From Clostridiales bacterium (lineage in GTDB: Bacteria; Bacillota; Clostridia; Lachnospirales; JAQSXR01): a stretch of 52,599 bases of DNA. Each line of letters starts with the position of its first letter. Position 1 is the first letter of the stretch. The stretch spans positions 1 through 52,599 of the forward strand of contig JAQSXR010000018.1 of the NCBI GenBank assembly GCA_029256575.1, written 5' to 3'. The position numbers and the translations under genes are program-made. The notes beneath the pieces are model-generated. The model did not search any database. It was given only the letters and a program-made list of their open reading frames with translations, and had not been told where the DNA came from. Below are positions 1 to 52,599 of this stretch, piece by piece.

Positions 1-108
1 AGAATTGAACAAATAGATAATGAATCTTACAAAGATGATACGAATGGAGAACCTATTATGATTAGTATTTATCTTTATTTAAAAAAGAATGAATTAAATT
101 ACAAATAG
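1..108 (+). CDS. 3' end of an unidentified protein (partial)
   Basis: An open frame enters from the left edge and runs 35 codons to a TAG stop at 106-108. The visible tail is charged, with a short hydrophobic strand (IMISIYLYLKK) near the end. Too little remains to assign a family. It could be the last beta strand of an enzyme domain, but that is a guess. The start lies outside the window. Confidence 0.45.
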   Translation, partial: RIEQIDNESYKDDTNGEPIMISIYLYLKKNELNYK

Positions 109-204
109 GCAAAGGTATATGTACATAAAAGTAATAATGTAATTTTTTATGATGAAGATGACACATATAGAAACGGAATGTTAGATACATTTAGGGAGGG
201 ATAT

Positions 205-744
205 ATGATACTTGAAACAAAGAGATTACTTTTAAGAGACTATCGAATTGAAAACATAGATAATTTTTTTAAATTAAAATCACAAAATGAAGTATGGGAA
301 TATTCATCTTTTATACCCTTAACAGATATAAGTCAAGCAAATTTATTAATAAATAATTTGATAGATAAAAGAATAAAAGGAAATTATGATTTTATGGCTC
401 TCTATAAAAAAGATACAAAAGAGTTCATAGGTGAGGCAGGCATAATCGGAAATAATCCTAATGCTAATAGGTGTGTTATTGGATATAATTTATTGCCCGA
501 ATATTGGAATCAGGGTTATGCGACAGAAATTACAAAAAGTTTAATTAAGTATGCTTTTGAGTCTTTGGGGTTTGAAAGAATAGAAGCTATTACACTGCAA
601 TATAATATTGCTTCATGTAAGGTTTTGGAGAATAGTGGTTTTTTGTTAGAAGGGGTATTAAGAAATTTTAACAAATGTAATACCGGTTATAGGAATGCTT
701 GTTATTATGGAATAATATCTTCAGATTTTTATAAAAAATTATGA
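205..744 (+). CDS. GNAT family N-acetyltransferase (RimJ/RimL-like)
   Basis: 179 aa if started at ATG 205, which has an AGGGAGGG ribosome site 5 nt upstream; an in-frame ATG at 178 lacks one. The N-terminus (LETKRLLLRDY) and the motif A region (YWNQGYATEITKSLIKYAF, followed by NIASCKVLENSGF) are typical of RimJ/RimL-type acetyl-CoA transferases, which acetylate protein N-termini or small amines. The substrate is not predictable. It appears to be a single-gene unit and is the first of 14 GNAT loci in this region. Confidence 0.88.
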   Translation: MILETKRLLLRDYRIENIDNFFKLKSQNEVWEYSSFIPLTDISQANLLINNLIDKRIKGNYDFMALYKKDTKEFIGEAGIIGNNPNANRCVIGYNLLPEYWNQGYATEITKSLIKYAFESLGFERIEAITLQYNIASCKVLENSGFLLEGVLRNFNKCNTGYRNACYYGIISSDFYKKL

Positions 745-870
745 TGGATTATAAATAGACTATGAAATTAATCGGTATTTTTTGCAGAAATAATAGAGAT
801 GGTGTAATTACTAAAGTAACGAAAAAGGAGATATGACGACTATGTCACCCAAAAAGGAGGGAAATATTAT

Positions 871-1245
871 ATGGATTTGGCAAGTTATATAAGAATTCAA
901 GGAAGAGATTTATCATATAGGACTCAAAAACCAGTTGGGATTTTCTCGCTTAGCTGGAGACTTATTAGAAATAATGTATTTAGTATAGAAGATGAAAAGA
1001 TATTCGTTAATATTGAACAGTGGTTTAAAGATAATTTACCAGAGCCACCGATATATACAGATGATAATTCTATTGGTGCAATTACATATTTTAAAGTTGA
1101 TAGTACATATCATATGATTGAGAAATTAAATCCAGTTATTGAGTTATTTAGAAAACATAATATTGCTTTTGATATAGTATATACGGATTTCGTTGGTAAG
1201 ATAATATATGAAGATGAATATCAGGTTGCTGTAATTGATGAGTAA
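871..1245 (+). CDS. conserved hypothetical protein, 124 aa
   Basis: ATG 871 has an AAGGAGGG ribosome site 9 nt upstream. The protein is acidic and soluble, with no signal peptide or membrane segment, and has alternating strands and helices. I do not recognise a named domain. The spacer before it (745-870) holds only a 24-codon reading frame at 762-836 with no ribosome site. The 123-bp spacer after it shows nothing recognisable. Confidence 0.6.
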   Translation: MDLASYIRIQGRDLSYRTQKPVGIFSLSWRLIRNNVFSIEDEKIFVNIEQWFKDNLPEPPIYTDDNSIGAITYFKVDSTYHMIEKLNPVIELFRKHNIAFDIVYTDFVGKIIYEDEYQVAVIDE

Positions 1246-1368
1246 CTTTGGATACAACCTTTTTCTAATGCGTAATAAATTAACCAAGAGGGCGGATTTC
1301 TAAATCGCTTATCAAGGATTGCCGTGTTTTAATCTAGGTTCATAATTTTACTGTAGGAGTGATTCAAA

Positions 1369-1792
1369 ATGTATTATTTGTATAAGATTAATAATATAGT
1401 AGTTCGCAAGATGGAAGACTGCAAGGATGAATATAATTTACTAGCGAAATGGTTATCAACACCTGAGGTACTAGAGTTTTATGAAGGTCGGAACAATCCA
1501 TTTGATTTAGATAAAGTGGTAAAGAAATTTGGACCAAGAGCAAGAGGTGAGAATCTCGTGACCCCGTGTATAATTGAGTATGACGAGCAAGCCGTGGGGT
1601 ATATTCAATATTACGAGATTGACCCTGAAGAATATGATGTAAAAGAGTGACCCGCTAACATCGAATAAACGTGCTATAAAATGTTATGAAAAAAGTGGTT
1701 TCAAATCGGTAGGAGTTATTGAAAAGAGAGAGATATTTGAAGGTGAATATAAGGACAACTTGATTATGTCAATTACTAAGAGCAATACATAA
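1369..1792 (+). pseudogene. aminoglycoside 6'-N-acetyltransferase-like GNAT, internal deletion
   Basis: The first frame (1369-1650) encodes the N-terminal half of an AAC(6')-type GNAT (RKMEDCKDEYNLLAKWLSTP, then VTPCIIEYD and VGYIQYYEID). It stops right after YDVKE. The C-terminal part resumes in another frame at 1649-1792 with DPLTSNKRAIKCYEKSGF and ends EGEYKDNLIMSITKSNT. Compared with the family, roughly 40-45 codons holding the acetyl-CoA motif A (YWNKGIGT-type) are missing at the junction. The gene is therefore inactive as read. Start ATG 1369 follows TAGGAGTGA. Full-length relatives acetylate the 6' amine of aminoglycosides; calling this a former resistance gene is inference. Confidence 0.82.
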
Positions 1793-1838
1793 CTTTAGAG
1801 ATACATAAATTAATCCTGGTATTAACGGAGGGAAATTA

Positions 1839-2297
1839 ATGGTTGTCAATATTAAAGACAAGAAACAAAAAGGATTGATTGCAAGTGCTATTTTAGCTGA
1901 TTTGCCAGATTGGTTTGGTTTACCAGATAGTACTGCTGAATACATAAAATGTAGTTTGGAATTACCATTTTGGGGAGAAATAGAAAATGAAATAGCAAAG
2001 GGATTTATTGTTTTAAAAGAAACTAGTTCAGATACTGCAGAAATTTATGTTATGGGTGTATTAAAATCAATACATAATAGTGGTATTGGAAAGAAATTAT
2101 TTGAAGCATTTTATTCTTATGCAAAAGAGCAGGGGTACTCATTTATACAGGTGAAAACGGTACAAGAAGGTCGTTATGACGAATACGATAAAACAATTCA
2201 ATTTTATAAAAAATTGGGGTTTAAAGAACTTGAATGTTTCCCTACATTATGGGATGAGTGGAATCCTTGCCAAATATATATTATGGCAATTAAGTAA
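1839..2297 (+). CDS. GNAT family N-acetyltransferase
   Basis: 152 aa; ATG 1839 is preceded by GGAGGGAAATTA. The acetyl-CoA loop is visible as VLKSIHNSGIGKKLFEAFYSYAKEQG, followed by the late GNAT motif IQFYKKLGFKELE. The family transfers acetyl groups from acetyl-CoA to amines; the substrate is unknown. It sits 18 nt upstream of the next GNAT start, so the two may be co-transcribed. Confidence 0.88.
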   Translation: MVVNIKDKKQKGLIASAILADLPDWFGLPDSTAEYIKCSLELPFWGEIENEIAKGFIVLKETSSDTAEIYVMGVLKSIHNSGIGKKLFEAFYSYAKEQGYSFIQVKTVQEGRYDEYDKTIQFYKKLGFKELECFPTLWDEWNPCQIYIMAIK

Positions 2298-2315
2298 TAA
2301 GATTTGGAGGAAATC

Positions 2316-2909
2316 ATGTTAGATATAATTGTTAGGTTGGAAGAAGAAAAAGATTATCGTAAAGTTGAGGAAATTACGCGAGCTGCATTTTCATATCCAG
2401 GTCGTGTAGAAAGAGGCGGAATCGGATGCCCTTTTGAACATTGGATGGTTCATGCTTTGCGGAAAAAGGACGGGATAATCGAACTTAGTTATGTTGCAGA
2501 AGTGAATGGCACAATTGTTGGACATGTTATTTACAGTAATGCTCGTGTAGAAAAAACCGATGGGAAAATTGTGCATGTAATAAACTTTGGTCCGTTAAGT
2601 GTACATCCAGAATATCAAAAGCTAGGTATAGGGAAAGCCCTTATGAACGCTACAATAGCAAAGGCCACTGAACTTGGATTTGGTGCTATATTGTTTTTTG
2701 GTCGTCCGAAATACTATCCTCAGTTTGGTTTTGTTGAAGCAGAAAAATACGGTATTACTGATTGTGGTGGTGATAATTATCCTGCTTTTATGGCAATGGA
2801 ACTAAAAAATGGGTACCTTGAAAATGTTCAAGGCAGATTTTACGAATCTTCGATTTATGATGATAGCCTGAATCGTGATGCTGTTAAAGAGTTTGATAAG
2901 GTTTTTTAA
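2316..2909 (+). CDS. GNAT family N-acetyltransferase (YhbS-like)
   Basis: 197 aa from ATG 2316, chosen because GGAGG lies 5 nt upstream; an upstream in-frame TTG at 2304 would overlap that site. The central segment INFGPLSVHPEYQKLGIGKALM and the strand GFGAILFFGRPKYYPQFGF match the YhbS/COG3153 type of predicted N-acetyltransferase. It shares architecture with the 13528 gene (GPLAVSPTYQNMGIGKQLV). The role is unknown. Confidence 0.88.
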   Translation: MLDIIVRLEEEKDYRKVEEITRAAFSYPGRVERGGIGCPFEHWMVHALRKKDGIIELSYVAEVNGTIVGHVIYSNARVEKTDGKIVHVINFGPLSVHPEYQKLGIGKALMNATIAKATELGFGAILFFGRPKYYPQFGFVEAEKYGITDCGGDNYPAFMAMELKNGYLENVQGRFYESSIYDDSLNRDAVKEFDKVF

Positions 2910-2947
2910 TTTGATAGTCAAGTTAAATATAATGGAGAAAATAAATT

Positions 2948-3460
2948 ATGATTATATTAATTGCAGGTTGTTCACATACTGGAAAAACATTAATGTCACA
3001 AAAATTACTAGAGAAATATAAATACCCTTATTTATCGATTGACCATTTGAAGATGGGGTTGATTCGTAGTGGGAACACCGATCTAACACCAGATGATAGT
3101 ACTGAATTGGAAGCCTATCTTTGGCCTATCATACGGGAAATCATTAAAACAGCAATTGAAAATCAGCAAAATCTTGTGATTGAAGGGTGCTATGTCCCAT
3201 TTGATTGGAAAAATAGTTTCGAAGAACAATATTTAGAACAAATCAAATATTACTGCCTTATTATGACGGAAGAATATATCAATAACTGCTATGCTGATAT
3301 TAAAGCATTTGCCAATGTAATAGAACAACGTATAGATGACTCCTATTGTACAAAGGAAATGCTACTGAAAGATAACGCTTTTAATCTTAAAATGTGTAAA
3401 AAATATGGATGTAATTATATCTTAATCGATGATGATTACGAAGTTGATATTAAGTTGTAG
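2948..3460 (+). CDS. P-loop ATPase/kinase, small-molecule kinase-like
   Basis: 170 aa. The N-terminus is a hydrophobic strand followed by a Walker A loop, GCSHTGKT (residues 7-14), typical of AAA_33/adenylate-kinase-like P-loop proteins. NLVIEGCYVPFDWK around residue 75 resembles the Walker-B-like strand of such kinases. The phosphate acceptor cannot be predicted. GGAGAAAATAAATT precedes ATG 2948, 38 bp after the GNAT stop. Confidence 0.75.
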   Translation: MIILIAGCSHTGKTLMSQKLLEKYKYPYLSIDHLKMGLIRSGNTDLTPDDSTELEAYLWPIIREIIKTAIENQQNLVIEGCYVPFDWKNSFEEQYLEQIKYYCLIMTEEYINNCYADIKAFANVIEQRIDDSYCTKEMLLKDNAFNLKMCKKYGCNYILIDDDYEVDIKL

Positions 3461-3586
3461 ATATAAAATCGATTGGTACAAAAAGAAAACCTCTCAATTA
3501 TAAAGAGAATTCATTCTCTTGTTGCGTTATATCATTCAAATCATTCATGTGATAATATTGACCTTAGAAACTAAGGGGGGTGTAAG

Positions 3587-4693
3587 TTGATAAAACTTAA
3601 AGTTGCAGAACTAAGAAAGAAAAAAGGTATTAGCCAACAAGATTTAGCCGATGTATTGGGGATTACTTTTCAGGCAATAAGTAAATGGGAAACAAATGTA
3701 ACGTTACCTGATATTACTTTGTTACCTAAAATAGCAGAATATTTCGATGTGTCAGTTGATGAGTTATTGGGATTAAAGCCATTGCAAGATGAACAATATA
3801 TACCATCAGAAACAGGGGATAAGGATTATTGGAATCAACGTCTGAATTATATTAAGAGAAGTCGTAATTCACTTTGGAATGAAGATTATATGCAATTTTT
3901 AATTGAAAAAGTATGGAATATTACAAAACCTATTAACGTTCTAGATTGTGGTTGCGGTTATGGATTTTTAGGAGATTTACTACTTCCTATTTTACCGAAA
4001 GGTAGTACATATACAGGGATTGATTTTAGTGAAAAGCTTATTAATTATGGAAAAGACTATTTTGATAGAAATGAATATAAGGTAGAATTAATATGTAATG
4101 ATGTCTTGAATTATAAATCCACAAAACAATATGATTTAGTCATCAGCCAAGCAGTACTTAGACATTTAAATAATCCATTACAGTTTTTGAGTAAAATGAT
4201 ATCATTTACGAAAGATAGCGGACGCGTTGTCTGTGTAGAGGTTAATAGAGAATTTGAAAACGATGGATTATACATTAAGGATATGAATTATGGTTTCCTT
4301 TGTGAACAACCAGGTTTCCGTAAAATGTGGAAGAATGAATTAGAGTCGCAAGGGCGTGATTATTCTATTGGTATGAAAGTTCCTGACATGATGAAACAGT
4401 TGGGATTAACAGATATAGATATTCGTATGAATGATAAAGTAAGTTATGTCTCACCTGACTCAAGCGATTATTTGCAAAAAGTGTCTGACTTTATAGAAAC
4501 CCATAGCTTTAATACTCAAAAAACATATGAGGATAGTACAATTGAACAATTTATGAATCATGGAATGGATAGAAAAGAAGCAGAGGGGTATTGTGTTAGG
4601 CATAATAGAATATCTACATTTATAGATCAAAATATAAATACGCTAACCTATACTCACGTCTTAGGATTGCTAATAACATATGGGATCAAGTAA
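3587..4693 (+). CDS. Xre-type HTH fused to a SAM-dependent methyltransferase
   Basis: 368 aa from a TTG start at 3587 with a strong AAGGGGGG site 6 nt upstream. Residues about 5-62 form an Xre/Cro HTH (KKGISQQDLADVLGITFQAISKWE). Residues about 110-230 form a class I methyltransferase with the SAM motif VLDCGCGYG (about 118-126) and VISQAVLRHLNNP. The fusion suggests a DNA-binding protein carrying, or sensing through, a methyltransferase-like domain; the substrate is unknown. The upstream spacer contains a small hairpin, AAGAGAATtcATTCTCTT (about 3503-3520), and a TGATAAT -10-like box. Confidence 0.85.
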   Translation: MIKLKVAELRKKKGISQQDLADVLGITFQAISKWETNVTLPDITLLPKIAEYFDVSVDELLGLKPLQDEQYIPSETGDKDYWNQRLNYIKRSRNSLWNEDYMQFLIEKVWNITKPINVLDCGCGYGFLGDLLLPILPKGSTYTGIDFSEKLINYGKDYFDRNEYKVELICNDVLNYKSTKQYDLVISQAVLRHLNNPLQFLSKMISFTKDSGRVVCVEVNREFENDGLYIKDMNYGFLCEQPGFRKMWKNELESQGRDYSIGMKVPDMMKQLGLTDIDIRMNDKVSYVSPDSSDYLQKVSDFIETHSFNTQKTYEDSTIEQFMNHGMDRKEAEGYCVRHNRISTFIDQNINTLTYTHVLGLLITYGIK

Positions 4694-4801
4694 AAGCAAC
4701 TAAATTTAAAAGGAGTCAATTAATATGTTCCAGATAAGATATGCTGAGTGGAGCTGAATTTAGTGTTCAAAAAACAAACAGTCTTGATATAGGAGAAAAT
4801 A

Positions 4802-5371
4802 ATGTTACCAGATAGGGAAAAAGCATTAATCTTATTAAATGAAGCATATGAAAGAAATCCTGGGCCTTGGAAGGACCATTCCATTGTTGTAGCAAAATGT
4901 GCATATGTAATTAGTAAGCAGTGTGATGATATGGACGAAGACAAAGCATATATTATTGGACTTTTACATGATATTGGTCGAAGGGAAGGGGTAACAAACC
5001 TTGCTCATGTTATTGATGGATATCATTATTTAATGGCACTTGGATATGATGAAGCTGCCAGAATTTGTATCACGCATTCTTTTGCAATAAAGGATATTAA
5101 TACATATATTGGTAATAAGGATGTTTCAGATATAGATTTGAAGGAAATATGCGACTTGATAGACTGGTATGAGTATGATGATTATGATACATTAATACAA
5201 TTATGTGATAGTATAGCTCTTCCAGATGGACCTGTAAAAGTGGAAGTGCGAATGAACGATGTAAAGCAACGATATGGATATTATCCGTCGAATAAATGGA
5301 ATACACACATTGAATTAAAGCATTATTTTGAGGAAAAGTCAGGGTTGGATATTGATTTCTTAGGAATTTAG
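4802..5371 (+). CDS. HD-domain phosphohydrolase
   Basis: 189 aa; ATG 4802 is preceded by TAGGAGAAAATA. The HD metal site is clear: H26, then H56-D57 in YIIGLLHDIGRREG, with a later H in CITHSF. HD proteins hydrolyse phosphoester bonds, usually in nucleotides; the substrate here is unknown. Between the previous gene and this start lies an 11-codon mini-ORF (4725-4757, MFQIRYAEWS) with its own AAGGAG site, which may be the remnant of a gene. Confidence 0.85.
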   Translation: MLPDREKALILLNEAYERNPGPWKDHSIVVAKCAYVISKQCDDMDEDKAYIIGLLHDIGRREGVTNLAHVIDGYHYLMALGYDEAARICITHSFAIKDINTYIGNKDVSDIDLKEICDLIDWYEYDDYDTLIQLCDSIALPDGPVKVEVRMNDVKQRYGYYPSNKWNTHIELKHYFEEKSGLDIDFLGI

Positions 5372-5495
5372 AAATTGCATTAGTTGTTTAATAGATTTAA
5401 TATAGCGGCTCAAAACTTGTATAAAAAGTGTCGGGTTTACTGTGAAATCAGTATATGACGAAGGTATGACATTACATATGAAGTTGTAAGAGAAG

Positions 5496-5538
5496 AAAAT
5501 CAGCCAAGGGCTATTTTCATTGGCTGATTTTAAAAAAA
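5496..5538 (+). terminator. Rho-independent terminator-like hairpin
   Basis: A perfect 12-bp stem AAAATCAGCCAA (5496-5507) / TTGGCTGATTTT (5520-5531) has a 12-nt loop and is followed by an A-rich stretch rather than a long U tract. It lies about 125 bp after the HD gene and ends 28 bp before the next start, so it probably separates the two units. Confidence 0.65.
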
Positions 5539-5559
5539 TTCTGACTTTGGAGGTTTATA

Positions 5560-6084
5560 ATGATTTATTATGATAAAGAAAATCTATTGATACGTTCGAT
5601 GATGAAGAGTGATATAGAAAAACTTGTTCTTGGTTTCGCTGAGCAAGGATGGAATAAACCTTATGAGCAATTTGTGAATTATTACAATCAACAGGAGAAT
5701 AGCGAAAAGTTAGTTATTGTTGCTGAAATGAATAATGATATTGCGGGATACGTAACATTGCTTCCATACGCAGAAACAGGACCTTATACACATAAAAACA
5801 TACCTGAAATAGTGGATTTTAATGTGTTGATTAAGTATCAAAAAAGAGGGATAGGAAATCAGATAATGGACATTGTGGAGAGTCTAGTTAAAAATAAAAG
5901 TGATACTATTTCCTTATCTGTAGGTTTACATAGTGGATATGGTTCAGCTCAAAGAATATATATCAAAAGAGGCTATATTCCAGATGGTACTGGAGTTTGG
6001 TACTGTGGGAAGCAATTAGAACAATATTCGAAATGCCAAAATGATGATGATTTAACATTGTATTTACTTAAAACATTAATATAA
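5560..6084 (+). CDS. GNAT family N-acetyltransferase
   Basis: 174 aa; GGAGG lies 7 nt before ATG 5560. Motif A reads FNVLIKYQKRGIGNQIMDIVESL, and AQRIYIKRGYIPDG is the usual late GNAT segment. It starts just after a hairpin, so it appears to be separately transcribed. Substrate unknown. Confidence 0.86.
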   Translation: MIYYDKENLLIRSMMKSDIEKLVLGFAEQGWNKPYEQFVNYYNQQENSEKLVIVAEMNNDIAGYVTLLPYAETGPYTHKNIPEIVDFNVLIKYQKRGIGNQIMDIVESLVKNKSDTISLSVGLHSGYGSAQRIYIKRGYIPDGTGVWYCGKQLEQYSKCQNDDDLTLYLLKTLI

Positions 6085-6155
6085 GGATAATGTTTCTATG
6101 AGAGATACATGATAGAGTTATAATAAGGTGATTGTATTATATGCGGAGGTACACA

Positions 6156-6248
6156 ATGGAAGATAATATTTTAATTGTTAATCAGAATGACTTAGTTGGT
6201 AAACACAAAGCAGAACATAAGCAGTTAGCAAGATGGACTGATAAATGA
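6156..6248 (+). CDS. small ORF, 30 aa, possible gene remnant
   Basis: ATG 6156 has a GCGGAGG site 7 nt upstream and encodes a charged 30-residue peptide ending KHKAEHKQLARWTDK. No family is recognised. It stops just before the toxin-antitoxin promoter. It could be a true small protein or the 5' end of a lost gene. Confidence 0.35.
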   Translation: MEDNILIVNQNDLVGKHKAEHKQLARWTDK

Positions 6249-6265
6249 ATAATTGATTGAAAGAA

Positions 6266-6292
6266 TAGTCATATTATGATATGATATGACTA
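6266..6292. promoter_or_regulatory. palindromic operator/promoter of the toxin-antitoxin pair
   Basis: Perfect 9-bp arms TAGTCATAT (6266-6274) and ATATGACTA (6284-6292) flank 9 bp that contain a TATGAT -10-like box. It ends 31 bp before the antitoxin start. Phd/YefM antitoxins typically autorepress by binding such palindromes, so this is the likely operator (inference). Confidence 0.65.
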
Positions 6293-6322
6293 TGAAGAGA
6301 TATATTAGAAAGGGGTGATATT

Positions 6323-6601
6323 GTGGAAACAGTAATCAGACCGTCAGCGGATTTAAGAAATCATTATAATGAAATTTCCAAACAGTGCAAAGAATCAAGA
6401 GAAGCTGTTATTATTACTGTAAATGGACGAGGTGATACAGCAGTTATTGGGTTGCAGGATTACTATCAGATGAAATCCGAGCTGGAATTACTCAGAACAC
6501 TTGCAGAAGCTGAAGATGATTTGAAAAATGGAAGAATAAAACCAATACAAGATTCCTTCGATGATCTTCGAGCATCTTTACTGGAAAGGAAGAATAGATG
6601 A
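6323..6601 (+). CDS. type II antitoxin, Phd/YefM family
   Basis: 92 aa from GTG 6323, with AAAGGGGTG upstream. The N-terminal fold (IRPSADLRNHYNEISKQCKESREAVIITVNGRGDTAVIGLQDYYQM) is the Phd/YefM DNA-binding and dimerisation domain. The acidic C-terminus is the likely toxin-neutralising tail. It overlaps the toxin start by 4 nt (ATGA), giving translational coupling. It would neutralise the toxin and repress its own operon at 6266-6292. Confidence 0.9.
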   Translation: METVIRPSADLRNHYNEISKQCKESREAVIITVNGRGDTAVIGLQDYYQMKSELELLRTLAEAEDDLKNGRIKPIQDSFDDLRASLLERKNR

Positions 6602-6909
6602 AGTATAAAATCTTAAGAACAGATAAGGCAGAGGAGCAGCTCCGAGCATTAATATTTTATATTGCAGATGATTCTGACAACATAGAAGTTGCACTGAGAT
6701 ATCTAGATAAAATTGAAACAGCAATTAATCGATTGCAAGAATTTCCGGAATCAGGGAATATACCAAGATACTCTATTTTAAAAAAGCAAGGCTATAGAAT
6801 CCTAATTGTTGAAAGACACCTTGTATTTTATAAAATAAATGAGGTAGATAAGACAGTTACTATATATTCTATTGTAGACGGCAGAAGAGAATATTATAAT
6901 TTAATATAG
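6598..6909 (+). CDS. type II toxin, RelE/ParE superfamily
   Basis: 103 aa, starting inside the antitoxin stop. KYKILRTDKAEEQLRALIFYIADDS, the central RLQEFPESGNIPR and the end YRILIVERHLVFYKINEVDKTVTIYSIVDGRREY match the ParE/RelE fold. RelE-like members cleave mRNA on ribosomes and ParE-like members poison gyrase; the sequence alone does not decide between them. The downstream 22-bp stem terminates the operon. Confidence 0.9.
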   Translation: MKYKILRTDKAEEQLRALIFYIADDSDNIEVALRYLDKIETAINRLQEFPESGNIPRYSILKKQGYRILIVERHLVFYKINEVDKTVTIYSIVDGRREYYNLI

Positions 6910-6940
6910 TATTCAATTAAAAATACGTAAACTTTTTCTC

Positions 6941-6989
6941 TAAAGATGAAGAGCTCTTTGATTTATTATCAAAGAGCTCTTCATCTTTA
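6941..6989. terminator. bidirectional terminator
   Basis: A 22-bp perfect stem (6941-6962 with 6968-6989) around a 5-nt loop, with an A/T run on both outer sides. It lies between the convergent toxin gene and the ferredoxin gene, and can serve both strands. Confidence 0.85.
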
Positions 6990-6994
6990 AGTCA

Positions 6995-7714
6995 CTAAAT
7001 TCTATCAACAATTCTTCCATCCGTAGATATAGTTACTACTTGCCAAGGCAAGAATTTACCGCTTGCTTGGAGCGCTTTCTTTGTGGCTATTTCAAGTCCA
7101 CCACAACAAGGAACTTCCATTCGAACGATCGTTACACTTTCTATATTGTTTCTTGCTATAATCTCAGTGAGTTTTTCACTATAGTCAACCGAGTCAAGTT
7201 TTGGACATCCAATTAGTACTACGTGATTACGGATAAATTTACGATGGAAATCTGCATATGTAAATGCGGAACAATCAGCAGCAATCAATAAATTTGCGTT
7301 ATCAAAGTAAGGGGACTGAAGTGGTGCTAATTTAATCTGTATCGGCCATGAAGTTAATTCGCTTTGTAGATCTCCATTTAATTCATTTTGTACTGAGTTT
7401 GATGAAGGAGTATGTTTAATTGTACGAGCTCTACTACCTGGACAACCGCCATCGTTATGAGAGTGATTTTTTTCTTCGTGTGCCTTATTTGCAAGTACGG
7501 CAGCATGGTCGTAAGCTGGAGCTTCTCTTTCTTCAAATGTAATTGCTCCAGTAGGGCATCCAGGTAAACAGTCACCTAACCCGTCACAAAAATCTTCTTT
7601 GAGTAACTTTGCCTTTCCATCTACCATACCAATGGCACCTTCATGACAGGCAGTTGCACATATTCCACAACCATCGCATTTTTCCTCATCTATATTAATA
7701 ATAGTTCGAATCAT
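6995..7714 (-). CDS. dicluster 4Fe-4S ferredoxin-type protein
   Basis: 239 aa, starting at 7714 with GGAGG upstream. The N-terminal 60 residues carry two 4Fe-4S sites: CDGCGICATACHEG, and CDGLGDCLPGCPTG. The remainder is not a standard ferredoxin. It contains further cysteines in ADCSAF, VLIGCPKLDS and VPCCGGLE, suggesting extra metal or redox chemistry. It is divergent from a Crp/Fnr regulator. In clostridia similar ferredoxins are found near Crp/Fnr regulators of redox or nitrosative stress (HcpR-like), so a stress-linked electron-transfer role is a reasonable inference. Confidence 0.85.
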   Translation of the reverse strand: MIRTIINIDEEKCDGCGICATACHEGAIGMVDGKAKLLKEDFCDGLGDCLPGCPTGAITFEEREAPAYDHAAVLANKAHEEKNHSHNDGGCPGSRARTIKHTPSSNSVQNELNGDLQSELTSWPIQIKLAPLQSPYFDNANLLIAADCSAFTYADFHRKFIRNHVVLIGCPKLDSVDYSEKLTEIIARNNIESVTIVRMEVPCCGGLEIATKKALQASGKFLPWQVVTISTDGRIVDRI

Positions 7715-7779
7715 TCGTATTCCTCCAATTTTATCTTGTTTTATTGATATTAGAATACTATAATAATGTAATAAAGTCA

Positions 7780-7793
7780 GTTGTTTTTACAAC
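7780..7793. promoter_or_regulatory. possible Crp/Fnr-family operator
   Basis: The inverted repeat GTTGT-tttt-ACAAC lies in the 93-bp divergent spacer, 14 bp before the regulator start. Half-site size and symmetry resemble Crp/Fnr/HcpR sites. It could serve both the ferredoxin and the regulator gene. This rests on pattern alone. Confidence 0.45.
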
Positions 7794-7807
7794 GGAAATG
7801 AGGGCAT

Positions 7808-8476
7808 ATGCAAAATAAATTATCGATCCTGAAAAATGCTCCTTTGTTTATGCAAATCAATGAAGAAGATATTATGGAAATACTAGGTTGCCTTTTGGCG
7901 AAAGAAAAGAATTATAATAAAGACGAATACATTCTTTCAGCAGAAAATCAAACAAACGATGTTGGAATCGTATTAACTGGGAGTGTAAGAGTGATTAATG
8001 AGGACTACTGGGGAAATACTAGTATATTAACGAAACTGGGGCCTGGGGAAATGTTTGGAGAAGCTTTTGCCAGTGCCGAGGTAGATAAGCTTCCGGTAAG
8101 TGTAATAGCCAATGGAGAGTGTACGGTGCTTTTTATTAATTACCGTAAAATAATAACAACATGTGCATCCGATTGTGGTTTCCACAACCAACTAATCCGA
8201 AATATGATTAAAATCCTAGCGAGCAAGAATGTTATGCTAACTCAAAAATTAGAGCACATGGGGAAGAGGACGACGAGAGAAAAATTGTTGTCTTACTTAT
8301 CCAGCGAAGCCAAAAAGATAGAAACAAATTATTTTGTGATATCTTATAATAGACAAGAATTAGCTGATTATCTCAGTGTTGATCGAAGTGCAATGTCCAA
8401 TGAATTATGTAAGTTACGGGATGAGGGGAAGATATACGTGCAATCAAGATGCGATAGAAAGGAAAGATACAAATGA
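7808..8476 (+). CDS. Crp/Fnr family transcriptional regulator
   Basis: 222 aa. An N-terminal cyclic-nucleotide-binding-like beta barrel (DVGIVLTGSVRVINEDYWGNTSILTKLGPGEMFGE) is followed by a dimer helix and a C-terminal winged HTH (YNRQELADYLSVDRSAMSNELCKLRDEGKI). No N-terminal FNR-type cysteine cluster is present, so direct Fe-S oxygen sensing is unlikely. The divergent ferredoxin gene is the obvious target. The stop overlaps the next start (ATGA), so it is coupled to the HD gene. Confidence 0.9.
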   Translation: MQNKLSILKNAPLFMQINEEDIMEILGCLLAKEKNYNKDEYILSAENQTNDVGIVLTGSVRVINEDYWGNTSILTKLGPGEMFGEAFASAEVDKLPVSVIANGECTVLFINYRKIITTCASDCGFHNQLIRNMIKILASKNVMLTQKLEHMGKRTTREKLLSYLSSEAKKIETNYFVISYNRQELADYLSVDRSAMSNELCKLRDEGKIYVQSRCDRKERYK

Positions 8477-9030
8477 AAACAACAATAACAAGAGAACAAG
8501 CATGGGATTTATTAACTGAATATAACAAAGATGATTTTCACTTAGAACATGCAACAATCGTTGAGAATGTAATGGGATATTTTGCGAAAGAATTGGGATA
8601 CGAAGAGGAAGAGGATTTTTGGAGAATCGTTGGTCTATTGCATGATTTGGATTTTGAACAGTATCCAGAAGAACATTGTATTAAGTCTCAAGAAATCATG
8701 CGTGAAAGAGGCCTTGATGAAGAAATCATTCATGCCACTGCAAGCCACGGATATGATATTACGGTTGATATTAAGCCAGAACATGAAATGGAAAAAGTAC
8801 TATATGCAATCGATGAATTAACTGGATTGATTGGGGCTGTGGCTGTTATGCGACCTTCCAAAAGTGTTCAGGACCTAGAATTAAAATCTGTAAAAAAGAA
8901 ATATAAAAATTCGAAATTTGCTGCAGGTTGTTCACGAGAAGTAATTGAACGAGGAGCAGAAATGCTCGGTTGGGAATTAGATGACTTAATCGAAAGAACA
9001 ATCAATGCGCTAAGAACGTTTCAAATGTGA
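8473..9030 (+). CDS. HD-domain hydrolase
   Basis: 185 aa, overlapping the regulator by 4 nt. HD residues are H26 (HLEHA), H57-D58 (IVGLLHDLDF) and a later H in ATASHGYD. The family carries out metal-dependent phosphohydrolysis, with an uncertain substrate. Operon coupling to the Crp/Fnr gene suggests both answer the same signal. The C-terminal segment VMRPSKSVQDLELKSVKKKY is conserved in this clostridial HD subgroup from memory only. Confidence 0.85.
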   Translation: MKTTITREQAWDLLTEYNKDDFHLEHATIVENVMGYFAKELGYEEEEDFWRIVGLLHDLDFEQYPEEHCIKSQEIMRERGLDEEIIHATASHGYDITVDIKPEHEMEKVLYAIDELTGLIGAVAVMRPSKSVQDLELKSVKKKYKNSKFAAGCSREVIERGAEMLGWELDDLIERTINALRTFQM

Positions 9031-9097
9031 ATACATGATATGGTTGAGAAATGATATTTGGGTGTATAACAAGAGATGAGAGTAAAGGGGAATATGT

Positions 9098-9642
9098 ATG
9101 TTGTGGAAGGATTTAGAATATGGATTTCAAGTAGCATTTGAAGGAGGTTGGGAGGCGTACTGTGGTGGTTCAATACCGATAGGAGCAGTCGTTTTGAATC
9201 AGAAAGGTGAAGTAGTATCCATTGGGCGAAATCGTATTTATGAACTAGAAGCACCTAGACCACAGATTTTTGGTCATCAATTAGCACATGCGCAATTGCG
9301 ATGGGAAGCATAAAACATGTAAAATATGCAGCTAGGGATAACTGGGCGGGAGCAACATCGCTTGTTACGGAGAATAAATATCTGAGTAATAAACGTATCA
9401 AAGTTGAAGGACCATTTGATATATTAGAAACATTACAAATTGCTTGGCAGACATGTTTTGAACTTGAGAAATATGAATCATCAAATGTAATAAAGTGTTG
9501 GGAGCAGTGCTGTTTAGATGGAGTTCAAGCAGGAAGAAAATTGTATCAATCACAAGCACTGAAGAATTTTGCTTCTAGAAATGCCAAGGTGGAAGAGGTA
9601 TTTGATTTTACTATTGATATCTTAACTAAAAAAATCAAATAA
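9098..9642 (+). pseudogene. nucleoside/tRNA-type deaminase, internal deletion
   Basis: Frame one (9098-9313) has the N-terminal half of a cytidine/deoxycytidylate deaminase-like enzyme (GSIPIGAVVLNQKGEVVSIGRN, then FGHQLAHAQL). It then stops. From 9301 another frame continues with GSIKHVKYAARDNWAGATSL through a normal C-terminus ending at 9642. The segment between, which in the family holds the PCxxC zinc motif, is missing, and the catalytic HAE reads HAQ. The product cannot bind zinc normally. The start has AAAGGGG upstream. Confidence 0.8.
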
Positions 9643-9648
9643 TTCGAG

Positions 9649-9685
9649 TATTTAGGAGAGTGAATAAACTTCACTCTCCTAAATA
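9649..9685. terminator. bidirectional terminator hairpin
   Basis: The stem TATTTAGGAGAGTGAA (9649-9664) / TTCACTCTCCTAAATA (9670-9685) is perfect over 16 bp with a 5-nt loop. It lies between the convergent deaminase remnant and the 2H phosphoesterase gene. Confidence 0.8.
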
Positions 9686-9695
9686 ATGATTTGTA

Positions 9696-10241
9696 TTACT
9701 CATTACTTAAACCTACTTCAACCTCAATAATTGAATCTTCATTCTCATCAATAATTTCAACAGAAATTTTTTCTACTATTGAGGTGAAACTTTCTTTAAT
9801 AAGTTCAGTGTTTTTAAATGCTATATCTAAATCTTCTTTTGATGTAAAATTACCTATTGTCATATGAGGCATAAATGTATCTTCGTTTAACCAAACAGGT
9901 TTATAGTTATTTAAGATTCCTGAATACAATTTCTTACTCAGTTCCTTTATTTGATCATTACCTTGCTTTATATCTAAAAATAGATACATCCCTAATGGGT
10001 TATCAATTTTTACAATACCCTGTAAAGTTAATCTAAAGCATCTTGTATCTTCAATCACTTTCTTCAAATGATCATTAATTTCAATGGATGTAAGATTACT
10101 CTCAAAAGTAAACACTAAAGTAATATGTGGGCTAACGTGATTTGCAAGTGGATCATACTTAGTTCTTATTTCATGTATAATATTAATATTTTCAAATTGT
10201 GGAAATATCATTATAGTTCTTTTCTTACTATTAGAATTCAT
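9696..10241 (-). CDS. 2H phosphoesterase (2'-5' RNA ligase-like)
   Basis: 181 aa from ATG at 10241, with AAGGAGGGA upstream. The two HxT motifs that define the 2H superfamily are present: SPHITLVF (about residue 38) and MPHMTIGNF (about residue 125). Members act on cyclic phosphates or 2'-5' linkages of RNA and nucleotides; the substrate is unresolved. It is one of few minus-strand genes in this part of the window and appears to be a single-gene unit. Confidence 0.85.
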   Translation of the reverse strand: MNSNSKKRTIMIFPQFENINIIHEIRTKYDPLANHVSPHITLVFTFESNLTSIEINDHLKKVIEDTRCFRLTLQGIVKIDNPLGMYLFLDIKQGNDQIKELSKKLYSGILNNYKPVWLNEDTFMPHMTIGNFTSKEDLDIAFKNTELIKESFTSIVEKISVEIIDENEDSIIEVEVGLSNE

Positions 10242-10400
10242 ATTAATCCCTCCTTCTTTATTATAATTGGATATAAATTACAATTGATCAGTGTTTAATT
10301 ATACAACATAATAATGTATTTGTTCAAATAATTAATGTAATTAAATATAAATACCACAGTAGTGGTGGAAATATCATTTTACATAGCCTAAATAGAAAAT

Positions 10401-10442
10401 AAGTCCCTGTTTGACCCATTCGGTTGAATTTGGACTTTTTTT
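10401..10442 (+). terminator. terminator-like hairpin in a 340-bp gene-poor spacer
   Basis: AAGTCC (10401-10406) pairs with GGACTT (10432-10437), with partial pairing inside, followed by a run of T. The spacer 10242-10585 holds only this hairpin, the promoter at 10461-10489 and AT-rich sequence. The gene to be terminated is unclear, since the left neighbour is on the other strand. Confidence 0.5.
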
Positions 10443-10460
10443 ATTACATAAGCTTTGAAG

Positions 10461-10489
10461 TTGTGGTAAAAAATGTAATATGTTATAAT
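10461..10489 (+). promoter_or_regulatory. promoter, copy 1 of a repeated module
   Basis: TTGTGG, 17 bp, TATAAT. The spacer ends ATGTAATATGT, giving an extended -10. Nearly the same sequence recurs at 14268 and 25468, each time behind a hairpin. It drives the small ORF at 10586 and possibly the GNAT at 10788. Confidence 0.7.
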
Positions 10490-10585
10490 TTCATAATATA
10501 TAGCAAACAGATTAAATAATGATAATTATCAAGAAATGATGGGTATCATTGCCTAAATTTATTTTAAGGGGAGGAATAAAGTGGG

Positions 10586-10708
10586 ATGGGATATACAGTT
10601 TTGGGAATGTTTTTTTTAATTATACAATATATTATCATTTGCAGTGCGGTAAAAGAAGGAACATTAAAAGCGATGATAGAATTTGAGAAGATTAAACATA
10701 AATATTAA
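10586..10708 (+). CDS. small membrane protein, 40 aa (DUF6019-like)
   Basis: ATG 10586 follows AAGGGGAGG by 11 nt. One hydrophobic helix (VLGMFFLIIQYIIICSAV) is followed by a charged tail (KEGTLKAMIEFEKIKHKY). The shape and the VKEGTL segment recall DUF6019-type one-helix proteins. A GTG at 10581 in another frame has better spacing but gives only 12 codons, so a small frameshift near the start is possible. A promoter (10461) lies just upstream. Confidence 0.5.
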   Translation: MGYTVLGMFFLIIQYIIICSAVKEGTLKAMIEFEKIKHKY

Positions 10709-10787
10709 GTAGTAACATATAAAAAATAGGAGTAGCCCTGTTATATGAATAAATGAAGTAAAAAAACAAAGTGGCGAGAGGATAAGG

Positions 10788-11291
10788 ATGCGGACAATGG
10801 TTATTAGAGAGATACAATTGGAAGACGAAAATAAATTCTATACAATGCAACAACAAATTGATAATGAAACAAAATTTATGATGTATGAGCCAAATGAACG
10901 CCCAGTTGGAAATGATGAATTTACAGGAATAATAAATTATTTCAAGAAAAGTGGATCTCTTATGTTGGTTGCTGTTGATGATAATGAAATGGCTGGTGTC
11001 ATTGCAGCAGAGCGTGGAGGTCAACAAAGAATAAAACATACAGCGTACATATCAACAGGATTATTATTGAAATATCGTAACCAAGGTATTGGGTCACAAT
11101 TTCTAAAACGTGTGGAAGAATGGGCGATTACGAATGGTATTACGAGATTAGAATTAACAGTAATGTGTCATAACGAGGCGGCGTATCACCTTTATCAAAA
11201 ATGCGGGTTTCAAGTTGAAGGAAAGCGTCTTCATGCAATGAAGGTAGATAATAATTATGTGGATGAGTATTATATGGCAAAATTATTGTAA
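10788..11291 (+). CDS. GNAT family N-acetyltransferase
   Basis: 167 aa, ATG 10788 with GAGAGGATAAGG upstream. Motif A is STGLLLKYRNQGIGSQFLKRVEEWA, and the tail CHNEAAYHLYQKCGFQVEGKR is characteristic of L-amino-acid/RimI-like GNATs. Possibly in the same transcript as the small membrane protein 79 bp upstream. Substrate unknown. Confidence 0.88.
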   Translation: MRTMVIREIQLEDENKFYTMQQQIDNETKFMMYEPNERPVGNDEFTGIINYFKKSGSLMLVAVDDNEMAGVIAAERGGQQRIKHTAYISTGLLLKYRNQGIGSQFLKRVEEWAITNGITRLELTVMCHNEAAYHLYQKCGFQVEGKRLHAMKVDNNYVDEYYMAKLL

Positions 11292-11352
11292 TTTATTTAA
11301 TATGAATTCTTAACAACACTTAGATGAATGAGCTAAATGAAAGGACTTGCTT

Positions 11353-11862
11353 ATGTACGATAGAGTTTATACTAGAATTGATGTTACACGAAAATATGTG
11401 GATGAGATGTTATTACGAAACAGTGACGATGTAGATAGACGAACTGGGTATGTACATTTATACGGGGTTGGATTAGCAGCTGCAATAATTTCACTAAAAA
11501 GAGGACATACAAAAGAATATGCAGAATTAGCGGAGATGGCTGGATTGCTCCACGATTATATAAGTTATCAGGGAATGGATGGACCGAACCATGCTCACGA
11601 AGGAGAACCCATCGTAAGAAAGTTATTAGAAGAAATGGGAATTACTTCTGTAGAAGAGACAGAAATGATATGTTCAGCAGTGTATAATCATAGCGATAAA
11701 AATAAAATTCATTCTGAATTTGATGAAATAATTAAGGATGCAGATGTGATGCAACATTGGTTAAGAAATCCTGGGGAGCCTTTGTTCCGAGAGCAGGAAA
11801 GAATTAATAAATTATGTATTGAATTTGGATTTGATAATTTCGTATCCGAGAATTATAAGTAA
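11353..11862 (+). CDS. HD-domain protein
   Basis: 169 aa from ATG 11353 (GAAAGGA 8 nt upstream); an in-frame TTG at 11347 is less likely. HD residues include H35, H67-D68 (AEMAGLLHDYISY), H81/H83 (PNHAHEG) and a later NHSDK. This is the third HD hydrolase in 7 kb. Metal-dependent phosphohydrolase; substrate unknown. Confidence 0.82.
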   Translation: MYDRVYTRIDVTRKYVDEMLLRNSDDVDRRTGYVHLYGVGLAAAIISLKRGHTKEYAELAEMAGLLHDYISYQGMDGPNHAHEGEPIVRKLLEEMGITSVEETEMICSAVYNHSDKNKIHSEFDEIIKDADVMQHWLRNPGEPLFREQERINKLCIEFGFDNFVSENYK

Positions 11863-11995
11863 AATGAACTATGACATGCTGTTGTCTTGATTCTTTTTGT
11901 ATAATAAAATTAATAAAAAACTGGAAGGTGGGGCCGATGGACTTAAATTCCAGATGGATGGAATTGCTTATAAGGGTTAAATGGAGGTCGAGATA

Positions 11996-13092
11996 GTGAA
12001 TCGAATATCAAAAGAAGAAGCTAAAAACTTTCTAATCAGTTATCATAATTTAGATGGTTCGCAAGGGTTACAGGGAGAAGATGGAGTAATGCAATACATA
12101 AAAAGGGTTGGGTGCATTCAATATGATCCACTTAATGTTGTTGGAAGAAATCCAGATTTGGTATTGCAATCAAGAATCAGTAATTATTCACCAACTGTTT
12201 TAGATAAGTTACTATATGAAAGACGTTCATTGATTGATGGATGGGATAAAATGATGTCGATTTATCTACAAAATGACTGGCCATTTTTTTCATAGTAAAG
12301 CAAGGCCCCATACAATCCAACCAGATTTCAATTGGAACGAGCAATAATAGTGGGAATTGGGGGCACAATAAACTTTCAAGTGCAACATTAGATTATATGT
12401 ATAATATAGGTCAAATTGGAATATATGAGAAAAGAAATACCCAGAAAGTATACGATATGATAGAAAAACTTCTGCCGTCTGTACTATTAAATTGTAATGA
12501 TCCATTTGAAAATACGGAAGACTTTCTAAAGTGGTATGTTAAAAGACGAATTGGCAGTGTTGGTTTATTATGGGGTAAAAATGGTGGAGGGTGGCTTGGC
12601 CATTATATATCAAATAAAAAATTACGAACTGAGATTTTACAAGATCTGATTTCGGATGGTGAGATACTTGAACTTAACGTTGAGGATATCAAGGAAACAT
12701 TTTACATTAGAAAAGAAGATGAACACTTTCTTAATACGAAAGTAATAGGAAAGCAAGCACGTTTTCTAGCACCACTCGATAATATGCTTTGGGATAGGGG
12801 AATGATTCAATATTTATTTGATTTTGAATATAGTTGGGAAGTTTACGTTCCTATTATTAAAAGAAAATATGGTTATTATGTTCTTCCGGTGCTATACAAG
12901 AATCAACTTGTAGCAAGATTTGAACCAGGTCTGCATAGAAACAAGGAACCACTAAAAATCTTGAATTGGTGGTGGGAAGAGGAAATTATAGTTACGGATG
13001 AGATGATGGAAGCTATAAAAGATGCTTTTAGACAATTTTGCAACTATCTACAAGCTGATGGGATTGATGCGAATGAATGGGTAACCTTATAA
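11996..13092 (+). pseudogene. YcaQ/AlkZ-like winged-helix protein, internal deletion
   Basis: GTG 11996 is preferred, since GGAGG at 11983-11987 precedes it by 8 nt (an in-frame ATG at 11981 is possible). The first frame runs to 12295 and encodes the YcaQ N-terminus (VGCIQYDPLNVVGRNPDLVLQSR, then LIDGWDKMMSIYL-NDWPFF). The rest continues in a second frame from about 12289 through QGPIQSNQIS to 13092, with the C-terminal RFLAPLDNMLWDR. About 30-40 codons expected between the two are absent. YcaQ/AlkZ proteins are glycosylases that unhook interstrand DNA crosslinks. A 19-codon ORF (11937-11996) with GGAAGGTGGGG upstream precedes it. Confidence 0.78.
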
Positions 13093-13145
13093 TAATACGC
13101 GAAATAAAAGAACGCAAAGAACACTTTGCGATACGGAGGTTGATT

Positions 13146-13499
13146 ATGAAAGAAAATATAGAAAAACAGACAATTGATGATTATATCGAAATGTGCTCAG
13201 TGGAGATTCAACCTAAATTACATGAACTTAAAAAGATTATTTTGGAGGCAGCCCCAGAACTCAAGGAAAAGATTAGTTGGAAGATGCCTACCTTTTATTT
13301 GAAAGAAAATATTATTCATTTTGCAGCGCATAAAAAACATATTGGTTTATATCCTGGAGTAGAAGCGATTGTAAATTTTGCGGACAGACTTGAGGACTAT
13401 AAAACTTCTAAGGGAGCGATTCAGATTCCAAATGCTAAAGCTTTGGATATTGAGCTTATTCAAGATATTGTAAAGTTTAATATTCAGAAAATAATATAA
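13146..13499 (+). CDS. DUF1801/YdhG-like protein
   Basis: 117 aa from ATG 13146 with CGGAGG upstream; a longer frame from 13077 lacks a site. IDDYIEMCSVEIQPKLHELKKIILEAAPELKEKISWKMPTF and HIGLYPG are hallmarks of the DUF1801 fold (YdhG, related to the frataxin-like Fra/iron chaperone annotation). The function is not firmly known. It lies 53 bp after the YcaQ remnant and may share its transcript. Confidence 0.85.
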   Translation: MKENIEKQTIDDYIEMCSVEIQPKLHELKKIILEAAPELKEKISWKMPTFYLKENIIHFAAHKKHIGLYPGVEAIVNFADRLEDYKTSKGAIQIPNAKALDIELIQDIVKFNIQKII

Positions 13500-13527
13500 A
13501 ATTACTATTAATTGACGGAGGATACTT

Positions 13528-14064
13528 ATGATAAAGATTAGAGAAATGAATAAAAAGGATATACAGGCTGTGAAAGCAACTGTGAAAACTGCTTTTTACC
13601 GTGAAGGAAAAGATGAAAAGTTTAATGAATGGGAGTTTGCTGAACAAGTAATAAAAGACAAAGACTATGTTAAAGAATTATGCAGAATAGCTTTAATAGA
13701 TGAAGAAGTTGTAGGATATATTTTATTGACAAAAGCTCAGATTGGAATGAAACAAGGCTTATCGTTAGGACCATTAGCAGTATCACCTACATATCAGAAC
13801 ATGGGAATTGGAAAACAACTTGTTAATGAGGGAATATTACAAGCAAAATCGCTCGGATATAAGTGGATTGCATTAACCGGTGGTGATTATTATTTTCAAT
13901 TTGGATTCGAACCTGCATTACAACATAATATTATTTTATCGGAGAATAATCCGGAAAATGAATACTTAAAGATTTGTTTCCTGAATAAAAATATCGAAAA
14001 AGACGTCTGTGGCGTTATGAAATTCTGTGATTCATTTTATAACGAAAAAGGTGAATTACTTTAA
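13528..14064 (+). CDS. GNAT family N-acetyltransferase (YhbS-like)
   Basis: 178 aa, ATG 13528 with GACGGAGG upstream. LSLGPLAVSPTYQNMGIGKQLV and IALTGGDYYFQFGFEPA place it with the gene at 2316 (same subfamily, not a recent duplicate by eye). It follows the DUF1801 gene by 28 bp. A terminator hairpin follows at 14131. Confidence 0.88.
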   Translation: MIKIREMNKKDIQAVKATVKTAFYREGKDEKFNEWEFAEQVIKDKDYVKELCRIALIDEEVVGYILLTKAQIGMKQGLSLGPLAVSPTYQNMGIGKQLVNEGILQAKSLGYKWIALTGGDYYFQFGFEPALQHNIILSENNPENEYLKICFLNKNIEKDVCGVMKFCDSFYNEKGELL

Positions 14065-14130
14065 TATAAGGTAAATATTACTTGTACAAGAAGGATTTAT
14101 TCATTAACCGCTTATTAGTCGCAATACTGT

Positions 14131-14172
14131 GTCCGTATTTAGCCAGTTAATGAGCTAGATACGGACTTTTAT
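14131..14172 (+). terminator. Rho-independent terminator
   Basis: GTCCGTAT (14131-14138) pairs with ATACGGAC (14159-14166), with inner AGC/GCT pairing and a following TTTTATTAT. It ends the GNAT transcript. Confidence 0.75.
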
Positions 14173-14180
14173 TATGAAAT

Positions 14181-14219
14181 AGGAAAGATCGTCTTGCTCG
14201 CAAGAGACCACACTTTCCT
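14181..14219. other. second hairpin in the 318-bp spacer
   Basis: The outer stem AGGAAAG (14181-14187) / CTTTCCT (14213-14219) and inner stem TCTTGC-TC-GCAAGA form an interrupted hairpin 15 bp after the terminator and before the promoter copy at 14268. It has no U tract. Function unknown; it could be a transcript 5' element or protein-binding site. Confidence 0.5.
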
Positions 14220-14267
14220 GTTTCACTAGTGCGCCGTAGCCGCTTTCTTATAAAAATTACTGAGTTG

Positions 14268-14296
14268 TTGTGGAAGAAAATGTAATATGGTATAAT
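14268..14296 (+). promoter_or_regulatory. promoter, copy 2 of the repeated module
   Basis: TTGTGG, 17 bp, TATAAT, with ATGTAATATGG before the -10. It matches the copies at 10461 and 25468. It is the only clear promoter for the MutS-like gene 87 bp downstream. Confidence 0.72.
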
Positions 14297-14382
14297 TTAT
14301 GAAATAAAAACGCAGTGAATACACAAGAAAATGTCCAATGGAAAAAACGCAGTGGATACTTAATGTAACGTGGAGGAATAAG

Positions 14383-16032
14383 ATGGACATATTCATAATA
14401 ATTGCAGTATTAATTTGCTGCTCGTTAATATATAGCGGAGTAGAGAGAAAAAAGAGAAATAGGATATGGATTAAGGACCAATACGGGAAAAAGCCCAAAG
14501 AAACAGATTGCGATTTCGACAAAGTTGGTTACTATTGGAGCGAATTTAAAGATACAGTAGCAGACGGTGAAAAGATTGATGATGTGACATGGAATGACCT
14601 AGAAATGGATCATATTTTTAGTAGAATAAATGGTTGTAATTCTTTTGTAGGGGAGCAAGTGTTATTTTCTACCTTGCATTGTCTAACGAAAGATAATTCG
14701 TACAGAGAATTATTAGAAAAGAAAATTAACTTCTACGCAAACAATGCGCAAGAACGAGTGGATATACAAGTGCAACTGGACAGCCTGGGTAAAGAGGACG
14801 GGAGTTATCTATTGCCAGTGTTTATGAAGAATTTAAATATGTTTAAAATTCCACACATATTGGTATACCGAATCATGCAGATATTGTTAGTAGTATCCGT
14901 TTTACCAGCAGTTATTTTATTGAATTTTAAATATATATATTTAGCAGTGGTTGTATTTGCTATTAATTTGGTGCTCTATACACTTAAGAAAAATGAGTAT
15001 GAGTTGAAGCTTGATACACTAAAGAGCGTAATCAGTTTAGTAAAGGTAGGAAATCGAATCGCTAATACAAAAGAGTTCAGTTACGAAACAAAATTCCAAG
15101 ATTTAAAGAAAGAAACTGTACATTTCAAAAAGTTATCACATATGATTGGTAGCTTACTTAGAAAAAGTAAAGGCGGTTTGTCTGGAGATCTTGTTGGTTT
15201 AATATATGATTATTTAATTGGTGCTACTTTATGGGATTTTGTAAAATATGATCAGATAATTCGTATATTGACAGTTAAGCAAAACGAGTATATAGAGTTA
15301 TATAGAAGAATTGGTGAGATAGATTTAGCGATAACCATAGCATCATTTCGTGAAAGTCTTCCACTGTTTTGTACGCCGATATTTAGCGAAAAACCTGTTT
15401 TGAAAATGGAAGAACTATACCACCCAATGATTGATAACCCTGTCTATAATACGGTTACTTTGGAGCGGGGGTGTATTATAACGGGTTCAAATGCCTCGGG
15501 TAAATCCACGTTTATAAAAGCAGTAGCAGTAAATGCAATATTAGCACAAAGTATAAATACTTGTATGGCAAAATATATTACATTACCATATTCATCTATT
15601 ATTACTTCAATGGCTGTACGTGATGACTTGATGACGGGTGAAAGTTATTATATTAAAGAGATTAAGTATTTAAATCGAATTATTCAAAGTTTGAGTGAGG
15701 ATCGATTGGTCATTTGCGCAATAGATGAAATTTTAAGGGGGACTAACACAGAGGAAAGAATTGCTGCATCTGCTTCTATATTAGAATTTATATGTAAAAA
15801 GAATTGCATTGCAATTGTGGCATCTCACGATATTGAGTTGACGCAGATTCTAGCAAATGATTACGATAATTTCCATTTTCAAGAGTATATACAAGACAAT
15901 GACATCATGTTCGATTATAAAATTAATGTAGGAGCAAGCACTTCGAAAAATGCAATAAGGCTATTGGAATATGTAGGGTTTCCAGAAGAAATTATATGGA
16001 ATGCTAGGGAAAAATTGACTTTATCAAATTAA
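14383..16032 (+). CDS. membrane-anchored MutS-like ATPase
   Basis: 549 aa from ATG 14383 (GTGGAGGAATAAG upstream); the upstream in-frame ATG at 14338 has no ribosome site. An N-terminal hydrophobic helix (IFIIIAVLICCSLIYSGV) and two central ones (about residues 170-205) indicate membrane attachment. The C-terminal domain is MutS domain V: Walker A GSNASGKST (about 368-376), Walker B VICAIDEIL (D448-E449) and a later ASHD. There is no mismatch-recognition domain I, so it is not classical MutS. It may remodel DNA at the membrane; the role is unproven. Confidence 0.82.
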   Translation: MDIFIIIAVLICCSLIYSGVERKKRNRIWIKDQYGKKPKETDCDFDKVGYYWSEFKDTVADGEKIDDVTWNDLEMDHIFSRINGCNSFVGEQVLFSTLHCLTKDNSYRELLEKKINFYANNAQERVDIQVQLDSLGKEDGSYLLPVFMKNLNMFKIPHILVYRIMQILLVVSVLPAVILLNFKYIYLAVVVFAINLVLYTLKKNEYELKLDTLKSVISLVKVGNRIANTKEFSYETKFQDLKKETVHFKKLSHMIGSLLRKSKGGLSGDLVGLIYDYLIGATLWDFVKYDQIIRILTVKQNEYIELYRRIGEIDLAITIASFRESLPLFCTPIFSEKPVLKMEELYHPMIDNPVYNTVTLERGCIITGSNASGKSTFIKAVAVNAILAQSINTCMAKYITLPYSSIITSMAVRDDLMTGESYYIKEIKYLNRIIQSLSEDRLVICAIDEILRGTNTEERIAASASILEFICKKNCIAIVASHDIELTQILANDYDNFHFQEYIQDNDIMFDYKINVGASTSKNAIRLLEYVGFPEEIIWNAREKLTLSN

Positions 16033-16056
16033 ATGAATTTAGAAAGGTATGATAAT

Positions 16057-16427
16057 ATGGCAAAGATAACAAAACAAAGAAAAATAACGTATTATATTGG
16101 AATTGGGATGGCAATAGTAGGGTTTTTTCAAACTCAGTAATCGGTTTGGTTTTGATTATAGCTGGGTTTATTATAATGAATATTGGGGCAAGGGGAGCAG
16201 CAGGATCGGGATTACTTCTTGACCCAGAAAAAGCAAGAGAAGATTTAAAACCATTTAATGAGGCTAAGGGTGGAATGATAAATGACGTGATCAGCAATAT
16301 TGATATTGTTGGAAACTTAACTAAGCCACAAGAGAATAAGGAAGTAATTAAAATACGATGTAAAAGCTGTAAAAGTCTTAATGAAGAGGATGCAAAATTC
16401 TGTAAAGGGTGTGGGAAAGAAATATAG
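16057..16427 (+). pseudogene. zinc-ribbon membrane protein, one-base frameshift
   Basis: ATG 16057 (AAAGG upstream) opens a frame of 27 codons that ends after IGMAIVGFFQTQ. The second frame continues with SNSVIGLVLIIAGFIIMNIGARG and ends in a zinc ribbon, CKSCKSLNEEDAKFCKGCGKE, at 16427. Adding one T to the six-T run at 16123-16128 restores a single 123-aa protein with two helices and a C-terminal ribbon. This is a mutation, sequencing slip or slippage site. It is just downstream of the MutS-like gene and probably co-transcribed. Confidence 0.75.
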
Positions 16428-16532
16428 AGTTTTGTGTACGGAGTGTCGACCAACTTACAAATGAATTCATTAGGCAGTATGAGATGGATTTAGAAGAGTA
16501 GTATAGAATATAAGAAAGAAAGTGAGACATAT

Positions 16533-17228
16533 ATGTCTAGTATAAATATTAATCCAATTCATAATTTTGATGATTTTGTTAGTGAATTGAACAAAGCCGG
16601 GATGTCTATAGGTGGCGAGAATAGCGAAGGTATATTTACATTATGTAATCATTTTAGTGATAACATTGATTGGCATACAGAAAATCCAGAGACGGATCCA
16701 TGGGAATGGCGCATGCGAGTTTTAAATGAACGCGATGATATTGCCTATGCTAAGTTATTTTTCAAGAAGAGTGGGTACATTACCAAAGAATGGTATCCAT
16801 ATTTCTATGCAGTACGTCGTGGCGGAAGAGTTTTCGATGAAGAATATTATGAGGGGAAAATCAGCTCCTACGCAAAGAATATATATGGGTTAATTCGTGA
16901 TAATATCAACTTGCCACTGCATATGATAAAACAAATGGGTGGATTTACAAAAGAAGATAAGTCCAAATTCGATGCAGCTTTAACAGAATTGCAGATGAAA
17001 ATGTATATCACAATGTGCGGGAAGACAAGAAAACTCTCTAAGATTGGTGCAGAATATGGGTGGTCATCAACTGTGTTTTGTATAACTGAAAACTTGTTTG
17101 ATGCAGAAGTTTATGAGCTAGCTGGTGATATAACGTATGAAGAAGCATATCAAAAAATTGAGGAGCAGATTTATCTGCTCAATCCAGAAGCAAATGAAAA
17201 AAAGGTGAGAAAATTTATTCTTGGGTAG
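16533..17228 (+). CDS. AlkZ-related protein
   Basis: 231 aa, ATG 16533. The pattern WHTENPETDPWEWRMRVLNERDDIAYAKLFFKKSGYITKEWYPYF followed by LQMKMYITMCG matches the compact clostridial proteins annotated as AlkZ-related. They are short relatives of the winged-helix DNA glycosylase YcaQ/AlkZ; the activity of the short form is unproven. Upstream AAAGAAAGTGAGACA is a modest ribosome site. It follows a broken full-length YcaQ-type gene 3.4 kb upstream. Confidence 0.7.
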   Translation: MSSININPIHNFDDFVSELNKAGMSIGGENSEGIFTLCNHFSDNIDWHTENPETDPWEWRMRVLNERDDIAYAKLFFKKSGYITKEWYPYFYAVRRGGRVFDEEYYEGKISSYAKNIYGLIRDNINLPLHMIKQMGGFTKEDKSKFDAALTELQMKMYITMCGKTRKLSKIGAEYGWSSTVFCITENLFDAEVYELAGDITYEEAYQKIEEQIYLLNPEANEKKVRKFILG

Positions 17229-17304
17229 AGGAAGAGGTAAGTGCATTTATTATTTATTTAATGCAATTTGCAGACATTTGAGTAACAGACAGGAGGACGA
17301 ATTT

Positions 17305-18108
17305 ATGGACGAACAAATTAAAATAGTACAAGATCATTATGACAGTGATGTAAAAATGGAATGGGATAGACTAGAAAACCATCCTATTGAATTTATATTG
17401 ACTACTAAAATGATGGATCGTTACATACAATCAGGGGATAAGATCTTAGATATTGGTGGTGGACCAGGACGGTATTCGTTGTATTACGCAAATAAGGGGT
17501 GTGATGTTACCCTTGTTGATTTATCTTCTGGTAATGTGGAGTTTGCTCTAAATAAGGCGCTGGAGATGAACGTAAATATAAAGGGTTTTGCAGGTGATGC
17601 TAGAGAGGTAGATAAAATAGTTGAGGGGACTTTTGACCATGTATTTATTATGGGTCCAATGTATCATCTACTAGAAGAAGGTGATAGGATAAAGGCAATA
17701 AATGCGGCTTTGTCTCTTTTAAAAGAAGGTGGAAAGGTTTATATTTCATTTATTTTCATGTTTGCCGGTATGATATTTGGAATGAAAGATATGCCTGAGA
17801 TGCTATTGTTGGAGGATGAGAAAGTATTTGTTGATTGTGTTGTGAATGACCAATCTTACGGTGGGGATGCATTTACAAAGGCCTTTTTTATCAGTAAAAA
17901 AGATATTATGCCATTTATGGAGAAATTCCCTCTTGAGAGAATGCATCTTTTTGGGCAGGAAGGTATACTTGCTCCATGTGAGAAGAATATTCTTGCACAG
18001 CCTCAAGAAGTGATAGATAAATGGGTAGAAGTTGCTGAGAAGCTATGTGAAAGAGATGATCTACTTAGTTATTCTGAGCATGTAATGTATATTGGGAGAA
18101 AACTATAA
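17305..18108 (+). CDS. class I SAM-dependent methyltransferase
   Basis: 267 aa from ATG 17305 with AGGAGGACG 6 nt upstream; the longer frame from 17221 is rejected. SAM motif I is KILDIGGGPGRYSLYYA (about residues 46-60), followed by VTLVDLS and FDHVFIMGPMYHL. It is a small-molecule methyltransferase type (UbiE/COQ5-like fold). The substrate is unknown; such genes near resistance-type GNATs often act on antibiotics, but nothing here shows that. Confidence 0.87.
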   Translation: MDEQIKIVQDHYDSDVKMEWDRLENHPIEFILTTKMMDRYIQSGDKILDIGGGPGRYSLYYANKGCDVTLVDLSSGNVEFALNKALEMNVNIKGFAGDAREVDKIVEGTFDHVFIMGPMYHLLEEGDRIKAINAALSLLKEGGKVYISFIFMFAGMIFGMKDMPEMLLLEDEKVFVDCVVNDQSYGGDAFTKAFFISKKDIMPFMEKFPLERMHLFGQEGILAPCEKNILAQPQEVIDKWVEVAEKLCERDDLLSYSEHVMYIGRKL

Positions 18109-18166
18109 GTAGCAAGCAATGAGTAAATAATAGGAGTAATAAAATTTAAAAATAGGAGTTGACAGC

Positions 18167-18543
18167 ATGATTATTCGTGATGCTACGATAAATGACTATA
18201 CTGATATTTATTATTTAAATAAAGATGGACTTGGATATGATTACCCCCAAGATAAAACAAAGGAAAAACTCCAGACTGTATTAAACTTACCATCAGATAA
18301 AATCTTTGTAATGGAAATTAATGAAAAAGTTGTCGGATATATACATTTAAGTAATTATGAATGCATCTACTCAGATAGTTTGGTCAAAAATTGATTCAAA
18401 AAGCAGAAGAATGGGCAAAAGCTGAAGGCTCAAAAGGAATACGGCTTGTATCGGGTCACAACAGGGTAACTGCTCATCAATTCTACCTTAATTGTGGATA
18501 TTCAATGCGAAAAGAACAGAAAAATTTTATAAAGTGGTTTTAG
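18167..18543 (+). pseudogene. GNAT acetyltransferase, internal deletion
   Basis: The first frame (18167-18394) has a GNAT start (IIRDATINDYTDIYYLNKDGLGYDY and VVGYIHLSNYECIYSDSL). From 18391 another frame continues LIQKAEEWAKAEGSKGIRLVSG and ends TAHQFYLNCGYSMRKEQKNFIKWF. The strand and loop normally between, the acetyl-CoA pyrophosphate loop (xxGxGxx), is gone, about 25-30 codons. It is not functional as read. TAGGAGTTGACAGC precedes ATG 18167. Confidence 0.82.
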
Positions 18544-18553
18544 GGGGGACAAT

Positions 18554-19030
18554 ATGCCAGATATGTTAGTTAAATTATATAATCAAAAAGAAGAATCTAA
18601 ACTTATTAGTGATTTAAATGAAAAGGGGATTAGCTTAAAAAAAGTTCTTTCCCCTGACAGGACAAAAGTATTAGAATTTATTAAAGATAATTTTAATGAT
18701 AACTGGGTAAATGAATGCAAAGCAGCTTTTATGAACAATCCGATTTCTTGTTATGTAGCTGTTAAAGATAAAAAAGTGATTGGATTCGCATGTTATGATG
18801 CTACAGCTAAAAACTATTTTGGACCAACAGGAGTATTAGAAAGTGAAAGAGGAAAAGGAATAGGAAAAGCTTTGCTAAACAAATGTTTGTTATCTATGTG
18901 GGAAAATGGATATGGTTATGCAATCATTGGTTGGACAAATGAAGCGATTGACTTTTATAAGAAAACTGTTCAGGCTACGGTAATAGAAAATTCAAGTCCT
19001 GGAATTTATAAAAGGATGATAGGATTATAG
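18554..19030 (+). CDS. GNAT family N-acetyltransferase
   Basis: 158 aa, ATG 18554, with AGGGGGGACAAT upstream. FGPTGVLESERGKGIGKALLNKCLLSM is motif A, and IIGWTNEAIDFYKKTV the late motif. It begins 10 bp after the preceding broken GNAT, probably in the same transcript. It looks intact. Substrate unknown. Confidence 0.88.
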   Translation: MPDMLVKLYNQKEESKLISDLNEKGISLKKVLSPDRTKVLEFIKDNFNDNWVNECKAAFMNNPISCYVAVKDKKVIGFACYDATAKNYFGPTGVLESERGKGIGKALLNKCLLSMWENGYGYAIIGWTNEAIDFYKKTVQATVIENSSPGIYKRMIGL

Positions 19031-19139
19031 CCCAAGGTAGAGAACAATTACAAGTGTAATTTGAAACGTGAATATAAGTGTGAATAGAATTAACACAATG
19101 AATGCAAACGGCCTCCCTTAATAGACTGGAGTGAAAAAT

Positions 19140-19651
19140 ATGATAACAATAAAGCAATTAACACAAGCTGACATGCAACAAGCAATAGAACTTAAGGTAT
19201 TTTGTTGGACAGAAGAATTAGCGGATAAAGCTTAGATTGGATGAATAAAGGGGAGGAAAATGAGGATGTGCGACTTTTGATTGGAGCATTTGAAGAAGAA
19301 CAAATGCTAGGGGTTGCATTTGCTAGCTTTGCAGAAAGCTCTGACATACCAGAAAAAGGGATAGAACTGAATGGACTATGGGTATATCCAGATCAAAGAG
19401 GTCGAGGGATTTCACTTATGCTGGTTCTAAACATTTTGGATTTCTATATGAGTCGTGGAATGGAAGAAATCGTTATTTATAATCATACCTATTCACCATC
19501 TAACAAGTTTTACCATAAATTTGGAGCTCAAGTGCTAAGGCAAGACCAACAAATGAACGGTAAACTATTAGTGGATGTATTTGTTGCTAATATGATGGAT
19601 ATGAAGAATAAAATGGAAAAATCACAAAAGGAAAAAAGATCACTTGTTTAA
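19140..19651 (+). pseudogene. GNAT acetyltransferase, short internal deletion
   Basis: ATG 19140 encodes MITIKQLTQADMQQAIELKVFCWTEELADKA, then TAG at 19233-19235. The next frame picks up LDWMNKGEENEDVRLLIGAF and carries an otherwise normal domain, with motif A LNGLWVYPDQRGRGISLMLVL, to 19651. A gap of perhaps 10-20 codons is inferred from how this family usually reads between these blocks. The C-terminus overlaps the convergent ECF gene by 12 bp. Confidence 0.75.
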
Positions 19652-20173
19652 CCTTTTTCGCAAGGTAGGAAGAATTGGGAGTACAAGGATTGCAGCAAGA
19701 CCAACTTGAACAATATTTCCTGGTATAGATGCAGTAGGAGCAATCCAGTTACCATAAATAATTCCTTCAGCGATATAGTAACCAATAATCTTAATAATAC
19801 AAGCAACAAAAATAGCAAATAAGCTCCATTTAAAGGTCTTATGATTTGGCTTTTGTGTAATAACTCCAGTTATATATCCCATTAGACCAACGATCACAAA
19901 GGTAAAAGGTGACCATATTACCCAACCAGATAGAAGATCAAATAAACCCATTCCAAATGCCCCGGCGATTGCTCCGGTTCGTTTGCCAAAAATGATTGCT
20001 GCAATAAATAAAGGAACATTACCAAGGTGGACAAGTCCTCCGTTTGATAGAAGAGGAAGTTTAATATTGATAAAGGCAGTTACGAAACATGTAATTGCGA
20101 TAAATAACCCATCAATGGCAAGGGATGTAGCTTTGCTTGGTCGTTTTGATATTTCAGTTTGTAAGTTGTTCAT
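19640..20173 (-). CDS. ECF transporter S component (substrate-binding)
   Basis: 177 aa from ATG at 20173 with TTGGAGG upstream. About six hydrophobic helices and the pattern KLPLLSNGGLVHLGNVPLFIAAIIFGKRTGAIAGAFGMGLFDLL match vitamin-type ECF S components, which capture a micronutrient and hand it to a shared energising module. No ECF ATPase is nearby, so it probably uses a shared module (group II). The ligand cannot be read; no known riboswitch is visible in the 235-bp upstream spacer, which shows only a TATAAT-like box on the minus strand. Confidence 0.85.
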   Translation of the reverse strand: MNNLQTEISKRPSKATSLAIDGLFIAITCFVTAFINIKLPLLSNGGLVHLGNVPLFIAAIIFGKRTGAIAGAFGMGLFDLLSGWVIWSPFTFVIVGLMGYITGVITQKPNHKTFKWSLFAIFVACIIKIIGYYIAEGIIYGNWIAPTASIPGNIVQVGLAAILVLPILPTLRKRLNK

Positions 20174-20408
20174 AATTACCTCCAAGTAATTTATTTTGTT
20201 TTTATAAATATGCGCATATTCCTTGGGGCTTATTATAATAAATATTTGGAACTACTCGTATAGCCAGCAGTGAACTATTTGATGGTACCAGTTTGAGAGT
20301 ATGTTTTTTTATATCACTACTTGCCTGAAAATTAAGGGTTTCGATAAATTGTCTAGGCAAATAATTAGTAAAATTTACATATAGATTTTGACTTTATAGG
20401 AGGTAAAT

Positions 20409-20942
20409 ATGATTTATTATAAAGATGAAGAAATTGAAATTAGAGATATTTGCAAGGAGGATGTAATCGGGCTCTTTACAACTTGGATTGATAAAGAAAT
20501 AAATAGTAACGACCCAAGACCAATTCCTAAGACAAGCAAAGAATTAATAGCAGAATGCATAGATTACTGCAATCGCTTTGATACGGAGATAATGAATGAG
20601 AATACTGAGAATAGAAAATATAAGTATTTTATCATAACAAATAATCTGGGGAATCTAATAGGCTTTGTTAATTTGTTTAGTATAGATAATGAGAAAAAAC
20701 AAGGTGAGATGGGCGTATCTATGTGTGATAAGAGGTTTCTAAACAAAGGAATTGCTTATACTGCTATCATGGTTGCAATAAACTATATATTTGAAAATAT
20801 GAATATTGATAGAATATATATTGAAACAGCGGAATCGAATTTGCCTGCTTTGAAATTATGTGAGAAGCTTAAATTTAATAAATGCGGTGAGTATATTGAA
20901 GATAATGTAAAAGCTATAATAATGGAAAAATTAAGAAATTAA
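20409..20942 (+). CDS. GNAT family N-acetyltransferase (RimJ/RimL-like)
   Basis: 177 aa, ATG 20409, with TAGGAGG upstream. MGVSMCDKRFLNKGIAYTAIMVAINYIFENM is motif A, and IETAESNLPALKLCEKLKFNKCGEY the late motif. It is intact. The 3' end lies 20 bp before the first Xre repeat unit. Confidence 0.87.
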   Translation: MIYYKDEEIEIRDICKEDVIGLFTTWIDKEINSNDPRPIPKTSKELIAECIDYCNRFDTEIMNENTENRKYKYFIITNNLGNLIGFVNLFSIDNEKKQGEMGVSMCDKRFLNKGIAYTAIMVAINYIFENMNIDRIYIETAESNLPALKLCEKLKFNKCGEYIEDNVKAIIMEKLRN

Positions 20943-20961
20943 CTTGTTCTATGTTGAATTT

Positions 20962-20990
20962 TAGTTGATTTAATCAACCAAAATCAACTA
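20962..20990. promoter_or_regulatory. nested palindrome, likely Xre operator (copy 1)
   Basis: TAGTTGATTT (20962-20971) pairs with AAATCAACTA (20981-20990), and inside it GTTGAT-TTA-ATCAAC is itself symmetric. It sits 58 bp before the GTG start of the Xre reading frame. Copy 2 (22297-22324) keeps the same design with one changed base. Autorepression by the Xre protein is inferred. Confidence 0.6.
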
Positions 20991-21249
20991 CAAGTGTTTT
21001 GTACTTTCTGTATTCAGCTGATATAATTCATTTATGGAGGTGAGTTCGTGAAAGAAATAAATATTGGGGCTGTACTTTTGAATAAACGTAGAGAAAAAGG
21101 AATAACGCAAGATGTGTTGGCAAACTACATTGGGGTATCCAAAGCAGCTATCTCAAACTGGGAAACAGCACAAAATTATCCTGATATTACATTATTACCA
21201 ATACTCGCAGCATATTTTAATATTAGTTTAGATGAGTTAATGGGGTACG
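20963..21249 (+). repeat. direct repeat, copy 1 (Xre promoter plus HTH coding)
   Basis: This segment and 22297-22583 are collinear at a constant offset of 1334 bp with only scattered substitutions. The repeat covers the nested palindrome, promoter, ribosome site (GGAGGTGAG) and the HTH coding part. The GNAT gene 21481-22251 lies between the copies, which looks like a tandem duplication of a regulator + neighbour unit or a capture event. Confidence 0.88.
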
Positions 21250-21357
21250 GTGACAAAAGTAGTGTTTATAAATCACTCAATGCTTGCAGGAGTACAAGCA
21301 AAGACGATGGCACACTGAATGAAAGAAAAAGAATTTTTTCACCGAATTCAAATTGAA
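21048..21357 (+). pseudogene. truncated duplicate of the Xre regulator
   Basis: The GTG 21048 frame reproduces the HTH of the gene at 22382 (VLLNKRREKGITQDVLANYIGVSKAAISNWETAQNYPD). After GY at about 21249, 140 bp of the parent are missing. Parent-like sequence resumes (AATCACTCAATGCTTGCAGG) out of frame and with small indels to about 21357. The product would be a 102-aa HTH protein without the sensor part. It could still bind the shared operator, so it may act as a small repressor rather than being inert. Confidence 0.75.
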
Positions 21358-21480
21358 AGTAATCGGGTAATAACCACAAATTATATCAAAAAAAATGACA
21401 TAGATATATATTTTACTTTTACACAATTGAAATTGATAATGAGGCAGGTAAAATGAACGATCTAGTTTGGAGGAAAACAA

Positions 21481-22251
21481 ATGTATTGTATTAACAAAGA
21501 AGAAATGTATAAAATTGCACCGATTTTTGATGGTTGGAATGAAACGCTTATATGGTCATGTTTGCAAGGATATATGGGGAAAGCGTGGGCTGATGATATA
21601 CAAAATCCTCAGTCTGTACAGATTATAACGGGAGATTTCTGCTTCTTTGCAGGGGTTCCCAATGTTGAACTAGTAAAGAATATTCCCGATGACTTTTCTT
21701 CACAGAGTATGTTAGTGATACCGCAAAATGAAGAGTGGGTAAATCTTATTAAGATGGAATATAAAACTAATTGTGATAGTTTCATGCGTTATAGTATTAA
21801 AAAAGAAGGGAATATATTTGATAAAGAGAAGTTGAATTCCTATATTGAACAGATGCCTTCGGAATATTTACTAAAGAAGATAGATCAAGAAATATACAAT
21901 GAAATTCTATCAGAAAGATGGGCAGAAGATTTGTGTTCTCAATTCTTAACCTATGATGAATATGATAGATATGGACTTGGGTATGTAGTTCTTCATAATG
22001 ATAAAGTTGTTTGTGGTGCATCTTCCTATACAGTATATAAAGATGGGATTGAGATTGAAATCGATACGAAAAGAGATTATCGCCGAAAAGGACTTGCACT
22101 TGCATGTGCTTCAAAACTAATTCTTGAATGTCTAGACAGAGGAATTTATCCAAGCTGGGATGCTGCAAATATGGCATCAGTAGCTTTAGCAGAAAAATTA
22201 GGATATCATTTTGATAAAGAATATGTTACATACGAAATTGCAGTTAATTGA
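21481..22251 (+). CDS. GNAT acetyltransferase, PF12746-type (ZmaR-like)
   Basis: 256 aa, ATG 21481, with TTGGAGG upstream. A long N-terminal half precedes the GNAT domain, whose core is EIEIDTKRDYRRKGLALACASKLILECLDRGIYPSWDAANMASVALAEKLGY. This layout fits the GNAT_acetyltran family that includes zwittermicin A resistance protein ZmaR. It is flanked by the two Xre repeats, so the regulator may control it. Substrate unknown. Confidence 0.85.
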   Translation: MYCINKEEMYKIAPIFDGWNETLIWSCLQGYMGKAWADDIQNPQSVQIITGDFCFFAGVPNVELVKNIPDDFSSQSMLVIPQNEEWVNLIKMEYKTNCDSFMRYSIKKEGNIFDKEKLNSYIEQMPSEYLLKKIDQEIYNEILSERWAEDLCSQFLTYDEYDRYGLGYVVLHNDKVVCGASSYTVYKDGIEIEIDTKRDYRRKGLALACASKLILECLDRGIYPSWDAANMASVALAEKLGYHFDKEYVTYEIAVN

Positions 22252-22296
22252 CGAAGGATATTTATAATAAAGATATCTGGTTCCTTATTGAGCCAA

Positions 22297-22583
22297 AGTT
22301 GATTTAATCAACCAAAGTCAACTACAAGTGTTTTGTATTTTCTATATTCAGCTGATATAATTCAAATATGGAGGTGAGTTCGTGAAAGAAATAAATATTG
22401 GTACCGTACTTTTGAATAAACGTAGAGAAAAAGGAATAACGCAAGATGAGTTGGCAAACTACATAGGGGTATCCAAAGCTGCTATCTCAAAGTGGGAAAC
22501 AGCACAAAGTTATCCTGATATTACATTATTACCAATACTCGCAGCATATTTTAATATTAGTTTAGATGAGTTAATGGGGTACG
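22297..22583 (+). repeat. direct repeat, copy 2 (Xre promoter plus HTH coding)
   Basis: Collinear with 20963-21249. It contains the operator-like palindrome at 22297-22324 (AGTTGATTT ... AAGTCAACT, one mismatch), the box TGATATAAT, GGAGGTGAG and the GTG start at 22382 of the intact regulator. Confidence 0.88.
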
Positions 22584-23488
22584 AACCTCAGATGACAAAA
22601 GAAGATATCAAAACATTATATAATAAGATTTGCGAGGAGTTTGTATCGAATGAATTTGATAATGTAATAGAACATTGCCATCAAATCATGAAGAAATATT
22701 ATGCGTGTTTTCCTTTACTCTTACATATTGGGTTGTTGTTTGTAAATCACTCAATGCTTGCAGGAGTACAAGAAAAGACGAAGGCACTGAATGAAGAAGC
22801 AAAAGAATTATTTCACCGTATTCAAATTGAATGTGATGATGTAAATCTAGCAAAACAAGCAAATCATTTGGAAGCGTTTTGTTGTATCATGCTTAACGAT
22901 CCGAAAACAGCATTGGTATTGCTTGAGAATACAGATAAACCTCAAATGAATAATGGAGTACTACTTTCTTCTGCATATCAGATGATTGGGCAGATGGATA
23001 AAGCAAAGACAGCAATTCAAGTAGATGTATATCAGAATATAATAAATACATTTTGTTCATTTTCTTCGCTTCTAATGCTGTATGTTGATGATGAAGTAAA
23101 GTTTCAAGATTGCATTGATCGGGTATTTGCACTTGATAAGGCTTTTGAAATAAGAAATATGCATCCTGGTACTGTATTGCCTATATTATTAGCGGGAGCA
23201 CAAGGTTATACAATGCAAGGTCATCTAGATAAAGCACTGGATATGTTGCAATTATACACGGAAATAATAACAACTAGTACATTCCCATTCACCTTACATG
23301 GAAATGAATTTTTTGATAAACTGGATGACTGGTTCAAGGATTTAGATTTAGGAACTGGTATGCCACGAAGCAAAGAAGTTGTTAAACAAAGTATGTTAGA
23401 TGCAGTGTGTGAAAACCCGATATTCGCACAATTAAATGAAAATAGTCGTTTTAATAGTATCGTTGAAAAATTAAAAAGAAAATTATAA
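22382..23488 (+). CDS. Xre-family regulator with helical-repeat sensor domain
   Basis: 368 aa, GTG 22382. Residues 1-70 are an Xre HTH (KRREKGITQDELANYIGVSKAAISKWE). The rest is an all-helical TPR-like array (paired helices such as ALVLLENTDKPQMNNGVLLSSAYQMIGQMDKAK and GHLDKALDMLQLYTEII), as in peptide- or signal-sensing regulators. It is followed after 13 bp by the yxlE-like gene, so it probably controls the ABC operon. Confidence 0.87.
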   Translation: MKEINIGTVLLNKRREKGITQDELANYIGVSKAAISKWETAQSYPDITLLPILAAYFNISLDELMGYEPQMTKEDIKTLYNKICEEFVSNEFDNVIEHCHQIMKKYYACFPLLLHIGLLFVNHSMLAGVQEKTKALNEEAKELFHRIQIECDDVNLAKQANHLEAFCCIMLNDPKTALVLLENTDKPQMNNGVLLSSAYQMIGQMDKAKTAIQVDVYQNIINTFCSFSSLLMLYVDDEVKFQDCIDRVFALDKAFEIRNMHPGTVLPILLAGAQGYTMQGHLDKALDMLQLYTEIITTSTFPFTLHGNEFFDKLDDWFKDLDLGTGMPRSKEVVKQSMLDAVCENPIFAQLNENSRFNSIVEKLKRKL

Positions 23489-23501
23489 GGAGATTAATAT
23501 T

Positions 23502-23702
23502 ATGGAAAAATTTGTTGAATATTTACCATTTTTAATACCAATTTTAGTTGTAGAATTTGCGCTAGCACTTGCCGCGCTGGTACACATAGTTAGACATCCA
23601 AACTATCGATTTGGGAATAAAGTGATGTGGGTTGTTATCGTGCTATTGATTCAGATAATTGGGCCGATCATCTATTTCCTTCTTGGTAAAGGAGAGGAAT
23701 AA
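23502..23702 (+). CDS. PLDc_N-type membrane protein (YxlE-like)
   Basis: 66 aa with two hydrophobic helices and the PLDc_N pattern (ALAALVHIVRHPNYRFGNKVMWVVIVLLIQIIGPIIYFLLG). In Bacillus subtilis a similar protein, YxlE, sits directly ahead of an ABC ATPase (YxlF) and permease (YxlG) in the sigY operon; the order here is the same. AAGGAGATTAATATT precedes ATG 23502, and the stop overlaps the next start (TAATG). Confidence 0.87.
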   Translation: MEKFVEYLPFLIPILVVEFALALAALVHIVRHPNYRFGNKVMWVVIVLLIQIIGPIIYFLLGKGEE

Positions 23703-24557
23703 TGGATGTTTTAAAGATTGAACATTTATCAAAAAAGTTTGGAGAACACGAAGTAATAAACGATTTGAGCTTTTCAGTACCAGAACATTCTGTATTTGGA
23801 TTTCTGGGACAGAATGGTGCCGGAAAAACTACCACAATGAAGATGATATTAGGTTTACTAAAAGCGACAAGTGGAAAGATTACGGTATGCGGAGAAGAGG
23901 TGAACTATGGTGAAACAAAAACAAATAGTTTTATCGGATATTTACCAGATGTTCCTGAATTTTATAATTATATGACTCCGAAAGAATACCTTAAGCTATG
24001 TGGAGAAATTACTGGCTTATCAAATAAACAAATAAAACAAAAAAGTAGTGAACTTCTAGAACTTGTTGGACTCACCAATGTAAATCGTAAAATTGGTGGA
24101 TTTTCACGAGGAATGAAGCAACGACTTGGAATAGCACAGGCGTAGAAAAGAAATTCTTGATATTCTCATGGCAGTCAAGGGTAAGACTACAGTTGTATTC
24201 TCCACACATATTCTATCCGACGTTGAGCGTATATGTGACCAAGTTGCGGTTCTACACAATGGGAAATTAGCATTAAGTGGAAGCCTTACCGAGGTAAAAG
24301 AAAGTCGCCGCAATGATTCAATTAGTTTGGAATTCACCTCGAATCAGGATGCTGAGAATATGGCATTGGTAATAAAGAAAATACAAATGGTGAAAGAGAT
24401 CGAACAGATTGGAAACGCATTAACAGTAAAGGTTTCTAATTTAAGAGAAGCAGGGAAGCTAATTATAGACCTGATTTCACAAAAAGGAATTTTTATTACG
24501 AGATATGAGGTATTGGAACCTTCACTCGAAAGCTTGTTCATGGAGGTGGTAAAATGA
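23702..24557 (+). pseudogene. ABC transporter ATPase (YxlF-like), Walker B lost
   Basis: The first frame (23702-24145) has Walker A GQNGAGKTT (36-44), the Q loop and the signature SRGMKQR, then stops after GIAQA. The next frame continues RRKEILDILMAVKGKTTVVFSTHILSDVERICDQV (H loop) to 24557. The Walker B / D-loop segment (LLICDEPTxGLDP in relatives, about 20 codons) is absent at the junction. ATP hydrolysis would be lost even with frame restored. The permease downstream is intact. Confidence 0.85.
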
Positions 24558-25318
24558 GAGGGTATACTGCATTTGTGAAAAAAGAGATACTGGAAAGTAT
24601 CCGTACCTATAAACTACTGATTGTGGTCGCTGCATTTTTTATCTTTGGTATGATGAGTCCATTAATGGCAAAACTTATGCCTGAAATATTTAGTAAGCTT
24701 GCAACAGAAGGGATGATTATAACAATCCCAGAACCTACGGCAATAGATTCTTATACTCAATTTTTTAAGAACCTGACACAGATGGGTTTGGTTGTACTAG
24801 TACTAGTTTTTAGTGGGATATTGTCTACTGAATATTCGAAAGGAACATTAATAAATGTTCTAACAAAAGGACTTTCTCGTCATGCAGTAATTCTTGCCAA
24901 ATATACCGTATATCTAGGACTATGGACGGTAAGTTTAGCAGTTTCCTTCCTAACGGCGTATGGATATACGGAATATCTGTTTAAACAAGATGGCATCGTT
25001 AATCTTTTATTTTCTGTATTTTGTCTTTGGATATTTGGAGCATTTTTATTGTCTATATTTTTATTTACAGCGACACTTATCAAAAGCAATTATGGTAGCA
25101 TGCTCTTGACAGTTATGGTAATAGGTTTATTATTTATTATGAATATAATACCGATGTTACAAAAATATAATCCTGTTGCGTTGATATCAAACAATGTTAT
25201 TATGCTTACGAGTCCTTATGATTTATCAAATATATATGTATCAATGATAATAACTGGAATATTCACAATTGGTTTTTTGTGTTCTTCACTCCTTGTGTTT
25301 AAGAAAAAAAGTATCTAA
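24554..25318 (+). CDS. ABC transporter permease (YxlG-like)
   Basis: 254 aa, starting within the ATPase stop (ATGA). Six hydrophobic segments lie in an ABC-2 layout, with a charged stretch LSTEYSKGTLINVLTKGLSRHAVILAKY typical of this exporter type. It should pair with the ATPase next to it, now broken, so the transporter is probably inactive unless another ATPase substitutes. Confidence 0.85.
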   Translation: MRGYTAFVKKEILESIRTYKLLIVVAAFFIFGMMSPLMAKLMPEIFSKLATEGMIITIPEPTAIDSYTQFFKNLTQMGLVVLVLVFSGILSTEYSKGTLINVLTKGLSRHAVILAKYTVYLGLWTVSLAVSFLTAYGYTEYLFKQDGIVNLLFSVFCLWIFGAFLLSIFLFTATLIKSNYGSMLLTVMVIGLLFIMNIIPMLQKYNPVALISNNVIMLTSPYDLSNIYVSMIITGIFTIGFLCSSLLVFKKKSI

Positions 25319-25394
25319 CGCTTAGTCAAATAAAAAGTTTAGTATGTAGAAAAGTGTTGATGATAATGAGTAAGAGTATGGAAATATTAATGAT

Positions 25395-25434
25395 ATCCGT
25401 GTTTTGCCAAGTATTGGTAAAACACGGATTTTTG
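25395..25434 (+). terminator. Rho-independent terminator
   Basis: ATCCGTGTTTT (25395-25405) pairs with AAAACACGGAT (25419-25429), with inner CCAA/TTGG pairing, followed by TTTTTGAT. It ends the ABC operon. Confidence 0.85.
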
Positions 25435-25467
25435 ATATAATAAACGAGAATCTTAGGCTAGTAAATC

Positions 25468-25496
25468 TTGTGGTAAATAATGTAATATGATATAAT
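25468..25496 (+). promoter_or_regulatory. promoter, copy 3 of the repeated module
   Basis: TTGTGG, 17 bp, TATAAT, with ATGTAATATGA before the -10; same design as 10461 and 14268. It starts the GNAT transcript at 25633, with a leader of over 120 nt. Confidence 0.72.
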
Positions 25497-25632
25497 TCTA
25501 TAATATATTTATTTAAAAATATACTATAAAATATATTATTACTGGATTCTTTACTTTTATTTTTATACACAAAATTAGAAAGTAGATATATAAAAATTGC
25601 AAGCGAAGCATAAATTAGAAGAGGTAAATACT

Positions 25633-26037
25633 ATGACTATAAGAACAGCAAAAATAGAAGATTTTGCAATCATACATAAATATGATAAACATATTAATGA
25701 AGATGAACTGAAATCCATAATAAATCAAGATAGAGTATTCGTCGCAGAAGAAAATGGACAATTTATTGGTTGGCTAAGATATAATTTGTTTTGGGATAAC
25801 ACACCATTTATGAATATGCTTTATATACTTGATGAATATAGAGGAATTGGAGTTGGGAAGCAACTTACTTTGCATTGGGAAAAATTAATGAAAGATTTAA
25901 AATTTGAATTGGTTATGACATCCACCATGTCAAATGAACATGCACAACATTTTTATAGAAAGTTAAATTATATAGATGCAGGTTCGCTGCTGTTACCGAA
26001 TGAACCTTTGGAAATTTTTTTTATAAAAAGTATATAA
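25633..26037 (+). CDS. GNAT family N-acetyltransferase
   Basis: 134 aa from ATG 25633 (GAGG upstream); the frame opens earlier at 25597 without a good site. FMNMLYILDEYRGIGVGKQLTLHWEKLM is motif A, and SNEHAQHFYRKLNYIDAGSL the end motif. Short single-domain type. Substrate unknown. Confidence 0.87.
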   Translation: MTIRTAKIEDFAIIHKYDKHINEDELKSIINQDRVFVAEENGQFIGWLRYNLFWDNTPFMNMLYILDEYRGIGVGKQLTLHWEKLMKDLKFELVMTSTMSNEHAQHFYRKLNYIDAGSLLLPNEPLEIFFIKSI

Positions 26038-26140
26038 TAAAGTGAAAAGCATATCAAATATAAATTCTATATAAGTGTAACATGTATAAGTATTAATAGG
26101 GATATGCTCAGTAATTTAGCAATATAGGGGAGGAGTAAGT

Positions 26141-26695
26141 ATGATAAAGTTAAGTACCAAGAGGTTAGAGTTACGTGAATTTCAAACTTCAGATTTTGAA
26201 GATGTACATGCGTATGGATCAAATATTGATAATATTAAATATATGATTTGGGGTCCGAATAATGAGGAAGATACTCGGAATTTTCTTGAAGAATGTATCG
26301 GATGGGCAGAAAAATCACCTCGATTACATTACGATTTTGCAATTACATTAAAAGATAGTGGACAACTAATTGGCGGCTGTGGAATATACCTTAACAAGGA
26401 TCAAACGGAAGGAATGCTGGGATGGATTCTTCATAAGGATTATTGGAAACAAGGGTATATGCCAGAAGTAGGGAAGAGACTATTGAAATATGGATTTGAG
26501 GAACTAAATCTCCATAGATTATATGCTACTTGTAATGCAGAGAATTATGGTTCATATAGAGTAATGGAGAAAATCGGAATGCGAAAGGAAGCACATTTCA
26601 TCCAAAATAGGTATGGAAGAGTGGGTTCTGATAATAAATGGTATGATGAGTTCCATTACGGTATGTTATCTGAAGAATGGAGAGGTTTAGAATGA
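26141..26695 (+). CDS. GNAT family N-acetyltransferase (RimJ/RimL-like)
   Basis: 184 aa, ATG 26141, GGGGAGGAGTAAG upstream. LSTKRLELREFQTSDFEDV and MLGWILHKDYWKQGYMPEVGKRLLKYGFEELNLHRLYATCNAENYGSYRVMEKIGMRKE are classic RimJ/RimL features. Its stop overlaps the next start (ATGA), so the pair is co-translated. It is the last GNAT of the island. Confidence 0.9.
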   Translation: MIKLSTKRLELREFQTSDFEDVHAYGSNIDNIKYMIWGPNNEEDTRNFLEECIGWAEKSPRLHYDFAITLKDSGQLIGGCGIYLNKDQTEGMLGWILHKDYWKQGYMPEVGKRLLKYGFEELNLHRLYATCNAENYGSYRVMEKIGMRKEAHFIQNRYGRVGSDNKWYDEFHYGMLSEEWRGLE

Positions 26696-26946
26696 TAACT
26701 ATTTTCAATCGAAAAGAGCTTTGTATAACATTTTCAATACAAGAGCAATCTGAGATACGAGAAAAACTTAAAAATAATAAGATTAAGTATTATTTAAAAA
26801 CTATAAATAGAAATAGTCCCTCAGCCTTCGGAGATACGAGAGCAAGATCAGTAACCTTGGGACAAAAAATGGAATTAGCATATGAATATATATTTTTTGT
26901 TCATAAAGATGATTTAGCACAGGCAAAAGGAATCGTAAGAAAATAA
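26692..26946 (+). CDS. small conserved protein (DUF2007-like)
   Basis: 84 aa from ATG 26692, coupled to the GNAT stop, with GAGAGG upstream. Short alternating alpha/beta protein: MITIFNRKELCITFSIQEQ, then YEYIFFVHKDDLAQAKGIV. It resembles DUF2007-type signal-transducing domains (putative), which is a resemblance by eye only. Confidence 0.6.
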   Translation: MITIFNRKELCITFSIQEQSEIREKLKNNKIKYYLKTINRNSPSAFGDTRARSVTLGQKMELAYEYIFFVHKDDLAQAKGIVRK

Positions 26947-26976
26947 ATCTGCAAAAGCTAGGGGAGTTATTGTTAG

Positions 26977-27582
26977 ATGGACAAGAGAAAAATTATTAAT
27001 AAAAAAGTTTTTATAGGAAGTACAGTATTTCTTTTTTGTATAAGTATAGCAACTTTTATACCAGCTATTATTAGGAGTGATTTTGGTGCAGCTTATTTAT
27101 TTCTTATTTTCTTTGCTGAAATAGCTGGTAATTTATCTATGGCATTGGCTGTTTCGCTTGTGATTGATGAAATTATTCTGACAACACAAGAGAAATATGA
27201 AATATTATATACGGACGATCTTGGTAACTTTTTTTATAACGCTATAGTAGTAGTATTACTAATATGTTATAGTATGAAATTATTGTTAATATCTAGTGGT
27301 AATATAGAAAGCACTTTAATATTAACAATGTGCTTACAATCTTCTAATTGCATTTTAATTTCAAAGTCCAATCGAGTATACATAAGTGATAACAAACTAT
27401 ATATGGGAAAGTATAACAAAGAAATACATCTTAGTGAAATAATGAGAATTGTTCGAATAGACAGTGGGATGGCAGAAATTATTGTATCGGATAATAAATA
27501 TACTATAGGAGCATCGGAACAAATTTTGCAGAAAATAGAATCGAAAATAAAACAAGGTATAGCAATTGAAATTAAAGGATAA
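26977..27582 (+). CDS. hypothetical membrane protein
   Basis: 201 aa; about four hydrophobic helices in the first 125 residues, then a soluble C-terminal domain with a strand-rich pattern (NRVYISDNKLYMGKYNKEIHLSEIMRIV) like the PH-type domains of YcxB/bPH proteins. AGGGGAG lies upstream of ATG 26977. No specific role is recognised. It shares direction with the two genes before it, 30 bp away. Confidence 0.6.
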   Translation: MDKRKIINKKVFIGSTVFLFCISIATFIPAIIRSDFGAAYLFLIFFAEIAGNLSMALAVSLVIDEIILTTQEKYEILYTDDLGNFFYNAIVVVLLICYSMKLLLISSGNIESTLILTMCLQSSNCILISKSNRVYISDNKLYMGKYNKEIHLSEIMRIVRIDSGMAEIIVSDNKYTIGASEQILQKIESKIKQGIAIEIKG

Positions 27583-27630
27583 TAGACAAGATATGGAACA
27601 AGATATAATAAATACTAAAAACAAAATTAT

Positions 27631-27660
27631 AAAGCGGACAAACTTAATCCGCTTTAATTT
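27631..27660. terminator. bidirectional terminator hairpin
   Basis: AAAGCGGA (27631-27638) / TCCGCTTT (27648-27655), A-rich on the left and TTTT on the right, between convergent genes. Confidence 0.7.
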
Positions 27661-27672
27661 TGATGATTAAAT

Positions 27673-28623
27673 CTATATTTTTGTTTCATCAAAGCCTTCA
27701 TTATAAGTTGTATTTTTGTAGAAATGATGTTTTTTAAAGTCAAACCTTTCAATTGGCTCTGGACCTCTCATGATATTTCTTTCAACATGAAGGATTCCTT
27801 CTTCGTCGGCTCGGATACGCCAATCTACCATTAGAATCTGGCCTCCTATTATTTCAATACCAGTAATGCCTCTGGTCTGTATGCAACAACCAGTATTAAA
27901 ATAAGGAATTTCATTTCGTTTTGGGAATCTTGGTCTATGAGTATGACCGCAGATAAGCATAATTTTATGATTTTGAATCCACTTTTTATAAGTCTTTTCA
28001 ATTTTATGTCGTTTAAATTGATTCCTAGCAGGGCTTGATGGATTTTGAAAACCAACTACGTGCATAAAGCGCCAGAAATATCTTAATAACAACATGGTAA
28101 TGATCCAAAGTTGATCGTTCATTAAATCTCCTTGGTGGCCATGAACGGTAAAGATTTCTTGCCCAGTAGTTTTATGTTTTAAGATAAGTGCTTCATATGG
28201 CGTTATCCCTTTAAAGAGATCATTCATTTTCTGAAAATACTCATCGTAATACGCAAAGTATTTATTATGAACATAATGTTTATTCTTTAAATATATATTA
28301 TGATTACCATAGATCATAATTAGTTTTTTCTTATCGTAAAATTTTTTGAGTGCAACAAAAATATCGCTATGCGCTAATCGAATATGTTTGAACTCATTGT
28401 ATTCCCATAATTCGTCACCATCGCCTAATTCAACATACACATAGTTTTTAGTATAATAGTATTCCAGGGCACGTAAGAATATATTTTGATTTCTGGTAAA
28501 CTCATCAGAAATGCTGTCATCACCTCGGTGAGAATCACTAAAAAAGACATATCGAGAATTCTCGTCAAAGTACTCGATTTTAGCACCTTTATAAGCTTTC
28601 ATCAATCTTTTATCTGTAAACAT
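27673..28623 (-). CDS. metallophosphoesterase (LpxH/UDP-diacylglucosamine hydrolase-like fold)
   Basis: 316 aa, ATG at 28623 (GGAGTGATATA upstream). All calcineurin-type motifs appear: FSDSHRGDD, GDGDELWE, YGNHNIYL, VHGHQGD, and CGHTHRP. The family cleaves phosphomonoesters, diesters or nucleotide sugars with two metals. A Gram-positive lacks lipid A, so the LpxH label describes the fold only. Single-gene unit on the minus strand. Confidence 0.88.
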   Translation of the reverse strand: MFTDKRLMKAYKGAKIEYFDENSRYVFFSDSHRGDDSISDEFTRNQNIFLRALEYYYTKNYVYVELGDGDELWEYNEFKHIRLAHSDIFVALKKFYDKKKLIMIYGNHNIYLKNKHYVHNKYFAYYDEYFQKMNDLFKGITPYEALILKHKTTGQEIFTVHGHQGDLMNDQLWIITMLLLRYFWRFMHVVGFQNPSSPARNQFKRHKIEKTYKKWIQNHKIMLICGHTHRPRFPKRNEIPYFNTGCCIQTRGITGIEIIGGQILMVDWRIRADEEGILHVERNIMRGPEPIERFDFKKHHFYKNTTYNEGFDETKI

Positions 28624-28781
28624 TATATCACTCCATCTTTTACAATTAGTTAAACTATACTCATTTTTATTATTCCGATATAAAAAAAGGATATTCAGAC
28701 AAGTTATGGCATTCTAAATAGAAAGTTGATATAATTAAAATAAAAAGTTATTTGTTAGGTATGATATACCGAGGAGGAAAT

Positions 28782-29519
28782 ATGGAAATAAAAAAAATTG
28801 GTAACAGAGGGACTTTGTTTACATTTTATGATTTAGGAATTCCTACGAATATCTATGTAATTAATGCAAAGAGATATGTTTATATATTGGATACATATTT
28901 GGGGCCAGATATTATGCAACAAATTAATGAATATATTTTTTCTGAATATGGTAACAAACAAATTATTGTTGTTAATAGCCATGGACATTGGGATCATATA
29001 TGGGGTAATAGTCTTTATTCGAACAATATCATCATTGCTCACGTTTTGTGCAAGGAATATATACAACAAAATGGGCAGAATCAACTTGTAAAGTATAGAG
29101 AAGAATATGCAAAAGGGAATGTTGTATTAACTTATCCAAATTTGCTTTTTACTGATACGCTGCAATTTGAAGAGGATAATATCTTAATGTTTTATTCTCC
29201 AGGGCATACGGAGGATCAAATTTCAGTTATTGATTATGAGGACAAGGTGCTTTTTTCAGGTGACAATTTGGAGAGACCGATACCATATCTTATGACAACA
29301 AATCTTGACCAGTATGCAAAGACTTTAGGTGATTATATAAACCTTGATGTTGATATAGTAATTGGTGGTCATACGGAATGTGAAGATAAGAAACTGATTC
29401 AGGATAACTTAAATTATGTTAAGAAAGTAATAGACAAAGATGCAGCAGAATTTGAAAATGGTGAATATGAAGATTATCATTTAGCAAATATGAAATGGTT
29501 AGAGGAACATAATCGATAA
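28782..29519 (+). CDS. MBL-fold metallo-hydrolase
   Basis: 245 aa from ATG 28782 with GAGGAGG upstream (the frame opens at 28752). Zinc motif NSHGHWDHIWG (about residues 67-77), then FYSPGHTEDQISV and VLFSGDN, then VIGGHTEC supply the expected ligands. Metallo-beta-lactamase-like hydrolase of unknown substrate. A TATAAT box at about 28730 in an AT-rich spacer is the likely promoter. Confidence 0.9.
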   Translation: MEIKKIGNRGTLFTFYDLGIPTNIYVINAKRYVYILDTYLGPDIMQQINEYIFSEYGNKQIIVVNSHGHWDHIWGNSLYSNNIIIAHVLCKEYIQQNGQNQLVKYREEYAKGNVVLTYPNLLFTDTLQFEEDNILMFYSPGHTEDQISVIDYEDKVLFSGDNLERPIPYLMTTNLDQYAKTLGDYINLDVDIVIGGHTECEDKKLIQDNLNYVKKVIDKDAAEFENGEYEDYHLANMKWLEEHNR

Positions 29520-29587
29520 TTCACGACATAGAAAGTCGAGCAATGTGGTTGATTTGGTTTTATTATATAGAGGAAAGGAATGATTGT

Positions 29588-30469
29588 ATGGAATGGGTTG
29601 AACGAATTAATCATTCGGTTAATTACATAGAGGAGAATTTAGACAAAGATATCTCTTTTGAAGAAATTGCTAAGATTGTAGGGTGTTCTATATATAATTT
29701 TCAACGGATGTTTTCTTATATTGCAGATAAATCTTTATCTGAATATATCAGGAATAGGAGACTTACTTTAGCTGCCTTTGATGTAATTAATGGAAAAGAA
29801 AATATCATCGATATTGCATTGAAATACGGATACAATTCACATGATTCTTTTACGAGAGCTTTTCAAAAGTTTCACGGAGTTCTACCGTCAAAGGCAAGAA
29901 CAGAAGTTGTAAAGCTTAAATCCTGTCCTAAAATCTCTTTTCAAATAAAAATTAAAGGAGAAACATATATGAATTATCAAATTGAACAGTGGCCAGCATT
30001 TACTATTTCGGGAATAAAAAAGAGAGTTAGTACGAGTGAAGCATTTAATATCATCCCACAAATTTGGGATACGGCGGGTAAAGATGGTACAATAAATCAA
30101 TTGGTAGATCTTTGGATGAAATCAGATTGTCGACCTGTTGGACTTCTTGGGATTAGTGCGGGAGGTCAGTGGGGTAACACAGAAGAAATGGACTATTATC
30201 TTGCTGTAACTACGTATGTTGATGTACCAGAATGTAAACAGGTAAAAATACCGAATAATATGGTATCTTTACAATTGCCAGCAGCTACTTGGGCAATATT
30301 CGAAGCAAATGGTCAATTACCAGATGCAGTTCAGAACATTTATAAAGAATTTTATACAGAATGGTTACCTAATTCTGGATATGAACTAGATGATATGCCA
30401 GTTATTGAATGTTATTTGCAAAATAATAAACAGGAAGTATGGATTGCAGTAAAATCCAATTCAAAATAA
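29588..30469 (+). CDS. AraC-family regulator with GyrI-like effector domain
   Basis: 293 aa, ATG 29588 (GAGGAAAGG upstream; frame opens at 29543). Two N-terminal HTHs (about residues 20-105: ISFEEIAKIVGCSIYNFQRMFSYIADKSLSEYIRNRRL and IIDIALKYGYNSHDSFTRAFQKFHGVLPSKAR) precede a GyrI/SOUL-like domain (about 120-293). This Rob/SoxS-like layout senses small aromatic or cationic compounds. Follows the MBL gene, with no obvious target in view. Confidence 0.9.
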   Translation: MEWVERINHSVNYIEENLDKDISFEEIAKIVGCSIYNFQRMFSYIADKSLSEYIRNRRLTLAAFDVINGKENIIDIALKYGYNSHDSFTRAFQKFHGVLPSKARTEVVKLKSCPKISFQIKIKGETYMNYQIEQWPAFTISGIKKRVSTSEAFNIIPQIWDTAGKDGTINQLVDLWMKSDCRPVGLLGISAGGQWGNTEEMDYYLAVTTYVDVPECKQVKIPNNMVSLQLPAATWAIFEANGQLPDAVQNIYKEFYTEWLPNSGYELDDMPVIECYLQNNKQEVWIAVKSNSK

Positions 30470-30487
30470 ATTGATAAATTTATTAAG

Positions 30488-30522
30488 AAAAACAAGAGAA
30501 AATAATTCTCTTGTTTTTTATT
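30488..30522. terminator. Rho-independent terminator, both strands
   Basis: AAAAACAAGAGAA (30488-30500) / TTCTCTTGTTTTT (30506-30518), a near-perfect stem with T runs; ends both convergent neighbours. Confidence 0.85.
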
Positions 30523-31510
30523 TCTTGTCTAGGCATTTGGTAGGATCTATAAAAATTAACTCCCATTCACCGTCTTTGTTTTTCTTATATTGAGCAATTT
30601 CGATATCATTATCATTTGTTAGCTGAAAAAATTCCATATAATAGTCATTACCATCGGTCCCTTTAAAGAAAATCTTCTTTACATACCCCTCTTGTTGAGT
30701 TGGATAACGTTCTTGTATTAGAGAACACCATTCTCCAAATTTAATATCGACTACTGCCTCAGCAATGTAATACCAACTATGATATGGGGCACATAAATAG
30801 TTTTCAGCGTACATCTCCTGGTCTGCTATTCGATACTGGTTATTTTCCTTTACGATATTCATAAATCCATGATAGTAGGAAAAGAGACCGGAACCCTGCT
30901 TGGATCCTTCAATTGTTTCAAGTTCAAAAAAGTAGCGTAAATCATTTGGCTGCATTGTATCACTTGGAATTTCCTTTAATTTTATTAAATTAATATGTAG
31001 TATATTTTGAAAAGAGTTAAGATATTGATCGTATTTTAATTTGTCTTGATAGGCAGTAGCTAAGAAATTGTAAGCAATTGGATAAGGTGATTTTGCTGAG
31101 CCAAGTGTTCCGCATCCTGCATGCTTATCATTTTGTGGATTAGCAGCTTCGCGTAGAATACTAAAATAATTAATAATTGTATCTTCAGGTGTCTCAAATA
31201 AGGTATCAGGCAAGAGTATATCAGAATGTTTTTTTTCATAATAATCACGAATGATATAATCTCTATCATTAATTATTGGATCCTTAGATGGACGGAAATA
31301 TTTCTCATTATCTATCTTTTCTGGAATATCCTGATTCACTTTGACCGCCTCTATGTTATTACATTGAACAGATAGATTTCCACCCATTATCATATTGGTT
31401 GATTGAGGTCGGTTGAGAGTTTTATAGATAACAAGAGACAATGAGAAAATTGCTAGAAAACCTAAAATTATAAGAAAGAACTTGTTTTTCTTTATTACTA
31501 CGAATTTCAT
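30518..31510 (-). CDS. hypothetical membrane-anchored extracellular protein
   Basis: 330 aa; N-terminal anchor (FFLIILGFLAIFSLSLVIY, about residues 11-29) followed by a large extracellular part. The exported part is rich in aromatic residues (YFRPSKDPIINDRDYIIRDYY, SGLFSYYHGFMNIV) and includes C/G-rich HAGCGTLGSAKSPYPIAYN. No lipobox is clear. I do not recognise a domain. The 5' spacer is AT-rich. Confidence 0.7.
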   Translation of the reverse strand: MKFVVIKKNKFFLIILGFLAIFSLSLVIYKTLNRPQSTNMIMGGNLSVQCNNIEAVKVNQDIPEKIDNEKYFRPSKDPIINDRDYIIRDYYEKKHSDILLPDTLFETPEDTIINYFSILREAANPQNDKHAGCGTLGSAKSPYPIAYNFLATAYQDKLKYDQYLNSFQNILHINLIKLKEIPSDTMQPNDLRYFFELETIEGSKQGSGLFSYYHGFMNIVKENNQYRIADQEMYAENYLCAPYHSWYYIAEAVVDIKFGEWCSLIQERYPTQQEGYVKKIFFKGTDGNDYYMEFFQLTNDNDIEIAQYKKNKDGEWELIFIDPTKCLDKK

Positions 31511-31596
31511 GTAAACTCAATCCAATCATATCCTTTGGTATAGTATATTAAATAGAAGTAAGAAATATATTATATATTGATTCTATAATTAAGAAT

Positions 31597-31625
31597 TTGA
31601 CAAATTAAGGGAATAAACATATAAT
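31597..31625 (+). promoter_or_regulatory. consensus sigma-A promoter
   Basis: TTGACA (31597-31602), 17 bp, TATAAT (31620-31625): a perfect match to consensus, about 77 bp before the zinc-ribbon membrane protein start. Strong constitutive expression is implied. Confidence 0.8.
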
Positions 31626-31701
31626 TAATATAGCTTTTTAAGATATTAAATTAAATCACTTTCGTAAATAAGTGATTAATCAATATAAGGGGAGAAAAAT
31701 T

Positions 31702-32679
31702 ATGAAATATTGTCAAACATGTGGAAGTCAACACGACGATAATGTTATGTTTTGTTCGAATTGTGGTTTTCAATTTGTAAACAATCAGCCACCGGTGTAT
31801 ACACAAGTACCAAACTATTCTCAAAATCAAGAATATCAAAAAAATTACTATGGTCAAGCAATTCAACCAAATCCAATTCCAACTCAGTATCCAATAAATA
31901 AGATAAAAAAGATTGCAACTTCTCCGTTGTATTTAGTTTCTATTATAATTTATACAATCGCTGTATTTTTTCAATTAACATATTTATTTGAAACTAATTC
32001 AATTTTGTTCTATTTGTTCAAAGGGAAGAACATGCTTTCAAGTACTAGTGGAATCAATTTTTATAGTTTAGGTTTATATAATTATAGAGGTATCGTTATA
32101 GCACTTTCATTTTTAGCGATAATTCCTATGATTTTAATATGTATTGGGTTATGGATGTTTTATGCTTCGTCAAGAAATCCTGAAGATAGGTCTACAGCCG
32201 GGCTGACTATAATAAAAGTTTCAGTTATTATTAATTTTATAAAATTATTGATTCTTCCAGTTTTGATAATGATAGTAGCATTATTTTCAAATTCTTACGC
32301 AAAATTTGGCTATGTTGATAGAGTAGATATGTTACGAGCATCGGTTGATTTCTTTATTCTACTGGTAATAATATGTATTTTACCTATAATTTACTACATA
32401 AGCATTATAAGGACAATAAATCAAATACAAGAAACCATAGTTACAGGAGTTCCATCAGCTCAGACTTCGAGATTCTTAGGAGTAATGAATTGTATACTTG
32501 CAGGATTTACTTTTCTTATGATATTTTTCTCGAATGGGGATACAATTTTCACTTCAATCTTAATGGGAACATTTTTAATCATGATATCGATAGGATTATT
32601 TGATTATAAACGTGAAATGACAAACTTTATGCCTCCACCACAAAATATAAACTACGGGATAAATATACCTAGGATGTAG
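31702..32679 (+). CDS. zinc-ribbon multi-pass membrane protein
   Basis: 325 aa from ATG 31702 (GGGGAGAAAAAT upstream). The N-terminus is a zinc ribbon, CQTCGSQHDDNVMFCSNCGFQF (four cysteines; spacing 2-x-2), followed by a Pro/Gln/Tyr-rich linker (about 28-75) and six or so hydrophobic helices. Widespread clostridial architecture of unknown function. It has a consensus promoter at 31597. Confidence 0.82.
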   Translation: MKYCQTCGSQHDDNVMFCSNCGFQFVNNQPPVYTQVPNYSQNQEYQKNYYGQAIQPNPIPTQYPINKIKKIATSPLYLVSIIIYTIAVFFQLTYLFETNSILFYLFKGKNMLSSTSGINFYSLGLYNYRGIVIALSFLAIIPMILICIGLWMFYASSRNPEDRSTAGLTIIKVSVIINFIKLLILPVLIMIVALFSNSYAKFGYVDRVDMLRASVDFFILLVIICILPIIYYISIIRTINQIQETIVTGVPSAQTSRFLGVMNCILAGFTFLMIFFSNGDTIFTSILMGTFLIMISIGLFDYKREMTNFMPPPQNINYGINIPRM

Positions 32680-32719
32680 GGTTGGTCAAATAATATATCT
32701 CATATCTATCACATTCAAT

Positions 32720-32764
32720 AACAGTTTTTTATTAGATATTATATTAATAAAGAACTGTTTTTTT
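32720..32764 (+). terminator. Rho-independent terminator-like hairpin
   Basis: AACAGTT (32720-32726) / AACTGTT (32753-32759), with inner ATTA/TAAT pairing, then TTTTTTA. Ends the preceding gene. Confidence 0.65.
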
Positions 32765-32857
32765 ATTGATATATTCATTGAGTAATCGTTTGCTTTGCAT
32801 TATAATATTTATAGGTGTTATAAGATGAGCCATAAGAATAAGTTACCGAGGTGTTTT

Positions 32858-33535
32858 ATGAAAATCAAAAATAAAAAATCACTAAAATTTAAAATTAAAA
32901 TATTTCTTTCGGTAATTCTATTTGGGGTACTTGTATTTATAGGAATTCAAGCCTACATGATTGCTGTATCTTCAAAATATATAATGGAATTAGAAGATGT
33001 TCCAATTACGGATGCCGTTTTAATTCTAGGGGCATCGGTCTATGCAAGTGGAAATCCATCTCCGATTCTTAAAGATAGGTTGGAATATGGATATAGTATT
33101 TATTCAGCAGGAAAAGCTAAGAAAATTATTGTGAGTGGTGATCACGGAACGATTGAATATGATGAAGTAAATACTATGAGAAACTACTTACTTGAAAAAG
33201 GTGTTCCGATAGAAGATATATTTATGGATCACGCTGGTTTTGATACATATGATAGTGCATATAGAGCAAAAGAAATCTTTGGAGCTAAGAGCATAATTAT
33301 ATCAACTCAAGAGTACCATATGTACAGAGCAGTATATGCCGCTAGGAAACTTGGAATAGAAGCGTATGGAGTTGCCTCACCTAATAAGACAATTTATAAT
33401 ATGCCATATAATAACTTTAGAGAATGCTTTGCGAGAGTAAAAACAATGTATGACGTACATATAGCTAAGAGGCTACCTAAGTATTTAGGAGATAAGATTC
33501 CACTAAGTGGTGATGGGCGCCTTACAGAAGGTTGA
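32858..33535 (+). CDS. SanA/YdcF-like (DUF218) membrane protein
   Basis: 225 aa from ATG 32858 (GAGGTG upstream; ATG 32825 is an alternative). A transmembrane segment near the N-terminus (FLSVILFGVLVFIGIQAYMI) precedes the DUF218 domain: DAVLILGASVYASGNPSPILKDRLEYGYSIYSAGKAKKIIVSG, then STQEYHMYRAVYAARKLGI. In E. coli SanA affects envelope permeability and vancomycin tolerance; enzyme activity is unknown. Confidence 0.87.
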   Translation: MKIKNKKSLKFKIKIFLSVILFGVLVFIGIQAYMIAVSSKYIMELEDVPITDAVLILGASVYASGNPSPILKDRLEYGYSIYSAGKAKKIIVSGDHGTIEYDEVNTMRNYLLEKGVPIEDIFMDHAGFDTYDSAYRAKEIFGAKSIIISTQEYHMYRAVYAARKLGIEAYGVASPNKTIYNMPYNNFRECFARVKTMYDVHIAKRLPKYLGDKIPLSGDGRLTEG

Positions 33536-33617
33536 AAAACTACTTTACAAAAAAAATAAAAAGTACTAGACAAACTTTAAAACCCATGATAATATAATAA
33601 AGCATTAAAGATTAAAT

Positions 33618-33690
33618 GGTCGCATAGCTCAGCTGGGAGAGCACCTGCCTTACAAGCAGGGGGTCATAGGTTCGAGCCCTATTGCGACCA
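33618..33690 (+). tRNA. tRNA-Val(TAC)
   Basis: 73 nt; acceptor GGTCGCA/TGCGACC, D arm GCTC-AGCTGGGA-GAGC, anticodon loop CTTACAA (anticodon TAC), T loop TTCGAGC. Discriminator A and no encoded CCA. Preceded by an AT-rich TAATATAAT promoter. Confidence 0.93.
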
Positions 33691-33712
33691 CTTTATACGA
33701 TTAATGTAATAT

Positions 33713-33786
33713 GGCGGAGTAGCTCAGCTGGCTAGAGCGCCCGGTTCATACCCGGTAGGTCGGCGGTTCAAATCCGTTTTCCGCTA
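33713..33786 (+). tRNA. tRNA-Met(CAT), elongator type
   Basis: 74 nt; acceptor GGCGGAG with 3' TTCCGCT (two G-U pairs), D arm GCTC-AGCTGGCTA-GAGC, anticodon loop TTCATAC (CAT), T loop TTCAAAT. It lacks the three consecutive G-C pairs of an initiator. A lysidine-modified Ile(CAT) cannot be excluded. No encoded CCA. Confidence 0.88.
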
Positions 33787-33796
33787 CTATTGAATG

Positions 33797-33838
33797 TACG
33801 CCCAAGACAATGGTTTTTAAACCATCGTACTGGGCGTA
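33797..33838. terminator. long hairpin after the tRNAs
   Basis: TACGCCCA (33797-33804) / TGGGCGTA (33831-33838), with inner ATGGTTT/AAACCAT pairing. No long U tract, but it follows the tRNA pair and precedes ispF by 86 bp, so it probably ends the tRNA transcript. Confidence 0.6.
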
Positions 33839-33923
33839 TATTTGTAATATCACTTGCCTAATAAGAATTGTTGATATATAGTATTAATTGAAACTAATTG
33901 TAAAATTAATCGAGGTAAATAAA

Positions 33924-34490
33924 ATGAGAATTGGTATGGGATATGACGTACACAAACTTGTAGAAGATAGAAATTTAATACTTGGTGGAGTTGTGATACC
34001 TTTTGATAAGGGATTACTAGGCCACTCTGATGCAGATGTACTAGTTCATGCAATTATGGATGCCCTTTTAGGAGCAATGGCAAAGGGCGATATTGGAAGA
34101 CATTTTCCTGATTCTGACGATAAGTATAAAGGAATATCTAGCATCACATTACTACAAGAAGTGAATAAAATATTAATAAAAGAAAATTATATGATTGATA
34201 ATATTGATGCAACGATAATTGCACAAAATCCGAAGATGGCACCATATATTAACGAAATGATAGCAAATATAGCGAATGCTTTAAATATTAGTGAGAAAAG
34301 AATAAATATAAAGGCAACCACGGAAGAAGGTCTAGGTTTTACAGGTGAAGGCCTTGGTATTTCTGCCCAAGCAATCTGCCTTTTAACTGAAATTGAGAAT
34401 ATGGCTTATGACTCTTACATAATGCAAGCGCAAAGTGAAGAGGTAGGCTGTGAAAAGTCAAAAACTTGCACAGGATGTTGCAAAAAATAG
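33924..34490 (+). CDS. ispF: 2-C-methyl-D-erythritol 2,4-cyclodiphosphate synthase
   Basis: 188 aa from ATG 33924 (CGAGG upstream). The MEP-pathway enzyme that cyclises CDP-ME-2-phosphate for isoprenoid synthesis. [50 protein letters not shown] and [16 protein letters not shown] are family motifs, including the zinc ligands. After the usual end (about residue 160), a 25-residue tail carries five acidic residues and ends [13 protein letters not shown], which is not part of the standard enzyme. Confidence 0.96.
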
Positions 34491-34510
34491 AACAAAGGAT
34501 AGTGACAACA

Positions 34511-35413
34511 ATGTATGATTTTAAGAATTTAGATGCGGAACAACCAAAAATAATGGAAGAATATTTTAATTTAAGACCTTCAAAGATGTGCGAAGGAAGA
34601 TATATTAATCAACTAATTTGGGCGAATTATAGTAACACGAAATACTCAATTAATGGAAGATACATGTTATTAAAGATGTATGCATTTGGTAAACATTTAG
34701 CTCAAATGCCAAAATGTAGATTAGAAGATAGTGTTGAAGCATTTTTAGATATAGAAAAGTACTTTAATGAGGAATTAAATCAAAAATTAATCATATATTG
34801 TGCTGATAAAGAGTTTGTAGAGCAAATCAGAGAATTCGAAGATAGATATGAAATTACTCAAATGGTAGATTCTTTTGATTATATATATTCAGGCGAAGGA
34901 CTCAGAACCTTAAAAGGGAAGACTTATCATAAAAAGAAAAATCACTTGAACTCGTTTTTAAAAGAGTATGAAGGTAGATATAAATATAAAATATTGACTT
35001 GTGATGATAGAGATGAAATAGTAGAATTCCTTGATAAATGGAATCAAGAAAAAGATTCAGATGATAAACAAAATAGATTAGAAAATGAAAAAATCGGTAT
35101 TAATGTAATATTAGACAATTGTCCTAGATTGAATAAGCAAATAGCAGGAGTCTATGTTGACGATGTTTTAGAGGCTTTTACTATTGGAAGTTATTCAGAA
35201 GAATTAAATTTAGCAAATATTCATATTGAAAAGGCTAACCCTGAGATCAGAGGTTTATATAACTATATAAATCAACAATTTTTAGCGAATGCTTACCCAG
35301 ATGTTGAGTATGTTAATAGAGAAGATGATATGGGACTTGAGGGTCTTAGAAAAGCAAAACTTGCATATAGACCAATTGAAATGGTAGAAAAATACAAAAT
35401 TATACAAAAGTAG
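34511..35413 (+). CDS. DUF2156 family protein
   Basis: 300 aa, ATG 34511 (AAAGGATAG upstream). FNLRPSKMCEGRYINQLIWANYSNTKYSI and the C-terminal ANIHIEKANPEIRGLYNYINQQFLANAYPDVEYVNREDDMGLEGLRKAKLAYRP mark DUF2156, related to the GNAT-fold catalytic domain of phosphatidylglycerol lysyltransferase MprF. A membrane domain is absent, so lipid aminoacylation is not implied. The likely role is aminoacyl or acyl transfer (inference). It lies 20 bp after ispF. Confidence 0.88.
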   Translation: MYDFKNLDAEQPKIMEEYFNLRPSKMCEGRYINQLIWANYSNTKYSINGRYMLLKMYAFGKHLAQMPKCRLEDSVEAFLDIEKYFNEELNQKLIIYCADKEFVEQIREFEDRYEITQMVDSFDYIYSGEGLRTLKGKTYHKKKNHLNSFLKEYEGRYKYKILTCDDRDEIVEFLDKWNQEKDSDDKQNRLENEKIGINVILDNCPRLNKQIAGVYVDDVLEAFTIGSYSEELNLANIHIEKANPEIRGLYNYINQQFLANAYPDVEYVNREDDMGLEGLRKAKLAYRPIEMVEKYKIIQK

Positions 35414-35442
35414 TTGACAAAAGTTATAAGTTTGCATAGACT
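35414..35442 (+). promoter_or_regulatory. promoter of the cysE T-box transcript
   Basis: TTGACA (35414-35419), 17 bp, TAGACT (35437-35442), overlapping a TATAGGAT. It directly precedes the T-box leader. Confidence 0.6.
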
Positions 35443-35449
35443 ATAGGAT

Positions 35450-35693
35450 ATGATAAAAGCAATGATTGGAAGAGTAATTTTTTGATTACTTAACAGAGAT
35501 AGGAAGCCGCTGGCTGAAAGCTTCCCTTTGGTAACGAAAATGAAATGCATCCATGAGCTGGTTATGCGAAGTAATAGTAGCGTAGCACGTGTCGCACACG
35601 TTAAGTGCTTCAAGTTGAGAAACTTATAGTTTCTAACAAGAGTGGAACCGCGAACATAGCTTCGTCTCTTTATTGAGACGGAGCTTTTTGATT
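35450..35693 (+). promoter_or_regulatory. cysteine T-box riboswitch leader
   Basis: The T-box core AAGAGTGGAACCGCG (35638-35652) is followed by the terminator stem GCTTCGTCTC (35659-35668) / GAGACGGAGC (35675-35684) plus T run. The variable T-box base gives TGGA, which pairs with a tRNA ending in UCCA, matching tRNA-Cys (U73). A candidate UGC (Cys) specifier is at 35546-35548 in GAAATGCATC. Uncharged tRNA-Cys would stabilise the antiterminator and turn on cysE-cysS, an established logic for this family. Confidence 0.9.
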
Positions 35694-35713
35694 TTTTAGC
35701 AGGAGGTGTAGAT

Positions 35714-36376
35714 GTGGGATTAATAAAATATATTAAAAATGAGATAAATATTATTAAAGAACGTGATCCAGCCTTTCGAAGCAATGCAGAGATTTTTCTG
35801 TACCCAAGTTTTAAGGCAATTTACAAATATAGAATTGCTCACTGGTTTTATGTTAGAGGTCATTATTATATAGCACGCAGAATATCTCAAAAGGCAGCAA
35901 GAAAAACAGGAATTGAAATTCATCCTGGTGCAAAGATTGGAAAAGGTTTATTTATAGATCATGGTCATGGTGTAGTAATTGGTGAAACTTGTGAAATAGG
36001 GAATAATGTTACTATCTATCAAGGTGTTACACTTGGTGGTACAGGTAAAGAAAAAGGGAAAAGACATCCAACAATAGGTGATAATGTTATGATTAGTGCA
36101 GGTGCCAAGATTCTTGGATCATTTACGGTTGGAAGTAATTCAAGAATTGGAGCTGGATCTGTGGTTTTATCTGAAGTTCCTGAGGACTCAACTGTTGTTG
36201 GAATACCGGGTAGAGTTGTTAAGAGAGGTGACTGTAGGATAATTCCAAGCGAGTCACTAGATCAAATACATTTACCAGACCCAGTAAAGATGGAGCTTTG
36301 CAGACTTGAAGTTGAGATAGATAAATTGAAGAAGCAAATTAATGATATGATTAAGACAAACGAACGAAATGATTAA
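35714..36376 (+). CDS. cysE: serine O-acetyltransferase
   Basis: 220 aa from GTG 35714 with AGGAGGTG 5 nt upstream. Makes O-acetylserine for cysteine synthesis. Left-handed beta-helix repeats: HPGAKIGKGLFIDHGHGVVIGETCEIGNNVTIYQGVTLGGTG, then the C-terminal GIPGRVV segment. First gene of the T-box operon with cysS. The last codons lie in a 22-bp tandem repeat (36347-36404), which also contains the stop. Confidence 0.95.
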   Translation: MGLIKYIKNEINIIKERDPAFRSNAEIFLYPSFKAIYKYRIAHWFYVRGHYYIARRISQKAARKTGIEIHPGAKIGKGLFIDHGHGVVIGETCEIGNNVTIYQGVTLGGTGKEKGKRHPTIGDNVMISAGAKILGSFTVGSNSRIGAGSVVLSEVPEDSTVVGIPGRVVKRGDCRIIPSESLDQIHLPDPVKMELCRLEVEIDKLKKQINDMIKTNERND

Positions 36377-36404
36377 GACAAACGAACAAAATGATTAATA
36401 CAAA
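36347..36404 (+). repeat. 22-bp tandem repeat across the cysE stop
   Basis: Two complete units and a partial third (ATGATTAAGACAAACGAACG at each start; 36347-36368, 36369-36390, 36391-36404). The stop TAA of cysE is in the second unit. Repeat slippage would shift the C-terminus. Confidence 0.75.
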
Positions 36405-36450
36405 TAATAATTAAGCAAACTATAAAGAACTACTGAAAGAAGGAAAAACT

Positions 36451-37848
36451 ATGAAAATATATAATACACTATCTAAGCAAAAAGAAGAATTTGTTCCACT
36501 TGAAGAAGGAAAGGTAAAAATGTACGTTTGTGGACCTACCGTATATAACCTTATTCACATTGGAAATGCAAGACCAATTATAGTATTTGATACAGTAAGA
36601 CGATATTTTGAACATAAGGGATTCGACGTTAATTTTGTTCAGAACTTTACAGATGTGGATGACAAGATTATTAATAGAGCAAAAGAAGAAGGAATCACAA
36701 CTTCAGAAGTTACGGAAAAATATATAGAAGAATTTTTTAAAGATGCGGATGGATTAAATATTAAAAGAGCAACAACACATCCAAAAGCAACAGAGGAGAT
36801 TCAAGGAATGATTGAAATGATATCTACATTAATCGAAAAAGATTTCGCTTATGAAAAGAACGGTAATGTATATTTCAAAACTTTAAACTTTGAGGATTAT
36901 GGAAAATTATCAAAGAAGAACATTGAAGATTTAGTGTCAGGCTCAAGAGTGGCAATTAATGAAGAGAAAGAAGACCCAATGGACTTCGTTTTGTGGAAAC
37001 CAAAGAAACCAGGTGAACCTGCTTGGGAGTCACCATGGGGAGAAGGAAGACCTGGCTGGCATATTGAATGTTCTGTTATGAGTAAAAAGTATCTAGGAGA
37101 ACAAATCGATATACACGCGGGTGGAGAAGATTTGATTTTTCCTCATCATGAAAATGAAATCGCACAAAGTGAATCAGCAAATGGCAAAAGTTTTGCGAAA
37201 TATTGGATGCACAACGGGTTCTTAAATATTGATAATAAAAAGATGTCAAAATCAGAAGGAAACTTCTTTACAATAAGAGATATTAATGAGAAATATTCTT
37301 TGGATGTATTGCGTTTCTTTATGTTGAGTGCTCACTATAGAACGCCAATTAATTTTAGTGACGAATTAATGAAGGCATCACAAACTGGATTAGAAAGAAT
37401 AAGAACTGCTGTAACTAATCTTAAATTTAGAATTGAAAAAGCTAATGTTGAAAAAATGACTGAAATTGAAGAGCATCTTTTATTAACAGTTGCATCGTTA
37501 GTAGAAAAGTTTGAAGCGTCAATGGAAGATGATTTTAACACTGCAGATGCGATTGCTTCAATATTTGAGCTTGTAAAATTTGCGAACCTAAGTAGTACAG
37601 AAAGTTCAACAAAAGAATTTTCATTAAAATTAGTAGATACTATTATCGAATTATGCGATATAATAGGAATAAAGGCAGAAGTAAAAAAGGAACTTTTAGA
37701 TAGTGATGTTGATGCAATGATTCAAGCTAGACAAGATGCTAGAAAAAATAAAGACTTTGCTGAAGCAGATAGAATAAGAGTAGAACTATTAGATAAAGGA
37801 ATTGTTCTAGAAGATACACGTGAAGGAGTTCGCTGGAAACGTGCATAA
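36451..37848 (+). CDS. cysS: cysteinyl-tRNA synthetase
   Basis: 465 aa, ATG 36451, GAAAGAAGG upstream. Class I signature HIGNARP (residues 36-42), zinc ligands in CGPTVYN and HIECSVMS, and KKMSKSEGN. Charges tRNA-Cys. Its tRNA-dependent control through the T-box links charging demand to cysE supply. Length matches the bacterial norm. Confidence 0.97.
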   Translation: MKIYNTLSKQKEEFVPLEEGKVKMYVCGPTVYNLIHIGNARPIIVFDTVRRYFEHKGFDVNFVQNFTDVDDKIINRAKEEGITTSEVTEKYIEEFFKDADGLNIKRATTHPKATEEIQGMIEMISTLIEKDFAYEKNGNVYFKTLNFEDYGKLSKKNIEDLVSGSRVAINEEKEDPMDFVLWKPKKPGEPAWESPWGEGRPGWHIECSVMSKKYLGEQIDIHAGGEDLIFPHHENEIAQSESANGKSFAKYWMHNGFLNIDNKKMSKSEGNFFTIRDINEKYSLDVLRFFMLSAHYRTPINFSDELMKASQTGLERIRTAVTNLKFRIEKANVEKMTEIEEHLLLTVASLVEKFEASMEDDFNTADAIASIFELVKFANLSSTESSTKEFSLKLVDTIIELCDIIGIKAEVKKELLDSDVDAMIQARQDARKNKDFAEADRIRVELLDKGIVLEDTREGVRWKRA

Positions 37849-37860
37849 GCGGGGGTATGA

Positions 37861-38304
37861 ATGGAAGAGTTTAAGGATTTTGCTAAAAAATTGTTAGGAA
37901 TAGGTGAAGTAGATATCCGTCTATATTCGCCTCTTGCGCTTGCGTATATTGGGGATGCAGTATATGATTTAATAATACGAACAAAAATTGTATGCGATGG
38001 AAATGCACCTGTTAATAGTTTGCACAAAGGGGCTACACATTATGTTAGTGCCACCGCTCAAGCAGATATGATGAAACTTATAGAAGGTAGTTTGACAGAA
38101 GAAGAACATCTATATTATAAGAGAGGTAGAAATGCGAAACCTCAAACAACTGCAAAAAATGCTTCCTTTGGAGAATATAGAATAGCAACAGGCTTTGAAT
38201 GTTTGATTGGTTATTTGTATTTAACAGAGAACTTTGAAAGAATTATTGAGGTTGTGAAGCTTGGTATAGTAAAAATGGGGGAAAAAGATGAGTACTCAAA
38301 ATAA
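37861..38304 (+). CDS. mrnC: Mini-ribonuclease III
   Basis: 147 aa, ATG 37861 with GCGGGGGT upstream. SPLALAYIGDAVYDLIIRTKIV holds the RNase III catalytic acidic residues, followed by GRNAKPQTTAKNAS, a conserved Mini-III signature. It trims 23S rRNA ends and lacks a dsRNA-binding domain. Standard Firmicute neighbour of cysS. It overlaps the next gene by 17 nt. Confidence 0.94.
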   Translation: MEEFKDFAKKLLGIGEVDIRLYSPLALAYIGDAVYDLIIRTKIVCDGNAPVNSLHKGATHYVSATAQADMMKLIEGSLTEEEHLYYKRGRNAKPQTTAKNASFGEYRIATGFECLIGYLYLTENFERIIEVVKLGIVKMGEKDEYSK

Positions 38305-39862
38305 GTTTATTAAAGGGGCCCTTCTTCTTAGTATTGCCGGATTATTAGCAAAAGTACTTAGCATGTTTTTTCGAATTCCACTTTTATATCTAGTTAAGGA
38401 TGAAGGACTTGGTTATTATCAAACATTTTATTCTGTGTATTTGGTTTTAATTGCATTGTTCTTAATCGGTATGCCACAAGCAATATCTAAGATAGTTGCA
38501 AGTAAACGTGCGCAGAATAAACCAGAGGAAGCTTACGCTTGTTTTCAAGGTGGATTGATAGTTTCGGTTATACTTGGGTTTGCGATAACTACAATTTTGT
38601 TCGTTTTCACTAATCAGATTATAGAACTGAATAGTTGGAGTGAGGGGACGAAATATGTAATTTATGGACTAGCAATATCTCCAGTATTTGTAAGTGTTGC
38701 GGGAGCAATTAAAGGATATTTTCAAGGAATGCAAATAATGAAGCCAACAGCGATATCTCAACTTATAGAAGGTTTTGTAAAAGTAGTTGTAGGTATTAGC
38801 TTGACATATGTGCTTTTAAAAAGTGGATTTACAGTTCCTATGGCAGTTGCAGGTGCAGCTATTGGTACATCACTTGGATACATTACTTCAGCGATATATT
38901 TATATATATCATACAAAAGAGAGACAAAAAGTTTGTATGCGAAATTAAATAAAAATGAGCTTAAGATACAGATGTGGAGAATTTTTAGGATGGCAATTCC
39001 AGTAACGATTGGAGCATCCGCATTTTCTATTATGAATTTCATTGATTCAATGACTTTCTATAGTAGACTTGAAACAATTGGTATTGTAGATAAGGCAGCA
39101 ACGATTATGTACGGTCAAATTGGGAAAGCTAATAGCATAATTAATGTTCCGCTTGCAATTTCATTAGCGGTTATGATTAGCACGATTCCAGCAATAGCTG
39201 AGGCAAACGAAAGTAACAGTGCAGAAAATTTAAGAAGTGCAGGAGAAAATTCATTGAAACTTTCAGCACTCTTAGCTTTTCCAGCAGGAATTGGTCTTTT
39301 TGTTCTTGCAGAACCAATTATGTCATTAATTTATCAAAGCAACAACCAAGGGCATATATACTTAGCCTTATTTGGGATATGCTTGCCATTTTTGATTTTA
39401 GGACAAGCATTATCAAGCATTTTACAAGGGATTGGACGTGTAATGGTACCAGTAGGCTGTATTATAGTTGCAGCTATTGTAAAATACATTGTGAACTACA
39501 GCTTGATATCATCAACACTTAATGGAAAAGGTGCATTAATAGGTTCTATTGTATTTTGCTTTACTTTTTTCATTTTAAACTATATTATATTACTAGGTTA
39601 TACAAAATTAAAGGTGTCGTTGAGCGTCTGTATTAAGCCTCTTGTATCAGCAGTAGTAATGGGGGCATTTGCAATAATTGGATTTAAGGTATCAAGAATT
39701 GCATTTGGAGTTTCAATTTCAACATTTATTGCAGTTGCTAGTGCGTCAATTGTATATATTGTTTTACTATGTGCTCTTAGAACTTTTTCAGTAGAAGAGC
39801 TTGAAGCACTACCAAAAGGATCAAAATTAATTAAAATACTAAAGAAAGTTAAGATGTTTTAG
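38288..39862 (+). CDS. polysaccharide/lipid flippase, MurJ/SpoVB-like (MOP superfamily)
   Basis: 524 aa, ATG 38288 (GGGGAAAAAG upstream). About 14 hydrophobic helices, and starts FIKGALLLSIAGLLAKVLSMFFRIPLLYLVKDEGLGYYQTFYSVYLVLIALFLIGMPQAISKIVA, as in SpoVB/YtgP. The MOP flippases move lipid-linked wall or spore precursors. Whether it acts as MurJ or SpoVB is undetermined. The overlap with mrnC implies translational coupling. Confidence 0.88.
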   Translation: MSTQNKFIKGALLLSIAGLLAKVLSMFFRIPLLYLVKDEGLGYYQTFYSVYLVLIALFLIGMPQAISKIVASKRAQNKPEEAYACFQGGLIVSVILGFAITTILFVFTNQIIELNSWSEGTKYVIYGLAISPVFVSVAGAIKGYFQGMQIMKPTAISQLIEGFVKVVVGISLTYVLLKSGFTVPMAVAGAAIGTSLGYITSAIYLYISYKRETKSLYAKLNKNELKIQMWRIFRMAIPVTIGASAFSIMNFIDSMTFYSRLETIGIVDKAATIMYGQIGKANSIINVPLAISLAVMISTIPAIAEANESNSAENLRSAGENSLKLSALLAFPAGIGLFVLAEPIMSLIYQSNNQGHIYLALFGICLPFLILGQALSSILQGIGRVMVPVGCIIVAAIVKYIVNYSLISSTLNGKGALIGSIVFCFTFFILNYIILLGYTKLKVSLSVCIKPLVSAVVMGAFAIIGFKVSRIAFGVSISTFIAVASASIVYIVLLCALRTFSVEELEALPKGSKLIKILKKVKMF

Positions 39863-39874
39863 AAGGAGAAAATC

Positions 39875-40624
39875 ATGAGATTTGAAGAATATACACTAGA
39901 GGGCAGAAATGCTGTTATCGAAGCAATAAAAGCAGGAAAAACAATTGATAAAATATTTGTACTAAGTGGTTGCCAAGAAGGACCAATTAGAACAATCGTT
40001 GCTGAGGCAAAGAAACTTGATGCGATCATTAACTTCGTAACAAAAGAAAGATTAGATCAAATGTCTACAACACATAATCATCAAGGCGTAATTGCATATG
40101 CAGCAGCTTATGAATACGCAAGTGTTCAAGATATTTTAGATATTGCAAAAGGAAAGAACGAACCACCATTTATTATTTTACTAGACAATATAGAAGATCC
40201 ACATAACTTAGGAGCAATTATTCGTACTGCGAACCTTGCTGGCGCACATGGTGTAATTATACCAAAGAGAAGAGCAGCAGGACTTACAGCAACAGTTGCA
40301 AAGACATCTGCAGGAGCATTAAACTATACACCAGTTGCAAAAGTTACGAATCTTGGAAATACAATTGATGAACTTAAAAAAGAAGGCATATGGTTTGCTT
40401 GCGCTGATATGTCGGGAGATAATATGTATAAGACAAACCTTCAAGGACCTATCGGTCTTGTAATTGGTAGTGAAGGTGATGGCGTAGGCAAATTAGTTAG
40501 AGAAAAGTGCGATTTTTCAGTATCAATTCCTATGAAGGGTGAAATCGATTCATTAAATGCTTCAGTTGCAACAGGTGTACTTGCGTATGAAATAGTAAGA
40601 CAACGTTCAATGGCTAAGGCGTAA
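39875..40624 (+). CDS. rlmB: 23S rRNA (guanosine-2'-O-)-methyltransferase RlmB
   Basis: 249 aa, ATG 39875, AGAAGGAGAAA upstream. SPOUT/TrmH fold: YTLEGRNAVIEAIKAG, LLDNIEDPHNLGAIIRTANLAGAHGVIIPKRRA, IGSEGDGV and SIPMKGEIDSLNASVATGVLAYE. Methylates G2251 of 23S rRNA. In Firmicutes it is regularly between cysS/mrnC and yacP, as here. Confidence 0.95.
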   Translation: MRFEEYTLEGRNAVIEAIKAGKTIDKIFVLSGCQEGPIRTIVAEAKKLDAIINFVTKERLDQMSTTHNHQGVIAYAAAYEYASVQDILDIAKGKNEPPFIILLDNIEDPHNLGAIIRTANLAGAHGVIIPKRRAAGLTATVAKTSAGALNYTPVAKVTNLGNTIDELKKEGIWFACADMSGDNMYKTNLQGPIGLVIGSEGDGVGKLVREKCDFSVSIPMKGEIDSLNASVATGVLAYEIVRQRSMAKA

Positions 40625-40627
40625 TAA

Positions 40628-41140
40628 ATGAAGAACGAAGTACTTATTGTAGATGGGTACAACATAATATTTTCTTGGAAAGAACTAGAGAACTTGTCGC
40701 GCATTGATTATGAATCTGCAAGACAAGCTCTTTTAGACAAATTAAGTAATTATCAAGCGTATAAAAACATAGAGGTAATCGTTGTTTTTGACGCTTATAA
40801 AGTAAAAGGATCACCAAGAAAAGTAGTTCAATATGAAAATATAGATGTTGTTTATACCAAAGAAGGCGAAACAGCAGATATGTTTATTGAGAAAATAGCA
40901 CAGCAACATGGCAGAGGCACGACGATAAGAGTAGCAACTTCTGATGGATTGGAGCAACTAATTGTTCTTAGTAAAGGAGCGGTTAGAATGTCTGCAAAAG
41001 AGTTAGAGTTAGAAATTGAGTCTGCTAATCAGAAGATTAGAAGAAAATTTACTGAAAAACCAAAGACTCACAGAAATAGATTAATGGATAATCTAAGTCC
41101 GGAAGTTGCACAAATGATTGAGAAGATGAGGAGAGAATAA
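40628..41140 (+). CDS. rae1: ribosome-associated endonuclease Rae1 (YacP, NYN domain)
   Basis: 170 aa, 3 bp after rlmB. NYN/PIN-like acidic motifs: EVLIVDGYNIIFSWKEL, VVFDAY and RVATSDGLEQL. Rae1 of B. subtilis cleaves mRNA in the ribosomal A site. Keeps the usual rlmB-yacP-sigH order. Confidence 0.92.
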   Translation: MKNEVLIVDGYNIIFSWKELENLSRIDYESARQALLDKLSNYQAYKNIEVIVVFDAYKVKGSPRKVVQYENIDVVYTKEGETADMFIEKIAQQHGRGTTIRVATSDGLEQLIVLSKGAVRMSAKELELEIESANQKIRRKFTEKPKTHRNRLMDNLSPEVAQMIEKMRRE

Positions 41141-41142
41141 CC

Positions 41143-41763
41143 ATGTCTTGTAAATACCAAGAACTTACTGATGAGAACATAATAAAAACAATACATTTAG
41201 GTGATGACTTGGCAATGGAATTCTTGATTAATAAATATAAAAATCTTGTTCGAAAAAAGACAAACGCATATTTTTTGATTGGTGCAGATAAAGACGATTT
41301 AATTCAAGAAGGAATGATTGGTTTATTTAAGGCTATCAGAGAGTATGACGAATCACGAGATGCAAAATTTATTACGTTTGCTGACTTATGTGTCTCCAGA
41401 CAAATATTCACTGCAGTCAAAGCTTCAAATAGACTTAAGCATTTACCGCTTAATTCATACATATCTTTAAACAAACCACTCTACGAAGAAGAGAGTCCTA
41501 ACACTAAAGTTGAAGATCTATTAGAACTTAGAAATGTTGAAAGCCCAGAAGATGTAATAATTGGGAAAGAAAACCTCAGACGAATTGAAAAGGAACTTGA
41601 GAATAACTTAAGTGAGTTGGAAAAGGAAGTGCTGTTCTTATACTTAGAGGGGCAAGGGTATGTTCAGATTGCGGAGATTATGGGGAAGCAAGCTAAGTCG
41701 ATAGATAATGCATTGCAACGTATAAGGAAAAAGGTTGGAGTTATTTTTAAGGAAGTTAATTAA
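41143..41763 (+). CDS. sigH: RNA polymerase sigma-H factor
   Basis: 206 aa, 2 bp after rae1. Sigma-70 region 2 (LIQEGMIGLFKAIREYDESRDAKFITFADLCVSRQIFTAVKASNRLKHLPLNSYISLNKPL) and region 4 (LSELEKEVLFLYLEGQGYVQIAEIMGKQAKSIDNALQRIRKKV). Drives early sporulation genes; the yacP neighbourhood separates it from other sigma factors. It is followed by a long repeat-rich spacer. Confidence 0.95.
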   Translation: MSCKYQELTDENIIKTIHLGDDLAMEFLINKYKNLVRKKTNAYFLIGADKDDLIQEGMIGLFKAIREYDESRDAKFITFADLCVSRQIFTAVKASNRLKHLPLNSYISLNKPLYEEESPNTKVEDLLELRNVESPEDVIIGKENLRRIEKELENNLSELEKEVLFLYLEGQGYVQIAEIMGKQAKSIDNALQRIRKKVGVIFKEVN

Positions 41764-41774
41764 ATATGATTTAG

Positions 41775-41853
41775 GTTATAGATAAAGATATAAGAAAAAG
41801 ATAAAGATAAAAGATAAAGATAAAGATAAAAGATAAAAGATAAAGATAAAGAT
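41775..41853 (+). repeat. AGATAAA-type short tandem repeats
   Basis: About ten units of AGATAAA/AGATAA follow sigH. The run lies 24 bp before the long inverted repeat. AT-rich microsatellite. Confidence 0.85.
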
Positions 41854-41876
41854 ACAGGGCAATACAAGGGGAAGAG

Positions 41877-42130
41877 TTTGCTAGAGCTGACGGAGAGTTC
41901 TATAGCTGTTTGCAATAGCGATTCGGAAAGCTCGTATATCTAATAGAATGGGAATTGCTTAAGGCAGTGGATAAAATGGGGAACTCGCCTCATTGTTGTG
42001 TAGGACGAGGGGTATTTAGCTCAGACACCCCCATTTTATCCACTATAAGCAATTCCCATTCTATAAGATATACGGCATTCCTCATAATGTATTGCAAACA
42101 GCTACAGAACTCTCCATCAGCTCTAGCAAA
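41877..42130. repeat. 254-bp long inverted repeat (giant hairpin)
   Basis: The left arm (41877-41981, about 105 nt) and right arm (42029-42130, about 102 nt) are almost fully complementary apart from one internal-loop block near the middle and a 2-nt bulge. Arms begin TTTGCTAGAG and end CTCTAGCAAA. The 47-nt central spacer holds smaller inverted repeats (CTCG/CGAG). The two isolated substitutions at symmetric positions give C/A on this strand but G-U wobble on the other, hinting that the minus-strand transcript folds better. No gene and no target-site duplication is evident. Confidence 0.92.
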
Positions 42131-42240
42131 CATTAAGTGGATGGGGTATAAAAGATGAAAAATTAATACATATACTATTACTTAAAAATTAAATCTTGAA
42201 ACCTATCTAAAACTTATCTAAAACCAAAAATATAAGAACT

Positions 42241-42338
42241 AAGATCTAAAACCTAAGATCTAAAACCTAAGATCTAAAACCTAAGATCTAAAACCTAAGA
42301 TCTAAAACCTAAGATCTAAAACAAAAGATCTAAAATCT
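42241..42338 (+). repeat. 14-bp minisatellite, seven units
   Basis: Seven consecutive 14-bp units of AAGATCTAAAACCT (the last two differ slightly), starting 110 bp after the giant hairpin. Together with the AGATAAA run, they bracket the inverted repeat. Confidence 0.92.
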
Positions 42339-42484
42339 AATCTTACTTGATCCTAGATGCATGTAGTTGTACTATGAAAAATCATAAAAACACGAAACAG
42401 CATAGAATTATATAGTTGACAAGTAAGTATAAAATGTATAAAATAAGCAATGGATATAACAAAGATAAGAATGTTAAATGTAAT

Positions 42485-42557
42485 GCTGACGTGGCACAGT
42501 CGGTAGCGCGCCACCTTGGTAAGGTGGAGGTCGGGGGTTCGAATCCCCTCGTTAGCT
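42485..42557 (+). tRNA. tRNA-Thr(GGT)
   Basis: 73 nt. Acceptor GCTGACG / CGTTAGC, D arm with AGTCGGTAG, anticodon arm CCACC-TTGGTAA-GGTGG (anticodon GGT), T loop TTCGAAT. Discriminator U; no encoded CCA. A terminator lies 43 bp after. Confidence 0.9.
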
Positions 42558-42600
42558 TTAAGAGAAACATAGGAAAGATAAGGGTTACAAGGATTAGGGT

Positions 42601-42634
42601 AAAAAAGCCACTCGATTATGAGTGGCTTTTTTAA
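42601..42634. terminator. Rho-independent terminator
   Basis: AAAAAAGCCACTC (42601-42613) / GAGTGGCTTTTTT (42620-42632), 6-nt loop, T run. Ends the tRNA-Thr transcript; works on both strands. Confidence 0.9.
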
Positions 42635-42726
42635 TTTGATGTTCGTTTGATTATTATTGAAGTTATTTTCAAGTGTATCTGACTTAAGCAATATGCAGTT
42701 CCTATTGGTGTAGGGGTTGTTTTTTA

Positions 42727-43302
42727 TTAATTCTTTGTAAATCGTAGTATCATTCCTCCTGAAATAGTAAATACATCTCCATTCCCTAATCGAAGATTAC
42801 TATAGCTTTCACGGCTATCACCCCAAATCGAATCAGGAGTTGCTAAAATTTCATTTAAGCTGTAATCACCACGGCCCAAAGAAGAAACTTTTCCTTGAAA
42901 GTTTCCGGAACCAGAAACTACATAGACATCATATTTACCAGCGCTAATATCTTCGCCAACAATATACTGACCGTTATTGAGTTCTATGACATTTTGCTGC
43001 TTATTTGAAAGGCTCACTGTATTAGTAGAACCGTCCCAATAGACGTCCTTTCCTAACCGTTCGGCAAGTTTACGCATTGGTAGATAAGTTGTTCCTTTGT
43101 AAACTACAGAAAAAGGGATGATGGATCCGTTGTCCAATATGTAGTTATCGCCACTACTGGTTATTTTAATACCATCGACAACTACATTCACAGTATTTAA
43201 GGCCGTTTCGATAGTTTGTGCTAATACTGGCAGAGTGAAACAAATCAACAATGTAAGGAAGGAGCCTATTAATAGATACTTTGTTTTTTCAAGTTTTTTC
43301 AT
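42727..43302 (-). CDS. secreted stalk-domain protein (copper amine oxidase N-like)
   Basis: 191 aa from ATG at 43302 (GAGGTA 8 nt upstream; ATG 43308 is less well spaced). Signal peptide (LIGSFLTLLICFTLPVLAQT). The stalk domain GSIIPFSVVYKGTTYLPMRKLAERLGKDVYWDGSTNTVSL is of the Cu_amine_oxidN1 family, common in clostridial surface proteins, and C-terminal YIVGEDISAGKYDVYVVSGSGNFQG. Role unknown; not an oxidase. Confidence 0.86.
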   Translation of the reverse strand: MKKLEKTKYLLIGSFLTLLICFTLPVLAQTIETALNTVNVVVDGIKITSSGDNYILDNGSIIPFSVVYKGTTYLPMRKLAERLGKDVYWDGSTNTVSLSNKQQNVIELNNGQYIVGEDISAGKYDVYVVSGSGNFQGKVSSLGRGDYSLNEILATPDSIWGDSRESYSNLRLGNGDVFTISGGMILRFTKN

Positions 43303-43556
43303 TTTCATTACCTCTTTTTGGTCTTTTATAGTATCAAAAGTAATGTGCAAGAAATTCTATATTACTAAATTATAACCTTTTAAATCATAACTTGCAATAT
43401 GACTTTGCTTTCTCAAAAACCATTCCCTCCACTTGGTGTTATTGCGAAATTAAGTAAGATAATGTATAATACTGGTAAAATAAGAAAATTGCTTGGGGTG
43501 CTGAGTTGATTTTACTAGTAAATTTACATGTTGAAACCAGGAAGGAATATTAAATT

Positions 43557-44171
43557 ATGACAGAAAAAGAACTTATGCTAAATGGTAAACTCCATAGTTT
43601 TATGGATGATGAACTTGAAGAGGACTCGAAAAAGGCTAAAAAGCTTGTGTGTCAATATAACTCCACGACAGAAGAAGAGTCAGTGAAAAGATCATCAATA
43701 TTAAATGAGTTATTTGGCAAGATGGGAAACCATTGCTATATAGAACCACCTTTTCGATGTGATTATGGTGTAAATATTTATCTTGGAGAAAGTGTTTTTA
43801 TCAATTATGACTGTATTATTCTAGATATGTGCAAAGTAACGATTGGGTCTCGAGTCTTAATTGGTCCAAGAGTATGTATCTATGCAGCTTCCCATCCAAT
43901 CTATGCACCTATTAGAAATGAAGGATTTGATGTTGGTAAACCTGTAACGATCGGAAATGATGTATGGATAGGTGGTAACGTGGTTATCAATCCGGGGGTA
44001 ACAATTGGGAACAATGTTGTTCTTGGCTCAGGAGCTGTAGTCACAAAGGATATACCGGATAATGTAATAGCAGCAGGTAATCCTTGCAAGGTTATTCGCG
44101 AAATAACAGAGCAGGATAAGTTGGTGTGGGAGAATCAAAAAGAAGAGTATAAAAATCTAAGGGGAAAATAA
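43557..44171 (+). CDS. sugar O-acetyltransferase (maltose/galactoside type)
   Basis: 204 aa, ATG 43557, CAGGAAGG upstream. N-terminal Maa/NodL region (TEKELMLNGKLHSFMDDELEEDSKKAKKL), then hexapeptide repeats (YGVNIYLGESVFINYDCIILDMCKVTIGSRVLIGPRVCIYAASHP and GNDVWIGGNVVINPGVTIGNNVVLGSGAVVTKDIP). Acetylates a sugar 6-OH with acetyl-CoA. The histidine of AASHP is catalytic in the family. Specific sugar unknown. Confidence 0.93.
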   Translation: MTEKELMLNGKLHSFMDDELEEDSKKAKKLVCQYNSTTEEESVKRSSILNELFGKMGNHCYIEPPFRCDYGVNIYLGESVFINYDCIILDMCKVTIGSRVLIGPRVCIYAASHPIYAPIRNEGFDVGKPVTIGNDVWIGGNVVINPGVTIGNNVVLGSGAVVTKDIPDNVIAAGNPCKVIREITEQDKLVWENQKEEYKNLRGK

Positions 44172-44235
44172 GCAAAAATATATATGTAAATATATTTTAA
44201 AGTTACACAAGAAAAAAATATTTGTTTATTCGATA

Positions 44236-44267
44236 GAAGATCAAAACCATGAAAAACACTGATATTT
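44236..44267 (+). repeat. 32-bp leader repeat, copy 1
   Basis: 32 bases starting GAAGATCAA and ending ACACTGATATTT; 27 of 32 match 44840-44871. It lies 104 bp before the HMA-like gene. A shared promoter-proximal element with unknown binding partner. Confidence 0.65.
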
Positions 44268-44370
44268 TGGAAGAATTACAATAACAGAATACAAATTCAG
44301 AATAAAAACCAATCTGTTACAGATAATATTATCGTATCTTATTTTTGTTTAAAAAAGAGAGGAATAATAT

Positions 44371-44595
44371 ATGAATAGTATAAGGCTTATTATTGATGGA
44401 TTAGAGCAAAACGAGACACAAGATAGAGTTAAAAACCAATTAGAGGGTATAATTGGTGTTAATGAAGTGTGTATGAGTGCTGGTCAAACATATGTAGATG
44501 TTAATTATGATGATCAGACATCGAGGAATGAAATAAATAATCATCTTCAAAATAATGGATACAAGGTAATTGATGTAGACGAATTTGAGGATTAA
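44371..44595 (+). CDS. HMA-like small protein lacking the CxxC metal site
   Basis: 74 aa, ATG 44371, AGAGAGGAA upstream. The ferredoxin-like fold of heavy-metal-associated domains is recognisable (IRLIIDGLEQNETQDRVKNQLEGIIGVNEVCMSAGQTYVDVNYDDQTSRNEINNHLQNNGY). The GMTCxxC loop is replaced by GLEQNE, so copper chaperoning as in CopZ is unlikely. A structural or binding role is more plausible (inference). Confidence 0.75.
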   Translation: MNSIRLIIDGLEQNETQDRVKNQLEGIIGVNEVCMSAGQTYVDVNYDDQTSRNEINNHLQNNGYKVIDVDEFED

Positions 44596-44633
44596 ATATT
44601 ACTTTTAGGTAGGAATTCATAAACTAGAGATAT

Positions 44634-44667
44634 GATAAGATAAGATAAGATAAGATAAGATAAGATA
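44634..44667 (+). repeat. GATAA microsatellite
   Basis: About seven 5-bp GATAA/ATAAG units, immediately followed by the hairpin at 44665. Confidence 0.9.
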
Positions 44668-44693
44668 AGAGAGGATGAGCCTCTCTTATTTTA
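44665..44693 (+). terminator. Rho-independent terminator
   Basis: ATAAGAGAGG (44665-44674) / CCTCTCTTAT (44680-44689), 5-nt loop, then TTTT. Ends the HMA-like gene; the stem's left arm grows out of the GATAA repeat. Confidence 0.8.
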
Positions 44694-44715
44694 AGTTCAG
44701 ATAGATTTTGCTACT

Positions 44716-44745
44716 GGTGAATCACTACAGAATGGGTAATTCACC
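44716..44745. other. inverted repeat GGTGAAT/ATTCACC
   Basis: GGTGAAT (44716-44722) and ATTCACC (44739-44745) in the 346-bp spacer 44596-44941. Possible operator. The rest of this spacer is AT-rich, with the leader repeat copy 2 at 44840. Confidence 0.4.
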
Positions 44746-44839
44746 ACGAATAGGTGTGAACAACAAATATCATTAACAAAGTTTAGTTGCCATTTAATCA
44801 GTTATTATAATATAATTATGGTAGAATATATTTTGTTTC

Positions 44840-44871
44840 GAAGATCAAGATTATGAGTAACACTGATATTT
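44840..44871 (+). repeat. 32-bp leader repeat, copy 2
   Basis: Same design as 44236-44267 (27/32 identical), 70 bp before the next gene start. Both copies are preceded by a TTTGTTT run. Confidence 0.65.
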
Positions 44872-44941
44872 ACGATATATTTACGATATATTTATTCGCA
44901 TAAATTTATTATCCTTCCATAAGTTATACTGGAGGGATGTT

Positions 44942-45430
44942 ATGAGTAAATTTATTAGAGTGTATGAAAAAAAGGTTTTATTATTAATGCTATTTTGCAT
45001 TGGTATTCTTTCATGTTGTATTTATATTAAGAGAAATTCATTTCAAAATAAAGTGATAACTGCTCAAGTTCAAGATTCTAAAATACATGAGAGTTGTGAG
45101 TTGTTATTAGTGAATACATATTTATTAAGAATTAGTGAGGCATCGGAGAATTTCTATGATGAATATTATACGATTAATCCAGTAGTAAATTATTATAGTA
45201 TAACGGTAAAGGAATTTTTATCGGATGCACGAATAAGTCTGGTTACGTTTACATCAAATCCTTATTTAGGTCCACATGAATCTATTGGAATTGATGAAAT
45301 CACATTTTCAGCAGATTATATAGGACATGTGCAATTGGAAAAGTTTGACCATATTATAAGTTATCATTTGCCTGAAAACCTTAAAAGCCTTGAGAAAAAG
45401 AGGGCTCCAGGAAAATATGAGGAAGATTAG
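44942..45430 (+). CDS. DUF3888-type membrane-anchored protein
   Basis: 162 aa, ATG 44942, TGGAGGGATGTT upstream. An N-terminal anchor (VLLLMLFCIGILSCCIYI), then CELLLVNTYLLRISEASENFYDEYYTINPVVNYYSITVKEF and NPYLGPHESIGIDEITFSADYIGHVQLEKFDHIISYHLP, which fit the DUF3888 family of secreted Bacilli/clostridial proteins. Function unknown. Confidence 0.75.
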   Translation: MSKFIRVYEKKVLLLMLFCIGILSCCIYIKRNSFQNKVITAQVQDSKIHESCELLLVNTYLLRISEASENFYDEYYTINPVVNYYSITVKEFLSDARISLVTFTSNPYLGPHESIGIDEITFSADYIGHVQLEKFDHIISYHLPENLKSLEKKRAPGKYEED

Positions 45431-45436
45431 TAATTT

Positions 45437-45548
45437 TGGTAGGAATGATTGAGACAGATTAAATGATTAACGATTACAGTAAGAACGATTGAAACAAATA
45501 AATGATTAACGATTACGGTAAGAATGATGGAAACATGATTAACTATTA
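45437..45548 (+). repeat. about 40-bp degenerate tandem repeat
   Basis: Three imperfect units centred on the segment GTAAGAACGATTGAAACA, ATGATTAACGATTAC. They fill most of the 199-bp spacer. No gene is visible there. Confidence 0.7.
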
Positions 45549-45629
45549 GAGGAAAAACAATGGAACAGTTCAAATGATTAAGAATCTAATGATTTGGGTG
45601 AACATCGCGAACAGAAAGGTTGGATAAAG

Positions 45630-46013
45630 ATGAAAAAATACTTGAATCTAAAATACTTAGTAATATTTATAATACTTTTTACAATAGAGACACTTATTGC
45701 AATTTTTATACATGACAAAATAATTAGACCCTACATAGGTGACATTTTAGTTATCGTACTAGTTTATAGTTTTATTCGAATATTTCTGAAAAAGACGATT
45801 AGATTGTTACCCTTATATGTATTCTTATTTGCGGCAATTGTTGAACTTTCACAGTACTTTAATTTAGTTGATGTAATGCATCTTAACAAGAATAAAGTGC
45901 TTAGTATTATGCTAGGAAGTACATTTGACATAAAGGATATTATATGTTATTTCATTGGAATGATTCTTGTGTTTTTATATCAATCCTTTCATTTTAAGGA
46001 AAGTAATTTTTAA
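45630..46013 (+). CDS. DUF2809-like membrane protein
   Basis: 127 aa from ATG 45630 (AGAAAGG upstream; the frame opens at 45594). Four hydrophobic helices: YLVIFIILFTIETLIAIFI, YIGDILVIVLVYSFIRIFL, LPLYVFLFAAIVELSQYF and DIKDIICYFIGMILVFLY. GDILVIVLVYSFIR is a DUF2809 hallmark. Unknown role. Confidence 0.78.
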   Translation: MKKYLNLKYLVIFIILFTIETLIAIFIHDKIIRPYIGDILVIVLVYSFIRIFLKKTIRLLPLYVFLFAAIVELSQYFNLVDVMHLNKNKVLSIMLGSTFDIKDIICYFIGMILVFLYQSFHFKESNF

Positions 46014-46420
46014 AGTTAAATTAAATTCAACTAAATTAAATTAAACTAAATTAAACGAATAAATGAATAGGTGTGGAAGAATAACAATTGCTATTTTCGT
46101 TACATCTTTTTATATTTGATTACTAAAGTGGAATCAATTCCCATGTATAGACATGCTTAATGAGGATATAAATTATATGTAAATCTATATTACTAAAAAT
46201 ATAAAGGGGTTAGGTAGTAAAAAAGAAATATATGAGTTGAATTGGTAACTGGAAACATAGATTAATTGCGGTAAAAGCCTGTAAAACAAGGGGTTAGAAG
46301 AGAAGACTTGCCAAATTGTTAAAAAAATGTTATTATAATGTATAGAAAGTACATACTTATGTAACACTTATGTAATAGAATTATAAAAAAGCATTCTAAA
46401 GCTTAACAAAGGAGAACAGT
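46014..46420 (+). promoter_or_regulatory. 407-bp spacer with AT-rich repeats and the hydrolase promoter
   Basis: It starts with TAAATTAAAT/AACTAAATTAA-type short repeats (46014-46060). A TTGTTA box at about 46315, 15-16 bp before a TATAAT at about 46335, is the likely promoter of the following cell wall hydrolase. No other gene or RNA is recognisable. Confidence 0.5.
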
Positions 46421-47365
46421 ATGAAAAAATCATTTAAACCGCTAGCGATTTTACTAGCAGCAATGACAATGACAACTGGAGCAATGGCAGCCGAAGAAAT
46501 TAAAACACCTGTTGTAGAAACAACAGCAAATGTATTAGCAGATTATATGGTGAAATTACCAAGTGTTTCGAATAGTGCATTGGAGATTAATGGCACTAGA
46601 ATAGAATTATCAAAATCACCACTCGTTGAGATTGAGGGCAGACTCTATTTGCCAATGAGAAAGTTTGCTGGTCTTTTAGGACTTAGTAATGACAAAATTA
46701 CTTGGAATCCTGATACAAATGAATCAGCAATAGAATTTGGAACACTTAAATTTAGATATAATTTAGGTACAGGCATTGTATATCTTAATGATAAGATATA
46801 TGAAGCGGATGATCAAGCGTTTACTACTAATAATGGAACCGTTTATATGAATGCTAGATTATTATGTGGTTTTCTAGGAAGTAATATTACTTGGAATGCA
46901 GATGCATTATCGTTAGGGATTTCCAAGATTGGTATCGTGATTCCTGAAGACATGGTATATATAGAACCGATAGAAGAAATAAAAGGCAGAAGATACACTG
47001 CTGAAGAGTTAGACCTTTTAGCAAGAATAGTAGAAGCTGAAGCCAAGGATCAAATATATGAAGGCAGAGTGGCAGTCGCTAACGTTATATTAAATAGGGT
47101 GGATTCACCTCAGTATCCAGATACAATTTATGATGTTATCTATCAAGGAAATAGTTCTGGACATCCACAGTTTTATCCTGTTAGTACCGGATCAATTAAT
47201 AAAAAAGCTTCTGAATTAAGTATTCAAGCAGCGAAAGAGGCTTTGGAAGGAAAAGTTGTAGTAGAAGGAGCACTCTATTTTAACGCAACTTGGGTAACAG
47301 GTAGTTGGGCTAGTAGGAACAGAGAATTCTGTAAAACAATAGATTCACACAACTTTTATTATTAG
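46421..47365 (+). CDS. secreted cell wall hydrolase (SleB type) with stalk domain
   Basis: 314 aa, ATG 46421, AAAGGAG upstream. Signal peptide (LAILLAAMTMTTGAMAAE). Copper amine oxidase N-like stalk (about 45-175: IEGRLYLPMRKFAGLLGLSNDKITWNPDTNESAIEF and TVYMNARLLCGFLG), then a Hydrolase_2 domain (about 190-314: ELDLLARIVEAEAKDQIYEGRVAVANVILNRV and GALYFNATWVTGSWASRNREFCKTIDSHNFYY). SleB-like enzymes cleave peptidoglycan or spore cortex; the glutamate in EAEA is the presumed catalyst. Confidence 0.92.
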   Translation: MKKSFKPLAILLAAMTMTTGAMAAEEIKTPVVETTANVLADYMVKLPSVSNSALEINGTRIELSKSPLVEIEGRLYLPMRKFAGLLGLSNDKITWNPDTNESAIEFGTLKFRYNLGTGIVYLNDKIYEADDQAFTTNNGTVYMNARLLCGFLGSNITWNADALSLGISKIGIVIPEDMVYIEPIEEIKGRRYTAEELDLLARIVEAEAKDQIYEGRVAVANVILNRVDSPQYPDTIYDVIYQGNSSGHPQFYPVSTGSINKKASELSIQAAKEALEGKVVVEGALYFNATWVTGSWASRNREFCKTIDSHNFYY

Positions 47366-47379
47366 AATAAAATTACAAG

Positions 47380-47406
47380 AAGGAACGGGGAAACTCGTTC
47401 CTTTTA
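47380..47406 (+). terminator. Rho-independent terminator
   Basis: AAGGAACG (47380-47387) / CGTTCCTT (47396-47403), then TTTATCG. Ends the hydrolase gene. Confidence 0.8.
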
Positions 47407-47517
47407 TCGTAAATAGAAAAACAAAATAAATGGTTTATATTTTATAGATATTGTGGTATCATATTACAATAATAGGGCTAAAATTTGGCATAACCCAAGT
47501 ATGACTAGGAGGTTTTT

Positions 47518-49191
47518 ATGGAAGAAAAAGAAATAGTATCGAGACATTTTATTGAACAAATTATAGATAAAGATTTGGAAGAAGGAACGTATACTACGGT
47601 AACGACAAGGTTTCCGCCAGAACCAAATGGTTATTTGCATATTGGACATGCAAAATCTATACTTTTGAATTCAGGGCTAGCAAAGAAATACGGTGGAAAG
47701 TTTAACTTAAGATTTGATGATACCAATCCGATGAAAGAAAAATCAGAGTTTGTAAAATCAATTACGGATGATATAGTTTGGCTTGGAGCAGAGTTTGAGG
47801 ACAGACTCTTTTTTGCATCTGATTATTTTGAACAGATGTATGAAGCGGCAATTAAATTGATTAACAAAGGGAAAGCGTACGTATGTGATTTAACCGCTGA
47901 GCAAATTAAAGAGTATAGGGGTACCCTTACAGAACCTGGCAAAGAAAGTCCTTATAGAAATAGAAGCATAGAAGAAAATCTGGATTTATTTGAACAAATG
48001 AAATCAGGAAAATTAGCGGATGGAGAGAAAGTACTTCGCGCTAAGATAGATATGTCATCGCCAAATATTAATCTTCGTGACCCTATCATATACAGAGTTG
48101 CACATGCAACCCATCATAATACGGGTGACAAATGGTGCATCTATCCAATGTACGATTATGCTCATCCAATTGAAGATGCAATAGAAGGAATTACACATTC
48201 GATCTGTACACTTGAATTTGAAGATCATAGACCGTTATATGACTGGGTTTTAAGAGAATTAGAATATGTTAATCCACCAAAGCAAATTGAATTTGCAAAA
48301 TTATATTTAAAGAATGTTATAACAGGTAAAAGATATATTAAGAGACTTGTTGAGGACGGTATAGTTGACGGATGGGATGATCCAAGATTAGTTACGATAG
48401 CAGCATTAAGAAGACGCGGATTTACTCCAGAATCACTGAAGCTGTTAATGGAATTGACAGGTGTTTCAAAAGCGCATAGCACGATAGAATATCCTATGCT
48501 TGAATACTGCATAAGAGAAGATTTGAAGCTTAAGAAGTCAAGAATGATGGCTGTTTTAGATCCAATCAAACTAGTAATTACAAATTATCCAGAAGGTCAA
48601 ATTGAATATTTTGATGTTCAAAATAACCAAGAAAATGAAGAGCTTGGAAGTAGACAAGTACCATTTAGTAGAGAACTATATATTGATAGAGAAGACTTTA
48701 TGGAAGTTCCAGAAAAGAAATACTTTAGACTATTCCCAGGAAATGAAGTAAGGCTAATGCATGCATATTTTGTTAAGTGTGAAAGCTTTGATAAAGATGA
48801 AGATGGTAATATAACTACTATATATTGCACCTATGACCCTGCAACTAAGAGCGGGTCTGGTTTCACAGAAAGAAAAGTGAAGGGAACCATTCATTGGGTA
48901 TCTGCACCTACTGCTATAAAGGCACAAGTTAGATTATATGAAAATATAGTAGATGAAGAAAAGGGAGCTTACAATGATAAAGGGGAATTAAATTTAAATC
49001 CTAATTCATTACAAGTTTTAAATGAATGCTATTTAGAGCCGGCCTTAAAAGCTGCTAACCCAGGAGATAGTTTCCAATTTTTGAGACAAGGATTTTTCTG
49101 TGTTGATATAAAAGATTCTAATCTTGATAAACTTGTATTCAATAGAATTGTTTCATTAAAGAGCTCATATAAACCAGATTCAATAAGATAG
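47518..49191 (+). CDS. glnS: glutaminyl-tRNA synthetase
   Basis: 557 aa, ATG 47518, AGGAGG upstream. Class I motif [15 protein letters not shown] (about 38-52) and the GlnRS-specific [21 protein letters not shown] and the anticodon-binding beta barrel ([14 protein letters not shown]). The second class I motif (MSKRK-like) reads [11 protein letters not shown], a clear departure but also seen in other clostridial GlnRS from memory. Direct GlnRS in a clostridium fits Lachnospiraceae. Confidence 0.94.
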
Positions 49192-49201
49192 GAGAAAATA
49201 G

Positions 49202-50029
49202 ATGGCTGAAAATATAAATTTTGATATGGATGATTTAGGGCTTGGAGACTTTTCGGATATCGACTTATTTAAACAAGATGATAAGAAGGGGAAAGCAGCT
49301 GTTAATAAAGTAAATGTTGTAGAAGAAAAAGATTTGATTTATGACAAGGAATATGGTTGCCCTGTGTGTGATCATAAGTTTACTTCGAAAACAGTAAAAA
49401 CAGGAAAAAATAAATTAATGTCAACTGACACGGATCTTAGACCTTTATATAAAGAACTTGACTCTAATAAGTATGATGCTGTTACATGTCCGATATGCGG
49501 GTATGGTGTATTAGCTAGATACTTTGTACCGCTTAGTGATAGACAGGTAAAAGAATGTAGAGAGCAAATTGCATCTAAATATCGAGGTAGTAAACCTGAC
49601 AATACAGAAATGTATACGTACGACGAAGCTTTGAAAAGATTTAAATTAGTTCTTATTAGTTGTATTGTAAAGAATTCAAAAGCAAGTGAGAAAGCTTATA
49701 CATGTCTTAAGTTAGCTTGGTTATGTAGAGGTAAGGCTGAATCATTAAATGAAGATGATAAAGAAATTGAAGGATTAAAAGTGCAAGAGTTAAAGTTTAT
49801 TCAAAATGCAATTGAAGGTTTTGAAAAGGCTCTTTCGAATGAGAACTTACCAATATGTGATATGGATGAACATACACTCTCATATCTTCTTGCAGATTTA
49901 CACAGAAGAACTGGTAATCCGGACACAACATTAAAGTATTTATCTAAGGTAATTACATCTAGAAATGCTTCCGATAGATTAAAGGATAGAGCCAGAGATT
50001 TAAAAGATTTAATAAAAGAAGTTAAATAA
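49202..50029 (+). CDS. DUF2225 protein
   Basis: 275 aa, ATG 49202, 10 bp after glnS (AGGAGAAAATAG), so probably co-transcribed. Two zinc-knuckle-like CxxC pairs, GCPVCDHKFTSK (CxxC) and TCPICGYGV, separated as in DUF2225, then a helical C-terminus with TPR-like repeats (YTYDEALKRFKLVLISCIVKNSKASEKAYTCLKLAWLCRGK). Function unknown. Confidence 0.87.
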   Translation: MAENINFDMDDLGLGDFSDIDLFKQDDKKGKAAVNKVNVVEEKDLIYDKEYGCPVCDHKFTSKTVKTGKNKLMSTDTDLRPLYKELDSNKYDAVTCPICGYGVLARYFVPLSDRQVKECREQIASKYRGSKPDNTEMYTYDEALKRFKLVLISCIVKNSKASEKAYTCLKLAWLCRGKAESLNEDDKEIEGLKVQELKFIQNAIEGFEKALSNENLPICDMDEHTLSYLLADLHRRTGNPDTTLKYLSKVITSRNASDRLKDRARDLKDLIKEVK

Positions 50030-50157
50030 TATTTAATCGATATACAAAACAAAAAGGCTATTCAAAACTGACTATATAAAAAAAGCTTTAATAGATAGGA
50101 TGTATATGGTATAATTCTATATAGTTATAAAATCAAGTAGCACTTTTGGAGGAAAAT

Positions 50158-50757
50158 ATGGTAAACAATAAAAATAAAGATATATTTTTAGTGCTATCTC
50201 AGTCGTGTACTAATTTTGCAAAAGTGATAAGGTATTATACAAAAGAGCCTTATGCGCATGTTTCACTAGCGTTTGATGAAGACCTTGAAGAAATGTATAG
50301 CTTTGGTAGAAAAAGAACAACAAATCCTTTTGCGGGTGGATTTGTTAATGAGAGAGTTGATGGCGGTACATATGCTAGATATGCACAGAAAGTTTGTATA
50401 TACAAATTGGAAATAAATGAAGACCAATATACTCAATTACGACAATACATTGATGAATTTAAGAAAAATAGTGAGAAACACACTTACAACATCGTAGGAA
50501 TAGCGGGAGTTGTGGTAGGTGTTCCAATTAAAAGAAAATATAAATATTTTTGTTCTCAATTCGTTGCATATATATTACAAAAAAGTGGAATTGATTTAGT
50601 AGATAAACCATATGAAGCAGCCAGTCCATCTGATTTTAGAGAAAAGTTAGAAGAAATTGGTGCAGATAAAATATATGAAGGAACAGTTGCTAATCTTGTT
50701 ACTACGAAAAATCAACCTAGTAATGGATATGTAGTACTGAATGAACGAGTAAATTAG
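50158..50757 (+). CDS. YiiX-like permuted papain-fold protein
   Basis: 199 aa from ATG 50158 (TGGAGGAAA upstream). Pattern DIFLVLSQSCTNFAKVIRYYTKEPYAHVSLAFDEDLEEMYSFGRKR, then YKYFCSQFVAYILQKSGIDL, giving a circularly permuted NlpC/P60-like order with His (YAHVSL) ahead of Cys (FCSQF), as in the YiiX/YaeF group. No signal peptide is visible. Probable amidase or peptidase; substrate unknown. A TATAATTC box with a TATGG extension lies about 45 bp upstream. Confidence 0.82.
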   Translation: MVNNKNKDIFLVLSQSCTNFAKVIRYYTKEPYAHVSLAFDEDLEEMYSFGRKRTTNPFAGGFVNERVDGGTYARYAQKVCIYKLEINEDQYTQLRQYIDEFKKNSEKHTYNIVGIAGVVVGVPIKRKYKYFCSQFVAYILQKSGIDLVDKPYEAASPSDFREKLEEIGADKIYEGTVANLVTTKNQPSNGYVVLNERVN

Positions 50758-50764
50758 AAATACA

Positions 50765-50790
50765 AAGGCGAGCCAAATGGCTCGCCTATA
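50765..50790. terminator. bidirectional terminator
   Basis: AGGCGAGCCA (50766-50775) / TGGCTCGCCT (50778-50787) with a 2-nt loop and flanking A and T; ends both convergent genes. Confidence 0.8.
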
Positions 50791-51505
50791 TTATTTTACC
50801 GTTCGTTTTAATAATCGTTCGTTGTACTGCATCTTTGGAATCTTTCCAAGGCTCATTTTGATATCTATAATCAAACTTTTTAATAAACCACTCAAGATCC
50901 TCAGAAACTCTATCCAAGTTATCCGTATATAATTTATTTAGAACATCCAAAAATTCATTTGATTCCTTAATACTAAGCTTTTGTGCAGATACTTTGTGAA
51001 GTAGACCGAAGTGTTTGGCACAGAAGCCTTTGCTATTCTTTAATTTATCCCGAAATGATTCTTCTTTATTCCATAGCATAAAGATTGTATCAATATATCG
51101 ATCCATTGTTGTATTTACTTTATCACAGATATAGCAGGAGTCCTCTAATTTGTTAATATATTCAAGGAGTGGTGCATTGTTAAGAGAGTCTTTTTTCTTG
51201 AATAATCCGCCAGAAGATTTAGAGGAAGTAACTAATTTGTGAATATCTTTGGTCGTTTTAGCCATATGAGTTTGAAGCATAAGTGCTAAACCGAGAGTGT
51301 TTTTTTGCTTTGATAAAATTTCAACATGGTATTTACAAAACCCTAATTCGTTTGTAACAGTTCTAACATCATCTTCCATATAACTTGGACCCATTACATA
51401 TTGAATTGCTTCTTCTTCAAGTTTATGTTCCATAAAACATAGTGGACATTCGCAGTTAGATTCGAAGGCATCCGTAACAGGGATTGTGTATATTTTTTCT
51501 TTCAT
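50786..51505 (-). CDS. DUF6062 family protein
   Basis: 239 aa from ATG at 51505 (AGGTGATCATA upstream; a GTG at 51514 is possible). Cysteine and histidine pairs are spread along the protein (CECPLCFMEHKLEE, FCKYHVEIL, CYICDKV, FCAKHFGLLHKV), a repeated C-x2-C/CxxH arrangement suggesting two zinc-binding halves. Conserved in Clostridia; function unknown. Confidence 0.8.
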   Translation of the reverse strand: MKEKIYTIPVTDAFESNCECPLCFMEHKLEEEAIQYVMGPSYMEDDVRTVTNELGFCKYHVEILSKQKNTLGLALMLQTHMAKTTKDIHKLVTSSKSSGGLFKKKDSLNNAPLLEYINKLEDSCYICDKVNTTMDRYIDTIFMLWNKEESFRDKLKNSKGFCAKHFGLLHKVSAQKLSIKESNEFLDVLNKLYTDNLDRVSEDLEWFIKKFDYRYQNEPWKDSKDAVQRTIIKTNGKII

Positions 51506-51655
51506 TATGATCACCTCAAGACAAGTATAACCTAGATAAACGAAGCATGTCTATAGAATTCTTTGGAACATACTGTCTCTATTTACATATTGCAGTAGTA
51601 TATGTGCTGTGATAGAGTTAATCAGAAAGAAATATTGAAAATGAGGTGTAATTTG

Positions 51656-52515
51656 GTGAATATAAGAGAAGTAGATAATAATATAGTATTAGAAGGTATT
51701 GATAAATTTGAGATTGAGCAAATATTAGAGTGTGGCCAATGCTTTCGATTTGAAAGAATAGATAGAAATAAGTATACGATAATATCAAGGGGTAAGCATT
51801 TATATGTGGAACAAACAGGAAGCGATGTTACTTTTTTTAATACCACAATAAATGACTATGAATACATATGGAAAGAGTATTTTGATATTGAAAGGGACTA
51901 CAGTAGAATAATTAATGAGATTTTAGAAAGTGATAATACAATTATAGATTCAGTAGAAGCAAAAAGCGGTATTAGAATAGTAAAACAAGAACCTTTTGAA
52001 ACACTGATAAGTTTTATAATATCTCAAAACAAACAGATTCCACATATCAAAAAGATTGTTGAAACTTTGTCTGTTAAATATGGAGATTTTATTTATGAAT
52101 ACAACAATAAGAAAATTTATGCATTTCCTACGATTGAACAATTAGCTGCTGTCACTGAAGAAGAATTAAGAGATTGTAAAGTAGGATTTAGAGCCCCTTA
52201 TATTAAAGATGCATGTAATAAATTAGTAGATGGTACAATAAACTTTATAGAACTGTATAAATTAAGTACGCGTGAAGCGAGAGAAAAAAGGTAGCGGATT
52301 GTGTGCTTTTATTTGCACTTGGTAAAACAGATGTATTTCCGACAGATGTTTGGATTAAAAGAGTAGTAGAAAGTAAATACTTTAACGGGAAGGAATGTTC
52401 AAAAAAGGAAATATTAGAGTTTGCAGCTAATAAATTTGGCGACTTATCTGGCTATGCTCAGCAATACTTATTTTATTACGGGAGAGAACAAAAAGTTGGT
52501 AAAAATGTAAAATAA
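51656..52515 (+). pseudogene. OGG1-type 8-oxoguanine DNA glycosylase, HhH motif lost
   Basis: GTG 51656 is favoured (GAGGTG upstream; the frame opens at 51602). The first frame contains ILECGQCFRFERI (N-domain) and FETLISFIISQNKQIPHIKKIVE, ending TREAREKR at 52294. A second frame continues VADCVLLFALGKTDVFPTDVWIKRVVE (with the catalytic Asp) to 52515. In relatives, the helix-hairpin-helix ELMxIxGVGPK lies just before VADC; about 30 bp including that GVG turn are missing. Base excision repair of 8-oxoG would be lost if this is real. Confidence 0.82.
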
Positions 52516-52519
52516 GGGG

Positions 52520-52547
52520 TTGCAATAATGGAAAAAAGTGATATAAT
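52520..52547 (+). promoter_or_regulatory. sigma-A promoter of the (off-window) groESL operon
   Basis: TTGCAA (52520-52525), 16 bp, TATAAT (52542-52547), with the CIRCE site 10 bp later, overlapping the start of transcription. Arrangement typical of groES in Firmicutes. Confidence 0.78.
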
Positions 52548-52557
52548 AACAATGAAG

Positions 52558-52584
52558 TTAGCACTCGACATAGATGAGTGCTAA
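52558..52584. promoter_or_regulatory. CIRCE element (HrcA operator)
   Basis: TTAGCACTC - 9 bp - GAGTGCTAA, an exact match to the CIRCE consensus. HrcA binds it to repress heat-shock chaperone genes. Predicts groES-groEL immediately to the right of the window. No protein-coding frame of note overlaps it. Confidence 0.95.
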
Positions 52585-52599
52585 CAATGAGAATAAGGA

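Follow-up and report, generated by a model that had tools for sequence, protein, structure and literature searches.

Between sigH and tRNA-Thr(ggt), within the 52,599-nt stretch of DNA analysed here (the window), lies a giant near-perfect inverted repeat (Table 1). A sequence-only reading of the window had placed the repeat between these two genes, and we confirmed both gene calls as well as the repeat, whose true limits are one base wider on each side than had been noted. The hairpin comprises three helix blocks with about 92 pairs and a 47-nt centre. Its minimum free energy was −156.7 kcal/mol for the plus strand and −162.0 kcal/mol for the minus strand (z = −16.2 and −20.8 against shuffled sequences), and none of 200 shuffles was equally stable. 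No terminator-like site was seen in the interval between sigH and the hairpin. An Rfam scan over the hairpin returned no family at the gathering score; a below-threshold match to mir-577 (E = 0.0007) reflected the long stem only.

Table 1 Features of the hairpin locus and of the window (positions in the window; 'sense' is the direction of sigH)
Feature	Position	Strand	Remarks
T-box leader (RF00230)	35453–35672	+	
sigH	41143–41763	+	NF006148, E 1.4e-75; 3' end 112 nt before the element
AGATAA-type tandem array	41780–41854	+	in the sigH–hairpin interval
Giant near-perfect hairpin element	41876–42131	+	256 nt; one of seven copies in the genome
Outer helix, 5' arm	41876–41917	+	42 nt, 95% complementary; sequence variable, covaries with 42090–42131
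Basal internal loop, 5' side (GCGATTCG)	41918–41925	+	ATT kept among seven copies (alignment)
Middle helix block, both arms	41933–41961/42046–42074		29 nt, 97% complementary
CTAATAG	41940–41946	+	opposite CTATAAG at 42061–42067
A.A mismatch (minus strand T.T)	41942/42065		7/7 own-genome copies and 11 aligned G253 copies
Asymmetric middle loop, 5' side (GCTTAAGGCAGTG)	41957–41969	+	family consensus GCTTAGAACAGTG
Inner helix, 5' arm	41966–41981	+	16 nt, 100% complementary to 42029–42044
Apical module, 5' side (AACTCGC)	41982–41988	+	
30-nt loop	41989–42018	+	length constant in 7/7 copies; sequence hypervariable; minus strand G-poor
Apical module, 3' side (GCTCAGACA)	42019–42027	+	
Inner helix, 3' arm	42029–42044	+	partner of 41966–41981
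Asymmetric middle loop, 3' side	42041–42050	+	family consensus CACTTGGCGC
CTATAAG	42061–42067	+	partner of 41940–41946
Basal internal loop, 3' side (CATAATG; minus strand CATTATG)	42083–42089	+	invariant, 7/7 copies
Outer helix, 3' arm	42090–42131	+	partner of 41876–41917
14-bp tandem array (ATCTAAAACCTAAG)	42216–42340	+	past the hairpin
Promoter-like TTGACA-17-TAAAAT	42416–42444	+	ahead of tRNA-Thr(ggt)
tRNA-Thr(ggt)	42485–42557	+	downstream of the hairpin
ORF with copper amine oxidase N-terminal-like domain	42727–43350	−	

Seven palindromes with covarying arms and fixed modules

BLAST and a covariance model built from the copies identified exactly seven full copies in the genome that holds the window (G000; 3.11 Mb, 64 contigs). 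The others are 72–79% identical to the window copy (21–28% difference), and in the seven-copy alignment both-sided changes were found at 37 of 92 stem pairs, with 95.3% of cells paired. This covariation was matched by 0 of 500 shuffles, and slid controls came nowhere near it. The outer and inner arms vary freely between copies and retain their complementarity. Four features are not homogenised: the basal loop, an A.A mismatch, an asymmetric middle loop and an apical internal loop. On the minus strand, the invariant part of the basal loop reads CATTATG and the mismatch, there T.T, is set in CTTATA/TATTAG; the apical internal loop is AACTCG...CTCAGACA on the plus strand and TGTCTGAGC...GCGAGTT on the other, and the copies end in GTTTGCT...AGCAAAC. 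The hairpin is a member of a previously unnamed family of dispersed, non-coding palindromic repeats, about 190–310 bp long and found in several genera of one order.

The suggestion that this might be a MITE-like repeated palindrome was therefore borne out, with seven copies in the genome, many in relatives and covarying changes in the arms; its proposed refutation, no further copies or arm changes that break pairing, was sought in the genome and its relatives and is not what we found.

Private tandem arrays lie 11–85 nt from five of the seven own-genome copies (the window arrays, and those at L033, L034, L037 and L038). Seven arrays fall within 400 nt of copies, compared with 11 across the remaining ~131 kb. 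Such private arrays beside hairpins would fit replication trouble at the palindrome.

Copies in related genomes

Covariance model R1, with which unrelated perfect hairpins score up to 41 bits, detected 13 copies in G253, 10 in G370 and 2 in G382, which are other genomes of the order, all of one family. A sequence-only profile of the seven copies matched copies from G404, G253 and G402 of genus g118, which belongs to another family of the order, with E values to 1.3e-10. These matches were in register over the middle and apical modules, and the same loci reversed gave one chance match (E = 0.31). With model R2, matches were obtained in 12 of the 15 g118 genomes and in a few other genera; of 397 genomes drawn from the family as a sample, 7 matched. 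Membership for G370, G382, G497 and G676 rests on the covariance models together with the apical motif. The AACTC module of that motif was present in all own-genome copies (7/7) and in those of G253 (13/13), G370 (9/9), G382 (2/2) and G497 (4/4), and in 0 of 18 copies of TwoAYGGAY (RF01731), a named hairpin family discussed below. The apical part of relatives is a short stem (G253) or a few nucleotides (G370 and G382), so the open apical loop is not essential.

Rfam searches of the window, the element and the relatives' loci gave nothing for the family. The exact basal-half pattern had two chance matches in the genome collection, neither with such a hairpin, and no match in the viral collection, and the apical pattern had four matches in viral contigs, of which three were folded, none giving such a hairpin, and two were near-identical in sequence. 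A BLAST match in G024 and a match in G282 (L043) were attributed to chance or unrelated hairpins, and apparent ORFs spanning the G370 repeats were judged spurious.

Other long hairpins were seen in the same genomes. A second hairpin subfamily occurs in G253 (L147, L151–L155 and L159–L169); its ends resemble those of the G253 family, its 29-nt loop (GCTACCTTACCCTGTCGGCCGGATTACGC) hardly varies, and changes in its stem are matched between the arms, among them a paired 1-nt deletion. Beside the G370 copies are intergenic clusters (L053:1109-1332 and L049:1200-1330) in which at least three unrelated modules, each a long hairpin, are combined in different ways.

Elements lie mostly behind genes

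Over the whole collection of elements, with TwoAYGGAY counted in, 58 gene 3' ends and 11 gene starts fell within 60 nt of an element. For six of the seven own-genome copies the upstream gene runs in the same direction and lies at 35–135 nt; the seventh copy stands between divergent genes. The six host genes are sigH and, as we take them to be from their translations, a YhaM-like exonuclease, a PTS permease, spoVG, aspS and a pullulanase-like gene. For most G253 elements the conserved end TAGGACGCTTTGCC starts 0–26 nt past a stop codon, in the sense orientation. Pooled copies had the upstream gene in sense in 46 cases and antisense in 26, and among the G402, G403 and G405 orthologues the orientation to the nearest gene was reversed.

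Host genes are mostly unrelated, the clearest recurrences being aspS (G000 and G404) and a cytidylate-kinase-like gene (G370 and G404). Some copies occupy the same gene in sister species and can thus be long-lived; as evidence of an ancient position, common host genes are suggestive only. A composite transposon made of inverted hairpin pairs was considered and rejected for most pairs, which lie between convergent genes that each carry a separate hairpin at the 3' end.

Wobble pairs and matched arm changes

Arm differences had been said to give G-U pairs in minus-strand RNA only, hinting at selection on that transcript. This description fits the window copy, with three G-U pairs in its minus-strand fold, and fails for the other six, in which most lone transitions create plus-strand G-U pairs and the better fold is always that of the plus strand (6/6). 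Arm-to-arm alignment of 71 family copies gave 220 plus-sense (sense) and 238 minus-sense (antisense) G-U pairs, and adding 18 TwoAYGGAY copies gave 261 and 264 against 7383 Watson-Crick positions; these balances are pooled over related, non-independent copies, and single genomes deviate (59:18 in G253 and 28:6 the opposite way in G401). All that the wobble count shows is that the family as a whole favours neither strand. This balance does not support selection on a minus-strand transcript, and the same claim is further weakened by a search of the minus strand adjoining the hairpin, which gave no promoter-like site, and by the plus-sense direction of the adjacent upstream gene in six of the seven genomic copies.

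Near-identical G253 copies revealed neighbouring multi-base changes made on both arms jointly and, in one copy, a single-base deletion on both arms together (L154, L163 and L165 for the two kinds of change). Template switching has been described as a maker of perfect stems (PMC8794818), and matched arm changes that include an indel are simply explained by template switching between the arms. Against such DNA-level homogenisation, selection on an RNA or DNA stem also yields double changes, and orthologous copies carry single changes besides double ones: between species, one orthologous pair had 11 double, 7 wobble and 6 broken positions and another had 30, 7 and 8.

Comparison with known hairpin families

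A 2010 study presented TwoAYGGAY as a probable RNA whose role was unknown (PMC2864571), and it was later proposed to bind CsrA as a sponge (PMC4333381). We found it to be a dispersed repeat with 7–20 copies per genome in G319, G072 and G351. Like the window family, it is a long imperfect hairpin, multi-copy and intergenic, with asymmetric or tandem-GA internal loops and, in G072 and G319 copies, a U.U mismatch in a CUUA/UUAG context; on visual comparison, L042/L052 and the G319 copies have motifs resembling the tandem GA and the CUUA/UUAG region of the basal stem, with no significant sequence-profile match. The two differ at the apex, which in TwoAYGGAY consists of two AYGGAY hairpins and in the window element of one internal loop and the 30-nt loop, and in the UGAGC/GCGAG module (AACTCG/CTCAGACA on the other strand) of the window family. 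RF01731 had no match in G000, and none on the window element even when E values as high as 10 were admitted. TwoAYGGAY is the nearest named relative in architecture, and membership fails. A common origin is only suggested, because RF01731 misses the genome, the profiles do not connect the two families and R1 scores of up to 41 bits are obtained with unrelated hairpins.

REP/BIME elements (of RAYT systems) are likewise mismatched palindromes, mostly extragenic and behind genes, and a G253 copy (L143) supplies a TAG stop codon, as GTAG REPs can (PMC3733652). REP stems measure 5–13 bp (PMC3733652), in contrast to about 90 pairs here, and the ends GTTTGCT/AGCAAAC lack the conserved GTAG/CGTC tag of those short palindromes. 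REPs would also be expected to flank the RAYT of their genome; the palindrome beside the RAYT of this genome is another, short one. With MITEs and palindromic elements such as ERIC, RPE, bcr1 and Correia the family shares a dispersed, non-coding, inverted-repeat build of ~100–300 bp with strong hairpins and terminal inverted repeats. It differs from them in having no target-site duplication or parent insertion sequence that we found, in fully covarying arms and in the conservation of its apical and middle modules between two families of the order. Integron attC sites also keep structure as sequence varies, have a variable apex and lie behind stop codons; the window family is much longer, forms no arrays and has GTTTGCT/AGCAAAC at its ends in place of the RYYYAAC/GTTRRRY core boxes.

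Copying and candidate mobilising enzymes

Near-identical copies of the G253 subfamily lie at different, unrelated genes, which indicates recent copying, and G370 copies are up to 98% identical. No target-site duplication was recognised in the aligned flanks, and neither an empty site nor a transposase for the family was identified. IS3-family-like transposase ORFs are found between two inverted hairpin pairs of G253 (L129 and L134), a link that is unproven. The own genome encodes a RAYT (REP-associated tyrosine transposase; L187:1380-1907), with a short palindrome (AAGAACCGTCCC) about 325 nt upstream (L187:2232-2298) that is unlike the window family. We rejected this RAYT as the mobiliser, as its neighbouring palindrome is different and short and no Y1 transposase was found in several carriers (G382, G072, G401 and G350). 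A tandem array related to the RAYT palindrome (GGGGACGGTTCTT) occurs at L033:122-297.

Interpretation and alternatives

The best reading of these data is a real, dispersed giant-palindrome family of the REP/MITE kind, with arms homogenised strand-neutrally and modules fixed, resembling mobile palindromic DNA more than a dedicated small RNA. We propose an oversized REP/MITE-type element that would spread by being copied, probably by a trans-acting process that uses the folded single strand, and whose copies would be retained chiefly where they are least harmful, directly behind stop codons. The arms may be kept near-identical at the DNA level by template switching between them during replication, which would produce double changes of the Watson-Crick type, with wobble intermediates seldom left behind and neither strand preferred. 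The asymmetric modules (apical AACTCG/CTCAGACA, middle loop, A.A mismatch and basal loop) resist homogenisation and may be the recognition features of a putative protein. Read-through from a host gene would place a very long 3' hairpin on the transcript, with an expected effect on 3' end formation and decay. The whole account builds on the family, its copies, their covariation, conserved modules and position, the strand-neutral wobbles and the near-identical recent copies, and adds to them template switching, trans mobilisation, protein recognition and an effect on mRNA as proposed steps; we give it a probability of roughly 0.55. Speaking against it are the gene-end bias, which selection by itself or a function at gene ends could explain, the same-gene copies in sister species, and the want of a target-site duplication, empty site or transposase, the RAYT having its own palindrome.

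Some of these points would suit a structured 3'-UTR RNA, a possible explanation to which we give perhaps one chance in a few. Host transcripts would read through into the hairpin, whose loops would bind a protein or set RNase III cleavage and so control mRNA 3' ends and stability, and covariation would reflect selection on RNA pairing. Stem covariation as expected of a structured cis-RNA is indeed present, although the wobbles are strand-neutral; they are also rare and show no sense-strand bias over the family. The sense placement behind the upstream gene in six own-genome copies and the terminator-free gap after sigH agree with such an RNA, as do the conserved asymmetric loops and the retention at the same gene in sister species, and most G253 elements begin so close to the stop codon that read-through transcripts must include them. 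The reversed orientation in G402/G403/G405, the 26 antisense cases among the pooled copies and the mostly unrelated hosts are harder to reconcile with it. A double-stranded chromosomal palindrome serving as a cruciform or recombination site, attC-like or related to replication, seems improbable to us. It would explain the long palindrome with its fixed unpaired features and variable apex, the private tandem arrays, as expected under replication stalling, and the place behind stop codons, attC sites standing behind cassette genes; the copies are nevertheless single and dispersed behind core genes, not in cassette arrays, and by inspection their ends misfit the attC core GTTRRRY. Slightly less credible still is a TwoAYGGAY-type small RNA that would sequester CsrA and whose GGA loops would have been lost or altered. 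Its appeal lies in the common long-hairpin architecture, in TwoAYGGAY reaching 20 copies per genome, in one G072 copy having the CATTATG..GAATG loop and CUUA/UUAG U.U mismatch of the window family, in a 57-bit match of R1 to another G072 copy (unrelated perfect hairpins reaching 41 bits) and in the csrA gene of the own genome. Yet RF01731 found nothing in G000 or six further carriers, the sole exception being G382 at a sub-threshold E of 0.14, the sequence-only profile misses TwoAYGGAY loci, the two AYGGAY hairpins are absent, the AACTC module is lacking in all 18 TwoAYGGAY copies, and no csrA match was found in carriers G370, G382 and G497.

Implications

Returning to the mobile-repeat reading, it is conceivable, though we hold this doubtful, that the window elements, TwoAYGGAY and other long-hairpin families of the same genomes form a superfamily of structure-recognised mobile palindromes, with a dedicated putative enzyme that would recognise the folded strand by its fixed apical and middle modules and place copies directly behind stop codons. 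If so, what was originally described as the TwoAYGGAY RNA would be a mobile DNA element. The family questions TwoAYGGAY as a simple CsrA sponge RNA, a role on which its own 7- to 20-copy dispersal also bears.

A long perfect hairpin in which dozens of pairs have changed on both sides is usually read as proof of a functional RNA. Here the same covariation pattern comes without strand preference, and even with matched indels in near-identical copies, which offers a test for separating arm-to-arm DNA copying from selection on RNA. The family also points to a putative enzyme that may cope with palindromes of ~100 bp, whose cleavage or deletion would be expected in most bacteria.
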